Shown: piece by piece, positions 1-64,000 of the stretch | Numbering within the stretch: the stretch's first letter is position 1 | Layout: each line of letters opens with the position of its first letter | NCBI RefSeq assembly: GCF_001280505.1 | Contig: NZ_LBIO01000055.1 | Location: 62,001 to 126,000 of the forward strand | DNA: 64,000 nucleotides | DNA from: Mangrovimonas sp. TPBH4 | Lineage (GTDB): Bacteria; Bacteroidota; Bacteroidia; Flavobacteriales; Flavobacteriaceae | Direction: 5' to 3' | Translations under genes and position numbers: made by a program | The notes under the pieces: generated by a model | Seen by the model: only the letters and a program-made list of their open reading frames with translations | What the model was told of the DNA's origin: nothing | Database searches by the model: none

Positions 1-429
1 CCAGAAGGAGAGTACACCATTCCATTGGGAGTAGCTGACATCAAGCGAGAAGGAACAGATGTTACCATTGTTTCTTTTGGTAAAATCATTAAGGAAGCTT
101 ACGTGGCTGCCGATGAGTTGGCAAAAGAAGGGATTTCATGTGAAATCATCGATTTGCGTACCATACGCCCACTAGATAAGGCTGCTATATTGGCTTCCGT
201 TAAGAAGACCAACAGACTGGTAGTATTGGAAGAGGCTTGGCCGTTTGGAAACGTTTCTACTGAAATTACTTATATTGTACAATCTGAGGCTTTCGATTAT
301 TTGGATGCGCCAGTTGTAAAAATTAACACAGCCGATACACCTGCACCATATTCTCCGGTATTATTGGAACAGTGGTTGCCTAACAGTACCGATGTTGTGA
401 AAGCTGTAAAAAAGGTAATGTATAAATAA
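1..429 (+). CDS. pdhB: Pyruvate dehydrogenase E1 component, beta subunit (C-terminal part)
   Basis: The frame is open from base 1, so the gene starts upstream and only about 142 C-terminal residues are seen. They form the transketolase C-terminal domain of 2-oxoacid dehydrogenase E1 beta subunits. Typical family stretches are VTIVSFGKIIKEA, EIIDLRTIRPLD and LVVLEEAWPFGNVSTEI. The protein pairs with E1 alpha and thiamine diphosphate to decarboxylate pyruvate in the cytoplasmic dehydrogenase complex. A branched-chain 2-oxoacid E1 beta is the main alternative, but the EEAWPFG region and the end APYSPVLLEQWLP favour pyruvate dehydrogenase. A hairpin follows about 20 bases after the stop. Confidence 0.85.
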   Translation, partial: PEGEYTIPLGVADIKREGTDVTIVSFGKIIKEAYVAADELAKEGISCEIIDLRTIRPLDKAAILASVKKTNRLVVLEEAWPFGNVSTEITYIVQSEAFDYLDAPVVKINTADTPAPYSPVLLEQWLPNSTDVVKAVKKVMYK

Positions 430-452
430 AACGCAGTTTTTTGCGTTATATA

Positions 453-489
453 AACTTCATTGGCATATTTGTGCTGATGAAGTTTTTTT
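453..489 (+). terminator. Intrinsic terminator after pdhB
   Basis: AACTTCAT at 453-460 pairs with ATGAAGTT at 477-484, with some further pairing in the loop, and is followed by a run of seven T. It separates pdhB from the next gene, whose ATG follows almost at once at 494. Confidence 0.7.
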
Positions 490-493
490 GCTT

Positions 494-2992
494 ATGAACA
501 TAAAACTATTTTCTCTATTCTTTTTCTTCGGACTTTTATTTGGATTTTCACAAACCAAAGTAAGTGGATATGTAATAGATGAAAACAACCAACCCGTGGC
601 TTATGCCAATGTAATTTTTAAAGGATCTACAGAAGGAACCATCTCCAACGAAGAGGGCCGTTTCTATCTGGAATCCGATAGTAATTGGGATACAATAACA
701 GTCTCTTTTCTAGGGTATGAAACCCTGGAACTCAACTTGCCCAAGCGTGTCAACTATAATTTAAACCTGGTACTTAAGGAAGAAGCTGCCTCTTTGGATG
801 AGGTGGTAATTATCACTGGTAAGCAATCCAAAAAGGAATCTGAGAATCCTGCCATTGGTATCTTAAAGAAAATATGGGCTAATAAGCGATCCAACGGACT
901 TCGTATGTTTAAACAGTACGAGTACGATAAATATGAAAAGGTTGAGTTTGACATTAATACTATAGACAGTGCTTTTATGGATAAAAACCTGTTCAAGGGC
1001 ATGGAGTTTGTTTTTGAGCAAGTGGATACTTCCAAGGTCACGGGGAAAACCTATCTGCCAATATTCATTAATGAAGCTGCTAGTAGAGTCTATGGAGATA
1101 ATGTTATCAAGAAAGAAAAAGAAGAGTTAAAGGGGAATAAAAATTCTGGGTTTAGCGATAACCAAGCGCTGATAGATTTTGTGGACGACCTTTATGCTGA
1201 TTATGATGTTTATGATAACTATTTAAAGTTTTTTGACAAGAGCTTTGTGAGTCCCTTATCAAAGACAGGAATCAATACTTATAATTATGTCCTTTCAGAT
1301 AGTGCCTTTATCGATAATAAATGGTGCTACAATATAATTTATTACCCAAGACGTAAAAATGAGTTGACCTTTAAAGGAGATTTTTGGGTGGCCGATACCA
1401 CGTTTGCCATTAAGGAAATCAACATGCAAGCTTCTAAAAGTGCCAACATCAACTGGGTAAAGGAAATTTATATTGAACAGGAGTTTGAGGTGCTCAATGA
1501 TTCGGTATTTTTAATCAAGAGGGATTATTTCATGTCTGATTTTGCCTTTCAAAAAAAGGAAAAGGCAAAAGGGGTATATGGAAAACGAACAACCCTTTAC
1601 AACAACTATAAGTTTGATGAGCCCAAAGATCCAAAATTCTATTTGGAAGAAGTGTTCGATTTCAATCAGGAAATCTATAACCGGGACGAAGAGTTTTGGG
1701 CACAAAACCGATTGGAAAGTCTAAATAAGGATGAGCAGGGGGTCTATAAAATGTTGGATACCCTAAAAACGGTTAAAAAGTTCCAACGAGTCTACAATAC
1801 AGTGAGCATGTTTGCTTCGGGTTACAAAGAATTTCCTGCGTTACACTTTGATTACGGACCTATTTTTTCAACTTTTGGATACAACGATGTAGAAGGCTTT
1901 AGGCTTCGTGCTGGAGGGCGCACTTATTTTGGTTACAACGATTTGTGGCGTGTTGAAGGGTTTACGGCGTACGGATTTAAGGACAACAAATTTAAATATG
2001 GAATTTCCGGAAAATGGTTGTTGGATAAAAGGAAGCGGGTCATTATTTCAGGTGGAAACCGAAGGGATGTAGAACAAATAGGGGCTAGCCTTACCAATTC
2101 TACCGATGTTTTAGGTCGTAGTTTTGCTTCTTCGGCAGTATTTAATACAAGTGTGAATGACAAGCTTACCAATATCAACCTGACCACTTTGGCGGTAGAA
2201 ATTGAGCCCGTTAAAAACTTGGTGCTGCGCATTATTGGCGATTATAGGACTTTGCGGTCAGCCTCTGAAACCTTTAGTCTAGATTATTATGATGACGAAT
2301 CCCCTACGGGAATTGCATCTGAAGTACACCAATATCAAACAACACTTTCATTATCCTATTTTCCTGGCCGGAAAATGACAGGTTTTGGGGTGGAACGTTC
2401 CAGTGCCAATGATGACTATGCCAGTTTTTTTGCGCAAATAAGTAGAGGGGATAAGGTGGTTTTTAGTAGTGATTTTGAATATACCAAATTACAGTTTTCC
2501 TATATTCAGCCATGGCAGTTAGGAGGTTTTGGACGCTTGACGTCAGTATTGGAAGCAGGGAAAACCTTTGGACCCGTACCTTTGGGATTGCTCAGTGTGA
2601 TTCCGGGTAACCAGTCCTATTTTTCAATTTATAACACCTTCACCCTATTGGATTACTACGAGTTCGTGACCGATACTTATACATCGTTGCATTTGGAGCA
2701 TAATTTCAATGGACGCTTGTTTTCAAGAATACCGCTTGTTAAAAAATTGAATCTTAGGTCTATCATTGGCTTTAGGGCTGCTTGGGGTAAGATATCCCAA
2801 GAAAATAGGGATTTGAATGCTTCGGGACTTGAATATATTTCGCCTACGGATGAACCGTATTATGAATATAGTTTTGGTGTAGGGAATATTTTTAAAGTCT
2901 TCCGCTTGGACTTTAATTTCAGAGGAAATTATCTTGCAATTCCGTCGGCTAGGGATTTTGGTGTTACAGGAGGCTTTAACTTTCAATTTTAG
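494..2992 (+). CDS. DUF5686 and carboxypeptidase-like regulatory domain outer-membrane protein
   Basis: The product has 832 residues. I chose the ATG at 494 rather than the in-frame TTG at 488 because it begins a clean signal peptide (MNIKLFSLFFFFGLLFGFSQ). Residues about 22-110 form a carboxypeptidase D regulatory-like beta domain (VSGYVIDENNQPVAYANV, then SNEEGRFYL), the usual N-terminal extension of Bacteroidota outer-membrane proteins. The rest matches the DUF5686 type: a central soluble part and a C-terminal half of alternating aromatic strands ending in F, as expected of an outer-membrane beta barrel. No function is established for this family. It looks like a single-gene unit, with a terminator before it and a promoter for ppa after it. 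Confidence 0.8.
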   Translation: MNIKLFSLFFFFGLLFGFSQTKVSGYVIDENNQPVAYANVIFKGSTEGTISNEEGRFYLESDSNWDTITVSFLGYETLELNLPKRVNYNLNLVLKEEAASLDEVVIITGKQSKKESENPAIGILKKIWANKRSNGLRMFKQYEYDKYEKVEFDINTIDSAFMDKNLFKGMEFVFEQVDTSKVTGKTYLPIFINEAASRVYGDNVIKKEKEELKGNKNSGFSDNQALIDFVDDLYADYDVYDNYLKFFDKSFVSPLSKTGINTYNYVLSDSAFIDNKWCYNIIYYPRRKNELTFKGDFWVADTTFAIKEINMQASKSANINWVKEIYIEQEFEVLNDSVFLIKRDYFMSDFAFQKKEKAKGVYGKRTTLYNNYKFDEPKDPKFYLEEVFDFNQEIYNRDEEFWAQNRLESLNKDEQGVYKMLDTLKTVKKFQRVYNTVSMFASGYKEFPALHFDYGPIFSTFGYNDVEGFRLRAGGRTYFGYNDLWRVEGFTAYGFKDNKFKYGISGKWLLDKRKRVIISGGNRRDVEQIGASLTNSTDVLGRSFASSAVFNTSVNDKLTNINLTTLAVEIEPVKNLVLRIIGDYRTLRSASETFSLDYYDDESPTGIASEVHQYQTTLSLSYFPGRKMTGFGVERSSANDDYASFFAQISRGDKVVFSSDFEYTKLQFSYIQPWQLGGFGRLTSVLEAGKTFGPVPLGLLSVIPGNQSYFSIYNTFTLLDYYEFVTDTYTSLHLEHNFNGRLFSRIPLVKKLNLRSIIGFRAAWGKISQENRDLNASGLEYISPTDEPYYEYSFGVGNIFKVFRLDFNFRGNYLAIPSARDFGVTGGFNFQF

Positions 2993-3066
2993 AAGTTATC
3001 GCGTCCCTTTTTTCTCAATATGCCTTGTTTATTTACAGTTCCTTAAAGAAAAGTCATATGGTTTTA

Positions 3067-3098
3067 GTTGTCTAAGCATAAAGACTTCCGTATCTTTG
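3067..3098 (+). promoter_or_regulatory. Bacteroidota-type promoter of ppa
   Basis: TTG at 3068-3070 is separated by 20 bases from TATCTTTG at 3091-3098, matching the -33/-7 consensus TTTG-N19-TAnnTTTG. The predicted start near 3102 gives a leader of about 64 bases. A small hairpin in that leader (TATCTC at 3130-3135 with GAGATA at 3144-3149) lies just before the ppa ATG. Confidence 0.65.
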
Positions 3099-3165
3099 CG
3101 CCTTTAAATTTCGAAAAAACTAATCATTGTATCTCTTTTATTGGAGATAGAAAAATAAATATTGA

Positions 3166-3693
3166 ATGAGTACGAAAGATGATTTAACCTTTGATGTGTT
3201 AATTGAGATCCCTAACGGGAGTCGTAACAAATATGAATATGATTTCGATCTTAAGAAAATCCGTTTCGATCGAATGTTGTTTTCATCAATGATGTATCCT
3301 GGTGATTACGGGTTTATTCCTGAAACTTTGGCTTTGGATGGGGATCCACTAGATGTTTTGGTAATGGGGCATCAGCCAACTTTCCCAATGTGTGTGATGG
3401 AAGTTAAGCCTATTGGAGTATTCCATATGACAGATGAAAAGGGACCGGATGAAAAATTGATCTGTGTACCAGTATCAGATCCTATTTGGAACAAATTAAG
3501 TGACATTAGTGATTTGAACCCTCACAGATTGGAAGAAATCGAGCACTTTTTCCAAGTGTATAAAGATTTGGAAGAAAAGAAAGTTGACGTAGGAGGTTGG
3601 GGAGATGCCCAAGAAGCCTATGGAATTTTCAGTAAATGTGTGGAGCGTTATCAAGAAAGTGAACACTTCAAAAAAGGAAGTTTTACCATTTAA
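3166..3693 (+). CDS. ppa: Inorganic pyrophosphatase, family I
   Basis: This soluble cytoplasmic enzyme of 175 residues hydrolyses pyrophosphate to two phosphates and pulls biosynthetic reactions forward. The family I signature DGDPLDVLV is present (about residues 58-66) with its metal-binding aspartates. So are IEIPNGSRNKYEYD near the N-terminus and YPGDYGFIPETL before the signature. Length agrees with bacterial family I enzymes. It has its own promoter and a strong terminator, and lies directly upstream of the membrane-bound pyrophosphatase gene, so the two are probably separate transcription units. Confidence 0.95.
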   Translation: MSTKDDLTFDVLIEIPNGSRNKYEYDFDLKKIRFDRMLFSSMMYPGDYGFIPETLALDGDPLDVLVMGHQPTFPMCVMEVKPIGVFHMTDEKGPDEKLICVPVSDPIWNKLSDISDLNPHRLEEIEHFFQVYKDLEEKKVDVGGWGDAQEAYGIFSKCVERYQESEHFKKGSFTI

Positions 3694-3718
3694 GTTTCCT
3701 TAAAAAATAAAAAATTCT

Positions 3719-3752
3719 CAAAAACCCCTTAAAAAAATTAAGGGGTTTTTTA
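3719..3752 (+). terminator. Intrinsic terminator after ppa
   Basis: A near-perfect stem of AAAACCCCTTAA with TTAAGGGGTTTT around a short A-rich loop is followed by T residues. It separates ppa from hppA. Confidence 0.9.
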
Positions 3753-3808
3753 TATTCTTTGTTTTTCCTACATTTAACGTAAAATTTTGTAACTAAAAAC
3801 ATTAGGAT

Positions 3809-6169
3809 ATGGAATCAAATATGATTTTTGTGCCAATCGCAATGGCAATACTAGGATTGCTTTTTATGTTCGTTAAAATGGCGTGGGTAAAAAGGCAAGC
3901 TCCCGGTAGTGAAAGAATGCAGGAGATATCGACTTCAATCAAGGAAGGAGCCCTTGCTTTTCTAAATGCCGAATATAGGTTATTGGCCATTTTCGTTGTG
4001 ATTGCTTCAGTGGCACTTTTTGCCATTTCATATTTCGTTCCAACAACCCATTGGATTATTATTGTGGCTTTCGTTTTGGGAGCCATTTTTTCTGCTCTGG
4101 CTGGAAATATAGGTATGCGTATAGCTACCGAAGCAAATGCTAGAACTGCTGAAGCAGCAAAGACCAGTTTGCCACAGGCTTTAAAGGTCTCTTTTGGCGG
4201 GGGAACTGTAATGGGACTTGGTGTGGCAGGTTTGGCTGTATTGGGCTTAAGTTTATTGTTCTTCTTCTTTGTTAAAATGTTTATTACCGGAGAGGGATCC
4301 TTTTATGAAGAAATGACCATGGCTTTAGAGGCCTTGGCTGGATTTTCCTTAGGGGCTGAGTCCATAGCTCTGTTTGCTCGTGTTGGTGGAGGAATCTATA
4401 CTAAAGCTGCCGATGTTGGTGCAGATTTGGTGGGAAAAGTTGAAGCCGGAATTCCAGAGGACGATCCACGAAACCCTGCAACCATAGCGGATAATGTTGG
4501 TGATAATGTGGGGGACGTAGCTGGTATGGGAGCCGATTTGTTTGGGAGTTATGTGGCTACGGTTTTGGCAGCAATGGTGTTAGGGAATTATGTGATTAAG
4601 GATATGTCCATCGATGGACCATATACAGATGCCTTCAATAATATGGGGCCAATTCTGTTGCCAATTGTAATTGCAGGTGTTGGTATTTTGGCTTCAATTC
4701 TCGGAACCTTTTTGGTGAAAATTTCAAGTAATGATGTCAAGGAACGAGAGGTTCAAAAAGCATTGGATTACGGTAACTGGGCGGCAATTCTTTTAACCTT
4801 GGTTTCTAGTTTTGTTTTAATAAAATATATGTTGCCGGATACCTTGACCATGAGTTTTTTTGGAGAAGGTTATAAAACGGTGTCTTCCATGCATGTGTTC
4901 TGGGCGACCTTGATTGGCTTATGTGTAGGCGCTTTGATTGCAACGGTTACCGAACATTATACGGCTCTAGGGAAAAACCCCGTAAGAGGGATTGTGCAAA
5001 ACAGTTCCACAGGGTCGGCTACCAATATTATTGCCGGGCTCGCTGTGGGAATGAAATCTACTTTTTTTTCTGTGTTGTTGTTTGCTGTAGCTATTTTTGG
5101 GTCTTATGAATTGGCTGGATTTTATGGTGTGGCTATTGCAGCTTCTGCCATGATGGCAACCACGGCCATGCAGTTGGCCATTGATGCTTTCGGACCTATT
5201 GCCGACAATGCTGGAGGTGTGGCCGAGATGAGTGAATTGGATCCAGAAGTAAGAGGACGCACAGATATTTTGGACTCAGTAGGAAATACAACAGCGGCGA
5301 TAGGAAAGGGTTTTGCCATTGCTTCGGCAGCATTGACGGCATTGGCTTTGTTTGCGGCTTATGTAACCTTTACAGGGATTCAAGGAATCAATATTTTTAA
5401 GGCAGATGTGTTGGCCATGTTGTTTGTGGGAGGTATGATTCCTGTAATTTTTTCGGCATTGGCAATGGAATCTGTTGGGAAGGCTGCCATGGAAATGGTA
5501 AAGGAAGTTAGAAGGCAATTTCAGGAGATACCTGGAATTATGGAGGGAACTGGAAAACCTGAATATGCAAAGTGCGTGGACATCTCTACTCAAGCTGCCT
5601 TGCGCCAGATGATATTGCCTGGCTTGATTACAATCATCACCCCGATTATTGTTGGTTTTCTATTTGGAGCTGAGCCTTTGGGAGGCTATATGGCGGGTGT
5701 TTGTGTAAGTGGTGTAATGTGGGCGATTTTTCAGAATAATGCCGGTGGAGCATGGGATAATGCCAAGAAGTCCTTTGAAGCTGGAGTGGAAATAGATGGC
5801 GAAATGACTTATAAAGGAAGTGATGCTCATAAGGCAGCCGTAACCGGGGATACAGTAGGAGATCCTTTTAAGGATACATCTGGACCGTCCATGAACATTT
5901 TAATTAAATTAACTTGTTTGGTTGGTCTGGTAATTGCACCGATTTTGGGAGGGCATTCTTCAGAGACTGCTCTGGCCAATCCTGTGATGAGACACGAAGT
6001 AAAGAAAGAAATTAAGGTTGAAATGCAATCTGCAGATATTGAAAATGCTAAAGCAGTGGTGACCAAGAGTTATACCGAAGATGGTAAAACTGTGACAGAA
6101 GAGGTGATTTTGGAAGGCAGTTTGGAAGAAGTAAAACAGGCTATCGAAAACCTTAAAAAAGAAGAGTAA
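3809..6169 (+). CDS. hppA: Membrane-bound, ion-pumping pyrophosphatase, K+-dependent type
   Basis: The product is a 786-residue polytopic membrane protein that couples pyrophosphate hydrolysis to H+ or Na+ export. The catalytic signature [11 protein letters not shown] is followed by [19 protein letters not shown], the Mg-pyrophosphate site. [11 protein letters not shown] carries Ala and Gly at the positions that are Lys and Thr in K+-independent enzymes, which marks the K+-dependent class. The Glu that Na+ pumps carry in helix 6 (LLES in Thermotoga maritima) is Gly here ([10 protein letters not shown]). A Glu appears instead in helix 5 at residue 184 (GAESIALF). The C-terminus has a charged tail of about 60 residues after the last helix. 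Whether it pumps H+, Na+ or both cannot be settled from sequence alone. Confidence 0.93.
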
Positions 6170-6201
6170 GACTTTATTGAGTCTTTTAAGTGTTAATTTG
6201 A

Positions 6202-6228
6202 AAACCATGCTGAGAGGCATGGTTTTTT
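6202..6228 (+). terminator. Intrinsic terminator after hppA
   Basis: AAACCATGC and GCATGGTTT form a nine-pair stem with a six-base loop, followed by a run of T. Confidence 0.9.
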
Positions 6229-6292
6229 GTATTAACTATTTTTGAAGGAGGAAACTCCCTACCAACCACATTCGATTTACTATCTTTAGTTT

Positions 6293-7558
6293 ATGAATTA
6301 CGATCAACTAACCACTTTGGGGGTTGCTTTTGGACTTGGCTTGCTTGTAGGTGTGCAGCGGCAAAAAAGTGACAATAAAATGGCGGGGGTAAGGACCTTT
6401 ACGCTGTTGTCCGTGTTGGGAGTGATGGCTGGTTTTTTAACCCAATTGTATGATAGCCCATATATTTTACCTGCCTTGGGCTTGTCTATTGCTGCTATGT
6501 TTGTAACGGCCAATATGGTTAAATACAAATCTGTCAAATCTCAGGATTTTGGACAGACCACAGAGGTAGCTGCCTTGTTGATGTTTTCTATTGGAGCCTA
6601 TTTGGTATTGGGAGATCAATTGGTAGGTGTTATTGTGGGAACTTTGATGGCCATTTTGCTATATGTCAAAGAAAGATTGCATCATTTTATCGATCGTTTA
6701 AGTGAAAGGGATCTTTCTGCTATTATGACTTTGGCAGGAATTAGTTTGGTGATTCTTCCAATGCTGCCAGATAAAACATTTGGGCCTTTTGGAGTGCTCA
6801 ACCCTAGAAATATTTGGTTAATGATTACCTTGATTGTTGGGATAAGTGTGGTTGGGTATTTCATTTATAAGTTTGCAGGTAAAAGAGTTGGGCTGATTGC
6901 CAATGGGATTTTGGGAGGTTTAATAAGTAGTACGGCCACCACGGTAAGTTATGCGCGGAAAACCAAAAGTAGCAAGGATGTCGATAAAATGGCGGCATTT
7001 GTCATTGCTACTGCATCTATGGTGTCCTTGGTTAGGGTACTTATAGAAATAACGGTGGTAGTTCCTAAAAAGCTCAATTATGTTCTGTTGCCGATATTGG
7101 CGGAAATTTTAGTGTTGGCTTTGCTTTGTGCAGGCATGTTTTATTGGGTGAATAAGGATGAGACTGGAGATGAAATGCCAGAACCAGAAAATCCAGCCCA
7201 ATTTAAAAGTGCCCTTTTGTTTGGTTTGTTGTATGCACTTATTTTATTGGCAGTGGCATTTGCAGAAGAGAAATTTGGGAATGAAGCTTTATATTTGGTC
7301 TCAATCGTGAGTGGCTTAACCGATGTAGATGCTATCACTTTGTCTATTTCCCATTTAATGAAAATTGATAATATTTCGGTGCATTTGGGGTGGAAACTTA
7401 TTTTGTTGGCAGCACTTTCCAATTTGGTGTTTAAAGGCATTATGGCAATGATGTTGGGAACTAGACAACTGGCCAAATGGGTGGCTGTTGTATTTGGAAT
7501 AGCCTTGGTAATTGGCTTGCTTATTATCTGGTTGTGGCCCGACTGGTTGCATTTCTAA
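6293..7558 (+). CDS. MgtC/SapB and DUF4010 family membrane protein
   Basis: The 421-residue protein is almost entirely hydrophobic, with about 11-12 membrane segments. The N-terminal third resembles the MgtC/SapB fold (GLGLLVGVQRQ, then GVRTFTLLSVLGVMAGF). The remainder fits DUF4010 (NGILGGLISSTATTVSYA and SGLTDVDAITLSIS). MgtC proteins are linked to magnesium or acid stress, but the function of this fused type is not established. TATCTTTA at 6281-6288 ends only four bases before the ATG, so a transcript from that site would have almost no leader. The App1-type phosphatase gene follows after 14 bases, which suggests co-transcription. Confidence 0.8.
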   Translation: MNYDQLTTLGVAFGLGLLVGVQRQKSDNKMAGVRTFTLLSVLGVMAGFLTQLYDSPYILPALGLSIAAMFVTANMVKYKSVKSQDFGQTTEVAALLMFSIGAYLVLGDQLVGVIVGTLMAILLYVKERLHHFIDRLSERDLSAIMTLAGISLVILPMLPDKTFGPFGVLNPRNIWLMITLIVGISVVGYFIYKFAGKRVGLIANGILGGLISSTATTVSYARKTKSSKDVDKMAAFVIATASMVSLVRVLIEITVVVPKKLNYVLLPILAEILVLALLCAGMFYWVNKDETGDEMPEPENPAQFKSALLFGLLYALILLAVAFAEEKFGNEALYLVSIVSGLTDVDAITLSISHLMKIDNISVHLGWKLILLAALSNLVFKGIMAMMLGTRQLAKWVAVVFGIALVIGLLIIWLWPDWLHF

Positions 7559-7572
7559 AGTAATTTTATTCG

Positions 7573-8568
7573 ATGTTTAAAAAAGGCCCGCTTCAAATTG
7601 TTGTTTTTCAAAGTTATGGTACCAATTCACATTTGTATGTAAGGGGAAGGGCTTTGGAGGACGAATCCATTGATCTTAATCAGCAACATATTTTTCATCT
7701 ATTGGTGAACTCTTGGAAGCGTTTTGAAAGCGATGAAATTAAATATGCCAACCTTAAAATAACCTTGCCAGATTCAAGAATTGTGGAAACCCAAACTGAT
7801 GACCACGGTTATTTTTTGGTAGATACCATTCTTGAGAATTTGCAGGCATTGGCCAATGAAGAAGGTTGGGTGAACTTTGAAGTATCCTACAGTGATGAGC
7901 ATCCAAAGCGGAAAATCCAAAACAATAATAGGTTTAAGGGAGAGCTGTTGGTGCCTTCAACGGAGGTGGATTATGGGGTTGTTACCGATATTGATGACAC
8001 GCTTTTACATACTGGAGTTGTGTCGGTGTTGAAATGGCGGGTGATTTACAATACCATTTTTAAGAATGCCAAGCACCGTTTGCCTCTAAAGGGGGCACCT
8101 GAATTTTATCATGTATTGCATAGAGGAAAGTCGGGAGGAAATGCCAATCCAATTTTTTACGTAAGCCATAGCCCTTGGAATATGTACAGATATTTAGAGT
8201 TGTTTTTAAGGCAACATCAATTTCCGAAAGGGCCTATTCTGCTGAGGAGCTTTAAAAATATTCTGCAGAAAAAAAGAGGGGATAAACCACAAAAACAAAA
8301 GGAGATTTTAAATATTTTGAAGACCTATCCCAAGATGCGTTTCATCCTGATTGGGGACAGCGGAGAATTCGATGCAGATATCTACATTGAAATAGCCCAA
8401 ATGTATCCGGATAGAATTTTGGCCATCTATCTTCGCAGTGTCAGGCACACCAAAAAAATGCTAAGGGTTCGCGGTTTATTTGAAAATTACAAAACCACGC
8501 CAGTACTTTTGGTAGAAAGCAGCGATCAAGCCATAGCTCACGCCAGAGCCAATGGGTTTATCAAGTAA
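7573..8568 (+). CDS. App1-family (DUF2183) phosphatase domain protein
   Basis: The 331-residue protein has no signal peptide. Residues about 1-130 form a beta-rich N-terminal domain. The DUF2183 catalytic domain follows, with the haloacid-dehalogenase-type motif DIDDT at residues 139-143 (two Asp expected as nucleophile and acid), YVSHSPWN as second motif and LIGDSGEFD near residue 260. In yeast App1 this domain is a phosphatidate phosphatase; in bacteria the substrate is not known. It follows the MgtC-like gene closely and converges with the deoxynucleoside kinase gene, with five bases between the two stops. Confidence 0.82.
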   Translation: MFKKGPLQIVVFQSYGTNSHLYVRGRALEDESIDLNQQHIFHLLVNSWKRFESDEIKYANLKITLPDSRIVETQTDDHGYFLVDTILENLQALANEEGWVNFEVSYSDEHPKRKIQNNNRFKGELLVPSTEVDYGVVTDIDDTLLHTGVVSVLKWRVIYNTIFKNAKHRLPLKGAPEFYHVLHRGKSGGNANPIFYVSHSPWNMYRYLELFLRQHQFPKGPILLRSFKNILQKKRGDKPQKQKEILNILKTYPKMRFILIGDSGEFDADIYIEIAQMYPDRILAIYLRSVRHTKKMLRVRGLFENYKTTPVLLVESSDQAIAHARANGFIK

Positions 8569-8573
8569 GTTGT

Positions 8574-9188
8574 TTAGAAAAGACCGTTTATTTGGGCGTC
8601 AATTCTATTGATAACCTCACCTAAATCTTCAGGTTTCGACACAAAATCCAATTGGTCCACATCTATAATTAAAAGGTTGCCTTTGTCATAACCATGAATC
8701 CAAGCTTCGTAGCGTTCGTTTAGTCGGCTTAAATAATCAATGCTTATAGAGCTTTCGTAATCCCTTCCTCTATTGTGTATTTGGGACACCAAATTAGGAA
8801 TGGAACTGCGTAAATAAATAAGCAGATCAGGTCCTTGAACCAAAGACTCCATAAGGTCAAAAAGCGAACGGTAGTTTTCGTAATCCCTATTGGTCATAAG
8901 TCCCATAGCGTGTAGGTTGGGCGCAAAAATATGGGCGTCTTCATAGATGGTTCTATCCTGAATGATGTCCTTGCCACTTTGCCTAATTTGCAATACTTGT
9001 CTAAATCGACTATTCAAAAAGTAAACTTGCAGGTTGAAGCTCCAACGTTCCATTTGGTTGTAAAAATCGTCTAAATAAGGATTGTCTACAACATCTTCAA
9101 GTTGAGGTTCCCAATGAAAGTGTTTGGCCAGTAATTTTGTAAGCGTCGTTTTTCCAGCGCCAATGTTTCCTGCTACTGCAAAGTGCAT
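8574..9188 (-). CDS. Deoxynucleoside kinase
   Basis: This 204-residue cytoplasmic enzyme phosphorylates deoxynucleosides in the salvage pathway. It starts directly with the P-loop GNIGAGKTT (residues 7-15). The family motif QDRTIYEDAHIFA (DRS/ERS type) carries the substrate-contacting Glu-Asp pair. RSSIPNLVSQIHNRGRDYE supplies the Arg-rich lid. Length fits the dCK/dGK family. Substrate preference (dA, dG, dC or T) cannot be read from sequence. It lies three bases after an unrelated exported protein gene and is probably co-transcribed with it. Confidence 0.9.
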   Translation of the reverse strand: MHFAVAGNIGAGKTTLTKLLAKHFHWEPQLEDVVDNPYLDDFYNQMERWSFNLQVYFLNSRFRQVLQIRQSGKDIIQDRTIYEDAHIFAPNLHAMGLMTNRDYENYRSLFDLMESLVQGPDLLIYLRSSIPNLVSQIHNRGRDYESSISIDYLSRLNERYEAWIHGYDKGNLLIIDVDQLDFVSKPEDLGEVINRIDAQINGLF

Positions 9189-9191
9189 ATG

Positions 9192-9971
9192 TTAATCGAT
9201 TTTTAGATGGAACTGAGTGAGGGTTTCCTTATCGTAAATATACAAGGTTTGGTTGGTTAGTAAAAACTGTTTTATTAACAATTGGGGAAGGGCAATGGGG
9301 TGGAATTGGAGTTGCCCATTTTTCAAAAAGTAAAGTTGATTGCCTTTTTTCAATATAAGAGTTTCATTTACAATACCCATGGTGGTGAAGCCTTCGTTTT
9401 TGACTTTGGAAAGTAAACTTCCCGTGTAAGTGTAGGTGTAAAAATAATCTTCGGTAAGTAGCCAACAGTAGTTGTAATTGCTTTTAAGATCCAAAACTGT
9501 AGATTGGATAGGCATGGTAGCAGCTTTGGTGGTATTGGTTTTATAATCGTAAAGTTCCAATTGAAATAAATCTTGGTTGAAAATCCAGATATTGTTATCA
9601 AAACCAGTGCTTACATGCGACACATTTTTATAGGGCTGTTTGGTGTTGAAATCGATTTTGAAAATTTCAGCCAAACGGTTGTCCAAAATAATAACTGTAT
9701 TGAAGTCTTTGTAAAATAAATTGATTTTTAACGGATTGAAAGTATTTGCAGAAGAAAGGTTTCCCAATAGAACATTGGCATAGTTGATATCCTTTCCTTG
9801 GTATTTCTTATGGAAAGTATTGTTTGATATGTAGTAGAGAGATTCAAAATTGTCAATAGCAATGATGGAATCTGCCTTAAAGGGTCTAGAGTCTACAAGA
9901 GTGGCTTTAATGGAGTTTTGGGCAATAGCAAAAATGCCGCAAAAAAGCAATAAAAATAAGGAGTGCTTCAT
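9192..9971 (-). CDS. Exported protein of unknown function
   Basis: I do not recognise this 259-residue protein. The ATG at 9971 is preferred over the one at 9995 because it begins a typical signal peptide (MKHSLFLLLFCGIFAIAQ). The mature part is made of short beta-rich repeats of aromatic and hydrophobic strands (LYYISNNTFHKK, NIWIFNQDLFQLELYDY, TLYIYDKETLTQF), which could form a beta propeller, though no family motif confirms this. It probably sits in the periplasm. It is the first gene of a two-gene unit with the deoxynucleoside kinase, without an obvious functional link. Confidence 0.65.
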   Translation of the reverse strand: MKHSLFLLLFCGIFAIAQNSIKATLVDSRPFKADSIIAIDNFESLYYISNNTFHKKYQGKDINYANVLLGNLSSANTFNPLKINLFYKDFNTVIILDNRLAEIFKIDFNTKQPYKNVSHVSTGFDNNIWIFNQDLFQLELYDYKTNTTKAATMPIQSTVLDLKSNYNYCWLLTEDYFYTYTYTGSLLSKVKNEGFTTMGIVNETLILKKGNQLYFLKNGQLQFHPIALPQLLIKQFLLTNQTLYIYDKETLTQFHLKID

Positions 9972-10021
9972 GGAAGATGAAAATACAAAATGCATTTGAA
10001 AGTTTGGAGGAGTGGGTAAGA

Positions 10022-10057
10022 AAAAAAAGCAGCTAAATCAATAGCTGCTTTTTTTAT
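10022..10057 (-). terminator. Terminator after the orphan response regulator gene
   Basis: GCAGCTA and TAGCTGC form a stem around AATCAA, flanked on both sides by A or T runs. On the minus strand it ends the response-regulator transcript three bases after the stop. It could also work on the plus strand. Confidence 0.85.
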
Positions 10058-10059
10058 TC

Positions 10060-10764
10060 TCAATCTTCGTTTACTTGAAACTCAAGTCCTACACCTCTTA
10101 CTCTCCTTACGCTAATATTCTCATCATCCTTAAAGAACTTACGGACGCGGCTAATAAACACGTCCATACTTCGGCCAGAGAAAAAATCTTTTTTATTCCA
10201 TACTTTGGTCAGGATGTCTTCTCTTGGAATTAGTTGGTTACGGTAATTGGAGAAAAAATAAATAAGTTGGGCTTCTTTTTCTGTTAGGGTTTGCGTGGAA
10301 TTTCCCAAATGTAATTCGAGGTTGTTAAAATCGAGCGTGTATTTGCCAATTTGTATAAGATCTGAAGTTTGGGTTTCTACGGTTAGTTTTTGTTGTTGAA
10401 GCGTTCTTCGTATGATATTATTGACCCTTAAAATAAGCTCTTCTAATTCAAAAGGCTTTACAATATAATCGTCTGCTCCTAAGCGTAGACCTTTAAAGCG
10501 GTCCTTTTTGGTTTTTCTAGCAGTTAAAAATAGAAAAGGTATATGTGGATTGCTGCCCACCATTTTTTTTGCTAAGGAGAAGCCATCCATTTTTGGCATC
10601 ATGACATCAAGAATACAAATGTCAAAGGTTTGTTTTTTAAACAGCTCAAATGCTTCTTCTCCATTCTGTGCCCAGCTTACCTTAAACTTGTTGAATTCTA
10701 AATATTGTTTTAGAGAAGTGCCAAGGTCGATATCGTCTTCCGCCAATAAAATATGCCTTTCCAT
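10060..10764 (-). CDS. OmpR/PhoB-family response regulator (second copy)
   Basis: The product has 234 residues. The receiver domain (1-120) has the acidic pair EDD, phosphoacceptor Asp53 (CILDVMMPKMDG), the Thr of FLTARK and the Lys of YIVKPF. A winged-helix DNA-binding domain of the OmpR type follows (about 135-230), with SMDVFISRVRKFF as recognition helix and VRRVRGVGLEF as wing. It is a close paralogue of the regulator at 10892-11575 and reads the same way after a gap of 127 bases, but has no kinase of its own. It may be served by the neighbouring kinase or by a distant one. Confidence 0.92.
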   Translation of the reverse strand: MERHILLAEDDIDLGTSLKQYLEFNKFKVSWAQNGEEAFELFKKQTFDICILDVMMPKMDGFSLAKKMVGSNPHIPFLFLTARKTKKDRFKGLRLGADDYIVKPFELEELILRVNNIIRRTLQQQKLTVETQTSDLIQIGKYTLDFNNLELHLGNSTQTLTEKEAQLIYFFSNYRNQLIPREDILTKVWNKKDFFSGRSMDVFISRVRKFFKDDENISVRRVRGVGLEFQVNED

Positions 10765-10891
10765 GAGAGCCTTAGTTTTTGGTAATTAGGAATGCTCCTA
10801 AATTTCCTGCAAAAATAGGCAACTTATTAAAGTTAATCAAATGACTAGAATCATGAAAAAAAATGTTAGGCCGAGTAAATTGAAAATGTTG

Positions 10892-11575
10892 TCAGTAAAT
10901 CAATTTATACCCAAACCCTCTCACGTTTAAAATCTGAATGTCAGGATCCTCCTTTAATTTTTTTCGGAGTTTAGTGATAAAGACATCCATACTTCTAGCA
11001 CTAAAAAAATCGTCGTTTCCCCAAAGTTTGTTCAAAATCACAGAACGGTCCAAAACCTTGTTTTTGTTTTGGATCAAGTGGAATAGCAAATGGGCTTCCC
11101 TATGGGTTAATTGAATGGAATCTCCATCAAGGAATTGTAAAGTCTGTTTTGGGAAATCAAACGTGAATTTGCCTAGTTGGAAGGTTTTGGAAGCTTTTTG
11201 AAGTTGAGAGCGGTTAAGTAAGTTGTGAATCCGTACAATCAGTTCCTCCATACTGAAAGGTTTCTTCAAGTAATCGTTGCCGCCTATGGAAAAACCTTCT
11301 ACGACATCTTGGGTTTGCGATTTGGCCGTTAAAAAAATAATAGGAATACTGTCATCGATAGCTCTGATGTCCTTGGCTAGTGTAAAGCCATCTTTTTTGG
11401 GCATCATCACATCCAAAACCAAAATATCAGGATGTCCTGATTTATAGGTGCTAAAGGCAGCTTCACCGTCAGCGCAGAGGAGTACGTTAAAATCTCTGGT
11501 TTCAAGGCTTTCCTTGATAATTTGCCCTAAGGCGGCTTCGTCTTCTGCAAGGAGTATGGTGGTTTTAGGAGTCAT
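10892..11575 (-). CDS. OmpR/PhoB-family response regulator, partner of the upstream kinase
   Basis: The product has 227 residues. The receiver domain has EDE, phosphoacceptor Asp55 (LVLDVMMPKKDG), the Thr of FLTAKS and the Lys of YLKKPF. The C-terminal winged helix carries SMDVFITKLRKKL and ends in the wing NVRGFGYKL. Its start overlaps the 3' end of the histidine kinase gene by 11 bases, so kinase and regulator are translated together and form a cognate pair. Regulators of this family bind tandem direct repeats about one helical turn apart. A repeat of that kind lies at 13134-13163, upstream of the kinase start and before the divergent operon. Confidence 0.95.
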   Translation of the reverse strand: MTPKTTILLAEDEAALGQIIKESLETRDFNVLLCADGEAAFSTYKSGHPDILVLDVMMPKKDGFTLAKDIRAIDDSIPIIFLTAKSQTQDVVEGFSIGGNDYLKKPFSMEELIVRIHNLLNRSQLQKASKTFQLGKFTFDFPKQTLQFLDGDSIQLTHREAHLLFHLIQNKNKVLDRSVILNKLWGNDDFFSARSMDVFITKLRKKLKEDPDIQILNVRGFGYKLIY

Positions 11576-13094
11576 TAGGCATGTTAATTTTAAAAGTCGT
11601 CCAATCTTTTGTCAGGTCCAATTGAATAGATCCGCTATGTTTTTCAATAATCTTTTTGGTGTAGTACAGGCCAATTCCGAAGCCTTTTACGTCATGTGTA
11701 TTCCCTTTAGGGATGCGATAGAACTTTTCGAAAATCTGCTCTTTATGTGCAGCGGTAATTGTCTTTCCGCTATCGGAAATTTCTATGTTGAAAGTGTTGT
11801 GATCTTGGTTTAACAGTACCTCTATTTGAGGCCCTCCATATTTTATGGCGTTGTCTAAAATGTTGTTGAGCGCATTTTCAAAATGAAACACATCCACCTT
11901 GGCCAGTATTTGCTCCTGGGGAGGGTGGAATACTAGGGTTTTGTTTTCAAGCTGTAGTTTATGTTTGTTGATGACGGTTTGTAAAAGCTCTGTAATGTTG
12001 CCGGTTTCTTTGTTTAATGGTAGGTTCTCGCTATCTAGTGTGGCGGTTTCCAATAACTTTTCAACCATGGTATTCAGTTTGGAAAGTTGCTGGTTGGAAA
12101 TGTTTAGATAGGTTTCCGTTTTTTTAGGGTCGTTTTGGGTATTGAAATTCTTAATGCCTTCAATGGCGGCACTAATGGTGGCTATGGGAGTTTTGAACTC
12201 ATGTGTGATATTGCTGATCAGGTCATTTTTTACTTCAGACAGTTGTTTTTGGTGCTTGATGATTTTCAGTAGATAAAACAAACAGCTGATGACTGCCAAT
12301 ACCAAGACTGTCGATATAAGGATTCCCGAAAGGCTTCGCTGCAATATTTCGGCCGTTTCATTGGCAAAATATACGGTTAGGTTGTTTCCTCTTGGTAAGT
12401 ATGAGGATTCCGATGTTGTACTTAAAACGGGTAGTTTTTTCAGCTTTTGGTTTTTTGGCGTAAAGGAGAGTTGGTTTACCGTTATGGTATCATTGTCCTT
12501 GATGTTTTCTGTGAGTTTGTAATCAATATCAATGCGCTTTCTAAGGAGTTCTTTTTGGAAAAGAGTATCTATTCTAGGCAGAGAGATGCTGTCGCTGGAT
12601 AATGAAATGACCACTTTGGAGGTTAGTATTTCGAAGGTTTTTCGCTTTGAAGAATCTACGTCGTTGTTAAAGGCTGATTCCGCCACATGATCGATCATTT
12701 TTGGCTTGTGCAGATTTAAGGAACTTAACATCGAATCGGCAGCTTTGCCCTTAAAAATCGAAATGCCGTCCATGGATTTCAATTCTAAAGAGTCTAATCC
12801 TTTGTGTTGCTTGGTCGAAAAATCGATTTGCTTGATGATGCTATCAAAAGCACCGCCATCTTTCATAAAGGCGTCTTTTCCTTCTCCGCTAAACGCAAAA
12901 CCAATGGTTGTGTTTTCTGCCAATTCGGTATAATAGGCGTCTACGGCATTATCCAAACTTATTTGTACCTCGTTGATCAATTGCTGCTTGTTGGAAAGGT
13001 AGTTCTTGTAGTTCCAATAGACCTGTATCCCAATGGTGCAAAGGATTACCAATACAATAATATATAAAATCCAATTGTAGCGTTTATCGTTCAT
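11565..13094 (-). CDS. Sensor histidine kinase with large periplasmic domain
   Basis: The product has 509 residues. Membrane segments at about 8-28 and 257-279 enclose a periplasmic sensor region of some 225 residues that matches no domain I can name. The HisKA domain carries the phosphorylated His298 (ITHEFKTPIATISAA). The ATPase domain has the N box (NNILDNAIKYGG), G1 (EISDSGKTI) and G2 (GFGIGLYYTKKIIEKHSG). It probably phosphorylates the overlapping response regulator. The divergent gene next to it encodes a small exported protein, followed by GLPGLI proteins and a TonB receptor, so the sensed signal probably arises at the cell envelope. Confidence 0.93.
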   Translation of the reverse strand: MNDKRYNWILYIIVLVILCTIGIQVYWNYKNYLSNKQQLINEVQISLDNAVDAYYTELAENTTIGFAFSGEGKDAFMKDGGAFDSIIKQIDFSTKQHKGLDSLELKSMDGISIFKGKAADSMLSSLNLHKPKMIDHVAESAFNNDVDSSKRKTFEILTSKVVISLSSDSISLPRIDTLFQKELLRKRIDIDYKLTENIKDNDTITVNQLSFTPKNQKLKKLPVLSTTSESSYLPRGNNLTVYFANETAEILQRSLSGILISTVLVLAVISCLFYLLKIIKHQKQLSEVKNDLISNITHEFKTPIATISAAIEGIKNFNTQNDPKKTETYLNISNQQLSKLNTMVEKLLETATLDSENLPLNKETGNITELLQTVINKHKLQLENKTLVFHPPQEQILAKVDVFHFENALNNILDNAIKYGGPQIEVLLNQDHNTFNIEISDSGKTITAAHKEQIFEKFYRIPKGNTHDVKGFGIGLYYTKKIIEKHSGSIQLDLTKDWTTFKINMPNDS

Positions 13095-13133
13095 ATCTCA
13101 AATGTAAATGTTATGCCACTGGAAAACTAATCG

Positions 13134-13163
13134 GTTAACACTAGTTAACACTAGTTAACTGTT
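13134..13163. promoter_or_regulatory. Three GTTAAC direct repeats at 10-bp period, putative response-regulator operator
   Basis: GTTAACACTA occurs at 13134-13143 and again at 13144-13153, followed by GTTAACTGTT at 13154-13163. The array lies in the divergent intergenic region between the histidine kinase and the GLPGLI operon. Tandem repeats one helical turn apart are the usual binding arrangement for OmpR/PhoB-family regulators. A near -7 element (CATATTTG, 13182-13189) follows on the plus strand, placing the array just upstream of that promoter. Confidence 0.55.
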
Positions 13164-13219
13164 GGTGCGGAAATTATAAACCATATTTGTAATGTCAATT
13201 AATCAAAAAACGAACAGTT

Positions 13220-13582
13220 ATGAAAACATTACTAATTGTATTGGTCACAAGTTTAATGTCTGTTTTGTGCTTGGCACAATCACCAAGCCTAACTGATATT
13301 GGAGAAAGTGAAGAGGTGAAATTTGAAAGTATTTCTATTAGTGTTAATGCTGAATCTTTGCAAGATTTGGAAGAGTTGAACCTAGATGAAATCCTGACAA
13401 TTTTTAAAAATTCAGAGCCAGACAGAGAGTTGTCATTCGAAATTGTGTGCTATGGCGAACAGATGAAAAATGGAAAGAAATCTTCATTAGCCATGAAAGC
13501 CGATGGCAATTCCAATGACTTGGAAGCTTTTTACAATCAAATTAAAGCAATTAAAAAAATGGCTCTTGGCTATTACAATTAA
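13220..13582 (+). CDS. Small exported protein of unknown function
   Basis: The product has 120 residues with a clear signal peptide (MKTLLIVLVTSLMSVLCLAQ), leaving a mature protein of about 100 residues. No known motif is seen. The middle is acidic (EELNLDEILTIF), followed by a beta-rich part (ELSFEIVCYGEQMKNGKKS) and a short C-terminal helix. It is the first gene after the repeat array and precedes the GLPGLI genes by 19 bases, so it is probably a target of the kinase-regulator pair and works with the GLPGLI proteins or the TonB receptor in the envelope. Confidence 0.7.
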   Translation: MKTLLIVLVTSLMSVLCLAQSPSLTDIGESEEVKFESISISVNAESLQDLEELNLDEILTIFKNSEPDRELSFEIVCYGEQMKNGKKSSLAMKADGNSNDLEAFYNQIKAIKKMALGYYN

Positions 13583-13601
13583 AAATATAAAAGAACCACT
13601 T

Positions 13602-14441
13602 ATGAGAACAGTTATTAAAGTTTTTGCCGTTTTGCTGGTATTCACAACGGTTGTCAATGCTCAGGATTTTACGGGTATTGCCACTTACAAAACCAAACGT
13701 AAAATCGATATCCAGCTGGATAGTACTCAGGTAAATTCTGAGATGCACCAAAAAATGATGGAAATGCTTAAAAAGCAATTTGAAAGGACGTTCATTCTGT
13801 CATTCAATAAAGAGGAGTCTGTGTATAAAGAAGAGGAAAAGTTGGGCGGACCCCAAACGGGTGCTGTTGTTGAGGTAATTGCAATTAACACTGGAGGGTC
13901 TGATATTTTGTATAAGAATACAAAAGAAGAACGCTATACCAATCAAAATGATGTGTTCGGAAAGATTTTCTTGATAAAAGACCAGCTCCAAAAAGAAGAA
14001 TGGCAATTTCAGTCAGACACCAAAAATATCGGGGAGTATACATGTTACAAAGCAACTATTGCAAGGGAACAACCTAAGATGGTTGGGAGAATTAGTGTAA
14101 ATGGCGATAAGGATTTAAGTAAGGATAGAGAACCAGAAATGGAAACGGTAACAGTAACCGCTTGGTATACGCCTCAAATTCCAGTTAATAATGGGCCTGC
14201 CAACTATTTTGGTTTACCGGGGTTGATCCTTGAAGTCAATGATGGTTCCGAAACCATTATTTGTAGTAAGATTGTCTTAAACCCGACCGATAAGGTTGAA
14301 ATCTCCGAGCCTAAGAAGGGGAAGGAGGTAACCCAAGAGGAGTTTGACAAGATCGTTGAGAAAAAACTTAAGGAAATGGAGGAGCGTTACAGTTCTGAAC
14401 GTGGTGACGGCCACAATATTGAAATTAAGATTGGCGGATAG
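13602..14441 (+). CDS. GLPGLI family exported protein (first copy)
   Basis: The product has 279 residues. The ATG at 13602 begins the signal peptide MRTVIKVFAVLLVFTTVVNA; the longer open frame from 13503 overlaps the previous gene and is rejected. The family's naming motif is present as NYFGLPGLILEVNDG. Other family features are FTGIATYKTKRK after the signal peptide, ESVYKEEEKL, and VTAWYTPQIPVNNGP before the motif. GLPGLI proteins are widespread in Bacteroidota, often beside TonB receptors, and their function is not established. It shares its layout with the next gene, so the pair arose by duplication. Confidence 0.9.
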   Translation: MRTVIKVFAVLLVFTTVVNAQDFTGIATYKTKRKIDIQLDSTQVNSEMHQKMMEMLKKQFERTFILSFNKEESVYKEEEKLGGPQTGAVVEVIAINTGGSDILYKNTKEERYTNQNDVFGKIFLIKDQLQKEEWQFQSDTKNIGEYTCYKATIAREQPKMVGRISVNGDKDLSKDREPEMETVTVTAWYTPQIPVNNGPANYFGLPGLILEVNDGSETIICSKIVLNPTDKVEISEPKKGKEVTQEEFDKIVEKKLKEMEERYSSERGDGHNIEIKIGG

Positions 14442-14548
14442 TATTTAAGAAAATTTTAACATTTGTAGGGTTAACTATTAAAGATTTCATAAGTCTAATA
14501 TGATGTTTTAAGGATAATTTTATCATTTAACATCAACTAACTTATCTT

Positions 14549-15433
14549 ATGAAATCAATTTCAACCAAATTATGCCTCTTGTTCATGCTCGTAATGGCGA
14601 GTGTGACAAATGCACAAGAATTTCAAGGCAAAGCCATTTACGAATCCAAGACCACCATAGATGTGGCCAATTTTGGTAGAGGGAGGCAACTTACCGAGGA
14701 GCAAAAAAAGATGATTTCCGAACGTATGAAACAAATGTTTGAAAAAACATTCATACTGGTGTTTAACAAAACCGAGTCCGTTTATAAGGAAGAGGAAAAA
14801 CTGGAAACACCTGGTGCGGGAGGCGGTCCTTGGAGAGGAATGATGGGCAATTTTACTGCAGGGGCACAATATAAAAATGTGAAAGACGCACAATTGTTGC
14901 AGGAGCAGGAATTTTTTGGCAAGCAATTTTTAATTAAGGATGACCTGCCAAAGTTGGAGTGGAAAATGGAAAATGAAACTAAGCAAATTGGTCAATATAC
15001 TTGTTTTAAGGCTACGGCCATTAAAAAAGTAGACGAAATGGACTTTAGCAGTATGAGACCCCGTCCACCTAGAGACCGCAATGAGTCGCAAGAAAAGGAA
15101 AAGGCCAAGGATTCTACTTCCAAAAATGTGATGGACGAGGTTGAGGTTCCAAAGGAAATTGTCATTACGGCTTGGTATACACCACAAATTCCAGTCAACC
15201 AAGGGCCCGGAGAATATTGGGGATTACCGGGATTGATCTTGGAGGTCAATGCCGATAGAACAACCATTTTATGTTCTAAAATTGTATTGAACCCAGATGA
15301 AAAGGAAACCATTAAAGTACCAACAAAAGGGAAAGAGGTTACCAGGGAAGAGTACAACGACATCATGAAAAAGAAAATTGAGGAAATGCGTGAAATGTAT
15401 GGTGGTCGACGAGGTGGAGGCCGACGTTTTTAA
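14549..15433 (+). CDS. GLPGLI family exported protein (second copy)
   Basis: The product has 294 residues with signal peptide MKSISTKLCLLFMLVMASVTNAQ. It repeats the pattern of the gene before it: EFQGKAIYESKT, ESVYKEEEKL, ITAWYTPQIPVNQGP and EYWGLPGLILEV. It differs by an Arg/Pro-rich insert near residue 170 and a C-terminal tail rich in Gly and Arg. The 107-base gap before it holds two TTAAC copies and a TTAAC/CTAAC pair 10 bp apart, so it may have its own regulated start. The TonB receptor follows after 39 bases. Confidence 0.9.
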   Translation: MKSISTKLCLLFMLVMASVTNAQEFQGKAIYESKTTIDVANFGRGRQLTEEQKKMISERMKQMFEKTFILVFNKTESVYKEEEKLETPGAGGGPWRGMMGNFTAGAQYKNVKDAQLLQEQEFFGKQFLIKDDLPKLEWKMENETKQIGQYTCFKATAIKKVDEMDFSSMRPRPPRDRNESQEKEKAKDSTSKNVMDEVEVPKEIVITAWYTPQIPVNQGPGEYWGLPGLILEVNADRTTILCSKIVLNPDEKETIKVPTKGKEVTREEYNDIMKKKIEEMREMYGGRRGGGRRF

Positions 15434-15472
15434 TTGCAATTTCTATAACATCAAACAATCCAAACCACTAAA

Positions 15473-18178
15473 ATGAAAAGACTTTTATATGTTATGTTGC
15501 TTTTGGCGACAAGCTATTCTTTTGCCCAAATTAAAGTAGAAGGCGTTGTAAAGGATAGTATTGGAACTCCTTTAGAATTAGCCAATGTTATTGCCATCAA
15601 TCAAGAAAGCAATATTTTGGAATCCTTCGGAACGACCAATGATAAAGGACGTTTTAAACTCAATTTGAAGGCCAATACCAAGTATAAAATTCAGGTGAGT
15701 TATATTGGGATGAAAACGCATGAAGAAATGCTAACTACCCAGGAAGCCGATATGTCCAAAGACTTTTCGTTGCAAATGGACAATACCCTTGACGAGGTGG
15801 AATTGGTGTATGAAATGCCTGTGACCGTTAAAGGAGATACCTTGATCTACAATGCCGATTCCTTTAAAAACGGTACGGAAAGGAAACTAGGGGATGTGCT
15901 TAAAAAGTTGCCGGGAGTAGAGGTTACGGATGATGGAGAAATTGAGGTGGAAGGGAAAACCGTGTCCAAGGTAATGGTGGACGGTAAGGATTTTTTTGAT
16001 GGAGACTCAAAATTGGCCACTAAAAATATTCCTTCCAATGCCGTGGATAAAGTGCAGGTACTTAAAAATTATGCTGAAGTAGGGCAGTTAAAAGGCGTAA
16101 CCGATAATCAGGATAACATTGCCATAAATATTAAATTAAAGGAAGGTAAAGAAAACTTTTGGTTTGGGGATATTACTGGAGGTTCCGGGGTTGCCAATGA
16201 TGACGGTTTGTATTTGCTGCAGCCAAAATTGTTTTATTACAGTCCCAAATATAGTATCAATGTTATTGGGGATTTGAACAATATTGGGGAAGTGGCTTTT
16301 ACAAGACGCGATTATTTTAATTTCAGTGGGGGATTTAGGATGCCCAGTCGCCAAAGTGGAACCAATATAGATTTGGGCAACAACAATCTTGGGTTTTTGG
16401 CCATGCAGAACAATCGTGCCAAAGCCATTAACACTAAGTTTGGAGCGGCTAACTTCAGCTATTCGCCCAAAAAATCATTGGATGTAAGTGGGTTTGCTAT
16501 TTTTTCAAATACCAAGACCGAACTTCAAGAAAATAATTTTGTGCAATACACAAACCCAGAATTGGGAATCCCCGATGAGGTTACCCAAAGTAACACCTTG
16601 CAGCGAAGCGATTTGGGAATGTTGAAATTGAGCGCTAAATATCAACCTAATGTCAATAACCAATTGGATTATGATGTTCTTGGACGCATGTCTAAAGAGT
16701 CGCAAGACCAATTGTTTAATTCTTCTGTAATAGGTAATACCAATCAGTTTGAGGAAACCAGTCCTTATAGTATCAATCAAAATCTGAACTATTACTATAC
16801 CCTGACAGAGAAACATATTTTCGCTTTGGAAGTTCAACATTTACTTCAAGATGAAGATCCGTTTTACAATGCAATTTTGGAGGATAAGGAAAATTATGAG
16901 AATACAGCCAATGCCTTAGGGATGAACGCCAATCAATTGGTGTATGATATTGCGCAGGACAAGCGTATAAAGTCCAATCAAATGGATGCCAAGCTGGATT
17001 ATTGGAATGTGTTGAGCCAGAGAAGTGATATCAATTTTACCTTAGGAACCATTTTGAGCAATCAAAAATTTGATTCGGAGATTTTCCAGTTTTTGGATGA
17101 TGGTTCAGTTTTCAATCCTACACCAACCTTTAACGATGGTTTGGATACCAACAATACCGATTATAATTTCAGTGATGTTTATTTGGGCGTGCATTACCGC
17201 TTTAAACGTGGGATGTTTACGGTGTCGCCTGGGTTTTCTGCCCACGCCTATAGCACAAAAAATGAACAGTACGGGGATACGTATAAGGATAACTTCTTCC
17301 GTGTGCTCCCAGATTTTAACATGCGTATTCAGTTGAAAAAAAGTGAGAGCATTAATTTGAATTATAGAATGCAAACTCAGTTTACCGATGTGACCAATTT
17401 GGCCAAGGGCTTGGTGTTGAATAGCTATAATTCCATTTTTGCGGGGAATGAGGCCTTGGACAATGCGGTGTCGCATAACGTAAACCTGACCTACTTTAGT
17501 TTCAATATGTTTAATTACACCAATGTGTTTGCCAATGTAAGTTACAGCAAGCGAATTGATCAAATAAGAAACCTGTCCAATTTTGAAAGTGTGATTCGTA
17601 CCAGTTCTCCTTTCAATTCATCCTTTGCAGATGAGACGGCTTCGGCCAGTGGGCGTTTTCAAAGACGTTTTGGAAAATTGCAGGCTTCTGTAAATGGAGG
17701 TTTAACCTATTCCAAATTTGCCCAATTCATTCAGTCGCAAACCTCGGTGAATGAAAATTATACCCAGAATTATAGAGCTGAGTTGCGTACCAATTTTAGG
17801 AATGCACCAAATGTGGAAGTTAGCTATGCCTATACCATTCAGGACAGCGATCAAGGCGATACCAGAGCCAAGTTTTATACTAGTGTGCCGTCCATAGAGT
17901 TTGATGCTTATATATGGAAATCGGTGACGTTTAGAACCGATTTCTCCTATACCAATTTCAGTAATGAAGATGGCACCATTAACGACTATAAGTTTTGGAA
18001 TGCATCCTTGTCCTATAGAAAAAATCAAGATGCCAAGTTGGAATACGAATTAAAAGCAACCAACTTGCTGGATACCAGATCTCAAAATGAGAGTAGTGCC
18101 AGTGATACCAGTATCAGGGCTAGTGAGTATTATATTCAGCCACGGTATGTTACCTTTAGGTTGATTTATACGTTGTAA
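15473..18178 (+). CDS. TonB-dependent receptor-like outer-membrane protein
   Basis: The product has 901 residues with signal peptide MKRLLYVMLLLATSYSFAQ. A carboxypeptidase regulatory-like domain covers about 22-105. A plug-like domain with LGDVLKKLPGVEVTDDGEI and VMVDGKDFFDGD follows (about 120-220). The rest is a long beta barrel of alternating aromatic strands ending in RYVTFRLIYTL. This matches the OMP_b-brl_3 type of Bacteroidota TonB receptors, whose substrates are mostly unknown. It is the last gene of the operon with the two GLPGLI proteins and is followed by a strong terminator. The grouping suggests that the receptor and the GLPGLI proteins act together at the outer membrane. Confidence 0.88.
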   Translation: MKRLLYVMLLLATSYSFAQIKVEGVVKDSIGTPLELANVIAINQESNILESFGTTNDKGRFKLNLKANTKYKIQVSYIGMKTHEEMLTTQEADMSKDFSLQMDNTLDEVELVYEMPVTVKGDTLIYNADSFKNGTERKLGDVLKKLPGVEVTDDGEIEVEGKTVSKVMVDGKDFFDGDSKLATKNIPSNAVDKVQVLKNYAEVGQLKGVTDNQDNIAINIKLKEGKENFWFGDITGGSGVANDDGLYLLQPKLFYYSPKYSINVIGDLNNIGEVAFTRRDYFNFSGGFRMPSRQSGTNIDLGNNNLGFLAMQNNRAKAINTKFGAANFSYSPKKSLDVSGFAIFSNTKTELQENNFVQYTNPELGIPDEVTQSNTLQRSDLGMLKLSAKYQPNVNNQLDYDVLGRMSKESQDQLFNSSVIGNTNQFEETSPYSINQNLNYYYTLTEKHIFALEVQHLLQDEDPFYNAILEDKENYENTANALGMNANQLVYDIAQDKRIKSNQMDAKLDYWNVLSQRSDINFTLGTILSNQKFDSEIFQFLDDGSVFNPTPTFNDGLDTNNTDYNFSDVYLGVHYRFKRGMFTVSPGFSAHAYSTKNEQYGDTYKDNFFRVLPDFNMRIQLKKSESINLNYRMQTQFTDVTNLAKGLVLNSYNSIFAGNEALDNAVSHNVNLTYFSFNMFNYTNVFANVSYSKRIDQIRNLSNFESVIRTSSPFNSSFADETASASGRFQRRFGKLQASVNGGLTYSKFAQFIQSQTSVNENYTQNYRAELRTNFRNAPNVEVSYAYTIQDSDQGDTRAKFYTSVPSIEFDAYIWKSVTFRTDFSYTNFSNEDGTINDYKFWNASLSYRKNQDAKLEYELKATNLLDTRSQNESSASDTSIRASEYYIQPRYVTFRLIYTL

Positions 18179-18180
18179 AA

Positions 18181-18222
18181 ACAAAGAGCCTGCTCATCTG
18201 AACAGGCTCTTTGTTTTTTTTT
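18181..18222. terminator. Bidirectional terminator between converging genes
   Basis: AACAAAGAGCCTG and CAGGCTCTTTGTT form a long perfect stem with a ten-base loop. T runs follow on the plus strand and a shorter one on the minus strand. It serves the TonB receptor and the converging lipoprotein gene. Confidence 0.92.
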
Positions 18223-18223
18223 A

Positions 18224-20059
18224 TTACATATCTCTTATGACGTGAATTGAGCCTGTAATTGTAGTTGTGATGTTTCCATCTGTTTCACCTTCAAACTCTA
18301 TTTCTATATATTGTCCAACGTCACCAAATTCAATAACTTCCACGGTCACTCCTTCTTGCGGCCATTCTAGCCAGTTCAAATTTTCGTCATCAAGAAATAT
18401 CATGGGGTTTGTGTATGTGCCTGGGCCTGTGAAATCACTTATCTCTATTTGAAAGGAATTGGCTAAGGCTATATTGTTGTAGGGAACCTGAGTTTTAATT
18501 ATTAATTCCTCACCGATTAATTTTGCAAAAAAAGGAGCTATGTGATTAATTTCTGGATAACCAGCTTGTTGATAGGTGAGGTGTTCCTCAATATCAGAGC
18601 ATGCAGTTAAACTGCCCATATTGGTTTCGGGAGCTGTAAAGCTATAGTTGAAAGGCGCTGTTTGTTGAGAACCTTCTAAGTCATAGGCCTGTAATATAAA
18701 GTTATTGCTCGAAGTATTACATCTTAAAATATCAAAATCAAAATTACCATCGGTTACATAATAGGTGGAAAATTGGTCATTATAATTAAAGGAAATAATG
18801 CCGTTAGTTATAGGTGTTCCTTCGCAAGTATGAAAAGTACCGGTAATATGTTCGGTATTGATTGAAGTTGGAACTACGTTTGCGGTTATGTTTAGAGAGG
18901 TGTCTTCGGTAAAAGGCCCTATTGAATTACTGCTTAATGGTATTCCGCAGGGCATTCCCAATACATTGAAAGGATCAGCTGTATAGGCAGATATTTGCAA
19001 GGTTTCATTCTCTGGCGCCATACACGAAACTTCTCCATCGCTATTAGTATAGCCAATAGTATAGCCACTTGTGTATCCAAAGTAATTAGTAGTATTGAGT
19101 TTTACCCTCATGTTAGATATTGGGCTGCCTTCTTCATTGCTTAAGGTAATGTATAGACTTACAAAATCTACAAAGGAACCATAGTTCCAAAATGTAAAAT
19201 GAGATACCGTACCTATATAGGAATTGTCTATTAAGGTGGCTACACCGTCTTCAATCCAATAGCCATTAACTTCATCAAAATACGATAGAGGTATGGTGCT
19301 AGGTAGATTATCTATGAGAGAGGCGTCTATGGGAATCTTGATTTCTGCCGTGGACCCATCTGCCAAGTTTAAAGTTTCTCCATTTGAGCCTTTCAATTCT
19401 ACAGCAAGCATACCATAAGTTTGAAGTGCTTTGGCTTGGTTTTGGTTATTGGCAGCATATAACATCCCTGGCATTTGATTTTGAGAGTCCTCTAGGTTAG
19501 GATCTAAAGAATGCATTACTACATTGACATCACCTGTATAGTTGGTGCCGTCTTCCTTTAGATACTCTCCATTCAGGCTAACTGAAGCGCCATTAGATAA
19601 ACTAATAGTTTCTGAAGTTCCACTGGAAGTGGTGCCAACAGTGGTTGCTTTCATTAACATTATGGTAATATTGTTAATTCCTGAGGTCGGTACGACAGAT
19701 CTTGAGCCATTGATATAGCCGGATTTCTCCGCTTTGATATAGGCAAAGCGTTCATGGACAGTGGCATTTTGTATGATGAAAATTCCGTTTTCATCTGTTT
19801 GTACAGAGGTTTCATCAATTGTTATCGTTGCATCTGCAATAGGATTATGGTTGGAGTCAATAACGTTTCCAAAAAAGGTTCTTGAAATCTCAGTTCCAAA
19901 ATTCAAAGCAAATGCATCTGGGTCATGAGGTTGTGGGGTGGTGGGGGTAGTTGAAACTGGATTTTCTGTATTACCGGTTGGGTTTGGACTATCATCTTTC
20001 TCACAGCATAAAAATGTTAACAGAAAAAATGAAAGTAGTAGTGTGGCTGGTTTCTTCAT
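18224..20059 (-). CDS. Lipoprotein with carboxypeptidase regulatory-like domain
   Basis: The product has 611 residues. The ATG at 20059 is chosen over the upstream one at 20146 because it begins a lipoprotein signal (MKKPATLLLSFFLLTFLCCEKDD, lipid anchor at Cys18 or Cys19). A low-complexity Pro/Thr stretch follows (about 24-45). A regulatory-like beta domain comes next (about 55-130: FFGNVIDSNHNPIADATI, then TDENGIFIIQNATV). The C-terminal two thirds look like further immunoglobulin-like or beta-sandwich repeats. It is probably anchored at the outer membrane. I cannot assign a function. It stands alone, between a terminator and tRNA-Tyr. Confidence 0.75.
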   Translation of the reverse strand: MKKPATLLLSFFLLTFLCCEKDDSPNPTGNTENPVSTTPTTPQPHDPDAFALNFGTEISRTFFGNVIDSNHNPIADATITIDETSVQTDENGIFIIQNATVHERFAYIKAEKSGYINGSRSVVPTSGINNITIMLMKATTVGTTSSGTSETISLSNGASVSLNGEYLKEDGTNYTGDVNVVMHSLDPNLEDSQNQMPGMLYAANNQNQAKALQTYGMLAVELKGSNGETLNLADGSTAEIKIPIDASLIDNLPSTIPLSYFDEVNGYWIEDGVATLIDNSYIGTVSHFTFWNYGSFVDFVSLYITLSNEEGSPISNMRVKLNTTNYFGYTSGYTIGYTNSDGEVSCMAPENETLQISAYTADPFNVLGMPCGIPLSSNSIGPFTEDTSLNITANVVPTSINTEHITGTFHTCEGTPITNGIISFNYNDQFSTYYVTDGNFDFDILRCNTSSNNFILQAYDLEGSQQTAPFNYSFTAPETNMGSLTACSDIEEHLTYQQAGYPEINHIAPFFAKLIGEELIIKTQVPYNNIALANSFQIEISDFTGPGTYTNPMIFLDDENLNWLEWPQEGVTVEVIEFGDVGQYIEIEFEGETDGNITTTITGSIHVIRDM

Positions 20060-20173
20060 AGTATTTTTTGATTGTTTTTTCTTACAATATACTAAATAAT
20101 TCTTATTGTTTGAGAGTAAAAATATTGTGGTATAAATTCGAAACATAAATGTTGTAATCTTTTATCTTTTTTA

Positions 20174-20204
20174 TTTGCGCAAATGAAAAACTGTAGTATA
20201 TTTG
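20174..20204 (+). promoter_or_regulatory. Promoter of tRNA-Tyr
   Basis: TTTG at 20174-20177, 19 bases, then TATATTTG at 20197-20204 is an exact match to the Bacteroidota consensus TTTG-N19-TAnnTTTG. The tRNA begins 12 bases later. Confidence 0.9.
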
Positions 20205-20216
20205 CGCTCGGTTTTG

Positions 20217-20298
<82 letters not shown>

Positions 20299-20310
20299 CT
20301 AAAACATCAG

Positions 20311-20337
20311 AAGCCTGCAAGAAATTGCAGGCTTTTT
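20311..20337 (+). terminator. Terminator after tRNA-Tyr
   Basis: AAGCCTGCAA and TTGCAGGCTT form a ten-pair stem around GAAA, followed by T residues. Confidence 0.92.
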
Positions 20338-20421
20338 GCTTTTTAAATACTTCCTGGTTTAGTCAGCTTCTCTTTTAAAATTAGGAACTCTTTGAGTTCA
20401 AATCCCTGCTGATAAATGTCA

Positions 20422-20452
20422 TTGTTTTAGGTGTTTAAGTTGCGTAACTTTA
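20422..20452 (+). promoter_or_regulatory. Possible promoter of the universal stress protein gene
   Basis: TTG at 20422-20424 and TAACTTTA at 20445-20452 are spaced by 20 bases. The -7 element has one mismatch to TAnnTTTG. The leader would be about 145 bases long. Nothing else stands out between 20338 and 20599. Confidence 0.4.
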
Positions 20453-20599
20453 GTAGTGAAATCTTGTGATCAAATTTGTAAAATGTTACAGCGGTTTTAT
20501 TATCGATATCCCTGGATTTTATTGAGAATTAGTTAAGGTTTGTTCCAAAGTATAGCAGGTGAAGGGCCATAAATTAAGTGTGAATTAAACTTAAATGTC

Positions 20600-21451
20600 A
20601 TGAAAAATATACTCCTTCCCACCGATTTTTCTGAGAATTCTTGGAATGCCATCAAATATGCCCTGCAGCTATTTGAGAATGAAACTTGTAAATTCTATTT
20701 ACTCCATACCTATACACCTCCAATTTATCAAGTGGATTATGCCTTGATGATTCCTGATAATTTAAGTATGGTAGATACCGCTAGGGCAAAAGCCGTAGAA
20801 GGGTTGAATGATTTTATGGAACGTATAAATAAAGAGTTTCCCAATTCCAAACACACCTTTGAGTCTCAGGCTATCTTTAATACCTTGATTCAGGAAATTA
20901 TCATATTTGCTAGGCAAAAGGCCATAGACTATATCGTAATGGGGACCAAAGGTGCTTCGGGAACCAAAGGTATTTTATTTGGTTCCAACACAGTGCATGT
21001 CTTTAAAAATGTAAAATGCCCAGTGCTAGCTATTCCTGAAGATTTTTCTTTTGAAACACCTCATGAAGTCCTATTTCCAACCGATTATTCCATTCAATAT
21101 AAGGAAAGTCAATTAAAGCCTATTCGTGATATTTTGTCAGCTCATAGCTCTCGGATAAATATTTTAAATGTAGTCCCAGATATAGGTTTGTCCGACTGGC
21201 AAGAAAGCAACAAGGCAATCTTGGATGGTTACTTCAAAAACATGGCTCATATTTTTCATAGTTTGAGAGACTTGACTGTTGTGGAGGCTATAGCAAAATT
21301 TCAGGTCAAGGCAAAAATCAATTTGCTGGTTATGATCAATAATAAGCATTCGTTTTTTGAAAATTTGTTTTTCAAATCCAATGTTAACCAAATAGGGTTC
21401 AATCTTAAAGTTCCATTTTTATTGATTCCTTCAAAATTATTAGATACATAA
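20600..21451 (+). CDS. Universal stress protein, two UspA domains
   Basis: The product has 283 residues with two tandem Usp-fold halves. The N-terminal half begins MKNILLPTDFSENSWNAIKYAL and ends in the nucleotide-binding motif GTKGASGTKGILFGSNT (about residues 114-130), followed by CPVLAIPEDF. The C-terminal half begins EVLFPTDYSIQY and lacks the glycine motif, so only the first half should bind ATP. Such proteins are linked to survival under starvation and stress; the molecular role is unclear. It stands between tRNA-Tyr and exonuclease III and probably forms its own unit. Confidence 0.9.
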   Translation: MKNILLPTDFSENSWNAIKYALQLFENETCKFYLLHTYTPPIYQVDYALMIPDNLSMVDTARAKAVEGLNDFMERINKEFPNSKHTFESQAIFNTLIQEIIIFARQKAIDYIVMGTKGASGTKGILFGSNTVHVFKNVKCPVLAIPEDFSFETPHEVLFPTDYSIQYKESQLKPIRDILSAHSSRINILNVVPDIGLSDWQESNKAILDGYFKNMAHIFHSLRDLTVVEAIAKFQVKAKINLLVMINNKHSFFENLFFKSNVNQIGFNLKVPFLLIPSKLLDT

Positions 21452-21527
21452 ATTTAGTCTAAATCGGTTTTTTGAAAGCAAGGTTTTTCCTTTAGGATTT
21501 GTTTGATGGTTTAATTTGAAAAGGCGT

Positions 21528-22292
21528 ATGAAAATTGTTTCTTGGAATGTCAATGGCATAAGGGCAATATTGCAAAAGGGGTTTAAGGAAGCCGTTGAGA
21601 ATATGGCTCCTGATATATTGTGTTTGCAGGAAACTAAGGCGCAGGATGATGAAGTGGTCAAGGCATTGGGAGATTTAAAGACTTATACTCTTAAATCCAA
21701 TTCGGCTAAAAGGAAGGGATATTCTGGAAGTGCTTTGTTGTTAAAATCTATGCCTATAACGGTAACCAATGATATTGGAATCGGGGTGCATGATGATGAA
21801 GGGAGGGTACAGTGTGTGGAATATGAAGGCTTTTATCTGGTGAATGTATACGTTCCCAATTCTGGGCAAAAATTGGATAGATTGGAGTATAGACAGCAAT
21901 GGGATAAGGATCTTTTAAAGTATTTAAAAGATTTAGAAACTAAGAAACCTGTTGTGGTTTGTGGGGATTTTAATGTGGCGCATCAGCCCATAGATTTGAA
22001 GAACGATAAGGCAAACTATAATAAAACTGCAGGGTATACTCAAATAGAGATTGATGGAATGGATGCTTTTCTTGTTTCCGGTTTTGTAGATGTATATAGA
22101 ATGTTGCACCCGGACGAAGTTGCTTATACCTATTGGAGCTATCGTTTTAAGGCTAGGGAGCGTAATGTAGGTTGGCGGATCGATTATTTTCTTATTAGTC
22201 GTGTGCTGCAGGACAAGGTTAAATCGGTGGAGATTTTGAGTGATATTTATGGTTCAGACCATTGTCCGATACAATTGGAAATTGAGCTGTAA
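21528..22292 (+). CDS. xth: Exodeoxyribonuclease III (AP endonuclease)
   Basis: This 254-residue cytoplasmic enzyme of base-excision repair cuts at abasic sites and degrades DNA 3' to 5'. The ATG at 21528 gives the canonical start MKIVSWNVNGIRA; the TTG at 21516 only adds four basic residues. Catalytic motifs are in order: LCLQETKAQ (metal-binding Glu), VNVYVPNSG, VVCGDFNVAH (Asp and Asn), WRIDYFLIS and YGSDHCPIQLEI (the Asp-His pair). Length fits the family. It follows the stress protein gene by 76 bases. Confidence 0.95.
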   Translation: MKIVSWNVNGIRAILQKGFKEAVENMAPDILCLQETKAQDDEVVKALGDLKTYTLKSNSAKRKGYSGSALLLKSMPITVTNDIGIGVHDDEGRVQCVEYEGFYLVNVYVPNSGQKLDRLEYRQQWDKDLLKYLKDLETKKPVVVCGDFNVAHQPIDLKNDKANYNKTAGYTQIEIDGMDAFLVSGFVDVYRMLHPDEVAYTYWSYRFKARERNVGWRIDYFLISRVLQDKVKSVEILSDIYGSDHCPIQLEIEL

Positions 22293-22410
22293 GTTTATTT
22301 AGGTGTTCCTTGTTGGGCCTTATTGTTAATTTGACTTTAATGACAAATAAGCAAAGTAAGGTCTCCCCAATTGTTAATTGGAGCTGTATATCCGGTTGTC
22401 AATATTGAAA

Positions 22411-22818
22411 TTATAGGCTTTTTACGAAGCTGAACACGATTTTTTTAAATGAACGGAAATTATTCTCAAAGGCGGTAATACGTTCTTTGATTTTTCTATG
22501 TTCTTCCCTAAAACTGCTGTCGGAGAGTTGTTGGTTGCCAATTTCAATTTTTGAAAGTGAGCGCTCGTGTTTCATTATGACTTGTTGAAAGTCCTCAAAA
22601 AGATCTTTATGGATTTGGTCCAGCTCCCGAAGCATTTCTGTGTGTTGTTTCTGTTGCTCTGTAGTAGGCGCTTTTTTTGATAAAAGATCTTCAAAAAATC
22701 GGGTTTCATCTTTCCAAAAAGCTAAGTTTTCTAGCCATTCTTTGCTTTCAAAGTGCAGTACGTTCAATCCTGCTTCCAATAGGAGTTCGGTTTTTGGATT
22801 TGTGTGTGTAGTTTCCAT
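22411..22818 (-). CDS. Small coiled-coil protein, paralogue of the gene at 23683
   Basis: The product has 135 residues, counted from the ATG at 22818; an in-frame ATG at 22833 adds five residues. It is highly charged and predicted all helical, with no signal peptide or membrane segment. The part FESKEWLENLAFWKDETRFF resembles FEHKQWERELLFWEDELKSF of the protein encoded at 23683-24069, and both end in a similar amphipathic helix (FKKIVFSFVKSL and LKKELFKFLTKQM). It is the last gene of a three-gene unit, 26 bases after the sigma-like gene. No known family is recognised. A regulatory partner of the sigma-like protein is a guess from position. Confidence 0.7.
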   Translation of the reverse strand: METTHTNPKTELLLEAGLNVLHFESKEWLENLAFWKDETRFFEDLLSKKAPTTEQQKQHTEMLRELDQIHKDLFEDFQQVIMKHERSLSKIEIGNQQLSDSSFREEHRKIKERITAFENNFRSFKKIVFSFVKSL

Positions 22819-22844
22819 AATGTATATTTTCAAGGGGTTAAGAA

Positions 22845-23606
22845 TTATAAATACCTTTTTATAAAACTGTCACGAATATTATTTCTGGCAGTTTGTATCA
22901 AGTGTATAACTTTTATAGTTTTCATATGTTTAAGCTGCGCTATTTCAGTTGGAGTGAAATTGTAGTTTGCAAACAATTCGAATACGGATTGCATTCGCAT
23001 GGGAAGTTTTTTTACCACCATGGCTATGTGTTTTTGTATTTTGGCTTCATCGAGTTGTTTGTCCAACTGCTCAATGTACTTTTCCTCGTCATCCTTAACA
23101 AAAACATGGTTTAAGGTGTAATCGTTTTTGTTGTAGGAGCTGTCGTCCAATTCTTCAAGCATCAGTAAATCGCCATCTCCATCTGTACTGAATTGTTCTT
23201 CCATTTCCTCCCATTCGTCCTTTGTGAAATCATCAATGTTTTCATAAAAAAAGTCGTCGAATTCTTCTTCAACAGTTATGTCGTCCAGTAAGTTGTCCGT
23301 TTTTTTAAATAGCCATAGATAAAAATCATCAGCCTTTTTTACGTCCTCAATGTTATCGTATACTTCTATAAAAAGTTGGTCTACAAAATCGTCGACATTG
23401 TATTTGTTTCTGGAAAAATGGGGGAGGTTGGACAGTTTATCCAATCTTCCTTTGATATATTTCTTGATGCTCGGTAATATATTTAGGATTAGATTATTGA
23501 AAGCTTCCTTGTCATCTGCTTTTTTTAGGCTGATGAGTTCCGGGAAGACCTTTGTAATCGATGTCCGTATATTTCTCTGTTTGTAAATGCTTGCTGTAGT
23601 TTTCAT
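22845..23606 (-). CDS. Sigma-70-like (ECF-type) protein with long acidic linker
   Basis: The product has 253 residues. Residues about 30-110 resemble sigma region 2 (AFNNLILNILPSIKKYI, VDDFVDQLFIEVYDNIEDV, FYLWLFKKTDNLLDDI). Residues about 193-248 resemble sigma region 4, a helix-turn-helix (KLPMRMQSVFELFANYNFTPTEIAQ, then IKVIHLIQTARNNIRDSF). The linker between them (about 111-180) is much longer than usual and strongly acidic, full of Asp and Glu. No transmembrane anti-sigma gene is next to it; two small coiled-coil paralogues are. It could be an alternative sigma factor controlled through the linker, or a sigma-derived regulator that no longer starts transcription. Confidence 0.75.
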   Translation of the reverse strand: MKTTASIYKQRNIRTSITKVFPELISLKKADDKEAFNNLILNILPSIKKYIKGRLDKLSNLPHFSRNKYNVDDFVDQLFIEVYDNIEDVKKADDFYLWLFKKTDNLLDDITVEEEFDDFFYENIDDFTKDEWEEMEEQFSTDGDGDLLMLEELDDSSYNKNDYTLNHVFVKDDEEKYIEQLDKQLDEAKIQKHIAMVVKKLPMRMQSVFELFANYNFTPTEIAQLKHMKTIKVIHLIQTARNNIRDSFIKRYL

Positions 23607-23639
23607 GGCTTTTATGTTTTAATTTTGTTCTTTGGTTTT

Positions 23640-23666
23640 GGGCCGTAAGCTTTTGGATTACGGCCC
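23640..23666. other. Strong hairpin between the coiled-coil and sigma-like genes
   Basis: GGGCCGTAA at 23640-23648 and TTACGGCCC at 23658-23666 form a perfect nine-pair stem with a nine-base loop. On the transcribed (minus) strand no T run follows, so it is not a standard terminator. It may be a processing or stability element that sets the ratio of the two proteins. Confidence 0.6.
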
Positions 23667-23682
23667 TGTTTTGAGAATACTT

Positions 23683-24069
23683 TTACATTTGTTTTGTAAG
23701 GAATTTAAATAACTCCTTTTTTAAATCATGGTAGATCATTCTTTGGGTTTCCATACGCTCTCTTAACATAAAGTGTTTTTTCGCCAAGTCATAATTCAAC
23801 ACGGTTTCAGATTTTTTGTCGTGTTGGGCCATGTCTGTTTCGTGTACATTAATGTCGTGCTGTAGTGTGTCCATAACTTCTTTTTGGCGAATAAATTGGT
23901 TTTGAAAATGTTCCAATTGTGCCAATACGCTGTGGTTGGTCCAACGTTTCACAACCTCTTCCAAGCGGTTGTTGAATGATTTTAATTCATCTTCCCAAAA
24001 TAAGAGCTCTCTTTCCCATTGTTTGTGCTCAAAATGGAAATCTGAATTTTGGATTATTAGCGTTTCCAT
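23683..24069 (-). CDS. Small coiled-coil protein, first gene of the sigma-like unit
   Basis: The product has 128 residues and is all helical and highly charged. It has no signal peptide or membrane segment. It is related to the protein at 22411-22818 over the N-terminal helix (FEHKQWERELLFWEDELKSF) and in overall design. Heptad-like spacing of Leu, Met and Phe suggests a coiled coil. It precedes the sigma-like gene by 76 bases, with a hairpin in the gap. The family is not recognised. Confidence 0.7.
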   Translation of the reverse strand: METLIIQNSDFHFEHKQWERELLFWEDELKSFNNRLEEVVKRWTNHSVLAQLEHFQNQFIRQKEVMDTLQHDINVHETDMAQHDKKSETVLNYDLAKKHFMLRERMETQRMIYHDLKKELFKFLTKQM

Positions 24070-24437
24070 GAGTCTAAATTTTAAGTGTTGTTCCTGTTTA
24101 ACTCACAGGTTTTTGATTTTGCCAAGATTCCTGTTAACGGAAAGCGACATTGTAGAACGTTAATAATTTTGACAGGATTTTTATGAGAAGCTTAATCTTG
24201 GAGAGATAAAATGGGGAGCTATTGAGCATTAAATATAAGTGTAAAAAAGCAAAATTGAAATGATATTTATCAGTTGTAAATGAGTGTTTTGTGTTAAATT
24301 TTTTAAAGGAATAAGGTTGCGGGGAATCAGGGTATTTCGATTTTGACTTTGTTTTGAGGCTTCCCAAAAGTCTTTGGTGCTATGTCTTAAAATAATTTTA
24401 TTTTAGAGCTTATTAAGAATAAACGTAAATCAGAAAT
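24070..24437. other. Divergent intergenic region before the sigma-like unit and the M28 peptidase gene
   Basis: This 368-base region has no convincing gene; a 77-codon open frame on the minus strand (24134-24367) has no plausible protein character. CCTGT-N7-ACAGG (24093-24109) is a palindrome 24-40 bases upstream of the minus-strand gene. A second, imperfect palindrome centred on GTTAAC (TTCC at 24128-24131, GGAA at 24139-24142) lies further up. No consensus -7 element is seen for the minus-strand unit. For the plus strand, TTTG at 24373 and TAATTTTA at 24393 are only weak candidates. Confidence 0.5.
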
Positions 24438-25997
24438 ATGATATATAATCTGCTTAAACGATATTTGGTTGTTTTGGGAATTTTGGTAGTCCCTATGGCG
24501 CAGGCTCAGGAGTTGCAAAACATCATATCCCAAATAGAGGAGGAGGCCATTAAAAATTCGGAATTGGAAAACTTGGCGCATAATCTTTTGGATGTTATTG
24601 GTCCTCGGTTAACCGGAACGCCCCAAATGGAACAGGCCAGTGATTGGGTAATGGAAACTTATAAAAAATGGGGCATTGATGCCAAAAGGGAACAGTGGGG
24701 TGAATGGAAAGGATGGGAGCGTGGCATTACTCATATCGATATGGTTGCGCCTCGCGTGCAATCTTTAGAGGGGATTCAGTTGGCTTGGAGTCCTACAACA
24801 CCGCCTGAAGGCGTGGTTGGAGAAGTGGTGGCATTACCATATGTAAAAGATTCCATACATTTTCAAAAATGGCTAAAGGGTGTAAAGGGAAAGTTTGTTT
24901 TGACCTCCATGTATCAGTTAACGGGACGCCCTGATGATAGTTGGGAGAAGTTTGCAAGGCCGGAATCGTTTGAAAGGTTGAAAGCATCTCGTGATTCCAT
25001 AAAGCGTGAGTGGTATGCCAATATTAGAAGAACGGGTTATAAAAGTGCAGACATTGTAAGGTTGTTGGAGAATGCCGGTGCGGTTGGGATTATTTCCTGT
25101 TATTGGTCCAAAGGATTTGGGGTGAATCGTATTTTTTATTCTAAAACAAAGGGTATTCCAACCCTTGATGTTGAATTGGAAGATTATACCATGCTTTACC
25201 GGTTGGCAGAAAGAGGAGAAAAACCACAGGTTAGGGTGGTGGCTCGCTCCAAGGATTTGGGCTTGGTACCCGCGTTTAATACCATAGGAATGATCAAAGG
25301 TTCGGAGAAGCCTGAAGAGTATGTTATTTTATCGGCGCATTTGGATTCTTGGGATGGTGCGACAGGAGCTACCGATAATGGTACGGGAACGGTATTAATG
25401 ATGGAAGTAATGAGGATTTTGAAAAAAGTGTATCCCAATCCAAAACGCACCATATTGGTAGGGCACTGGGGGAGTGAGGAGCAGGGCTTGAATGGTTCTA
25501 GGGCATTTGTGGAAGACCACCCCGAAATTGTGGAGTATGTACAGGTAGTGCTCAATCAGGATAATGGCACGGGGAGAATTACTGAAATATCTGGTGCTGG
25601 ATTTTTAAATTCTTATGAGTATCTCTCGAGGTGGCTGTCTGCAGTTCCTGAGGATGTTTCTAAACATGTTAAAACTATTTTTCCTGGATTGCCCAGTAGC
25701 AGTGGTTCAGATAATGCTTCCTTTGTGGCGGCGGGAGTACCTGCTTTTTATTTGGGAGCCCTTAACTGGAATTACAGAGATTATACTTGGCATACCAACA
25801 GGGATACCTACGATAAAATTGTGTTTGATGATTTAAGAAACAACGTTGTTTTAACTGCTGTTTTGGCTTATATGGCTTCCGAAGATCCCGAAACAGCCTC
25901 TCGCGAAAAAATAGTCATGCCCATAGATCCAAAAACAGGCGAGCAGCAATTCTGGCCCGAGCAGAAATCACCGAAAAGATTGGGAGGTGTGGATTAG
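24438..25997 (+). CDS. M28-family zinc metallopeptidase, exported
   Basis: The product has 519 residues with signal peptide MIYNLLKRYLVVLGILVVPMAQAQ. A protease-associated domain covers the middle (about 120-270), followed by the M28 catalytic domain. Zinc ligands are in the expected order: His in LSAHLDSWDG, the bridging Asp in GATDNGTG, the Glu-Glu pair in GSEEQGLNGS, Asp in LNQDNGTG and His in YTWHTNRDTYD. It is probably an aminopeptidase or carboxypeptidase working on peptides in the periplasm. Its last codons overlap the converging MFS gene by four bases. Confidence 0.9.
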   Translation: MIYNLLKRYLVVLGILVVPMAQAQELQNIISQIEEEAIKNSELENLAHNLLDVIGPRLTGTPQMEQASDWVMETYKKWGIDAKREQWGEWKGWERGITHIDMVAPRVQSLEGIQLAWSPTTPPEGVVGEVVALPYVKDSIHFQKWLKGVKGKFVLTSMYQLTGRPDDSWEKFARPESFERLKASRDSIKREWYANIRRTGYKSADIVRLLENAGAVGIISCYWSKGFGVNRIFYSKTKGIPTLDVELEDYTMLYRLAERGEKPQVRVVARSKDLGLVPAFNTIGMIKGSEKPEEYVILSAHLDSWDGATGATDNGTGTVLMMEVMRILKKVYPNPKRTILVGHWGSEEQGLNGSRAFVEDHPEIVEYVQVVLNQDNGTGRITEISGAGFLNSYEYLSRWLSAVPEDVSKHVKTIFPGLPSSSGSDNASFVAAGVPAFYLGALNWNYRDYTWHTNRDTYDKIVFDDLRNNVVLTAVLAYMASEDPETASREKIVMPIDPKTGEQQFWPEQKSPKRLGGVD

Positions 25998-27178
25998 TTA
26001 TTTTGGGCTTTAGGTTTAAATATAGCCATAAGCCCTAATATAGGGCCGATAGCTAAAATGGTAAATATTAATGGCGAATTGAAAGTGTTGCCTAGTTGTC
26101 CTAGAAGTTGAATGCTGAAGATGGTAATGGCAAAGCCAATGCAATTTACAATGGTAAGGGCAGTTCCTTTTATTTCGGTGGGTGCGTTTTGGGCGACCAT
26201 AGTTGAAAACATGGGGGAATCCATGATGACTACCATTCCCCATAAAATTAAAAACGAAACAAAGAAGATAGTTCCCAATTGAAATGCAATAGGGTAAAGA
26301 AGGCAGCATATGCCTGAAAGTAAAAGAGCTGTGGCTGCAGTACGTTTCACTCCTTTTTGTTGTGAAATATATCCAGCGAATACACAAGAGAGACTTCCAA
26401 TAGCGATTATAGAAAATGCGGCGATTGGGATATTGATGTGACTGCCGTTTTGGAGGTTGTATTGTTTTAGCATAAAAGGGACGAAGGTCCAAAAGGCATA
26501 GAGTTCCCACATATGTCCAAAGTACCCAAAGGCTGCCGAACGGAATTTTTTGTTTTTAAAGACTCTTGAAACAGCCTTAAAATCCAAACCTTTGCTTGCT
26601 GCTCTATAAGGGCCGTTTGGCACAAAAATGGCAATGGCCAAACCTCCAAAGACGGCTAGGCAAGAAGTGGCCATTAATACATTGGTCCAAGAAATGGTTT
26701 GCATAATACCCTTCAAAAGGTGGGGGAGTGCTGTGCCAATAACCAAGGCACCTACCAGAAATCCCAATGATTTTCCAAGTCCTTTTTGATAGTAATCCGC
26801 AGCGATTTTCATGCCCACGGGATAAATGCCAGCAAGGAAGAATCCCGTTAAAAAACGAAAGATGATTAAGGTGGCGTAGCTGTTGTTTTCAAAAATCATG
26901 CAGCTATTGGAAATGGCGCCTAGGATAGCGCAAGTCAAAAAAACTTTGGAAGGTGAAAACCTGTCTGCAATGGTGAGTATGGCAAAAATTAAAGTGCCCA
27001 TGATAAAGCCAAACTGAACAGCTGAGGAGAGGTGACCCAGAGCGGTTTCATTCAAATTGAAATTTTTAATCAAATTATCCATAATGCCATTGCCTGCAAA
27101 CCAAAGTGAAGTGCAGCAAAATTGTGAGATTACAATGATGGGCAGAATGTGATTGGCTGGCTTTTCAGAGATTGTCAT
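25994..27178 (-). CDS. MFS transporter
   Basis: The product has 394 residues with twelve predicted membrane helices. The first half shows typical MFS features: LSSAVQFGFIMGTLIFAILTIADRFSPSKVF with the basic loop between helices 2 and 3, and RFLTGFFLAGIYPVGMKIAAD in helices 4-5. The second half begins after a basic loop (about 185-205). The substrate cannot be read from sequence. It is preceded by the metK terminator and is probably transcribed alone. Confidence 0.85.
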   Translation of the reverse strand: MTISEKPANHILPIIVISQFCCTSLWFAGNGIMDNLIKNFNLNETALGHLSSAVQFGFIMGTLIFAILTIADRFSPSKVFLTCAILGAISNSCMIFENNSYATLIIFRFLTGFFLAGIYPVGMKIAADYYQKGLGKSLGFLVGALVIGTALPHLLKGIMQTISWTNVLMATSCLAVFGGLAIAIFVPNGPYRAASKGLDFKAVSRVFKNKKFRSAAFGYFGHMWELYAFWTFVPFMLKQYNLQNGSHINIPIAAFSIIAIGSLSCVFAGYISQQKGVKRTAATALLLSGICCLLYPIAFQLGTIFFVSFLILWGMVVIMDSPMFSTMVAQNAPTEIKGTALTIVNCIGFAITIFSIQLLGQLGNTFNSPLIFTILAIGPILGLMAIFKPKAQNN

Positions 27179-27261
27179 TCAGAAAAAATGTTGGTTTAAT
27201 CTAAGTTTGGTTCACTCTAAATTCGTTCATTTTTTTCAGAAAAGCATAACAGATAGAAATA

Positions 27262-27292
27262 AAAATGCCTCGAGATTTTCTCGAGGCATTTT
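27262..27292 (-). terminator. Terminator after metK
   Basis: AAAATGCCTCGAG and CTCGAGGCATTTT form a thirteen-pair stem around ATTTT. It lies 26 bases after the metK stop on the minus strand and is symmetrical enough to work on both strands. Confidence 0.9.
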
Positions 27293-27317
27293 GTAATAAA
27301 GGTTATTTTATAATCTA

Positions 27318-28571
27318 TTAAAGTCCAAAAGTGGTCTTTACTTTATCTACATAATCCAATTTTTCCCAAGTAAATAGTTCAACATCCATAGTGATGTCCT
27401 CTCCATTTGGTTGAGAAAATACTTTAGAAACCACTTCATTGGTGCGGCCCATATGTCCGTAAGCAGCAGTTTCGCTATACATTGGTTGACGTAACTTCAG
27501 GCGTTCTTCAATGGCTGCCGGACGCATATCGAAAATCTGGCTTACTTTTTTAGCGATCTCCCCATTTGTTAAGTCAACATGCGAAGTCCCATAAGTATCC
27601 ACAAAGATTCCCATAGGCTCTACAACGCCAATAGCGTAACTCACCTGAATCAAGACCTCGTCACAAACACCAGCTGCAACCAAGTTTTTGGCAATGTGCC
27701 TTGTGGCGTAAGCAGCACTTCTGTCCACCTTACTAGGGTCTTTTCCTGAAAAAGCACCACCTCCGTGAGCGCCTTTGCCTCCGTAAGTGTCAACAATAAT
27801 TTTTCGTCCAGTCAATCCTGTGTCTCCGTGAGGGCCACCAATTACAAATTTTCCCGTAGGATTGATGTGGTAGGTAATATCGTCGTTGAACAATTGTTGA
27901 ATATGCTCTGGTTGTTTTGCAATAACACGTGGAATTAAAATTTCCACTAAATCCTTACGGATTTTAGTCAACATGTCGTCGTCATTTCCAAAATCGTCGT
28001 GTTGGGTAGAAATTACAATGGAATCAATCCGTTGAGGGACATTGTCATCGCTGTATTCAATAGTCACCTGACTTTTGGAATCAGGGCGTAAATAAGTAAT
28101 GTTCTGATTTTCTCTTCTCAATTCCGCAAGCTCCTTAAGAATGTTGTGAGATAAATCCAATGCCAAAGGCATGTAGTTTTCGGTTTCGTTGGTGGCATAG
28201 CCAAACATCATTCCTTGGTCACCAGCTCCTTGTTCTTCTTTGGAGGCTCTGTCTACACCCCTGTTGATGTCTTCAGACTGTTCGTGGATTGCAGAAAATA
28301 CCCCGCAAGAATTTCCGTCAAACATATAGGAACCTTTGGTGTATCCAATTTTGTTGATGGTATCCCTTGCTATTTTTTGAACATCTAAGTAGGTGTTGGA
28401 CTTTACCTCCCCGGCAAGTACTACCTGTCCTGTGGTTACCAAAGTTTCGCAGGCTACTTTAGAGTCTGGGTCAAAGGCTAGAAAATTATCAATAAGAGCA
28501 TCACTTATTTGGTCCGCTACTTTGTCTGGGTGTCCTTCAGATACACTCTCCGAAGTAAATAAATATGCCAT
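27318..28571 (-). CDS. metK: S-adenosylmethionine synthetase
   Basis: The product has 417 residues and makes S-adenosylmethionine from methionine and ATP in the cytoplasm. The ATG at 28571 gives the canonical [21 protein letters not shown]; the open frame from 28622 would add residues from the regulatory leader and is rejected. Motifs: GHPDK at the start, [12 protein letters not shown] (ATP-binding signature), [14 protein letters not shown] and [16 protein letters not shown] (second signature). Length is in the bacterial range. It is controlled by a SAM-II type riboswitch in its leader and ends at a strong terminator. Confidence 0.97.
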
Positions 28572-28605
28572 AAAATAAAAATATAATATACTTAATATGG
28601 AGAGA

Positions 28606-28623
28606 TTTGACGGTAGCGTCAAA
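28606..28623 (-). promoter_or_regulatory. Expression-platform hairpin in the metK leader
   Basis: On the minus strand TTTGACG, CTAC, CGTCAAA form a seven-pair hairpin between the riboswitch and the metK start. Its 3' arm is part of a 13-base stretch (28599-28611) that is complementary, with one mismatch, to the conserved core of the aptamer (28670-28682). Aptamer and hairpin can therefore exclude a third, long-range helix. No T run follows, so control of translation seems more likely than termination. Confidence 0.6.
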
Positions 28624-28633
28624 GGAAGTTGTC

Positions 28634-28686
28634 ACTGTCCTTTAGCATTTTTTAATGAGGTTGCAATCAGTCAAATCTTTCCTCTA
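28634..28686 (-). promoter_or_regulatory. SAM-II type riboswitch aptamer upstream of metK
   Basis: Read on the minus strand, the segment has the SAM-II layout. P1 is formed by GAGG (28681-28684) and CCTC (28657-28660). The loop between them holds AGATTTGACTGATTGCAA, close to the conserved GATTTAACCG-ATTGCAA of known SAM-II RNAs. An A-rich stretch and GCTAAAGG follow. ACTG in the loop can pair with CAGT (28634-28637) as the pseudoknot. Its place before metK and just after a consensus promoter supports the call. I identified it by eye, without a covariance search. Confidence 0.85.
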
Positions 28687-28697
28687 AAATTCGGCTA

Positions 28698-28727
28698 CAA
28701 ATGTACAGATTAAATTAGAAGAACAAA
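28698..28727 (-). promoter_or_regulatory. Promoter of metK
   Basis: On the minus strand TTTG (28724-28727), 18 bases, TACATTTG (28698-28705) matches the Bacteroidota consensus. Transcription would begin about ten bases before the riboswitch aptamer. The remaining DNA up to the ppc start at 28952 shows no clear second promoter. Confidence 0.8.
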
Positions 28728-28951
28728 ACCCTTTGCCTTAAAAAGCAACTTAACGAATTGTTAATATATAAATTGGGTCATTTTTGAAGGGAAATGTTTA
28801 ATATTTAAAAAAAAATGCTATACTATACTTTTTAGCAAAGAATCATTAATTAAAGAGTGAAAAACTGATAATTCTGTATTTCTTCTTAAAACTTATGACT
28901 TTTCAGGAAGCTTGAGTAATTTTATATCTTCACTCTTACGAGAAAAATTAT

Positions 28952-31537
28952 ATGGGAACACAACCAAAATTAACACGATTTAATCAGGAAGTATTGTCTA
29001 AATATCAAATATACAACAGTATATTCATGACCTTACCTTTTGATACCATTTCCAAAACTGGAGTTTTACTGCCACTGTTTCATGAAACCTGTAAGAAGGG
29101 GTTTGAAAAGGGGGACGATCCAACCACGATTGTCGATACCTTTTTTTCCAAATATCAAGCAAGGCGTAGCAAGGAAAGTCAAATAAATTTACTGTTCCGC
29201 TTTATTCAATATATCGAGCGTCAAGTAGTGCTGTTCGATGCTATTGAAGACGCAGCTTTCCCAACTGTAAATAACATGGATGGGATAGGAACCTTGAGAA
29301 GTTTGAAGGAGGCTGTAACTTCCGATGGGAATTTGGAAATGTTGCGACAGTATTTGGAAGAATTTAAAGTGCGCATTGTGCTTACGGCACACCCTACCCA
29401 GTTTTATCCAGGAGCTGTATTAGGTATCATTACAGATCTTACGGAGGCTATTCAAAACAATGATCTGTTATTGATCAATGACCTTTTGGCTCAGTTGGGG
29501 AAAACACCATTTTTTAAGCATACCAAACCAACTCCTTACGATGAGGCCATTAGTTTGATTTGGTATTTGGAAAATGTGTTTTATTATTCCTTTGGGACCA
29601 TTTATGATTATATCCAACAGAATATTTTCGAAGGAAAGCATATAGACAATGATATTGTCAATTTAGGTTTTTGGCCCGGAGGCGATAGGGACGGAAATCC
29701 TTTTGTAACTCCTGAAATTACTCTGAAGGTGGCCAGTAGGTTGAAAATGACCATCCTTAAAAATTACTACAAAAGTGTTAGGGAACTAAGAAGACGCTTG
29801 ACGTTCCGTGATGTTGAAGAACGGGTAGCAGCTTTGGAAACTCAGCTGTATAATGCCTTTATTGATGTGCATGCAAAAGATAATGTTACACTAGAGCATT
29901 TTAAATCTGAACTGCAGTTTATTCTTAAAACCATCAAAGAGAAGCACCAGTCGCTTTATTATAAGGAAGTGAATAGCTTGTTGAATAAAGTGCATTTGTT
30001 TGGGTTTCATTTTGCGACTTTGGACATCAGACAGGACAGCCGAGCCCACGACAAGGTGTTTACGGCTATGGTAGATACGCTAATTGAAAGCGGAAGCGAC
30101 ATCTTTCCTAAAAACTATAATGAGCTCTCAGAATCCGAACAAGTGAAAATTCTTTCCGAAGTAAAAGGAAAGGTTGATTTGTCTTTGATAAAGGATGAAG
30201 AAGTGCTTAAGGCTTTGAATACAATTAAAGCGATTAAGGAAATTCAGGATCATAATGGTGAGCGGGCTGCCAATAGATACATCATTAGTAACAATCAAAC
30301 AACCTTGAATGTAATGCAGTTGTTTGCTATGCTTAAGTTGGTGGCGTTCCAAGATGATTTGACTGTGGATATAGGGCCGTTGTTTGAAACGATTACCGAT
30401 TTAGAAAATGCACACTTGGTAATGGAGGAGCTTTATACCAACCCTGCGTATAAGGCGCATTTAAAGTCTAGAGGAAATAGGCAAACCATTATGTTAGGGT
30501 TTTCAGATGGAACCAAGGATGGAGGATACCTAATGGCGAACTGGGCTATTTTCAAGGCAAAGGAAAGGCTTACCGAAGTGTCTCGCAAATATGATGTAAC
30601 GGTAATCTTTTTTGATGGACGTGGTGGACCGCCAGCTAGAGGAGGTGGTAAAACGCATCAGTTTTATGCGTCTTTGGGGCCAACCATTGAAGATAAGGAA
30701 GTGCAGTTGACCATTCAGGGGCAAACTATTAGTTCTAATTTTGGAACTTTAGATTCGTCACAATACAACATGGAGCAATTGATAAGTTCTGGAATTTACA
30801 ATCAGTTGCATGCTGATGTTAACCGTATGTCTCCAGATAATGTTAAGGTTATGGACGATTTGGCGAATACCAGTCTTGAAACCTATATGGACTTTAAGGG
30901 ACACCCTATGTTTATCCCCTATTTGGAGCGCATGAGTACCTTGAAGTACTATGCGAAGACCAATATTGGAAGTCGTCCGTCCAAACGTGGAAAATCTGAT
31001 AAACTCATTTTTTCAGACTTGAGAGCGATTCCATTTGTGGGGTCTTGGAGTCAATTGAAACAAAACGTGCCAGGATTTTTTGGAGTTGGTACAGCGCTGA
31101 AAAAATATGAGGATTCGGGGGAATTTGATAAAGTGAAGCATTTGTATAAAAGCTCTAATTTCTTCAGAACCTTAATAGCCAATAGTATGATGTCTCTGTC
31201 TAAGTCCTTTTTCGATTTGACGAAGTATATGGCCGATGACCCTGAGTTTGGTGAGTTTTGGAAAATCATCTATACCGAATATGAAACAACTAAGCGTTTA
31301 TTGTTGAAGTTGACAGATTCTAAAGTGTTGATGGAAGATGAGCCTGCAGGAAAAGCTTCAATAGAGGTTAGGGAATCCATTGTATTGCCATTGTTGACCA
31401 TTCAGCAATATGCATTGAAGAAAATCCAAGAGCTTGAAAAAGCTGAAGTGCGGGATGAAGAGCAGATAGAGATTTTTGAGAAAATTGTAACGCGTTCGCT
31501 TTTTGGAAATATCAATGCCAGTAGAAATTCGGCTTAG
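28952..31537 (+). CDS. ppc: Phosphoenolpyruvate carboxylase
   Basis: The product has 861 residues and adds bicarbonate to phosphoenolpyruvate to make oxaloacetate. The first signature is VLTAHPTQ with catalytic His147. GFWPGGDRDGNPFVTP, MLGFSDGTKDGGYLMANW and GSRPSKR are all present. The second signature, usually FHGRGG with a catalytic His, reads FFDGRGGPPARGGG, so Asp555 stands where His is usual; the Arg-Gly-Gly part is intact. Length is close to the bacterial norm. It lies divergent to metK and ends at a strong terminator. Confidence 0.9.
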   Translation: MGTQPKLTRFNQEVLSKYQIYNSIFMTLPFDTISKTGVLLPLFHETCKKGFEKGDDPTTIVDTFFSKYQARRSKESQINLLFRFIQYIERQVVLFDAIEDAAFPTVNNMDGIGTLRSLKEAVTSDGNLEMLRQYLEEFKVRIVLTAHPTQFYPGAVLGIITDLTEAIQNNDLLLINDLLAQLGKTPFFKHTKPTPYDEAISLIWYLENVFYYSFGTIYDYIQQNIFEGKHIDNDIVNLGFWPGGDRDGNPFVTPEITLKVASRLKMTILKNYYKSVRELRRRLTFRDVEERVAALETQLYNAFIDVHAKDNVTLEHFKSELQFILKTIKEKHQSLYYKEVNSLLNKVHLFGFHFATLDIRQDSRAHDKVFTAMVDTLIESGSDIFPKNYNELSESEQVKILSEVKGKVDLSLIKDEEVLKALNTIKAIKEIQDHNGERAANRYIISNNQTTLNVMQLFAMLKLVAFQDDLTVDIGPLFETITDLENAHLVMEELYTNPAYKAHLKSRGNRQTIMLGFSDGTKDGGYLMANWAIFKAKERLTEVSRKYDVTVIFFDGRGGPPARGGGKTHQFYASLGPTIEDKEVQLTIQGQTISSNFGTLDSSQYNMEQLISSGIYNQLHADVNRMSPDNVKVMDDLANTSLETYMDFKGHPMFIPYLERMSTLKYYAKTNIGSRPSKRGKSDKLIFSDLRAIPFVGSWSQLKQNVPGFFGVGTALKKYEDSGEFDKVKHLYKSSNFFRTLIANSMMSLSKSFFDLTKYMADDPEFGEFWKIIYTEYETTKRLLLKLTDSKVLMEDEPAGKASIEVRESIVLPLLTIQQYALKKIQELEKAEVRDEEQIEIFEKIVTRSLFGNINASRNSA

Positions 31538-31559
31538 ATTTGAATATATTTTGAAAAAG

Positions 31560-31596
31560 AAAACCCTCGAAATGTAATTGTCTTCGAGGGTTTTTT
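31560..31596. terminator. Terminator between ppc and amt
   Basis: AAAACCCTCGAA and TTCGAGGGTTTT form a twelve-pair stem with an eleven-base loop. T follows on the plus strand and T residues also follow on the minus strand, so both converging genes can use it. Confidence 0.9.
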
Positions 31597-31617
31597 ATAT
31601 ATGCAAAGTTAAATTAG

Positions 31618-32841
31618 TTAATCATTATAAGCATTCATTCCATGTTCTGTTATGTCAAGACCTTTTATTTCATCTTGCTCAGGAACTCTCAATCCTATTG
31701 TTTTCTTAAGGATGAATAGTACAATGAAAGTAGCTACAATGGCCCAAGCTCCAATACTGAAAACACCTATGGCCTGAACTCCTAATTGTTTAAAACCACC
31801 ACCATAGAACAAACCTCCATCGGTTGCAAATACACCTACCAATAAAGTTCCGAAAGCTCCCACTACTCCATGTACAGAAATGGCTCCAACAGGATCGTCT
31901 ATTTTTAATTTTTTATCAATAAACTCAATGGAAAGTACAACTAGAAAACCTGAAAGAATCCCTATGATAGCTGCTCCTCCTGGGGACACTGCGGCACATC
32001 CTGCAGTAATTCCTACTAAACCAGCTAAAGCGCCATTTAAAGTCATGGATAAATCTGGTTTTCCATACTTGGCCCAGGTCAAAAATAAGGCTGTAACGGC
32101 ACCTCCTGCAGCGGCCAAATTAGTTGTGATTACAATATTGGCAACATTGTTGGCACTTCCTCCAGAAATGGCAAGCTCAGATCCAGGGTTAAACCCAAAC
32201 CATCCTAACCAAAGAATAAATACACCCAGTGCGCCATACATCATGTTGTGACCAAGGATAGCATTGGATTTACCTCCGGTGTATTTCCCTATTCTTGGTC
32301 CTATCAGAGCAGCGGCAACCAATCCTGCCCAGCCACCAACAGAGTGAACCACAGTGGATCCTGCAAAATCAATAAATCCTAATTCGGTAAGCCATCCGTC
32401 TCCTTGCCATACCCAATGTCCTGAAATAGGATAGATAATTGTGGTCATGATCAGGGAGAAGATAATGTAGGTTGAGAATCTTGTACGTTCGGCAACGGCT
32501 CCAGAAACAATTGTTGCTGCAGTTGCACAGAATACAGTTTGGAAAAACAAGTTGTGCATATCTCCTGGGGTGTTGTAAAATAACGAAGGGGTTCCAATGA
32601 ATTTTGCGATAGAATCACCATACATGATTGTATATCCTATAGCCCAAAAACCTAGGGATCCAATACAAAGGTCCATGAGGTTTTTCATGACAATATTAAT
32701 GGTGTTTTTGGATCTTGTAAAACCTGCCTCAACCAAGGAGAAGCCAGCTTGCATAAAAAATACAAAGATACCGGCAACGAGAATCCAAAAAATATCTAGA
32801 ACACCATTTATTTCTGTTATTTGGTTTGTTAATTCTTCCAT
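31618..32841 (-). CDS. amt: Ammonium transporter
   Basis: The product has 407 residues and is an inner-membrane channel for ammonium with eleven predicted helices. The twin pore histidines are present in STVVHSVGGWAGL and AISVHGVVGAFG. The family signature DFAGSTVVHSVGG and the phenylalanine-gate region (FFMQAGFSLVEAG) are typical. There is no signal peptide. It lies 26 bases after glnB, the usual pairing in which PII blocks the channel when nitrogen is plentiful. It is the last gene of the porin-glnB-amt unit. Confidence 0.95.
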   Translation of the reverse strand: MEELTNQITEINGVLDIFWILVAGIFVFFMQAGFSLVEAGFTRSKNTINIVMKNLMDLCIGSLGFWAIGYTIMYGDSIAKFIGTPSLFYNTPGDMHNLFFQTVFCATAATIVSGAVAERTRFSTYIIFSLIMTTIIYPISGHWVWQGDGWLTELGFIDFAGSTVVHSVGGWAGLVAAALIGPRIGKYTGGKSNAILGHNMMYGALGVFILWLGWFGFNPGSELAISGGSANNVANIVITTNLAAAGGAVTALFLTWAKYGKPDLSMTLNGALAGLVGITAGCAAVSPGGAAIIGILSGFLVVLSIEFIDKKLKIDDPVGAISVHGVVGAFGTLLVGVFATDGGLFYGGGFKQLGVQAIGVFSIGAWAIVATFIVLFILKKTIGLRVPEQDEIKGLDITEHGMNAYND

Positions 32842-32867
32842 GTTAATTATTTGTTTTCTTAATTAGT

Positions 32868-33206
32868 TTATTTTAAAGTTTCTCCTCCTTTTTCACCGGT
32901 GCGAATTCTGTAACATTCTTTTATGTCCGAAACGAAAACCTTTCCATCTCCAACATCTCCAGTTTTTGCAGATTCAATGATTGTTTTTACAGTGATGTCC
33001 TCAAAATCGTCATTCACCACGATAGAAAGGTAGCTTCGTTTAATGTCGCTGGTACTGTAACTGATGCTGCGATATACATGGCCTTCTTTTTCGTTACCAA
33101 GGCCAGTAACATCCCAATACGAGAAAAAATTAACTCCAACACTGTGCAGAGCTTCTTTTACTTCTGAAAATTTGGATTTTCTAATGATTGCTTCAATTTT
33201 CTTCAT
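32868..33206 (-). CDS. glnB: PII nitrogen-regulatory protein
   Basis: The product has 112 residues and acts as a trimeric cytoplasmic sensor of 2-oxoglutarate and ATP/ADP. It starts MKKIEAIIRKSKFSEVKEAL. The T loop reads GHVYRSISYSTSDIKRSY, keeping a Tyr at the position modified in enteric PII but otherwise unlike the usual EYVVDFLPK. The nucleotide-binding signature TGDVGDGKVFVSDI is intact. The linkage to amt suggests a GlnK-like role in shutting the channel. Confidence 0.92.
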   Translation of the reverse strand: MKKIEAIIRKSKFSEVKEALHSVGVNFFSYWDVTGLGNEKEGHVYRSISYSTSDIKRSYLSIVVNDDFEDITVKTIIESAKTGDVGDGKVFVSDIKECYRIRTGEKGGETLK

Positions 33207-33246
33207 TATTAGATAGTTTATTATTTATAAAATGTTTCGCAGATTT

Positions 33247-34293
33247 TTAGAATGCGTAGATGGCGGCCAAAAGAAATGAGCTTAGACTTTTCTTAGGGTC
33301 CAAGTCATTATTCATAAAGGCATCGTCTGAAGCGCTGTCGATACGAAATTCAGGTTTGATTATTAAGCTGTTAATGGTGTAGCTGCCTGTAACAGTGGCT
33401 GCAAATACACTGGAGTCTTCCATGCCTGTTCCAATAGCTCCAAAATAGCCGTCTTCAAGGAAATATTCCCCTCTAAATCCAATAGTGAAGTTGTCACTTG
33501 TGGCAAATTGAGGGTATAGGGCAACTCCGGCAAAACCAATATCATCATTATTATAATAGGCGGCGTTGATGCCTAAAAAGAAACTGCTGGAAATATCGAA
33601 ACCTCCAGTATAGTCAATTTCAAAAGCACCATCGTCTGTAAGGAAGTTTAGGTATTGTCCTTTAAAGCCAAGTTGGGCGCCAAAGGCGTATTTGCCTGTT
33701 GGATTAAATTCAGTAAAGTCTGTTGGGTTCATTACGGCTAGCATCAAACTAAAGTCATCTGTAAGTGAGAAGTCTGCTTTTAGTCCTGTGTGGCTAAATG
33801 GTCCCCAAGAAAATAGGTAGGATGTACTATAGTTAAAATTGGCTACGGGTGAAATAACTTCATAACCTAGGAAGGTGTTGAAGTTTCCAAAAGTAAGAGT
33901 AATATTATCGGAAACATTCCAGTAGGCATATAGTTGATTAATAATGTCTCCTGATGCAGAATACATCGGGGAGTTGAATATGGCATCCGTGCCTCTCGGG
34001 CCAAAAACCAAGTCGGCTACAAAACCTACTTTTTCGCCTTCATAGGCGGCAACAACATTGGCCATGCCAAGGGCAAATCCAGGCAGGTTAGCGAATGAAG
34101 AGCCTGGAGCGACAATAGTGCCATCTTCAAGTTCTTTGTTAGGACCGTTAAAATTAACCCTGTAATAAGCGTCAATACTTCCGCTCAAGGAAAATTTCTT
34201 TTTGTCTTCTGAATCACTTTTTGGGGCTTCTTCTTGGGCGCTCAATTGGCAAATTGCCATTAAGAGCAGGGAAAGGGTAAAAAGTTTTTTCAT
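33247..34293 (-). CDS. Outer-membrane beta-barrel porin (BBP2-like)
   Basis: The product has 348 residues with signal peptide MKKLFTLSLLLMAICQLSAQ and a short acidic stretch. A barrel of alternating strands ending in phenylalanine (FLLAAIYAF) follows. FSLSGSIDAYYRVNF, GFVADLVFGPRG and INQLYAYWNVSDNITLTFGNF are typical of the BBP2 family of Bacteroidota porins. As first gene of a unit with glnB and amt, it probably lets ammonium or another nitrogen source cross the outer membrane. Two matching palindromes lie upstream, one over the expected -33 position. Confidence 0.85.
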   Translation of the reverse strand: MKKLFTLSLLLMAICQLSAQEEAPKSDSEDKKKFSLSGSIDAYYRVNFNGPNKELEDGTIVAPGSSFANLPGFALGMANVVAAYEGEKVGFVADLVFGPRGTDAIFNSPMYSASGDIINQLYAYWNVSDNITLTFGNFNTFLGYEVISPVANFNYSTSYLFSWGPFSHTGLKADFSLTDDFSLMLAVMNPTDFTEFNPTGKYAFGAQLGFKGQYLNFLTDDGAFEIDYTGGFDISSSFFLGINAAYYNNDDIGFAGVALYPQFATSDNFTIGFRGEYFLEDGYFGAIGTGMEDSSVFAATVTGSYTINSLIIKPEFRIDSASDDAFMNNDLDPKKSLSSFLLAAIYAF

Positions 34294-34320
34294 ACAAAAT
34301 TGTTTTGGTTAATTGATATC

Positions 34321-34415
34321 TAAAACTATGTAAAAACTATTTATACCCTATAAAAAATAGGGGTTAAATCAGTATTTTTATCATTTATTTAGTTTTTGCC
34401 CTATTATAATTAGGG
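34321..34415 (-). promoter_or_regulatory. Promoter region of the porin-glnB-amt unit with paired palindromes
   Basis: Read on the minus strand, TAGTTTTA (34321-34328) is a near -7 element without a TTTG at -33. Two 17-bp palindromes of the form CCCTA-N7-TAGGG lie at 34346-34362 and 34399-34415, with centres 53 bp apart, about five helical turns. They would sit near -38 and -91 from the predicted start, positions typical for activator binding. The spacers differ in sequence, so only the arms are conserved. Confidence 0.6.
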
Positions 34416-34732
34416 GTTGTAGGTGTATTTTTATTTTTTTTAAGAATTTTCTAATTGGCTAAATGCTGAAATCTTAAAAAAACAGAGGTAAAAATGAGGT
34501 TAACGCATGTTAGTTTATAAAATTTTGAGTTCTTTTTAATTAAAATTGCTTTTTTGTAGTAAAACTGTATTGAGTAAATTTTAATAATTTCAGGTACTAA
34601 TTGTGTAATTCTAATTATACGGGCTCTAATTTGATGAAATCATAATAATGCTAAGTGTTTTATTATTAATGTGTTTTTCTCTTCTATATTAGTAAATCCA
34701 ACTCTAACGATTTACATTAAAATTTAAAGGTT
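34416..34732. other. Intergenic region upstream of gltB
   Basis: This 317-base, very AT-rich region holds no gene that I can support. A promoter for gltB must lie here, but no element matches both halves of the consensus; TATATTAG at 34685 is the best weak candidate. I see no further copy of the CCCTA/TAGGG palindrome. Confidence 0.4.
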
Positions 34733-37700
34733 ATGCTGAAGAAACAGGGGCTGTATTTGCCAGAATTTGAACATGATAATTGTGGCGCAGGATTTATATG
34801 TAGTTTAAAAGGAATCAAGTCCAATGACATTATTCATAAGGCACTTCAGATACTCGAGAAACTAGAGCATCGCGGTGCTGTAAGTGCCGATGGAAAGACT
34901 GGTGATGGCGCTGGAATTTTGGTAGATATTCCACATGAGTTTTTTGTGGCAAACTGTAAATTTAAGTTGCCAAAGGAACGGGAGTATGCTGTTAGTAATG
35001 TGTTTTTGCCCAAAAAGGAAAATCAGCGCAAATTTTGTATTTCAGTTTTGGAAAAGCATGTCGAAGAACAGGGGCTCAAAGTGTTGGGATGGCGGGATGT
35101 GCCGGTGGATGAGTCTGTGCTTGGTGAAATTGCCGCCGTAACCCAGCCATATGTGAAACAGATATTTATAGGTAAAGGTGATAAGAATCAAGGTGATTTT
35201 CACTTTAATGTAAAACTGTTTATTGCCCGAAAAAAGACGGAGCACGAAATAATCGGCTCCAAGATTTCTGAAAGCGCATTTTTCTATCTGCCTAGTTTGT
35301 CCACTAAGGTCATTATATATAAAGGACTTTTAATTCCTGAGGACATCAAATTGTTCTATAAAGATTTGAACGACCCTTTATTGGTGACTCGTTTGGCATT
35401 GGTGCACCAGCGTTTTTCAACCAATACATTCCCAACTTGGGATTTGGCACAACCTTTTAGGTATATGTGCCATAATGGTGAGATCAATACTTTAAGAGGG
35501 AATATTTCCCGGATGTATTCTAGGGAAGAATTGATGGAAAGTGAATTGTTTGGGGAAGAAATCAAAAAAATCCTGCCTATTGTACTTCCTGGAAAATCGG
35601 ATTCGGCTTCTATGGATATGGTAGTGGAGTTGTTGTTGATGACAGGGCGTTCCTTGCCAGAGGTTATGATGATGTTGGTGCCGGAGGCATGGGAGAAAAA
35701 CCCTGAAATGTCCGATAGTAAAAAAGCGTTTTACGAATATAATTCTTGTTTGATGGAGCCTTGGGACGGACCTGCATCCATACCTTTTACAGATGGTGAT
35801 TATATAGGAGCTGTTCTGGATAGAAATGGCTTGCGTCCGTCACGGTATTCGGTGACCAAAGACGGTTATGTTATCATGTCCTCGGAAATCGGGGTTATTG
35901 AAATTGAACCTAAAAATGTAGAGCATCACGGGCGTTTGGAGCCGGGTAAAATGTTCTTGGTGAATATGAAGGAGGGGAGGATTGTGAATGACGAAGAGAT
36001 TAAAGAACGTATTGCGGCCATGCACCCTTACCGCAAATGGATAGATAATAATTTGGTTCAATTACGGGACATCCCATACAATGATTGTCCAGTGTTTTTC
36101 AATGAAGAGCCATTGGATAAGCGTAAAGTGGTGTTTGGGTATACTCAGGAGGATATCAATACCATTATTTTACCAATGGCAAAAAACAGTAAGGAGCCCA
36201 TTGGCTCTATGGGGAGTGATACACCCTTGGCGGTGCTTTCTGAGCGTCCGCAATTAATTTATAATTATTTCAAGCAGTTGTTCGCGCAGGTTACCAATCC
36301 GCCTTTGGATGGAATTCGCGAAGAATTGATTACAGATATTAGTCTCACTTTGGGGAGTGATTCCAATATTTTTGAAATTGACGAAAAGCACTGTCAAAAA
36401 CTGAAAATCCAAAATCCGGTGATTTCCAAACAGGATTTGGATAAAATAAAAAGTTATAAAAATCCTCATTTTAAGGTGGAACAAATTCCAATGTTGTATG
36501 ATGTTAGTAAAGGTCATAATGGTTTGGAAGATGCCTTGGAGGATATTTTGAAGGAAGCTGCAAAATGTATTGAGGAAGGAACGAATATCATCATTCTTTC
36601 CGATAGAAATACCAGTGAAGTGAAAGCGCCTATCCCAGCGCTTTTAGCCTGCTCCTATGTGAATAGCGGACTATATAAATTAGGAAAACGTTCCCAAACG
36701 AGCATCATAGTAGAATCTGCCGAACCTCGAGAGGTACATCATTTTGCAATGTTATTTAGTTATGGGGCCAGTGCCATCAATCCCTATATGGTAAATGAAA
36801 TTATTGAAGATCAAATAGAAGATTTGAATGATTCTTCAATTGATCCTTTACAGGCCATCAATAACTATAACAAAGCCGTTGGAAAAGGGATTTTGAAGGT
36901 GATGAACAAAATTGGAATTTCTACACTGAATTCTTACAGAGGATCACAACTGTTTGAATGTATTGGCATTAATACAGATGTGGTTGAGAAGTACTTCCCG
37001 AAAACTGCTACCAGAATTCAAGGTGTGGATTTGCACCAATTGGAAAAAGAAATCAACAAACGTTATCAAAAAGCTTATCTAAGTAAACATATTGCGGCTA
37101 ACCTTGATTTGGAAATTGGAGGTCAATATCGTTGGAGAAGAAATGGTGAACTGCATTTATTCAACCCGTTGTCGGTAGCGAAGCTCCAAGAGGCTGTTAG
37201 AAGTAATAAACCCAAGACATACGAAGAGTATTCTAGGATAATTAACGATCAGTCCAAGCATTTAATGACCATTAGGGGCTTGTTTGAATTTGCTAATTAC
37301 GATCCAATTCCATTGGAAGAAGTAGAGCCTTGGACTAATATTGTGAAGCGTTTCAAGACAGGGGCCATGTCCTATGGTTCTATTAGTAAGGAGGCGCATG
37401 AAAACTTGGCCATTGCCATGAACCGTATTGGGGGTAAAAGTAATTCCGGTGAAGGTGGAGAAAATGAAGAGCGTTTCTATAAAGATGTCAATGGCGACTG
37501 GAAGAACAGTGCTATCAAGCAAGTGGCCTCAGGTCGCTTTGGAGTAACCTCCAATTATTTGACTAATGCCCAAGAGATTCAGATAAAAATGGCGCAAGGG
37601 GCCAAACCCGGAGAAGGCGGGCAATTGCCTGGGCCAAAAGTGAATCCTGAAATTGCCAAAACCAGAAACTCAACGCCGTATGTTGGGTTGATTTCCCCGC

Positions 37701-39238
37701 CACCACATCACGATATTTATTCCATTGAAGATTTGTCGCAATTGATTTATGATTTGAAATCCGCGAATCGTGAAGCGCGTATCAATGTAAAATTGGTGTC
37801 GGAAGTTGGTGTGGGTACCGTAGCTGCGGGTGTTGCCAAGGCAAAAGCAGACGTGGTATTGATTTCTGGCTACGATGGAGGAACTGGGGCGTCCCCGTTA
37901 ACTTCCCTGAAACATGCGGGACTCCCGTGGGAATTAGGGCTTGCTGAAACTCAACAGACTTTGGTGATGAATGACCTGCGCAACAGAATTGTTGTGGAGT
38001 GTGATGGGCAGTTGAAAACCGGAAGAGATGTCGCGATAGCTTGTTTACTTGGAGCCGAAGAGTTTGGATTTGCAACCGCTCCTTTGGTGGCTTCTGGTTG
38101 TATCATGATGCGTGTGTGCCATTTAAATACATGTCCGGTGGGCATTGCCACCCAAAATCCAGAATTACGCAAAAAATTCAAAGGAAAGCCAGAGCATGTG
38201 GTCAACTTTATGTATTTCGTGGCTCAAGAGCTTCGGGAGATTATGGCGAAGCTAGGCTTTAGAACGGTAGATGAAATGGTGGGAAGAGTGGAAAAATTGG
38301 ATAGAAATAAAGCTATTGATTACTATAAAGCTCATGGCATCGATTTATCTCCTATTCTGCATAAAGTAGAAGTTGAAGAGGGGACCAAGCTGTATAATAC
38401 CTGTAAGCAAGATCATCATTTGGAAAAATCATTGGATTTCGAAATTATCAGTCAGGCGCACCCTGCCTTGTTCCGAAAGGAGAAAACCATCTTGGATTTT
38501 AAAATAACCAATGAAGATCGAGCAGTTGGAGCTATATTGAGTAATGAAATTTCAAGGATTTACGGAGCTCAAGGCTTACCGGAAAATACCTTAAAAATTA
38601 ACTTTAAAGGCTCTGCGGGTCAGAGTTTTGGTGCGTTTGCAACCAATGGCTTGAGTTTGATTGTGACCGGAAATACCAATGATTATATAGGGAAGGGGCT
38701 TTCTGGAGCCAAATTGGTGGTGAAAGTGCCGGATGAAGCAACCATCGTCCCTGAGGAAAACGTGATTGTTGGAAATGTGGCCTTTTATGGGGCTACTTCC
38801 GGTGAGGCGTATATCAACGGAAAAGCGGGAGAGCGTTTTTGTGTGAGAAATTCAGGAGTTAAAACGGTTGTAGAAGGTATTGGTGATCATGGTTGTGAAT
38901 ATATGACTGGGGGAATTGCCGTAATACTAGGCGAGGTAGGTCGAAATTTTGGAGCCGGTATGAGTGGAGGAATTGCTTATGTATACGATAAGAATGCAAC
39001 GTTTGTCAAGCATTGTAATACTGAAGGCTTGAATTTGGATCCCGTGGTAATCCCTGAAGACGTTCAAGAATTGAAGCGTTTGATTGAAAATCATTACAAT
39101 GCTACCCAGAGTTCTTTGGCACAGCGTATTTTGGAACATTGGGAGCGCGAATTGCCTAAATTTATTAAGGTGCTGCCTGAGGAATACAGACAGGCATTGA
39201 TACGATTGGAAAATGAAAATAACCTTGTAACGAAATAG
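34733..39238 (+). CDS. gltB: Glutamate synthase, large subunit
   Basis: The product has 1501 residues. With GltD it makes two glutamates from glutamine and 2-oxoglutarate. The N-terminal amidotransferase domain needs its first 16 residues removed to expose Cys17 ([10 protein letters not shown]). The central and FMN-binding synthase domains follow, including [21 protein letters not shown] and [16 protein letters not shown]. The 3Fe-4S cluster cysteines are in [18 protein letters not shown]. The C-terminal GXGXG beta-helix domain ends the protein. Length is normal. GltD follows after four bases. Confidence 0.97.
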
Positions 39239-39242
39239 GATT

Positions 39243-40709
39243 ATGGGAAAGATTACCGGATTTATGGAATTTGAAAGGGAGGTTGAAAAATATACCGATG
39301 TTGAGGATCGGGTTAAAAACTATAAAGAATTTACAATTCCTCTAGCGGAGGATATGTTGAGAAATCAAGGGGCACGTTGTATGGATTGCGGTATCCCGTT
39401 TTGCCACAGTGGTTGCCCATTGGGGAATTTAATCCCCGATTTCAATGATAATGTTTATAAAGGGAAATGGAAAGAAGCGGCAAGGATATTGCATGCTACT
39501 AACAATTTTCCTGAATTTACAGGGCGCTTATGTCCTGCGCCATGTGAGGAAGCTTGCGTGTTGGGAATCAATGAGGATCCTGTAACGATTGAAAATATTG
39601 AAAAGAATATTGTGGAAACTGCTTTTCGTGAAGGTTGGATTGTGGCCAATCCACCTGAAGTACGAACAGGGCAAAGTGTGGCGGTAATTGGTTCTGGGCC
39701 ATCAGGATTAGCGGCGGCCCAACAGTTGAACAGAGCTGGGCATAACGTAACGGTTTTTGAGCGGGATGCTAAAGTGGGTGGTTTACTTCGTTATGGGATT
39801 CCGGATTTTAAATTGGAGAAATCAATCATTGACAGAAGGATTGCCATTTTGGAAGAGGAAGGCATCAGTTTTAAGGTGAATGCCCATGTAGGAGAAAATG
39901 TAAGTGTGGAAACCCTAAAAGATGAGTTTGATGCCATTCTATTGTGTAACGGTGCTACTGAGAGACGTGGTATTCCTATAAAAGGGGCGCATTTAAAAGG
40001 GGTGCATCAGGCTATGGAATTTTTAAAAATGAACAATCAGTACGTTGATGGGGAGTTGGAGTTTGATGACATTTTGAGTGCTAAAGATAAAAATGTGATT
40101 GTTATTGGTGGTGGAGATACGGGGTCCGATTGTATTGGGACATCCAATAGGCATGGTGCAAAATCCGTTGTTAATTTTGAAATATTGAGTAAGCCTTCAG
40201 TTGGTAGACCGGCTAATCGGCCTTGGCCTTATTGGCCAATGAAGTTGAAAACAAGCTCTTCCCACCAAGAAGGAGTGGAGCGTTTTTTTAGTATTTCAAC
40301 CAAAGAGTTTTTAGGGGATAAAAACGGAAACTTAAAAGGTCTTAAAACGGTTGAGGTAGAATGGATTTTTAAAGATGGTGAACGTCCTCAGTTAAAAGAA
40401 ATTCCGGATACAGAAAAAAAATGGGACTGCGATTTGGTGCTGTTGGCCCTTGGATTCACAGGACCTGAAAAAACTTTGGTGGAACAATTTGGTTTGGACA
40501 CCGATTTTAGAAGTAATATTCAGGCTACGGTTTCCGATTATAAAACCAATGTACCTGGAATATTTGCGGCAGGTGATTCCCGTAGAGGGCAATCTTTAAT
40601 TGTTTGGGCGATTTCAGAAGGAAGACAAGCGGCCCATCATATTGACAAGTATTTAATGGGGGCTACCGATCTGCCGTTAAAGGATGATAACGATTTGCCT
40701 AGGGTTTAA
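39243..40709 (+). CDS. gltD: Glutamate synthase, small subunit
   Basis: The product has 488 residues and passes electrons from NAD(P)H to GltB. The N-terminal cysteine-rich part binds two iron-sulphur clusters (CMDCGIPFCHSGCPLGN and CPAPCEEACVLG). The FAD site is SVAVIGSGPSGLAAAQQL. The NAD(P)H site is NVIVIGGGDTGSDCIG. The FAD-binding end motif reads GIFAAGDSRRGQSLIVWAI. It is the second gene of the gltBD operon. The ilv leader region starts directly after it without a clear terminator. Confidence 0.96.
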   Translation: MGKITGFMEFEREVEKYTDVEDRVKNYKEFTIPLAEDMLRNQGARCMDCGIPFCHSGCPLGNLIPDFNDNVYKGKWKEAARILHATNNFPEFTGRLCPAPCEEACVLGINEDPVTIENIEKNIVETAFREGWIVANPPEVRTGQSVAVIGSGPSGLAAAQQLNRAGHNVTVFERDAKVGGLLRYGIPDFKLEKSIIDRRIAILEEEGISFKVNAHVGENVSVETLKDEFDAILLCNGATERRGIPIKGAHLKGVHQAMEFLKMNNQYVDGELEFDDILSAKDKNVIVIGGGDTGSDCIGTSNRHGAKSVVNFEILSKPSVGRPANRPWPYWPMKLKTSSSHQEGVERFFSISTKEFLGDKNGNLKGLKTVEVEWIFKDGERPQLKEIPDTEKKWDCDLVLLALGFTGPEKTLVEQFGLDTDFRSNIQATVSDYKTNVPGIFAAGDSRRGQSLIVWAISEGRQAAHHIDKYLMGATDLPLKDDNDLPRV

Positions 40710-40726
40710 GAAATAAGCCTAAAAGC

Positions 40727-40757
40727 TTGGATTCCTGTTGAATATTATTGATATTTG
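40727..40757 (+). promoter_or_regulatory. Promoter of the ilv leader
   Basis: TTG at 40727-40729 is separated by 20 bases from GATATTTG at 40750-40757, one mismatch from TAnnTTTG. A start near 40761 would place the leader-peptide ATG (40767) a few bases from the 5' end and exclude the in-frame ATG at 40758. Confidence 0.55.
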
Positions 40758-40766
40758 ATGAACATC

Positions 40767-40829
40767 ATGAATAGAAACGTATTACATATCATTTCCATTA
40801 TTATCATCGCGATTATTTCGCGGAGGTAG
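40767..40829 (+). CDS. ilv operon leader peptide
   Basis: This 20-codon frame reads MNRNVLHIISIIIIAIISRR and stops with TAG. Eight of its residues are isoleucine, seven of them between codons 8 and 16-17 in runs, with one Val and one Leu. An in-frame ATG at 40758 would add three residues. Ribosomes short of charged tRNA-Ile would stall at 40788-40817. GGGAATGCT (40829-40837), starting in the stop codon, would then stay free to pair with the 5' arm of the terminator at 40861-40869. It is a classical attenuation leader before ilvD. Confidence 0.9.
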   Translation: MNRNVLHIISIIIIAIISRR

Positions 40830-40858
40830 GGAATGCTGTGTTGTCAATATTTAAAGTC

Positions 40859-40888
40859 AAAGCCTTCCCAAATGGGAAGGCTTTTTTT
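40859..40888 (+). terminator. Attenuator terminator of the ilv operon
   Basis: AAAGCCTTCCCA and TGGGAAGGCTTT form a twelve-pair stem followed by a T run. It lies between the leader peptide and ilvD. GGGAATGCT at 40829-40837 pairs with AGCCTTCCC (40861-40869) with one mismatch, giving the competing antiterminator. Confidence 0.92.
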
Positions 40889-40958
40889 ATGGGGAAAATT
40901 AAGGCTTTGAACATCATATTGTAAAGAGTTTAAATGACTGTAAATCAATGAGTTAAAT

Positions 40959-40966
40959 TATATTTG
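40959..40966 (+). promoter_or_regulatory. Possible second ilv promoter after the attenuator
   Basis: TATATTTG is a perfect -7 element, but no TTTG is found at -33. A transcript starting here (about 40970) would bypass the attenuator and give a leader of about 95 bases before ilvD. Confidence 0.35.
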
Positions 40967-41064
40967 ATACACTTGAGTTTAGCCTTGGGTTGCAATCGAA
41001 AAAATAACATACAACACAAACTTTTAATTTAGAACTAATTATTGAGAGAAGTATAATAATAGGA

Positions 41065-42744
41065 ATGAATAAACTTAATAAATACAGTAAAACAGTAACT
41101 CAGGATCCTACCCAACCGGCGGCTCAAGCAATGTTGCACGCCATAGGATTGACGAATGAAGACTTTTTTAAGCCAATTATTGGCATTGCAAGTACCGGCT
41201 ATGAAGGTAACCCTTGTAATATGCATTTAAATGATTTGGCAAAATTGGTGAAGCAAGGAACCCAGAACGAAGATGTGGTTGGTTTGATATTCAATACCAT
41301 TGGGGTGAGCGATGGAATTTCCATGGGAACTCCAGGGATGAGATATTCTTTGCCTTCAAGAGATATCATTGCCGATTCCATGGAAACGGTAGTTCAAGCG
41401 ATGAGTTATGATGGATTGGTGACAGTCGTAGGTTGTGATAAAAATATGCCTGGAGCTTTAATGGCCATGATTCGATTGAATCGTCCTTCCATTTTGGTTT
41501 ATGGAGGAACTATCGATTCTGGATGCCATAATGGTAAGAAGTTGGATGTGGTCTCTGCTTTTGAGGCTTGGGGAAGTAAAGTGGCGGGAACCATGACCGA
41601 AACAGAATATCAAAGTATTGTGGAAAAGGCCTGTCCGGGGGCTGGTGCCTGCGGAGGTATGTATACAGCCAACACCATGGCTTCGGCTATTGAAGCCTTG
41701 GGGATGTCGCTTCCATATAATTCTTCCAACCCTGCCTTGAGTAAGGAGAAAAAAGATGAATCGATTAGAGCAGGTGAGGCCATGCGTTTGCTGTTGGAAA
41801 AGGATATTAAACCTTCGGATATCATTACCAAAAAGTCTCTTGAGAATGCCATAAGGTTGGTGACCATTCTTGGAGGTTCTACTAATGCGGTGCTGCATTT
41901 CTTGGCAATTGCTAGAGCAGCCCGGATAGAATTCACACTAGAGGACTTTCAGAAAATTAGTGATAACACGCCGTTTTTGGCCGATTTGAAGCCTAGCGGA
42001 AAATATTTGATGGAAGATGTGCATGCGGTGGGCGGTATCCCGGCCGTGTTAAAATATTTATTGAAAAAAGGATTGCTGCATGGGGATTGTTTGACGGTAA
42101 CAGGAAAAACGCTTGCAGAAAATCTTTTGGACGTACCAGATTTATCTCCCGATCAAGATGTCATCAAATCTTTGGAAAGTCCTATAAAAATTTCAGGACA
42201 CTTACGTATGCTTTATGGCAATTTGGCTTCGGAAGGTAGTGTAGCCAAGATTACCGGGAAAGAAGGACTGAGTTTTGTTGGGAAAGCCAAGGTGTTTGAT
42301 GGGGAATATGCTGCCAATGATGGGATTCGAGACGGTAAGGTTGAAAAAGGCGATGTGGTGGTGATTCGGTATGAAGGTCCTAAAGGAGGTCCTGGAATGC
42401 CCGAAATGTTGAAACCAACGGCTGCTATTATCGGTGCTGGATTGGGTAAAGATGTTGCCTTGATTACCGATGGAAGATTTTCGGGTGGAACCCATGGTTT
42501 TGTAGTGGGGCATATCACACCAGAAGCTCAAGAGGGTGGGAATATCGCTTTAGTGAAAGACGGTGATTTAATCACTATAGATGCTGAAACTAATGCCATT
42601 ATGTTGGAAGTTTCGGAAGAAGAATTGCAAGAAAGAAGAAAACAATGGAAGGCGCCTAAATTAAAGTTTGATAGAGGGGTGCTGTATAAATATGCAAGAA
42701 CCGTATCGTCTGCTTCCAAAGGATGTGTGACCGATGAATTTTAG
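41065..42744 (+). CDS. ilvD: Dihydroxy-acid dehydratase
   Basis: The product has 559 residues and removes water from dihydroxy acids in isoleucine and valine synthesis. Cys51 (GNPCNMHL), Cys124 (VGCDKNMPG) and Cys196 ([15 protein letters not shown]) match the three ligands of the iron-sulphur cluster. The C-terminal motif [17 protein letters not shown] is present. Length fits. It is the first structural gene of ilvD-ilvB-ilvN-ilvC-ilvA. The attenuated leader lies upstream and ilvB follows after 36 bases. Confidence 0.97.
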
Positions 42745-42780
42745 TTTCCATGCGGGTCTTTTTTAACATGAGTTGAGACT

Positions 42781-44514
42781 ATGAATACAGAAACATTGAA
42801 AGAACAAAAAGTAACTGTAGCAACTACGGAGCGCATTTCGGGCTGTGAAGCCATTGTGCGCTGTTTGTTGGAGGAAGGTGTAGATACCATTTATGGCTAT
42901 CCTGGAGGGGCGATTATGCCTGTGTATGATGAATTATATAAATACAGAGGCCAACTGCATCATGTCTTGACGAGGCATGAGCAGGGCGCTGCCCATGCGG
43001 CTCAAGGTTATGCGCGCATTTCGGGAAAGGTTGGTGTTGCCATGGCGACCTCGGGTCCAGGCGCTACCAACTTGATTACCGGCATTGCAGATGCACAAAT
43101 TGATTCTACGCCTATGGTGTGCATTACGGGGCAGGTGGCTTCGCATTTGTTGGGAAGTGATGCCTTTCAGGAAACTGATATTATAGGAATTTCAACGCCT
43201 GTGACCAAATGGAATCATCAAGTCACGAGAGCGGAAGACATTCCTGAGGTCTTGGCTAAAGCGTTTTACATCGCCAGAAGCGGGCGTCCAGGGCCGGTAT
43301 TGATTGATATTACCAAGGATGCACAATTCGAGAAATTTGATTTTAAGTATAAAAAATGTACTGGAATAAGAAGTTATACACCGATTCCAAAAATGGATTT
43401 GGAAAAGGTGAAAGCTGCCGCTGAATTGATCAATTCAGCAAAAAAACCAATGATTGTTTGGGGACAAGGGGTAATCCTTGGTCAAGCAGAAGAGGAGTTT
43501 AAGGCTGTTGTTGAAAAGTCAGGTGTTCCTTCGGCGTGGACTATTTTGGGAGCTTCTGCCATTCCTACGGATCATCCATTAAATGTTGGAATGGTGGGAA
43601 TGCATGGCAATTATGCACCCAACAAATTAACCAATGAATGTGATGTATTGATTGCAATAGGGATGCGTTTCGATGATCGTGTTACCGGTAACTTGGCTAC
43701 TTATGCAAAACAGGCTAAGGTCATTCATTTTGAAATTGATCCTGCGGAAGTGGACAAGAACGTTAAAACAGATATTGCTGTTTTGGGAAATGCCAAAGAA
43801 ACTTTGGCGGCTTTACTTCCTTTATTGGATCAAAAGAATCATGAGCAGTGGCATGACGAGTTTAAAAAGCTACACGTTGTGGAGTTTGAAAAGGTGATAA
43901 AAAAAGATTTGTATCCTACTAAGGAAGGGTTGACGATGGGAGAGGTGTTGAAAGAAATTAATGAGCAGAGTAAAGGAGATGCTGCAATAGTAAGTGATGT
44001 AGGGCAACATCAAATGATTGCCTGTCGTTATGCGAAATTCAATAAATCCAAAAGCAATATTACTTCAGGCGGTTTGGGAACCATGGGGTTTGCACTACCT
44101 GCGGCTATTGGTGCTAAAATGGCTGCACCCGAAAGGGAAGTGGTGGCCATTATTGGAGATGGAGGCTTTCAAATGACCATTCAGGAGCTGGGAACCATAT
44201 TTCAGCAGCGTTTACCTGTAAAAATTGTGGTATTGAACAACGAGTTTTTAGGCATGGTAAGACAGTGGCAGCAATTGTTTTTTGATAAGCGCTATGCTTC
44301 CACGGAGATGATCAACCCTGATTTTGTCTCCATTGCAAAAGGCTATTATATAGAAGCTAAAAAAGTCACTAAGCGAGAAGGGTTAAAGGATGCAGTTGCT
44401 GAAATGATGGGCAGCGAAGGGCCTTATTTCTTGGAGGTTTGTGTGGAAAAAGAGGATAATGTATTCCCGATGATTCCTACGGGAGCTTCAGTGTCGGACG
44501 TAAGATTAAGTTAA
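42781..44514 (+). CDS. ilvB: Acetolactate synthase, large subunit
   Basis: The product has 577 residues and makes acetolactate or acetohydroxybutyrate, the first shared step of valine and isoleucine synthesis. The thiamine-diphosphate Glu lies in TRHEQGAAHAAQGYAR. The central domain holds the FAD-binding part. The diphosphate motif IIGDGGFQMTIQELG lies near residue 460, followed by VVLNNEFLGMVRQWQ. Length is typical. The regulatory subunit gene follows after two bases. Confidence 0.96.
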   Translation: MNTETLKEQKVTVATTERISGCEAIVRCLLEEGVDTIYGYPGGAIMPVYDELYKYRGQLHHVLTRHEQGAAHAAQGYARISGKVGVAMATSGPGATNLITGIADAQIDSTPMVCITGQVASHLLGSDAFQETDIIGISTPVTKWNHQVTRAEDIPEVLAKAFYIARSGRPGPVLIDITKDAQFEKFDFKYKKCTGIRSYTPIPKMDLEKVKAAAELINSAKKPMIVWGQGVILGQAEEEFKAVVEKSGVPSAWTILGASAIPTDHPLNVGMVGMHGNYAPNKLTNECDVLIAIGMRFDDRVTGNLATYAKQAKVIHFEIDPAEVDKNVKTDIAVLGNAKETLAALLPLLDQKNHEQWHDEFKKLHVVEFEKVIKKDLYPTKEGLTMGEVLKEINEQSKGDAAIVSDVGQHQMIACRYAKFNKSKSNITSGGLGTMGFALPAAIGAKMAAPEREVVAIIGDGGFQMTIQELGTIFQQRLPVKIVVLNNEFLGMVRQWQQLFFDKRYASTEMINPDFVSIAKGYYIEAKKVTKREGLKDAVAEMMGSEGPYFLEVCVEKEDNVFPMIPTGASVSDVRLS

Positions 44515-44516
44515 TT

Positions 44517-45047
44517 ATGGAAAAAACAATTCATACATATACAGTTTCAATTTATACCGAAAACAACATTGGCTTGCTCAACAGGATTTCGGCCATTTTT
44601 CAACGAAGACATGTCAATATTGAAAGTATTGTCTCTTCGGTATCTGAAATTAAGGGGGTGTCTCGATGGACTATAGTGGTCAAAGTTTCAGAAGAGCAAA
44701 TCAAGAAAATTGTTGGGCAAATTGAAAAGCAGGTAGAGGTTATTAAGGCTTATTACCATAAGGATGAAGATACCATTTATCAGGAATCCTGTTTGTTCAA
44801 AATCAAATCAGATTTACTATTTGAGGAGCGCGAAATCCAAAATATTATCAAGGACAGCGGCGCCAATATTGTGACCGTGAACAAGAAATTTTTTGTACTA
44901 GAAAAATCTGGAAGGCGCAATGAAATTGAGGAAATATACAACCAATTAATTCCTTTTGGAATCATGCAATTTGTCCGTTCAGGAAGGATTGCCGTAACCA
45001 AAGACGAAATGAAAATATCAGAAATGCTAGCAGCATTCAGCAATTAA
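44517..45047 (+). CDS. ilvN: Acetolactate synthase, small regulatory subunit
   Basis: The product has 176 residues and binds valine to inhibit and stabilise the large subunit. The N-terminal ACT domain starts [33 protein letters not shown]. The C-terminal domain (about 85-170) is of the ALS small-subunit type ([16 protein letters not shown]). It is placed between ilvB and ilvC with gaps of 2 and 13 bases. The symbol ilvH would be equally apt. Confidence 0.95.
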
Positions 45048-45060
45048 AACATATAAAGCA

Positions 45061-46560
45061 ATGTCAAATTATTTTAACACACTTTCATTAAGAAAACAAT
45101 TAGAGCAATTAGGAAAATGTCGTTTTATGGATGCCTCGGAATTTGAGGATGGCATAAACGTTTTAAAAGATAAAAAAGTAGTGATTGTGGGCTGTGGAGC
45201 TCAGGGATTGAATCAAGGATTGAACATGAGAGATTCCGGGTTGGATATTTCTTATGCCTTAAGACCGCAAGCAATTGCTGAAAAGCGTGCTTCGTATAAA
45301 CAGGCTGTGGAAAATGGATTTACCGTAGGAACTTATGAAGAGCTCATTCCAGATGCCGATTTGGTCTTGAACCTAACACCTGATAAACAGCATACCAATG
45401 TAGTGAATGGGGTGATGCCATTGATGAAGGAAGGAGCAACCTTGTCGTATTCACATGGATTTAATATTGTTGAAGAAGGCACTCAGGTGCGTAAAGATCT
45501 TACCGTAATTATGGTGGCGCCAAAATGTCCGGGAACTGAAGTTCGTGAGGAATACAAAAGAGGATTTGGTGTGCCAACACTTATTGCAGTGCATCCTGAA
45601 AATGATCCTGAAGGAAAAGGCTTGGCTCAGGCAAAGGCTTATGCCGTGGCTACTGGGGGGCATCGTGCTGGGGTTTTGGAATCTTCCTTTGTTGCTGAGG
45701 TAAAGAGTGATTTAATGGGAGAGCAAACCATCTTGTGCGGCGTACTGCAAACAGGTTCTATTTTATGTTTTGATAAAATGGTTGAGGAAGGTGTTGATGA
45801 GGAATATGCAGCAAAATTGATTCAGTATGGTTGGGAAACCATAACGGAAGCATTGAAACACGGTGGAATTACCAATATGATGGACCGACTTTCCAATCCA
45901 GCCAAAATTGAAGCTTACAGGTTGTCTGAAGAATTGAAAACCATCATGAAGCCTTTGTTTGAAAGGCATATGGATGATATTATTTCTGGAGAATTCTCGA
46001 AAACCATGATGGAAGATTGGGCTAATGATGACGTAAATCTTTTGAAATGGAGAGCAGCCACAGCTGAAACAAATTTTGAGAAAACATCATTAACACCTAA
46101 TCATATTTCAGAACAAGAATACTTTGATCATGGTACTTTAATGGTGGCTTTTGTAAAGTCTGGGGTTGAGTTGGCATATGAAACTATGGTGAGTGCCGGT
46201 ATTATTGCAGATTCTGCGTATTACGAGTCTTTGCATGAATTGCCATTGATAGCCAATACCATTGCGAGAAAGAAATTGTATGAAATGAACCGTGTGATTT
46301 CAGATACTGCTGAGTATGGTTGTTACTTGTTTGACCATGCAGCAAAACCTCTGCTAAAAGGGTTTATGGAAACCGTTTCAGTGAATGTGGTAGGGAAAGC
46401 ATTTTCAAAATCCAATGCGGTTGATAATTTAGAACTAATTGTCGTTAATGACGTAATTAGAAATCATCCGATAGAAACGGTTGGTAAAAGGTTGAGAAGT
46501 GCCATGACGGCCATGAAAGTGATAAAGACAGCGGAAGTCAATGAAGCAGTGTTGTCTTAA
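45061..46560 (+). CDS. ilvC: Ketol-acid reductoisomerase, class II (long form)
   Basis: The product has 499 residues and converts acetolactate and acetohydroxybutyrate to the dihydroxy acids using NADPH. The nucleotide motif is [22 protein letters not shown]. The length of about 500 residues and the duplicated C-terminal knotted domain mark the class II enzyme, as in Escherichia coli, not the 330-residue class I form. Metal-binding Asp and Glu lie in [17 protein letters not shown]. It is followed by ilvA after 26 bases. Confidence 0.96.
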
Positions 46561-46586
46561 GTAGAATGTAAGCAGAAATTAAAAGT

Positions 46587-47852
46587 ATGGAAAATACAAC
46601 CACAACCTATTTCCCAACATTGGAAGCGGTAAAAGCGGCGGCAGATAAATTGCAATCTGTTGTCCATCACACGCCGCTTACTTCCAATATGTTTTATTCA
46701 AGGGAATTCAGGAGCGATATATTATTCAAAAGAGAGGATTTACAGTTGGTACGTTCCTATAAAATTAGGGGGGCTTACAATAAAATGGCGCAACTCAAGG
46801 ATTCTGAAATTGAAAACGGGGTGGTTTGTGCAAGTGCTGGTAACCATGCTCAGGGAGTCGCCTTGTCCTGCAGATTGTTGAAAATTAAAGGGAGCATTTT
46901 TATGCCGGCTCCTACACCAAAGCAGAAAATCGATCAGGTTAAAATGTTTGGTGAAGATTATATTGAAGTGGTGTTGGAAGGCGATACTTTTGATGATGCC
47001 TACGCTGCGGCAATCCAAGAACAGGAGCAGTCGAACAAAACATTTATACATCCTTTTGATGATGAAAAAGTCATTGAAGGACAGGCTACCGTTGGTTTGG
47101 AAATCATTCAACAGGCAAAAGAACCGATAGATTATGTGTTTGTGCCTATTGGTGGTGGTGGATTGGCTTCAGGTTTGTCAAGCGTTTTTAAGGAATTGTC
47201 ACCAAATGCCAAAATCATTGGTGTAGAGCCAGAAGGCGCGCCTTCAATGTCGGTTTCCTTACGGAACAATAAAAATACCAAGCTTAAACATATTGAGAAT
47301 TTTGTGGATGGAGCTGCTGTTAAAAAAGTCGGGGATAAAACCTTTGAAATCTGTCGGCAGAATTTGGATGACGTTATCACAGTTCCAGAGGGGAAAATTT
47401 GTCAAACCATTTTGGAACTCTACAATAAAGAAGCCATTGTAGTGGAGCCTGCAGGCGCCTTGAGTATTGCTGCTCTCAGTTTTTATGCCGATAAAATAAA
47501 AGGTAAAAATGTAGTATGCGTGGTGAGTGGAAGTAATAACGATATCACCCGTATGGCCGAAATTAAGGAGCGCGCCTTGTTATATTCAAATTTGAAGCAT
47601 TATTTCATTGTGAAATTCCCTCAAAGGGCAGGAGCGCTTAAGGAATTTGTGGTAGATATTTTAGGGCCTGGCGATGACATTACGCACTTTGAGTACACTA
47701 AAAAATCCAATCGTGATAATGGTTCGGCAGTTGTGGGGATTGAGTTGAAATCTCCTCAGGATTTGGAGCCCTTGATTACCAAGATGAAACTGCATAAATT
47801 CTATGGCGATTACCTCAATAACAAACCGGATTTATTTCAGTTTTTAGTATAG
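46587..47852 (+). CDS. ilvA: Threonine ammonia-lyase (dehydratase), biosynthetic
   Basis: The product has 421 residues and makes 2-oxobutanoate from threonine, the entry to isoleucine. The pyridoxal phosphate lysine is Lys59 (VRSYKIRGAYNKM). The glycine loop is PIGGGGLASGLSS. A single ACT-like regulatory domain forms the last 85 residues (HYFIVKFPQRAGALKEFVVDI), so the enzyme is of the shorter type with one regulatory domain. It ends the ilv operon. Feedback control by isoleucine is likely. Confidence 0.95.
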   Translation: MENTTTTYFPTLEAVKAAADKLQSVVHHTPLTSNMFYSREFRSDILFKREDLQLVRSYKIRGAYNKMAQLKDSEIENGVVCASAGNHAQGVALSCRLLKIKGSIFMPAPTPKQKIDQVKMFGEDYIEVVLEGDTFDDAYAAAIQEQEQSNKTFIHPFDDEKVIEGQATVGLEIIQQAKEPIDYVFVPIGGGGLASGLSSVFKELSPNAKIIGVEPEGAPSMSVSLRNNKNTKLKHIENFVDGAAVKKVGDKTFEICRQNLDDVITVPEGKICQTILELYNKEAIVVEPAGALSIAALSFYADKIKGKNVVCVVSGSNNDITRMAEIKERALLYSNLKHYFIVKFPQRAGALKEFVVDILGPGDDITHFEYTKKSNRDNGSAVVGIELKSPQDLEPLITKMKLHKFYGDYLNNKPDLFQFLV

Positions 47853-47936
47853 CTTAAATAGCTTTTAAGTAATGCTTGGAAGAGTACTTTATTGTATCTT
47901 TATGCAAAGCATTCTTCACTAAAAAACTATTATATT

Positions 47937-49529
47937 ATGACGTCTACGTTTACAGAAATTCCAAAACAGTATCAAATTAAAAATCTCGTACATCAAAACA
48001 CATATTTGGTAGGGGGCGAGTTAAAAAAATGGAATGGTGAAACGTCAAATGTGTATTCTACCATTTCTTCCACCGAAGATTATCAACCTACCTTATTGGG
48101 GAGTATCCCAACCTTAGGAAAAACGGAGGCTTTGGAAGCTCTTGATGCGGCTTGCGATGCTTATGGAAAAGGACAGGGCTTGTGGCCAACCATGAAAGTT
48201 GCCAATCGCGTTGCCTGTATGGAAAAATTTGTTGAGCAAATGAAAACCAAGCGAGATGAGGTAGTTAAATTATTGATGTGGGAGATTGGAAAGAATTTAC
48301 CGGATTCCCAAAAGGAATTTGATAGAACCGTAGAGTATATCTATGATACTATTGAAGATTACAAGCAAATGGATCGGGATAGTGCCAAGTTTGAAAAGCA
48401 CGATGGCGTTCATGCCCATATTCGTCGTGGGCCTTTGGGAATCGTGTTGTGTTTGGGTCCGTATAATTATCCGTTGAATGAAACTTTTGCTTTGTTGATT
48501 CCCGCAATCATGATGGGAAATACCACTATATTTAAGCCAGCCAAGCATGGGGTTTTGTTATTGTCGCCACTCTTGGAGGCGTTTCAAAATAGTTTTCCGA
48601 AAGGGGTGGTGAACATCCTTTATGGGCGTGGCCGTACGGTGGCAACGCCTATTATGGAAACGGGCCGAATTGATGTATTGGCCTTGATAGGCAACAGCAA
48701 ATCGGCAAATGCACTGCAAAGCCATCACCCAAGACAAAACAGATTACGATTGGTATTGGGTTTGGAGGCTAAAAACCCGGCAATTATTTTGAAGGATGCG
48801 GATTTGGATTTGGCCATTTCAGAATGTATTTCAGGGACTCTGTCTTTTAACGGACAACGTTGTACTGCATTAAAAGTAGTGTACGTGCATGAAGACATTG
48901 TGGGGGAATTCAATAGACGTTTTTCTGAAAAAGTGGATGCTCTTAATTATGGAAATCCATGGGATAAGGGAGCACAGTTAACTCCGCTTCCGGAACCAGG
49001 TAAACCGGAGTATATTCAAGAGCTTATTGATGATGCCGTAAATAAAGGTGCTGAAATTGTCAATGCCAAGGGAGGTGAAACCACCGATAACTATATTTTT
49101 CCTGCCGTGCTCTACCCTATAAACAAAGAAATGAGAGTTTTTCAGGAGGAACAATTTGGTCCGGTAATTCCAGTGCTTTCCTTTAAAGATATTGAAGAGC
49201 CAATGGATGATATTGCCGATTCCAACTATGGACAGCAGGTAAGCTTGTTTGGTAGTGATGTGAAAACTCTGGCGCCGCTTATCGATACCTTGGTGAATTT
49301 GGTGTGCCGTGTGAATTTGAACAGTTCTTGCCAAAGAGGGCCAGATGTATATCCATTTACAGGTAGAAAGGATTCTGCAGTAGGAACATTGAGTGTGCAC
49401 GATGCGCTTCGTTCGTTTTCCATAAGGACTTTTGTGGCCTCTAAGGATAACGACTATAACAATGCGATTTTGAACAATTTGCTGGACTCCAAAGCTTCCA
49501 ATTTTGTGAGTACAGACTATATTCTTTAA
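47937..49529 (+). CDS. gapN: NADP-dependent glyceraldehyde-3-phosphate dehydrogenase (non-phosphorylating)
   Basis: The product has 530 residues and belongs to the aldehyde dehydrogenase superfamily. The ATG at 47937 is preferred; the open frame from 47892 starts with a non-ATG codon inside the promoter region. Catalytic Cys309 lies in [11 protein letters not shown] and the general base Glu277 in [30 protein letters not shown] is the typical cofactor-side stretch. It would oxidise glyceraldehyde 3-phosphate directly to 3-phosphoglycerate and yield NADPH. A possible -7 element (TATCTTTA, 47895-47902) suggests separate transcription from ilvA. Confidence 0.87.
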
Positions 49530-49658
49530 TGCTTTGTGAAAAAGATTCTGTCCCTTTTTAGGGATGGAATCTTCATAATATTTGCCCCTTTCGCTTAAAA
49601 AAATCATAATAATTATTAAAAACTAATGGGCAAATGAATTCTGTATTAAATAATGTTA

Positions 49659-49666
49659 TAAATTTG
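49659..49666 (+). promoter_or_regulatory. -7 element before the arg leader
   Basis: TAAATTTG is an exact TAnnTTTG match, four bases before the ATG of the first arg leader peptide. No good TTTG is seen at -33. The transcript would start almost at the leader ATG, as in the ilv leader. Confidence 0.55.
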
Positions 49667-49670
49667 TGGC

Positions 49671-49742
49671 ATGCAAAAATTAAAAAATAATAATGATGTA
49701 ATTGGTCGCTGTTTGCTGTATAGCAAACCCCGCCGTGTTTAG
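49671..49742 (+). CDS. Putative arg operon leader peptide 1
   Basis: This 23-codon frame starts MQKLKNNNDV and ends SKPRRV before TAG. It has three Arg codons, two of them consecutive (CGC CGT) just before the stop. A hairpin, GTTTGCT-GTAT-AGCAAAC (49711-49728), lies inside the frame directly before the Arg pair. It begins right after the predicted promoter, and the arginine operon follows. A leader that senses charged tRNA-Arg is the natural reading, but the full switch is not resolved. Confidence 0.65.
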   Translation: MQKLKNNNDVIGRCLLYSKPRRV

Positions 49743-49795
49743 TGGTATTCTACATTTAAGTCATTAAGCATACATTCATTTATTATTTTTTAAAA

Positions 49796-49891
49796 TTGAA
49801 AAAAACAGCACAAATAACATTCTTTAAAACTTCTATTACTGCTTTCCGCAGCAGTCTTAGGCTACGTGTTGTTTTTAACCGCCGCCCGTAA
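49796..49891 (+). CDS. Possible arg operon leader peptide 2 (TTG start)
   Basis: A 31-codon frame from TTG begins KKTAQITFFKT after the start and ends LRLRVVFNRRP. It has five Arg codons in its last 14 positions. Its last Arg codons lie in the 5' arm of a strong hairpin, and its stop codon TAA falls in the loop. There is no ATG in frame, so translation is uncertain. Codon content and position argue for it; the lack of a good start argues against it. Confidence 0.4.
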   Translation: MKKTAQITFFKTSITAFRSSLRLRVVFNRRP

Positions 49892-49900
49892 GGGTGTGGT
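49838..49900 (+). promoter_or_regulatory. Two hairpins in the arg leader
   Basis: ACTGCT-TTCCGC-AGCAGT (49838-49855) is a perfect six-pair hairpin. A stronger one follows at 49878-49900: ACCGCcGCCC, a GTAA tetraloop of the stable GNRA type, and GGGTGTGGT, nine pairs with two wobbles and one bulge. No T run follows, so neither is a normal intrinsic terminator. The remaining part to 49976 contains a weak GGAAT/ATTCC stem followed by a short T run (about 49911-49942). Confidence 0.55.
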
Positions 49901-49976
49901 CCTATCTTGGAATTTTAGGTGAGTCCGATTCCGTTTTCAAAACATTTATTTAATATTTTTAATAAAAAGAAAGGCA

Positions 49977-50588
49977 ATGAAGATTGTTATAGCAGATAAA
50001 TCTCATGCGGTTTACGCAACGTTAATAGCCGAAACTATTTCAGAATCAGCGAAGGTTCGCGGTACAGGTATTGCAAAGCGAACCCCAGAATATATCATTA
50101 CCAAAATGGAAAATGGTAATGCCGTAATTGCTTTGGACGAGGATAAATTTGTAGGGTTTTGTTATATCGAGGCCTGGGGCCACGGTAAGTTTGTAGCCAA
50201 TTCCGGTTTAATTGTCCATCCTGATTATAGAGGGCATGGCATGGCAAAAAAAATTAAAGCAAAGATTTTTGAGCATTCCAGGACCAAATTCCCAGACGCA
50301 AAAGTATTTAGTATCACCACAGGTTTGGCTGTTATGAAAATGAACAGTGAACTGGGCTATAAACCTGTGACCTTTTCTGAATTGACGGACGACCAAACCT
50401 TTTGGAATGGTTGCCAAACTTGTAAAAACTACGATGTGTTACAGCGAACAGAGCAAAAAATGTGCTTGTGTACAGGGATGTTGTATGATCCCAAAAAGCA
50501 AGTAGAGGAAAAAAAGCAGATTAAAACAAAGGTATATAAAAGGTTAAAGAGCATTAAGGAGAACCTGTTTTTAAAAAAGGAGAAATAA
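49977..50588 (+). CDS. GNAT-family acyltransferase, probable glutamate N-acyltransferase
   Basis: The product has 203 residues. The acyl-CoA binding core of the GNAT fold is seen in GLIVHPDYRGHGMAKKIKAKIFEHS (pyrophosphate loop RGHGMA). A cysteine-containing part follows (NGCQTCKNYD, MCLCTGM), then a basic C-terminal tail. It is the first gene of the arginine operon and overlaps argG by one base (TAATG). No argA or argJ is otherwise present in the operon, so I infer that it makes N-acetyl- or N-succinylglutamate. The family call is firm and the substrate is inferred. Confidence 0.8.
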   Translation: MKIVIADKSHAVYATLIAETISESAKVRGTGIAKRTPEYIITKMENGNAVIALDEDKFVGFCYIEAWGHGKFVANSGLIVHPDYRGHGMAKKIKAKIFEHSRTKFPDAKVFSITTGLAVMKMNSELGYKPVTFSELTDDQTFWNGCQTCKNYDVLQRTEQKMCLCTGMLYDPKKQVEEKKQIKTKVYKRLKSIKENLFLKKEK

Positions 50589-51775
50589 TGAGTAAGAAGT
50601 TAGTAATTGCGTACAGTGGCGGATTGGATACGTCCTACTGTGCAGTAAGTTTGTCAAAGGCGGGCTATGATGTGCATGCCGTAAGTGTGAATACGGGAGG
50701 TTTTACAAAGGAAGAAATAGCGCACATTGAAGCCAATGCCTATAAAATGGGAGTGTCTACCTATAAAAATATTGATGCCATTGCCACCTTTTATAATAAG
50801 GTTGTAAAATATCTTGTGTTCGGAAATGTGTTAAAAAACAATAGCTACCCTCTTTCTGTGAGTGCCGAAAGAATTATTCAGGCTATTGAAATCATTGAAT
50901 ATGCCAAATCCATAGGGGCTAAATATATTGCTCATGGAAGTACAGGGGCAGGAAACGACCAAGTGCGTTTTGACATGATTTTCCAAACTTTGGCTCCAGA
51001 AATTGAAATCATTACACCTATCAGGGACCAAAAACTATCAAGACAGGAAGAAATCGATTACCTAAAAAGTAATGGTATTGAAATGTCTTGGGAAAAAGCG
51101 AAATATTCGGTAAATAAAGGGCTTTGGGGGACGAGTGTTGGTGGCGAGGAAACCTTAACATCAGGCAAGCCTTTGCCAGAGCACGCCTATCCTTCGCAGT
51201 TGCAAAAAGAAGGAGATGAAAAAGTAATTCTGACGTTTACAAAAGGGGAGTTGACTGCCGTAAATGGAAAAGAAAATACGCCTGAAAAGAATATTCAAAT
51301 ATTGAATGATTTGGCGGCGCCTTTCGCCATAGGAAGAGACATTCACGTTGGAGATACCATTGTAGGAATCAAGGGGCGTGTAGGATTTGAAGCTGCAGCG
51401 GCCTTAATTACCATTAAGGCTCATCATTTGTTGGAAAAGCACACTTTGACCAAATGGCAGTTACAACATAAAGAGTATTTGACAAGTTTTTATGGGATGC
51501 ATTTGCATGAAGGACAGTATTTGGACCCAGTGATGAGAAACATTGAAGCTTTTTTGGAAAGCAGTCAAGAGCAAGTCTCTGGAGATGTTACTGTAAGTTT
51601 GAAACCATATCACTTTACCTTGGACGGTATTGAATCTGCTCATGATTTAATGAATGCCAAGTTTGGAAGTTACGGAGAAATGAACAAGGGATGGACTGCC
51701 GATGATGCCAAAGGATTTATCAAAATCTTTGGTAACCAGAACAAAATCTATCGCCAAGTAAATTCAGAATCATGA
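50588..51775 (+). CDS. argG: Argininosuccinate synthase
   Basis: The product has 395 residues and joins citrulline and aspartate using ATP. The N-type ATP pyrophosphatase motif is AYSGGLDTSYC (residues 8-18). AHGSTGAGNDQVRFD and the later GRVGFEAAAAL are typical. Length fits. The start overlaps the acyltransferase stop (TAATG) and the end overlaps argC by four bases, so translation is coupled. Confidence 0.95.
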   Translation: MSKKLVIAYSGGLDTSYCAVSLSKAGYDVHAVSVNTGGFTKEEIAHIEANAYKMGVSTYKNIDAIATFYNKVVKYLVFGNVLKNNSYPLSVSAERIIQAIEIIEYAKSIGAKYIAHGSTGAGNDQVRFDMIFQTLAPEIEIITPIRDQKLSRQEEIDYLKSNGIEMSWEKAKYSVNKGLWGTSVGGEETLTSGKPLPEHAYPSQLQKEGDEKVILTFTKGELTAVNGKENTPEKNIQILNDLAAPFAIGRDIHVGDTIVGIKGRVGFEAAAALITIKAHHLLEKHTLTKWQLQHKEYLTSFYGMHLHEGQYLDPVMRNIEAFLESSQEQVSGDVTVSLKPYHFTLDGIESAHDLMNAKFGSYGEMNKGWTADDAKGFIKIFGNQNKIYRQVNSES

Positions 51776-52749
51776 TTAGAACTGGAATTATTGGTGGCGC
51801 AGGGTATACAGCAGGAGAACTCATTAGATTGCTGTTGAACCATTCGGAAACCAAAATCGATTTTATTTATAGTACATCCAATGCAGGCAACCCTGTAAGT
51901 GCCGTTCACCAAGATTTGTTGGGCACCACGGATTTGAAGTTTTCAAGCACCATCAATCCTGAAGTAGATGTGCTGTTCTTGTGTTTGGGGCATGGGAATT
52001 CTAAGGCGTTTTTGGAAAATAATCAGTTTGCTGATCATACAAAGATTATTGATTTAAGTAATGATTTTAGATTGGAAGCCGACAAGACCTTTCATGGGAA
52101 AACCTTTGTGTACGGACTTCCAGAATTGAACAAGGCAGACATTAGAAAAGCTGATTATATTGCGAATCCAGGATGTTTTGCTACGGCCATTCAATTGGCT
52201 TTGTTGCCTTTGGCTAGTGCAGGGAAATTGCATGATGATGTGCATGTAAATGCCGTAACAGGGGCTACTGGAGCAGGAACATCTCTGTCCGATACCACAC
52301 ATTTTACATGGAGAGACAACAACTTTTCATATTATAAGCCTTTTACACATCAACATTTGGGAGAAATCAACCAGTCGGTAAAACAACTGCAATCAAGTTT
52401 TGATTCCAATATTTTGTTTATGCCTAACAGAGGGGATTTTTCAAGAGGAATTTTCGCTACGGCCTACACCAAATTTGATGGTGATTTGGAAGAAGCTAAG
52501 GAGCTGTATGAAGCCTGTTATAAGGACGATGCCTTTACTTTCGTATCCCAAAATCCATTGCACCTAAAGCAGGTAGTAAATACCAATAATTGTTTTGTGC
52601 ATTTGCACAAGCATGATGGAATGCTGTTGGTAACAAGTATCATTGATAATTTGCTGAAAGGAGCTTCCGGTCAGGCAATCCAGAATATGAACTTGATGCA
52701 TGGATTTTTTGAGACCGAAGGATTGAATTTAAAAGCGAATTATTTTTAA
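51772..52749 (+). CDS. argC: N-acetyl-gamma-glutamyl-phosphate reductase
   Basis: The product has 325 residues and reduces the acylglutamyl phosphate made by ArgB to the semialdehyde with NADPH. The nucleotide motif is GIIGGAGYTAGELIRLL. Catalytic Cys135 lies in ANPGCFATAIQLAL, the family signature. Length is normal. In this organism group the acyl group may be succinyl instead of acetyl. It starts inside the end of argG (ATGA overlap) and is followed by proC after 12 bases. Confidence 0.95.
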   Translation: MIRTGIIGGAGYTAGELIRLLLNHSETKIDFIYSTSNAGNPVSAVHQDLLGTTDLKFSSTINPEVDVLFLCLGHGNSKAFLENNQFADHTKIIDLSNDFRLEADKTFHGKTFVYGLPELNKADIRKADYIANPGCFATAIQLALLPLASAGKLHDDVHVNAVTGATGAGTSLSDTTHFTWRDNNFSYYKPFTHQHLGEINQSVKQLQSSFDSNILFMPNRGDFSRGIFATAYTKFDGDLEEAKELYEACYKDDAFTFVSQNPLHLKQVVNTNNCFVHLHKHDGMLLVTSIIDNLLKGASGQAIQNMNLMHGFFETEGLNLKANYF

Positions 52750-52761
52750 ACATATAAGTCT

Positions 52762-53562
52762 ATGAAATTAGCCGTTATTGGATCAGGTAATTTAGGGCAA
52801 TCTATTGCCAAAGGGTTAATCACTACCAATGCCGTTACAACTTTGTTTTTAACAAGAAGGCATGTGGAGGCACTTTCAGAATTTGAAGGATACAAAGGGG
52901 TTACCACCACCAACGACAATGTGTTGGCAGTGAAGCATTCCGATATTCTTATTTTTGCAGTGCAACCGTCCCATTTGGAAGCTATTTTGAAAGAGGTTGC
53001 ACCCTACCTGACTGAAAAACATGTGTTAATTTCAACCATAACAGGATACACCATTTCTAGGATTGAAGCCATTGTAGGGGAGAACCATTTTATCATCAGA
53101 GCCATGCCTAATACGGCCATTGCTGTTGGGAAATCTATGACCTGTTTATGTAGTAACGAACAAGGTGCCAAGCGTATTAAGGTAGCCGAAGCTATATTTA
53201 AAAGATTGGGACATACCTTAACTATTCCAGAGACCCAAATGCAGGCAGCCACTGTGGTTTGTGCTAGTGGTATTGCTTTTTGGATGCGTTTGATTCGCGC
53301 TACTACCCAGGCGGCCATTCAATTGGGGTTTGATGCTGAAGAGGCTCAAGAACTGGCTATGTATACGTCTGAAGGAGCGGCTAGTTTGTTGATTAACAAC
53401 GGACATCATCCAGAGGAAGAAATCGACAAAGTAACCACGCCAAAAGGTTGTACTATTGAAGGTCTTAACGAGATGGAACACAAAGGTTTGAGTTCCTCCT
53501 TAATTCAAGGTATGGTAGCCTCATTTAACAAAATCAACAATATTAAAAAAGAACAAATATGA
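52762..53562 (+). CDS. proC: Pyrroline-5-carboxylate reductase
   Basis: The product has 266 residues and reduces pyrroline-5-carboxylate to proline. The nucleotide motif is MKLAVIGSGNLGQSIAKGL. The family signatures IIRAMPNTAIAVGKSMTCL and VTTPKGCTIEGLNEME are present. Its place inside the arginine operon, overlapping argD by four bases, is notable: it links proline synthesis to arginine control, perhaps with pyrroline-5-carboxylate formed from ornithine. Confidence 0.93.
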   Translation: MKLAVIGSGNLGQSIAKGLITTNAVTTLFLTRRHVEALSEFEGYKGVTTTNDNVLAVKHSDILIFAVQPSHLEAILKEVAPYLTEKHVLISTITGYTISRIEAIVGENHFIIRAMPNTAIAVGKSMTCLCSNEQGAKRIKVAEAIFKRLGHTLTIPETQMQAATVVCASGIAFWMRLIRATTQAAIQLGFDAEEAQELAMYTSEGAASLLINNGHHPEEEIDKVTTPKGCTIEGLNEMEHKGLSSSLIQGMVASFNKINNIKKEQI

Positions 53563-54683
53563 GTTTGTTTAAGGTCTATCCGTTGTTTGATATCACTCCA
53601 GTTAAGGCGAAAGATGTCCTTGTATATGATGACAACGGAACCGAATATTTAGATCTTTATGGCGGGCATGCTGTAATTTCTATTGGGCATTCCCACTCCG
53701 AATATGTTAATGCTATTTCAAATCAAGTGGCCCAATTGGGCTTTTATAGCAATGCCATTCAAAATCCATTGCAGGAGGAATTGGCGGAAACATTAGCAAG
53801 GGTGTCTGGATGTTCAGATTACCAATTGTTCATGTGCAATTCAGGAGCTGAGGCTAATGAAAATGCTTTGAAGTTGGCCTCTTTCCATAACGGGAAGGAG
53901 CGAATTTTAGCTTTTAAAAATTCCTTCCACGGAAGAACTTCGGCAGCGGTTGCAGCAACAGACAATCCTAAAATTGTAGCGCCATTAAATGCGCAACAGC
54001 AAGTGGATTTTGTCGAGTTGAGAGATTTGGAAGCTGTAGAAGCTATCCTAGCTAGAAATGAAACCTGTGCCGTGATTGTTGAATGCATTCAGGGTGTTGG
54101 GGGATTGGACGAAAGCACCACGGAGTTTTACAAAGGCCTAGAAAAGTTGTGTCAACAATACAATACGCTTTTAATTGCCGATGAGGTGCAAAGTGGCTTT
54201 GGGAGAACTGGGGATTTCTTCGCGTTCCAAAAACACGGGATAACTCCAGATGTCATTTCATTGGCGAAGGGGATGGGGAATGGTTTTCCTGTTGGAGGGA
54301 TTTTGATCCACCCAAAATTTGAAGCATCTTTTGGAATGTTGGGAACTACTTTTGGTGGAAATCACTTAGCTTGCGCGGCTTCTTTGGCAGTATTAAAGGT
54401 CTTGGAACATGAAAATTTGATGAATAATGTAAAGGAAGTTTCAGACTATTTTATAGAGCAAGCACAATCTCTCAAAGGTCTGAAGAATATCAAAGGGAGA
54501 GGCTTGATGCTTGGTTTAGAGTTCGATTTTAAGGTGGCCGATTTGCGCAAACAGTTGATTCATAAATATAAAATTTTCACTGGAAGTGCCAATAATCCAA
54601 ACTTAATCAGGATTTTGCCACCACTAACGGTGCAAAAACAACATATCGACCAGTTTTTAACAGCTTTGAAAAGCGAATTATAG
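53559..54683 (+). CDS. argD: Acylornithine aminotransferase
   Basis: The product has 374 residues, a class III pyridoxal-phosphate aminotransferase that turns the acylglutamate semialdehyde into acylornithine. The cofactor lysine is Lys237 (ISLAKGMGNGFPVGG). MCNSGAEANENALKLA binds the cofactor phosphate and LLIADEVQSGFGRTG holds the Asp contacting the ring nitrogen. Whether acetyl or succinyl substrates are used is not visible. It overlaps proC by four bases and abuts argF'. Confidence 0.94.
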   Translation: MSLFKVYPLFDITPVKAKDVLVYDDNGTEYLDLYGGHAVISIGHSHSEYVNAISNQVAQLGFYSNAIQNPLQEELAETLARVSGCSDYQLFMCNSGAEANENALKLASFHNGKERILAFKNSFHGRTSAAVAATDNPKIVAPLNAQQQVDFVELRDLEAVEAILARNETCAVIVECIQGVGGLDESTTEFYKGLEKLCQQYNTLLIADEVQSGFGRTGDFFAFQKHGITPDVISLAKGMGNGFPVGGILIHPKFEASFGMLGTTFGGNHLACAASLAVLKVLEHENLMNNVKEVSDYFIEQAQSLKGLKNIKGRGLMLGLEFDFKVADLRKQLIHKYKIFTGSANNPNLIRILPPLTVQKQHIDQFLTALKSEL

Positions 54684-55622
54684 ATGAAAAAGTATACCGA
54701 CATAAGCGATATTACTGATCTTGATAGTTTGATAAGAGAAACCATTTTGTTGAAAATGACACCTTTCGAATATCATGGTTTGGGAAAGCACAAGACCTTG
54801 GTGATGCTCTTTTTTAATGCAAGTTTGCGAACGCGTTTAAGTACGGAAAAGGCAGCCAGGAATCTTGGTATGGAAGTGATGTCTCTTAATGTTAATGAGG
54901 CTTGGCAGTTGGAGTTTGAGGACGGAACGGTAATGGATGCCAATACTTCAGAACATGTTAAGGAAGCGGCTCAAGTGATTTCGCAATACGCCGATATTAT
55001 TGCGGTAAGAGCATTTCCAAGTTTGACCAATAAAGTAAAGGATCAGTCGGAATATATCTTAAAAAGTTTTGAAAAATACGCCACGGTACCAATTGTCAAT
55101 ATGGAGAGCGCCACGGCGCATCCCTTGCAGGCTTTGGCCGATGCCGTGACTATTTCGGAATTTACAGAGACAAAACGGCCCAAAGTGGTCTTGTCTTGGG
55201 CACCGCACCCCAAAGCTTTGCCTCAAGCGGTGGCCAATTCATTTGCATCTATGATGCAGCGAATGGATGTCGATTTTCAAATTACGCATCCAGAAGGGTA
55301 TGAGTTAGATTCCAATATCACCAAAGATGTGCCAATTATCTATAATCAGGAAGAAGCCTTAGCCGAAGCCGATTTTGTATATGTAAAAAACTGGAGCAAT
55401 TTTAATGACTACGGAAAAGTGTTGAATACAGACCCTAATTGGATGATGACTGCTGAAAAACTTGGTAAGGCCAAGTTTATGCACTGTCTACCAGTACGTA
55501 GAAATATGGTGGTTGAAGATGCAGTTTTGGATGGTGGTCAATCCATCGTGATGCAGCAGGCCAATAACAGAACTTTTGCCGCACAAATAGTATTGAAGCA
55601 AATTTTAGAAAATCTGAATTAA
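54684..55622 (+). CDS. argF': N-acetyl/N-succinylornithine carbamoyltransferase
   Basis: The product has 312 residues. It carbamoylates acylated ornithine, not free ornithine. The carbamoyl-phosphate motif is FFNASLRTRLS. HPLQALAD and HCLPVRRNM replace the HPTQ and HCLPA forms of ordinary ornithine carbamoyltransferases. The stretch WAPHPKALPQAVANSF and the later HPEGYELD agree with the Bacteroides fragilis enzyme as I recall it. Ser89 (NTSEH) lies where the acetyl enzyme has Glu and the B. fragilis succinyl enzyme has Pro. Its stop overlaps the argB start (TAATG). Confidence 0.9.
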   Translation: MKKYTDISDITDLDSLIRETILLKMTPFEYHGLGKHKTLVMLFFNASLRTRLSTEKAARNLGMEVMSLNVNEAWQLEFEDGTVMDANTSEHVKEAAQVISQYADIIAVRAFPSLTNKVKDQSEYILKSFEKYATVPIVNMESATAHPLQALADAVTISEFTETKRPKVVLSWAPHPKALPQAVANSFASMMQRMDVDFQITHPEGYELDSNITKDVPIIYNQEEALAEADFVYVKNWSNFNDYGKVLNTDPNWMMTAEKLGKAKFMHCLPVRRNMVVEDAVLDGGQSIVMQQANNRTFAAQIVLKQILENLN

Positions 55623-56398
55623 TGGAAACGCTTAAAATTGTAAAAATAGGAGGAAACATTATAGACGATTCTAAGGCTTTAGATGCATTTTTAGAGCAAT
55701 TTTCAAGGATGGAATCTCCAAAATTATTGGTGCATGGTGGAGGGAAATTAGCTTCTCAATTGGCTCAAAAGATGGAGGTGGAAGTGAAAATGGTGCAAGG
55801 TAGACGTATCACGGATGCCGAAACATTGGACATCATCACGATGGTATACGGAGGAAAAATCAATAAAAATATTGTGGCAAAACTTCAGTCGCTTAGCTGT
55901 AATGCCATTGGTTTTACAGGTGCTGACGGAAACACCATTGTTTCTGTAAAACGTCCTGTAAAAGATATCGATTACGGATTTGTAGGTGATGTTGAAACCG
56001 TAAATACCGAAATTTTGGAGTTGTTGATGGGGCAAGATATTGCTCCAATATTTTGTGCCATTACCCATGATTCACAGGGGAGTTTGCTCAACACCAATGC
56101 AGATACCATTGCTTCGGAATTGGCAATCGGTTTTGCTGAAAAGTACAATGTAGAACTATATTATTGTTTTGAGAAAAATGGTGTATTACGTGATGTGAAT
56201 GATGATGATTCTGTAATTGAAACCATCACCGAACCAATTTATCAAAACTTGCTTTCAGAAGGGATTATTGCCGATGGAATGCTGCCTAAATTAAATAATT
56301 GTTTTCATGCAATTAACAAGAATGTAACCAAGGTTTGCATTGGTAAACCAAACATGTTAACCCAAGCTACCACAAAATTTACAACAATTACCAAATGA
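55622..56398 (+). CDS. argB: Acetylglutamate (acylglutamate) kinase
   Basis: The product has 258 residues and phosphorylates the acylglutamate with ATP, usually the feedback-controlled step. It starts LKIVKIGGNIIDD, followed by LLVHGGGKLASQLA, the amino-acid-kinase loops. GFTGADGN and LNTNADTIASELA are the substrate-side motifs. It lacks the N-terminal helix linked to arginine inhibition in other groups, so control may lie in the leader. It overlaps both neighbours by one and four bases. Confidence 0.94.
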   Translation: METLKIVKIGGNIIDDSKALDAFLEQFSRMESPKLLVHGGGKLASQLAQKMEVEVKMVQGRRITDAETLDIITMVYGGKINKNIVAKLQSLSCNAIGFTGADGNTIVSVKRPVKDIDYGFVGDVETVNTEILELLMGQDIAPIFCAITHDSQGSLLNTNADTIASELAIGFAEKYNVELYYCFEKNGVLRDVNDDDSVIETITEPIYQNLLSEGIIADGMLPKLNNCFHAINKNVTKVCIGKPNMLTQATTKFTTITK

Positions 56399-57456
56399 TT
56401 CAAGAACTGACACAGCATGCCATAACTTTGTTGAAAGAGCTCATTGCCTCTCCTTCTTATTCTTCAGAGGAGGACCAAACAGCAACGCATATAGAGACTT
56501 GGTTCAAAGGGTATGATATTCCTTATAAAAGAGATAACAATAATGTATGGTCTATCAATAAATATTTTGACGAGAGCAAACCAACCTTGTTGCTCAATTC
56601 CCATCACGATACTGTAAAACCAAATAGCGGTTACACCAAAAATCCTTTTGAGGCCATTGTAGAGGATGGTAAGCTTTACGGTTTGGGAAGTAATGATGCA
56701 GGAGGTTGTTTGGTATCACTTTTGGCAACCTTCACCTATTTCTATGCGAAAGAAGATTTAAAATATAACTTGGTGATTGTGGCTTCTGCGGAAGAAGAAA
56801 GTAGCGGACCTAATGGCTTGAATAGCATGCTGGAGATTATTCCGGAGGTGGATGTCGCTATTGTAGGCGAACCAACACTTATGAATTTAGCCGTTGCAGA
56901 AAAGGGATTGGTGGTATTTGATGCCGTGGTAAAAGGAACCCCAAGCCATGCCGCGCATCCAAATGATGATAATGCCATATACAATACCATTAAGGTGTTG
57001 GAATGGTTTCAAAGGTTTCAATTTGAAAAGGTGTCCGAAACTTTAGGAGAAGTGAAATTAACCGTTTCTCAAATTAATGGTGGAAAACAACACAATGCCA
57101 TTCCTGCCAATGTGGATTTAGTTGTGGATGTGAGGGTGAATGACCAATACACCAATCAGGAAGTTGCAGATATTTTGATGAAGGAAGCACCATGCGATAG
57201 CATTGTTCCGAGAAGTTTACGATTGAATTCTTCTTCCATACCTGTGGAGCATCCTTTGGTGAAAGCTGGAATCGCTTTGGGAAGGGAAACCTATGGGTCA
57301 CCTACGCTATCTGACCAAGCTGTGCTGTCTTGTCCATCTTTAAAATTGGGACCTGGAGACAGTACGCGCTCGCATTCTGCCGATGAATTTATTTATCTGC
57401 ATGAAATTGAAGAAGGAATTAAGATTTATATTGAATTGCTAAATAACGTATTATGA
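56395..57456 (+). CDS. argE: Acylornithine/acylcitrulline deacylase, M20 family
   Basis: The product has 353 residues. The M20 metal ligands are His in LLLNSHHDTVKP, Asp in LYGLGSNDAGG and the Glu-Glu pair in VASAEEESSGPNG. The dimerisation domain follows (about 165-270). In a pathway with acylated carbamoyltransferase the deacylase must act on acylcitrulline. It overlaps argB and argH by four bases each. The annotation as acetylornithine deacetylase is common, but the operon context suggests acylcitrulline as the true substrate. Confidence 0.9.
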   Translation: MIQELTQHAITLLKELIASPSYSSEEDQTATHIETWFKGYDIPYKRDNNNVWSINKYFDESKPTLLLNSHHDTVKPNSGYTKNPFEAIVEDGKLYGLGSNDAGGCLVSLLATFTYFYAKEDLKYNLVIVASAEEESSGPNGLNSMLEIIPEVDVAIVGEPTLMNLAVAEKGLVVFDAVVKGTPSHAAHPNDDNAIYNTIKVLEWFQRFQFEKVSETLGEVKLTVSQINGGKQHNAIPANVDLVVDVRVNDQYTNQEVADILMKEAPCDSIVPRSLRLNSSSIPVEHPLVKAGIALGRETYGSPTLSDQAVLSCPSLKLGPGDSTRSHSADEFIYLHEIEEGIKIYIELLNNVL

Positions 57457-58727
57457 AGCTCTGGGATAAAGGCTTGGCCATTGATAAAAAAATAGAACAG
57501 TTTACCGTAGGAAACGATAGAGAAATAGATTTGCATATTGCAAAATATGATGTTTTGGCATCTCTGGCACATGCCAAAATGTTGCAGCATATTGGAATTT
57601 TAAATGAGGTAGAGCTTGAGCAGTTGGAAGAAGGATTGCAACATTTGAAGGAACAAATAGAAGCGGGAACATTTATAATTGAAGGCCAGTTTGAAGATGT
57701 GCATTCTAAAATAGAATTTGAACTGACCAAAACTTATGGAGAAGTAGGAAAAAAAATCCATACAGCACGTTCTAGAAACGATCAGGTTTTAGTAGCCTTA
57801 CAGTTGTATTACAAGGAAAATATTCAGGAGATTCTATCAAAAACAGAAGCGTTCTTTTTGTCACTTTTGGACTTGGCCAATACCCATAAGGATAAACTGT
57901 TGCCTGGTTACACGCATTTGCAGGTGGCAATGCCATCTTCGTTTGGATTGTGGTTTTCTGCCTATGCCGAGATTTTGGTTGATGACAGTTATATGTTGCA
58001 GGCGGCCTTAAAAACAGTGGATCAAAATCCGTTGGGCTCGGCTGCTGGTTATGGAAGTTCCTTTGCAATTGACAGGGAATTTACAACCAAAGAACTTCAA
58101 TTTGAAACTCTAAAATACAATGTGGTGGCAGCGCAAATGAGCCGAGGCAAGAGTGAGCGAACCATTGCGGCTGCTTTAGGAGGCTTAAGTAACACCATGG
58201 CGCGTTTTGCAATGGATATTTGTTTGTATATGAGCCAGAATTTTGGTTTCATTTCATTTCCAGATGAATTGACCACAGGAAGCAGCATCATGCCTCATAA
58301 GAAAAACCCCGATGTTTTCGAATTGCTTCGTGGCAAATGCAATAAAATTCAAGCGCTTCAAACCGAAATGACTTTGATTACAAATAACCTTCCCAGTGGT
58401 TACCATAGAGATTACCAATTGTTGAAGGAATCTATCATAGCGGGAATAGAGGATGTGAAGGATTTGTTGGATATTTTTAACTATGCTATTCAGCAGGTAG
58501 AAGTAAAGGATATTGATTTGAATGATTCCAAGTATCGCTACCTCTTTACGGTAGACAATATGAATACTTTGGTTGAAAACGGCATGAGTTTTAGAGAAGC
58601 TTACCAGGTTATTGGTAAGCAGGTACAGGAGGGAACTTATACACCAGACACTTCCAAACAACATACCCATGTTGGAAGCATGGGGAATTTACGTTTGGAG
58701 GATATCAAGGCTAAATTCGCAAGGTAG
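57453..58727 (+). CDS. argH: Argininosuccinate lyase
   Basis: The product has 424 residues and splits argininosuccinate into arginine and fumarate. The fumarase/lyase signature GSSIMPHKKNPD is present with the catalytic Ser. AMPSSFGLWFSAYAEIL replaces the more usual QPAQPTT region, and HTARSRNDQV is intact. It is the last gene of the nine-gene operon. One base separates it from the converging kinase gene, with no terminator in between. Confidence 0.95.
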   Translation: MKLWDKGLAIDKKIEQFTVGNDREIDLHIAKYDVLASLAHAKMLQHIGILNEVELEQLEEGLQHLKEQIEAGTFIIEGQFEDVHSKIEFELTKTYGEVGKKIHTARSRNDQVLVALQLYYKENIQEILSKTEAFFLSLLDLANTHKDKLLPGYTHLQVAMPSSFGLWFSAYAEILVDDSYMLQAALKTVDQNPLGSAAGYGSSFAIDREFTTKELQFETLKYNVVAAQMSRGKSERTIAAALGGLSNTMARFAMDICLYMSQNFGFISFPDELTTGSSIMPHKKNPDVFELLRGKCNKIQALQTEMTLITNNLPSGYHRDYQLLKESIIAGIEDVKDLLDIFNYAIQQVEVKDIDLNDSKYRYLFTVDNMNTLVENGMSFREAYQVIGKQVQEGTYTPDTSKQHTHVGSMGNLRLEDIKAKFAR

Positions 58728-58728
58728 T

Positions 58729-59481
58729 CTAATACGTTTTTGGGATTTGGTGTGTGGCCGCACAAGCGGCACCAATAATACCTGCATGGTTACCCAAATG
58801 AGCAGGAACTACTGGAGTTTCAATGGTAATGTGTTTTTTGAATTTGTCGAAGTCATCCGAAGTGCCGCCGCCAAGAATGATCAAATCAGGACATACCAGA
58901 GTTTCAACCAGACCAAGAAAAGTATTGAAACGTTTACCCCATTTTTTAAAGCTTAAATTCTTCTGTTTCTTTACGGAGGCTGCGGCCCAACTTTCAATTT
59001 TTTTGTAATTTTTATATGGGATTTGCCCCATTTCAAAATTTGGAATTAAGGCGCCATTGAAAAAGGCTCCGCTGCCCAGCCCTGTGCCAATGGTAATGGT
59101 AAGCACCAATCCGGGTTTTCCCTGCCCAATGCCATAATTCATAACGGCATATCCAGCGGCATCGGCATCGTTGATGACGGTAACAGGTAAATGGACTTTT
59201 TTAGAAAATAATTCCTCAACATTTATGTGGTCCCATTCTTCATGAAGGTTGCCGGAGGCTTTGCAAATACCATGTTTGATAATGCTGGGAAATCCACAAC
59301 CAATAGGCCCGGAATAATCAAAATGCTTAACAATTTGTGCAAACACGTTGGCCATATCTTCCGGTTTTCGGGATGTAGGGGTGGGGATTCTATATCTTTT
59401 ACTCACAAGCTCCCCCGTTATGGTATTAACCAATGCTCCCTTGATGCCCGATCCGCCGACATCGATTCCTAGAATTTCCAT
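58729..59481 (-). CDS. ppgK: ROK-family sugar kinase, polyphosphate glucokinase-like
   Basis: The product has 250 residues. The phosphate-binding start is EILGIDVGGSGIKGALV. The catalytic Asp lies in INDADAAGYAVMNYG. TITIGTGLGSGAFF and DLIILGGGTSDDFDKF complete the ATP fold. The zinc-binding CXCG motif of other ROK kinases is absent, as in polyphosphate glucokinases, and GNLHEEW resembles that group. It would phosphorylate glucose with polyphosphate or ATP. It stands alone on the minus strand between argH and leuB. Confidence 0.8.
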   Translation of the reverse strand: MEILGIDVGGSGIKGALVNTITGELVSKRYRIPTPTSRKPEDMANVFAQIVKHFDYSGPIGCGFPSIIKHGICKASGNLHEEWDHINVEELFSKKVHLPVTVINDADAAGYAVMNYGIGQGKPGLVLTITIGTGLGSGAFFNGALIPNFEMGQIPYKNYKKIESWAAASVKKQKNLSFKKWGKRFNTFLGLVETLVCPDLIILGGGTSDDFDKFKKHITIETPVVPAHLGNHAGIIGAACAATHQIPKTY

Positions 59482-59591
59482 AGAATTATTTTTTCTGAAT
59501 CCTTAAAATTACTAAATCTATTAGAAAACCCCTCGCCAAAATGGTGTCATAATTGTGTGGAAATGATTTTTTATGTCAATTTTTGGAAACA

Positions 59592-59619
59592 AAAAAGCAC
59601 TCAAGAATTGAGTGCCTTT
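59592..59619 (-). terminator. Terminator after leuB
   Basis: On the minus strand GCACTCAA and TTGAGTGC form a stem with a short loop, followed by six T. It lies 25 bases after the leuB stop. Confidence 0.85.
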
Positions 59620-59643
59620 AAATCCTAAAGAAGGTAAACGTTT

Positions 59644-60762
59644 TTAAATTATTGTAGACTGACCCAAATGGATGTTAGTGAAATTAATATTACTGTCTTT
59701 AGGATTGTTGATGAAATCTTCTACAAAATCACCAACCTTAGACGTTGTAATGTTATTATATTTTCTGTTCAAATCTGGGGTCATTATTTCTAATTGAATC
59801 GATTTTTCAACTGCATTTCTAATCATTTCTGCTTCGTCATTCAATCCAAAATGATCCAATAACATCGCAGCGGACAAAATAGATGCAACTGGGTTGGCAA
59901 TGTTTTTTCCTTTAGCTTGAGGATATGAGCCATGGATTGGCTCAAACATAGCATGTTTTTTTCCTACAGAGGCCGAGGCCAAAAGGCCAATGGAGCCTCC
60001 AATAACACTAGCCTCATCACTGATGATGTCGCCAAACATATTTTCGGTTAAAATAACATCAAACTGTTTTGGATTCAGAATCATTTGCATGGCAGCATTA
60101 TCGACGAACAAGAAGTCTAAAGTCACATCTGGATAAGAAGCAGAGAGCTCAGTCACCACTTTTCTCCATAGGCGGGAGGATTCCAACACATTGGCCTTGT
60201 CTACCAAGGTGAGTTTCTTATTTCTAGTTTGGGCTGCCTTAAAGGCCAAATGGGCAATGCGTTCAATTTCTTCACGTGTATACAAACAAAGATCGGATGC
60301 AGTGTTGCCGTCATCACTTAAATATTTGTCTCCGAAATAAATACCCCCAGTTAATTCTCGGTATATGCTAATGTCTGTTCCTTTAATTTTTTCATCTTTT
60401 AGGGGAGAGGCTCCTACGAGACTGTCATAAGCTTTTACAGGTCTAATATTGGCAAACAACCCAAGTTCTTTTCTAAGTTTAAGCAAGCCTTGTTCCGGAC
60501 GTACTTTTGCAGAAGGATCATTGTCGTATTTTGGGTCGCCAATGGCTCCAAATAAAACGGCATCACTATGTTTGCAAATGTCTAAAGTGGTATCTGGTAA
60601 AGGATTCCCCGTTTCGTCTATTGCAATGGCACCGACAAGCGCAGGTTTGAACCTAAAGCTATGGTCAAACTCCTGTGCAATTGCCTTTAACACCTTAATT
60701 GCCTGATCGGTCACTTCTGGACCAATTCCATCTCCTGATAAAACAGCAATATCTAATTTCAT
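59644..60762 (-). CDS. leuB: 3-Isopropylmalate dehydrogenase
   Basis: The product has 372 residues and oxidises 3-isopropylmalate with NAD in leucine synthesis. It starts LDIAVLSGDGIGPEVTDQAIKVL. The substrate arginines lie in RPEQGLLKLRKELGLFANIRP. The signature with NMFGDIISDEASVIGGSIG is present, as is the C-terminal EPIHGSYPQAKGKNIANP. Length is normal. It is the last gene of leuA-leuC-leuD-leuB, 39 bases after leuD. Confidence 0.96.
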   Translation of the reverse strand: MKLDIAVLSGDGIGPEVTDQAIKVLKAIAQEFDHSFRFKPALVGAIAIDETGNPLPDTTLDICKHSDAVLFGAIGDPKYDNDPSAKVRPEQGLLKLRKELGLFANIRPVKAYDSLVGASPLKDEKIKGTDISIYRELTGGIYFGDKYLSDDGNTASDLCLYTREEIERIAHLAFKAAQTRNKKLTLVDKANVLESSRLWRKVVTELSASYPDVTLDFLFVDNAAMQMILNPKQFDVILTENMFGDIISDEASVIGGSIGLLASASVGKKHAMFEPIHGSYPQAKGKNIANPVASILSAAMLLDHFGLNDEAEMIRNAVEKSIQLEIMTPDLNRKYNNITTSKVGDFVEDFINNPKDSNINFTNIHLGQSTII

Positions 60763-60801
60763 TTCTTTATGTGAAGGCTCGTTTGTTGCCTTCTCTAATT
60801 G

Positions 60802-61392
60802 TTAGTTTGTTCTACTTAATTCAAAAGCCTCAATGGCTTCTTTTTTACTTAATAAATAATCAATATCATCATAGCCATTGATCATACAGGTTTTTTTGTA
60901 AGCGTCAATTTCAAAGCTTTCTTGTTGATCACTGTCTTTAATCCCAATGGTTTGATTTTCTAAATCAACGATGAGTTCGGTTTCGAGATTTGCCTTGATC
61001 GTGCTCAATAAGGTTTCTAGGTAGGTCTCGCTCACTTGAACCGGCAATAGCCCGTTGTTCAAGGCATTTCCTTTAAAGATATCAGCAAAAAAACTTGAGA
61101 CGATTACTTTAAATCCATAACCTACCAAAGCCCAGGCGGCATGCTCTCGACTGGAACCACATCCAAAATTATCACCAGCAACCAAAATGCTTCCCGTGTA
61201 TTTTTGATCGTTTAAAGGGAATTCTGCATTGAGTTTTCCATGTTTGTCAAAACGCCAATCTCTAAAGGCGTTGTCGCCAAATCCCTGCTTGTCTGTTGCT
61301 TTTAAAAAACGCGCAGGGATGATTTGATCGGTATCTATATTTTCAATGGCCAACGGAATGGCTCTTGATTTTAATGTTGTAAACTTTTCCAT
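60802..61392 (-). CDS. leuD: 3-Isopropylmalate dehydratase, small subunit
   Basis: The product has 196 residues, the swivel domain of isopropylmalate isomerase. [13 protein letters not shown] near the N-terminus and [17 protein letters not shown] with the substrate-binding Ser-Ser-Arg are the typical motifs. It works with LeuC, whose gene lies 25 bases upstream. Confidence 0.96.
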
Positions 61393-61417
61393 ATTTGTTT
61401 CCTTTCCGCTGAAAGGT

Positions 61418-62827
61418 TTAGCTCATTAATTCTTTTTCAAAAGTATTTTCAAAGGCTTTTGATACATCTACTATTTTTCCTGCAACAGCAGTCGCGGCCG
61501 CTACCAAAGGACTTGCCAAAATGGTTCTGGCGCCCTGTCCTTGTCGTCCTTCAAAATTTCTATTGGAAGTAGAAACGCAGTATTCGCCTTGCGGGATTTT
61601 ATCATCGTTCATGGCCAAACAAGCAGAACAACCTGGTTGTCGCAATTCGAAACCGGCAGTTTCAAAAATGTCTTTTAAGCCTTCGTCTATAATTTGGGCT
61701 TCTACTTGCTTACTTCCAGGAACTAACCACGCAGTGACGTTGTCGGCCTTATGTTTGCCTTTAATGTAGTTGGCAGCCACTCTAAAATCTTCAATTCTAG
61801 AATTGGTGCAGCTACCAATAAATACATAATTGATAGGTTTATCTACTAAGGATTCCCCTTTTTTGAAATCCATATATCCCAAGGATTTTTCAAAAGAAGC
61901 ATCATTCAAAACGGGGATATGTTCTGAAATTTTAATGCCCATACCAGGATTCGTTCCGTAGGTAATCATAGGTTCAATATCTTGGGCATCAAAAACGTAT
62001 TCTTTGTCAAACGTAGCGTCAGCGTCCGTAGGCAAGGTTTTCCAATAGGCAACTTTGTTTTCGAATTCCTCGCCTTTAGGCGCAAATTCTCTGTCTTTTA
62101 TGTATTCAAAAGTGGTTTGGTCTGGGGCAATCATCCCGCCTCGAGCACCCATTTCAATACTCATATTACAAACAGTCATCCGGCCTTCCATGCTCATGTT
62201 TTCAAATACGTCTCCTGCATATTCACAGAAATAGCCTGTGCCTGAATTGGTGCCCAATTTTGAGATGATATAAAGAATGACATCTTTGGGTAGGACGCCA
62301 TTCTTTAACTTGCCATTAACCGTTACACGTAAACTTTTAGGCTTTGTCAATAACAAACATTGACTTGCGAATACCTGTGCTACCTGACTGGTCCCAATAC
62401 CAAAGGCAATGGCACCAAAAGCACCATGGGTAGAGGTATGCGAATCACCACAAACCATGGTCATACCTGGTTGGGTGATGCCTAGTTCAGGAGCCATAAC
62501 ATGGACGATGCCATTGTATTGATGCCCTAAATCGTAGAGTGTAATATTATTTTTATGACAGTTCTCGGCGAGCTGTTTTAACTGATTTCTGGACAGCTCA
62601 TCCTCAACCGGTAAGTGTTGATTTTTTGTGGGTGTGTTATGGTCTGCGGTGGCCACAATTTGGTTTGGCCTAAATATTGGAATATCTCGTTCTTCAAGTT
62701 CGTTAAAAGCCTGTGGGCTGGTAACTTCATGAATTAAGTGTTTGTCAATATATAATATTTGTGGTCCATCCTGAATGGAGTCCACAACGTGCGCATCCCA
62801 AACTTTATCAAATAAGGTCTTTCCCAT
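61418..62827 (-). CDS. leuC: 3-Isopropylmalate dehydratase, large subunit
   Basis: The product has 469 residues and carries the 4Fe-4S cluster of isopropylmalate isomerase. The cluster cysteines lie in [13 protein letters not shown] and in [38 protein letters not shown] is the aconitase signature. Its ATG shares one base with the leuA stop (TAATG on the minus strand), so the two are translationally coupled. Confidence 0.96.
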
Positions 62828-64000
62828 TACGCGCTAATTATTTGTTGATATACATTACTTGTCTCGATGATGTGGTGGATATCACTATCATCGACTTCTT
62901 TTTTACTATCTGCAAAATTCAAGAAACTAGCATAGATCTCGTCCAATTGCAATTTGGTCAATTCGTAACCGATGTTTTTGGCTCTATATGCCAAGGCAGC
63001 TCTCCCGCTTCTAGCCGTTAAAACAATGGCAGATTCGGTGACGCCTACGTCTTTTGGATCGATGATTTCGTAAGTTTCTCTGTTTTTAATGACACCATCT
63101 TGGTGAATTCCTGAACTGTGTGCAAAGGCATTGGAGCCAACAATTGCTTTGTTAGGTTGGGTGTAAACGCCCATTTGTTCAGATACCAATTGGCTGATGC
63201 CGTATAACTCTGGAGTTTTAATGTTGGTATCCAAGTTTAAGTACGGGTGTTGTTTTAAAATCATGACGACTTCTTCCAGCGCTGTATTACCGGCACGTTC
63301 GCCAATACCATTGATGGTACATTCAATTTGGCGAGCACCGTTAATGACCCCTTCTATGGAATTGGCCGTGGCCAATCCTAAATCGTTATGGCAGTGGCAA
63401 GACAAGATGGCCTTTTCAATACCTTTTACGTTTTCTTTTAGGTATTTAATTTTTGCTCCGTATTCACTCGGCAAACAATATCCTGTGGTGTCAGGAATAT
63501 TTAAAACCGTAGCACCTGCTTTAATGGCCATTTCACACACACGAGCTAAATATTCATTGTCTGTTCTTCCGGCATCTTCGGCATAAAATTCCACATCTTC
63601 TACAAAAGATTTGGCATATTTTACGGCTTCGTAGGCACGTACCAAAACTTGTTCTCTGGTAGAGTTGAATTTAAATTTTATATGAGAATCGGAGGTGCCA
63701 ATACCTGTATGAATTCTAGGTCGTTTGGCATACCTTAGGGCTTCGGCTGCAACTTTAATATCATTTTCAACAGCTCTGGTCAAACCACACACTGTTGCAT
63801 TCTTTACTAATTTGGAAATGGCCTCAACAGATTCAAAGTCCCCAGGGCTGGAAACCGGAAATCCGGCCTCAATAACATCTACTCCTAGGTAGTCCAATTT
63901 TTTGGCAATAATCAACTTTTGGGTGGTATTTAGCTTACACCCAGGAACCTGTTCACCATCTCTTAAGGTGGTGTCAAAAATTTGTACGTGCTCTTTAGAC
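62827..64000 (-). CDS. leuA: 2-Isopropylmalate synthase (N-terminus outside window)
   Basis: About 390 residues are seen; the open frame runs past the ATG at 63915 to the window end. The true N-terminal stretch [19 protein letters not shown] is recognisable there, so only a few residues are missing. The metal-binding motif is in [10 protein letters not shown], with [13 protein letters not shown] and [16 protein letters not shown] further on. The subunit ends near residue 391 with no large LeuA-type regulatory domain, so it is the short form of the enzyme. It starts the leuACDB unit; any leader lies outside the window. Confidence 0.93.

Follow-up and report, generated by a model that had tools for sequence, protein, structure and literature searches.

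In Salmonella, arginine is sensed by consecutive Arg codons within orf34/SpeFL, the leader ORF of speF, whose output runs through Rho, RNA structure and RNase G (PMC6386406). In Staphylococcus aureus, the Arg codons of the leader ORF rbfL pause ribosomes when arginine is short (PMC13009471). A leaderless control ORF for trp has been described in Sinorhizobium (PMC7298713), and leaderless polycysteine short ORFs of mycobacteria are cited for attenuation of downstream translation (Canestrari et al. 2020, as cited in PMC9031893). In Flavobacterium psychrophilum, amino-acid operons were reported to have structured 5' regions, and the relevant passages propose leader-peptide attenuation in general terms (PMC9723704).

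We analysed a stretch of 64,000 nucleotides from the marine flavobacterium Mangrovimonas sp. TPBH4 (the window), in which a leader lies directly upstream of a nine-gene arginine (plus proC) operon. We hold, with a probability of about 0.8, that this region regulates the arg operon in cis and in response to arginine by means of leader peptides, with a stalled ribosome keeping a hairpin (hairpin C) open. We regard such a switch as very probable because most of the Flavobacteriaceae share this layout. Comparison of the loci shows conservation of the leader ORFs, of their Arg codons, of where the start codon stands with respect to the promoter box, and of four helices (hairpins B, C and D, and P1). 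In the open-access literature we found no earlier account of such an arginine leader from Bacteroidota, and the original prediction, too, knew of none.

The arginine operon and its relatives

The operon (49977..58727, on the + strand, as are all features of the window given below) begins with the gene for a GNAT acetyltransferase, followed by argG, argC, proC, argD, an argF-like gene (acetylornithine carbamoyltransferase), argB, an argE-like gene and argH. The GNAT protein is 98% identical to that of M. xylaniphaga (Mangrovimonas). A search for ArgR was negative in all 40 Flavobacteriales genomes tested (G000 and 39 relatives), whereas 9 of 14 control genomes were positive. A strong terminator-like hairpin (49542-49573) lies 3' of an aldehyde dehydrogenase gene and immediately ahead of the arg promoter.

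Flavobacteriaceae are abundant in the sea, in soil and in fish disease. The first 30 relatives were collected by the GNAT protein alone, with no use of the leader, and all 30 have an Arg-bearing leader frame that runs into hairpin C and is followed, ~20 nt 3' of C, by hairpin D. Adjacent Arg codons occur in 29 of these leaders and the ending RRP-stop in 26. A covariance model of C and D built from the 30 loci (R1) matched 241 of 397 Flavobacteriaceae genomes, with one match per genome and E-values down to 7e-19. The positive genera include Winogradskyella, Polaribacter, Tenacibaculum, Gelidibacter, Olleya, Lacinutrix, Ulvibacter, Kordia and Psychroflexus. In a class-wide sample only members of the Flavobacteriaceae scored strongly with R1, and the matches outside the family were weak, with E near 0.01 (L075-L077). 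Two layouts were distinguished: tandem leaders (type I, 62 loci, including the window) and a single leader (type II, 58 loci), with 27 loci assigned to neither. The Rfam search gave nothing near any gathering score within 49400-50100, and by this search the arg leader matches no T-box or riboswitch of a described family.

Other arrangements were seen before the GNAT gene. In one genus, probably Flavobacterium (g151; L278-L291), the GNAT gene is present and the genomes tested gave no R1 match. These loci have a probably leaderless leader whose C-terminus (...TSPEVR(M/T)L) is conserved, together with a conserved CGG codon and a hairpin ACUUC-UCCC-GAAGU, the leader element lying ~280 nt upstream of the GNAT gene; it is a different, possibly peptide-specific element. 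In two further Flavobacteriales families, f15 (L262, L263, L275) and f9 (L271-L273), the GNAT gene is preceded by divergent leader ORFs that contain fewer Arg codons and have hairpins of their own, and in family f5 (L268-L270) the GNAT gene has no adjoining Arg-rich leader.

Promoter and leader peptides

The -7 promoter element, TAAATTTG (Bacteroidota TAnnTTTG), lies at 49659..49666. Because the consensus box is placed at -12 to -5 (PMC9723704), the predicted +1 is 49671. The box stands 4-6 nt ahead of leader 1 in 62 loci. The leader start codon comes 4 nt past the box in 48 of the 62 type I loci and 7 nt past it in 40 of the 58 type II loci, where spacings of 3-13 nt were listed and those of 3-6 and 4-9 nt accepted for typing. 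With the box at -12 to -5, the predicted 5' UTR of the arg leader is 0 or ~3 nt. Since its start codon coincides with the predicted transcription start, leader 1 is probably leaderless, beginning on that start or ~3 nt after it. In this genome the his and trp leader peptides start farther from their promoter boxes. Leaderless mRNAs are uncommon in Bacteroidota (PMC6847099; PMC7366714).

Leader peptide 1 (ORF1, 49671..49742; MQKLKNNNDVIGRCLLYSKPRRV) starts with ATG, has 23 codons and ends SKPRRV; a homologous leader 1 was found in 62 loci. Leader peptide 2 (ORF2, 49796..49891; LKKTAQITFFKTSITAFRSSLRLRVVFNRRP) starts with TTG, has 31 codons, five Arg within the last 14, and ends NRRP-stop (RSSLRLRVVFNRRP). 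Its frame is conserved: the frame running into hairpin C is open over 18 codons in 147/147 loci, as against 60 and 58 for the other two frames. The leader 1 frame is open in 62/62 loci, with 0 and 3 for the others; this set had been picked as open, whereas the 147 loci had not. The start codon of leader 2 is TTG or GTG in 52 of 60 tandem loci, and translation of this leader could therefore be weak.

Arg enrichment of the leaders is far above chance. The mean number of Arg was 5.1 in leader 1 and 4.3 and 4.2 in the other two leader sets, in 23, 31 and 26 codons respectively, and 97-100% of leaders have at least three, while Arg makes up only 2.7% of residues in neighbouring genes. In the leaders adjoining hairpin C, positions -2 and -3 counted from the stop are Arg in 93-100% and position -1 is Pro in 95-100%; for leader 1, Arg at -2 and -3 was found in 74-85%. 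Tandem leaders differ at the C-terminus, with RRR or RRF in one and RRP in the other. Outside the Arg codons the residues drift, and the N-terminal parts vary freely among loci. The Arg codons of the leaders are CGC or CGT whereas GNAT genes favour AGA, and the share of CGN among Arg codons was 86-95% in leaders versus 42% in GNAT genes. For leader 1 this bias is not explained by hairpin C, because leader 1 does not contain it. Short ORFs with clustered Arg codons of this kind are, at the level of sequence, what is expected of a ribosome-mediated leader-peptide attenuator in the broad sense.

RNA helices of the leader

The 306-nt leader folded better than 100/100 dinucleotide shuffles (z = -3.9). 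To evaluate single helices we used an arm-swap test, which compares the duplex energy of a locus's own arms with that of partners from other species; shared ancestry is uncorrected in all of its z values, and a control pair gave z = -0.3. The stored structure is paired in 98.5% of cells across 100 loci, compared with 23-64% in slid controls, and all-against-all coevolution scans recovered the same helices.

Hairpin C (CCGCCGCCC-GTAA-GGGTGTGG, 49879..49899) has a 5' arm that includes the final two Arg codons and a loop that includes the TAA stop codon (49889-49891). The loop fits GNRA in 118 of 147 loci, and the other 29 (UUAA, GUAG, CUAG and others) are made up of the Pro codon and the stop codon; with 29/147 loops not GNRA, a GNRA-specific tertiary contact of C was ruled out. 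In L119 and L135 the Pro codon has changed from CCG to ACG (Pro-to-Thr) and the opposite C strand has changed to match (CAC/GTG), a compensatory replacement of C-G by A-U. The entire C stem has been rewritten in L021, and in L009, L130 and L166 the leader stop codon is lost or moved and the frame runs on. The compensated stem changes and the shifted stops therefore indicate that the RNA hairpin, and not the peptide, explains the RRP ending. The same comparison argues for a hairpin C that must hold Arg codons in its 5' arm. An overlap of control codons with a conserved hairpin, again a mark of leader-peptide attenuators in the broad sense, is thereby seen in the aligned loci.

Inside leader 2, hairpin B (ACTGC...GCAGT, 49838..49855) was among the top matches of the coevolution scans and gave arm-swap z values of -12.3 in tandem loci and -8.9 in single-leader loci. 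Helix P1 is long-range and joins the beginning of leader 1 to the region where ribosomes would enter leader 2: its 5' arm (49680..49699) lies within leader 1 and its U-rich 3' arm (49771..49793) directly 5' of the leader 2 start codon. Both arms were identified by the MFE structure, by the arm-swap test (z = -8.4 in the 62 type I loci, z = -4.9 in type II) and by the all-against-all scan (z = -6.0). Column-wise covariation of P1 in gapless single-leader sequences gave no clear signal, probably because of register shifts. A small hairpin in leader 1 (TTTGCTGTATAGCAAA, 49712..49727), just 5' of its Arg codons, was recovered in the all-against-all scan and had an arm-swap z of -3.4. A signal between leader 1 and D3 in the type I scan (z = -5.3) was regarded as a probable clade effect.

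Hairpin D (GGAAT-TTTA-GG-UGAGU-CC-G-ATTCC, 49909..49932) is more conserved in sequence than C. All four counted pairs of its stem have changed on both sides (in 24, 4, 7 and 8 cells among 100 loci) and its arm-swap z was -17.6. On this freely covarying stem sits an asymmetric, invariant apical part, UA-GG-UGNGU-CC-R. The pentaloop is TGAGT in 123, TGTGT in 20 and TGCGT in 4 of 147 loci that were themselves selected by the pentaloop pattern, and the pattern UGNGU also fits all 30 loci selected by protein. In the source genome, D with its stem was found only at the arg operon. Outside the Flavobacteriaceae, a D-like hairpin with the loop UACGU or UCCGU occurs at the Arg-leader loci L264, L267, L296 and L297, and the divergent family member L265 likewise has one of these loops; because of these five loci, UNNGU may be the wider D consensus.

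Three other roles or partners proposed for D were rejected. Bacteroidota rarely use Shine-Dalgarno sequences, and a reading of D as a Shine-Dalgarno-like AGGUGA was ruled out because its sixth position can be A, U or C, GUCC never changes, and other families retain the hairpin with the loop UACGU or UCCGU. A pairing between GGUG of D and CGCC of C is broken in L021, where D is unchanged. A competing linker/D helix (UUCUA...UGGAA), suggested by eye, had no support from the coevolution scans.

The original prediction had described an exact -7 element, a 23-codon frame ending KPRRV, a second frame from TTG with five Arg in its last 14 positions, a GTAA-capped hairpin with the final Arg codons in the 5' arm and the stop in the loop, and a nine-gene operon downstream, and each was found as described. 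The GNRA cap that it named is present in the window as GTAA, but it is incidental, as the variable loops of the relatives show. Its call of a leader that serves the arginine operon and encodes Arg-rich peptides was borne out in the relatives, and so were the two checks it proposed: frames and Arg codons are kept, which speaks for coding constraint, and the stems of C and D covary. Hairpin D and helix P1 were absent from it.

Alternatives, mechanism and known systems

A classical trp/his-type attenuator, in which C (or D) would be an intrinsic terminator and an antiterminator would form on ribosome stalling, is rather unlikely at this locus. Leader-peptide control of that type is used in the source genome, as its his and trp leaders show: the hisG leader (MTFIQLHHHLHTCPQAR; L178, 1332-1447) and the trpE leader (MQTILNNTWWWSSRNAVFVN; L179, near 3029-2911, - strand) each combine a classical leader peptide with a canonical terminator, scoring +35.8 and +48.9, respectively. 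However, the median terminator scores were -18.8 for C and -50.4 for D, with values above 0 in 22/147 and 0/147 loci. A lenient scan had flagged C as a terminator in many loci, most of which were rejected on scoring, and a terminator scan of the window leader found none within it, only that of the upstream gene at 49542-49573. Nor did the all-against-all coevolution scans find any helix competing with C or D. Judged by sequence, the two hallmarks of the classical trp/his attenuator, an intrinsic terminator and an exclusive antiterminator helix, were not found. The tract 3' of C is moderately U-rich (~58% U at positions 5-14 after GGG), so weak termination could still occur there.

The near-constant RRP ending of the leaders adjoining C might suggest that the RRP-stop peptide itself stalls the ribosome on arginine, like the fungal arginine attenuator peptide (AAP) or SpeFL. 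We consider this improbable, since Pro is replaced by Thr or Ala in several loci (L021, L119 and L135) with compensating changes in C, the stop codon has moved in three others, tandem leaders end differently, and the rest of the peptide lacks the conserved chain of AAP, SpeFL and TnaC. We likewise give little credence to D as a small metabolite-binding RNA for arginine or a pathway intermediate that the leader peptides only tune. Its invariant asymmetric apical part and its restriction to the arg operon would suit such an RNA, but other families keep the hairpin with different loops, the scans gave no switching partner helix and Rfam had no match. Peptides acting in trans, with RNA structure secondary, have a precedent in peTrpL of Sinorhizobium (PMC7298713); as the peptides are unconserved outside the Arg codons whereas the RNA pairing is conserved, this explanation is very improbable.

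The reading we prefer, a ribosome that stalls on Arg codons and so keeps hairpin C open, would work as follows. The transcript would begin on the first start codon or a few bases ahead of it, and a ribosome would therefore load immediately at its 5' end. If charged tRNA-Arg reading CGC/CGU is scarce, the ribosome would stall on the tandem Arg codons at the leader end and cover the 5' arm of C, so that C could not form and the operon would be expressed. When arginine is plentiful, the ribosome would reach the stop codon in the C loop and leave, C would fold and expression would fall. This fall is probably not plain intrinsic termination, because C has no canonical U-tract in most species; candidate outputs are weak or factor-dependent (e.g. 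Rho) termination, pausing, and a translational or stability effect. Hairpin D probably joins the output step as a predicted binding site. Where two leaders stand in tandem, leader 1 would be a second sensor in series, linked by P1 to the entry site of leader 2. P1 would cover the leader 2 entry region in type I, and in type II it would close over the 5' end once the ribosome has left, limiting re-loading.

The attenuation proposed originally thus stands in its leader-peptide part, and a classical terminator/antiterminator switch was not found; that stalling at Arg codons changes the folding and controls the operon is what we, too, infer. More tentatively, the locus may represent a new class of Flavobacteriales arginine regulator, with a leaderless, partly tandem leader, no terminator, and output via a factor or ligand that binds D (UNNGU). 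If true, ribosome loading at the 5' end with no intrinsic terminator would be another way to build leader-peptide control. With its invariant loop and covarying stem, D offers a concrete starting point in the search for the missing factor or ligand.

As far as the citing source describes them, the mycobacterial polycysteine ORFs resemble the arg leader in placing repeated codons for the amino acid that they sense upstream of an operon, in a short ORF that is leaderless there and probably so in the arg leader; phylum and amino acid (Cys) differ. We know of no tandem leaders or D-like hairpin in that system. The rbfL leader has only eight residues and AGA/AGG codons, its target is a biofilm regulator, and pausing there represses by covering the RBS. 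Like the arg leader, orf34/SpeFL has Arg codons in a leader ORF and no plain terminator as output, but it controls ornithine decarboxylase, has a conserved peptide domain and is unrelated in sequence. The F. psychrophilum proposal concerns the same family, and arginine, tandem leaders and hairpin D are absent from its passages on the subject (PMC9723704). The trp and his attenuators, including those of hisG and trpE in the source genome, have in common with the arg leader a short leader ORF with clustered codons for the amino acid of the operon, followed by hairpins. The his and trp leaders of the source genome have a 5' UTR and a canonical terminator, whereas the arg leader probably has neither, and carries the conserved hairpin D.
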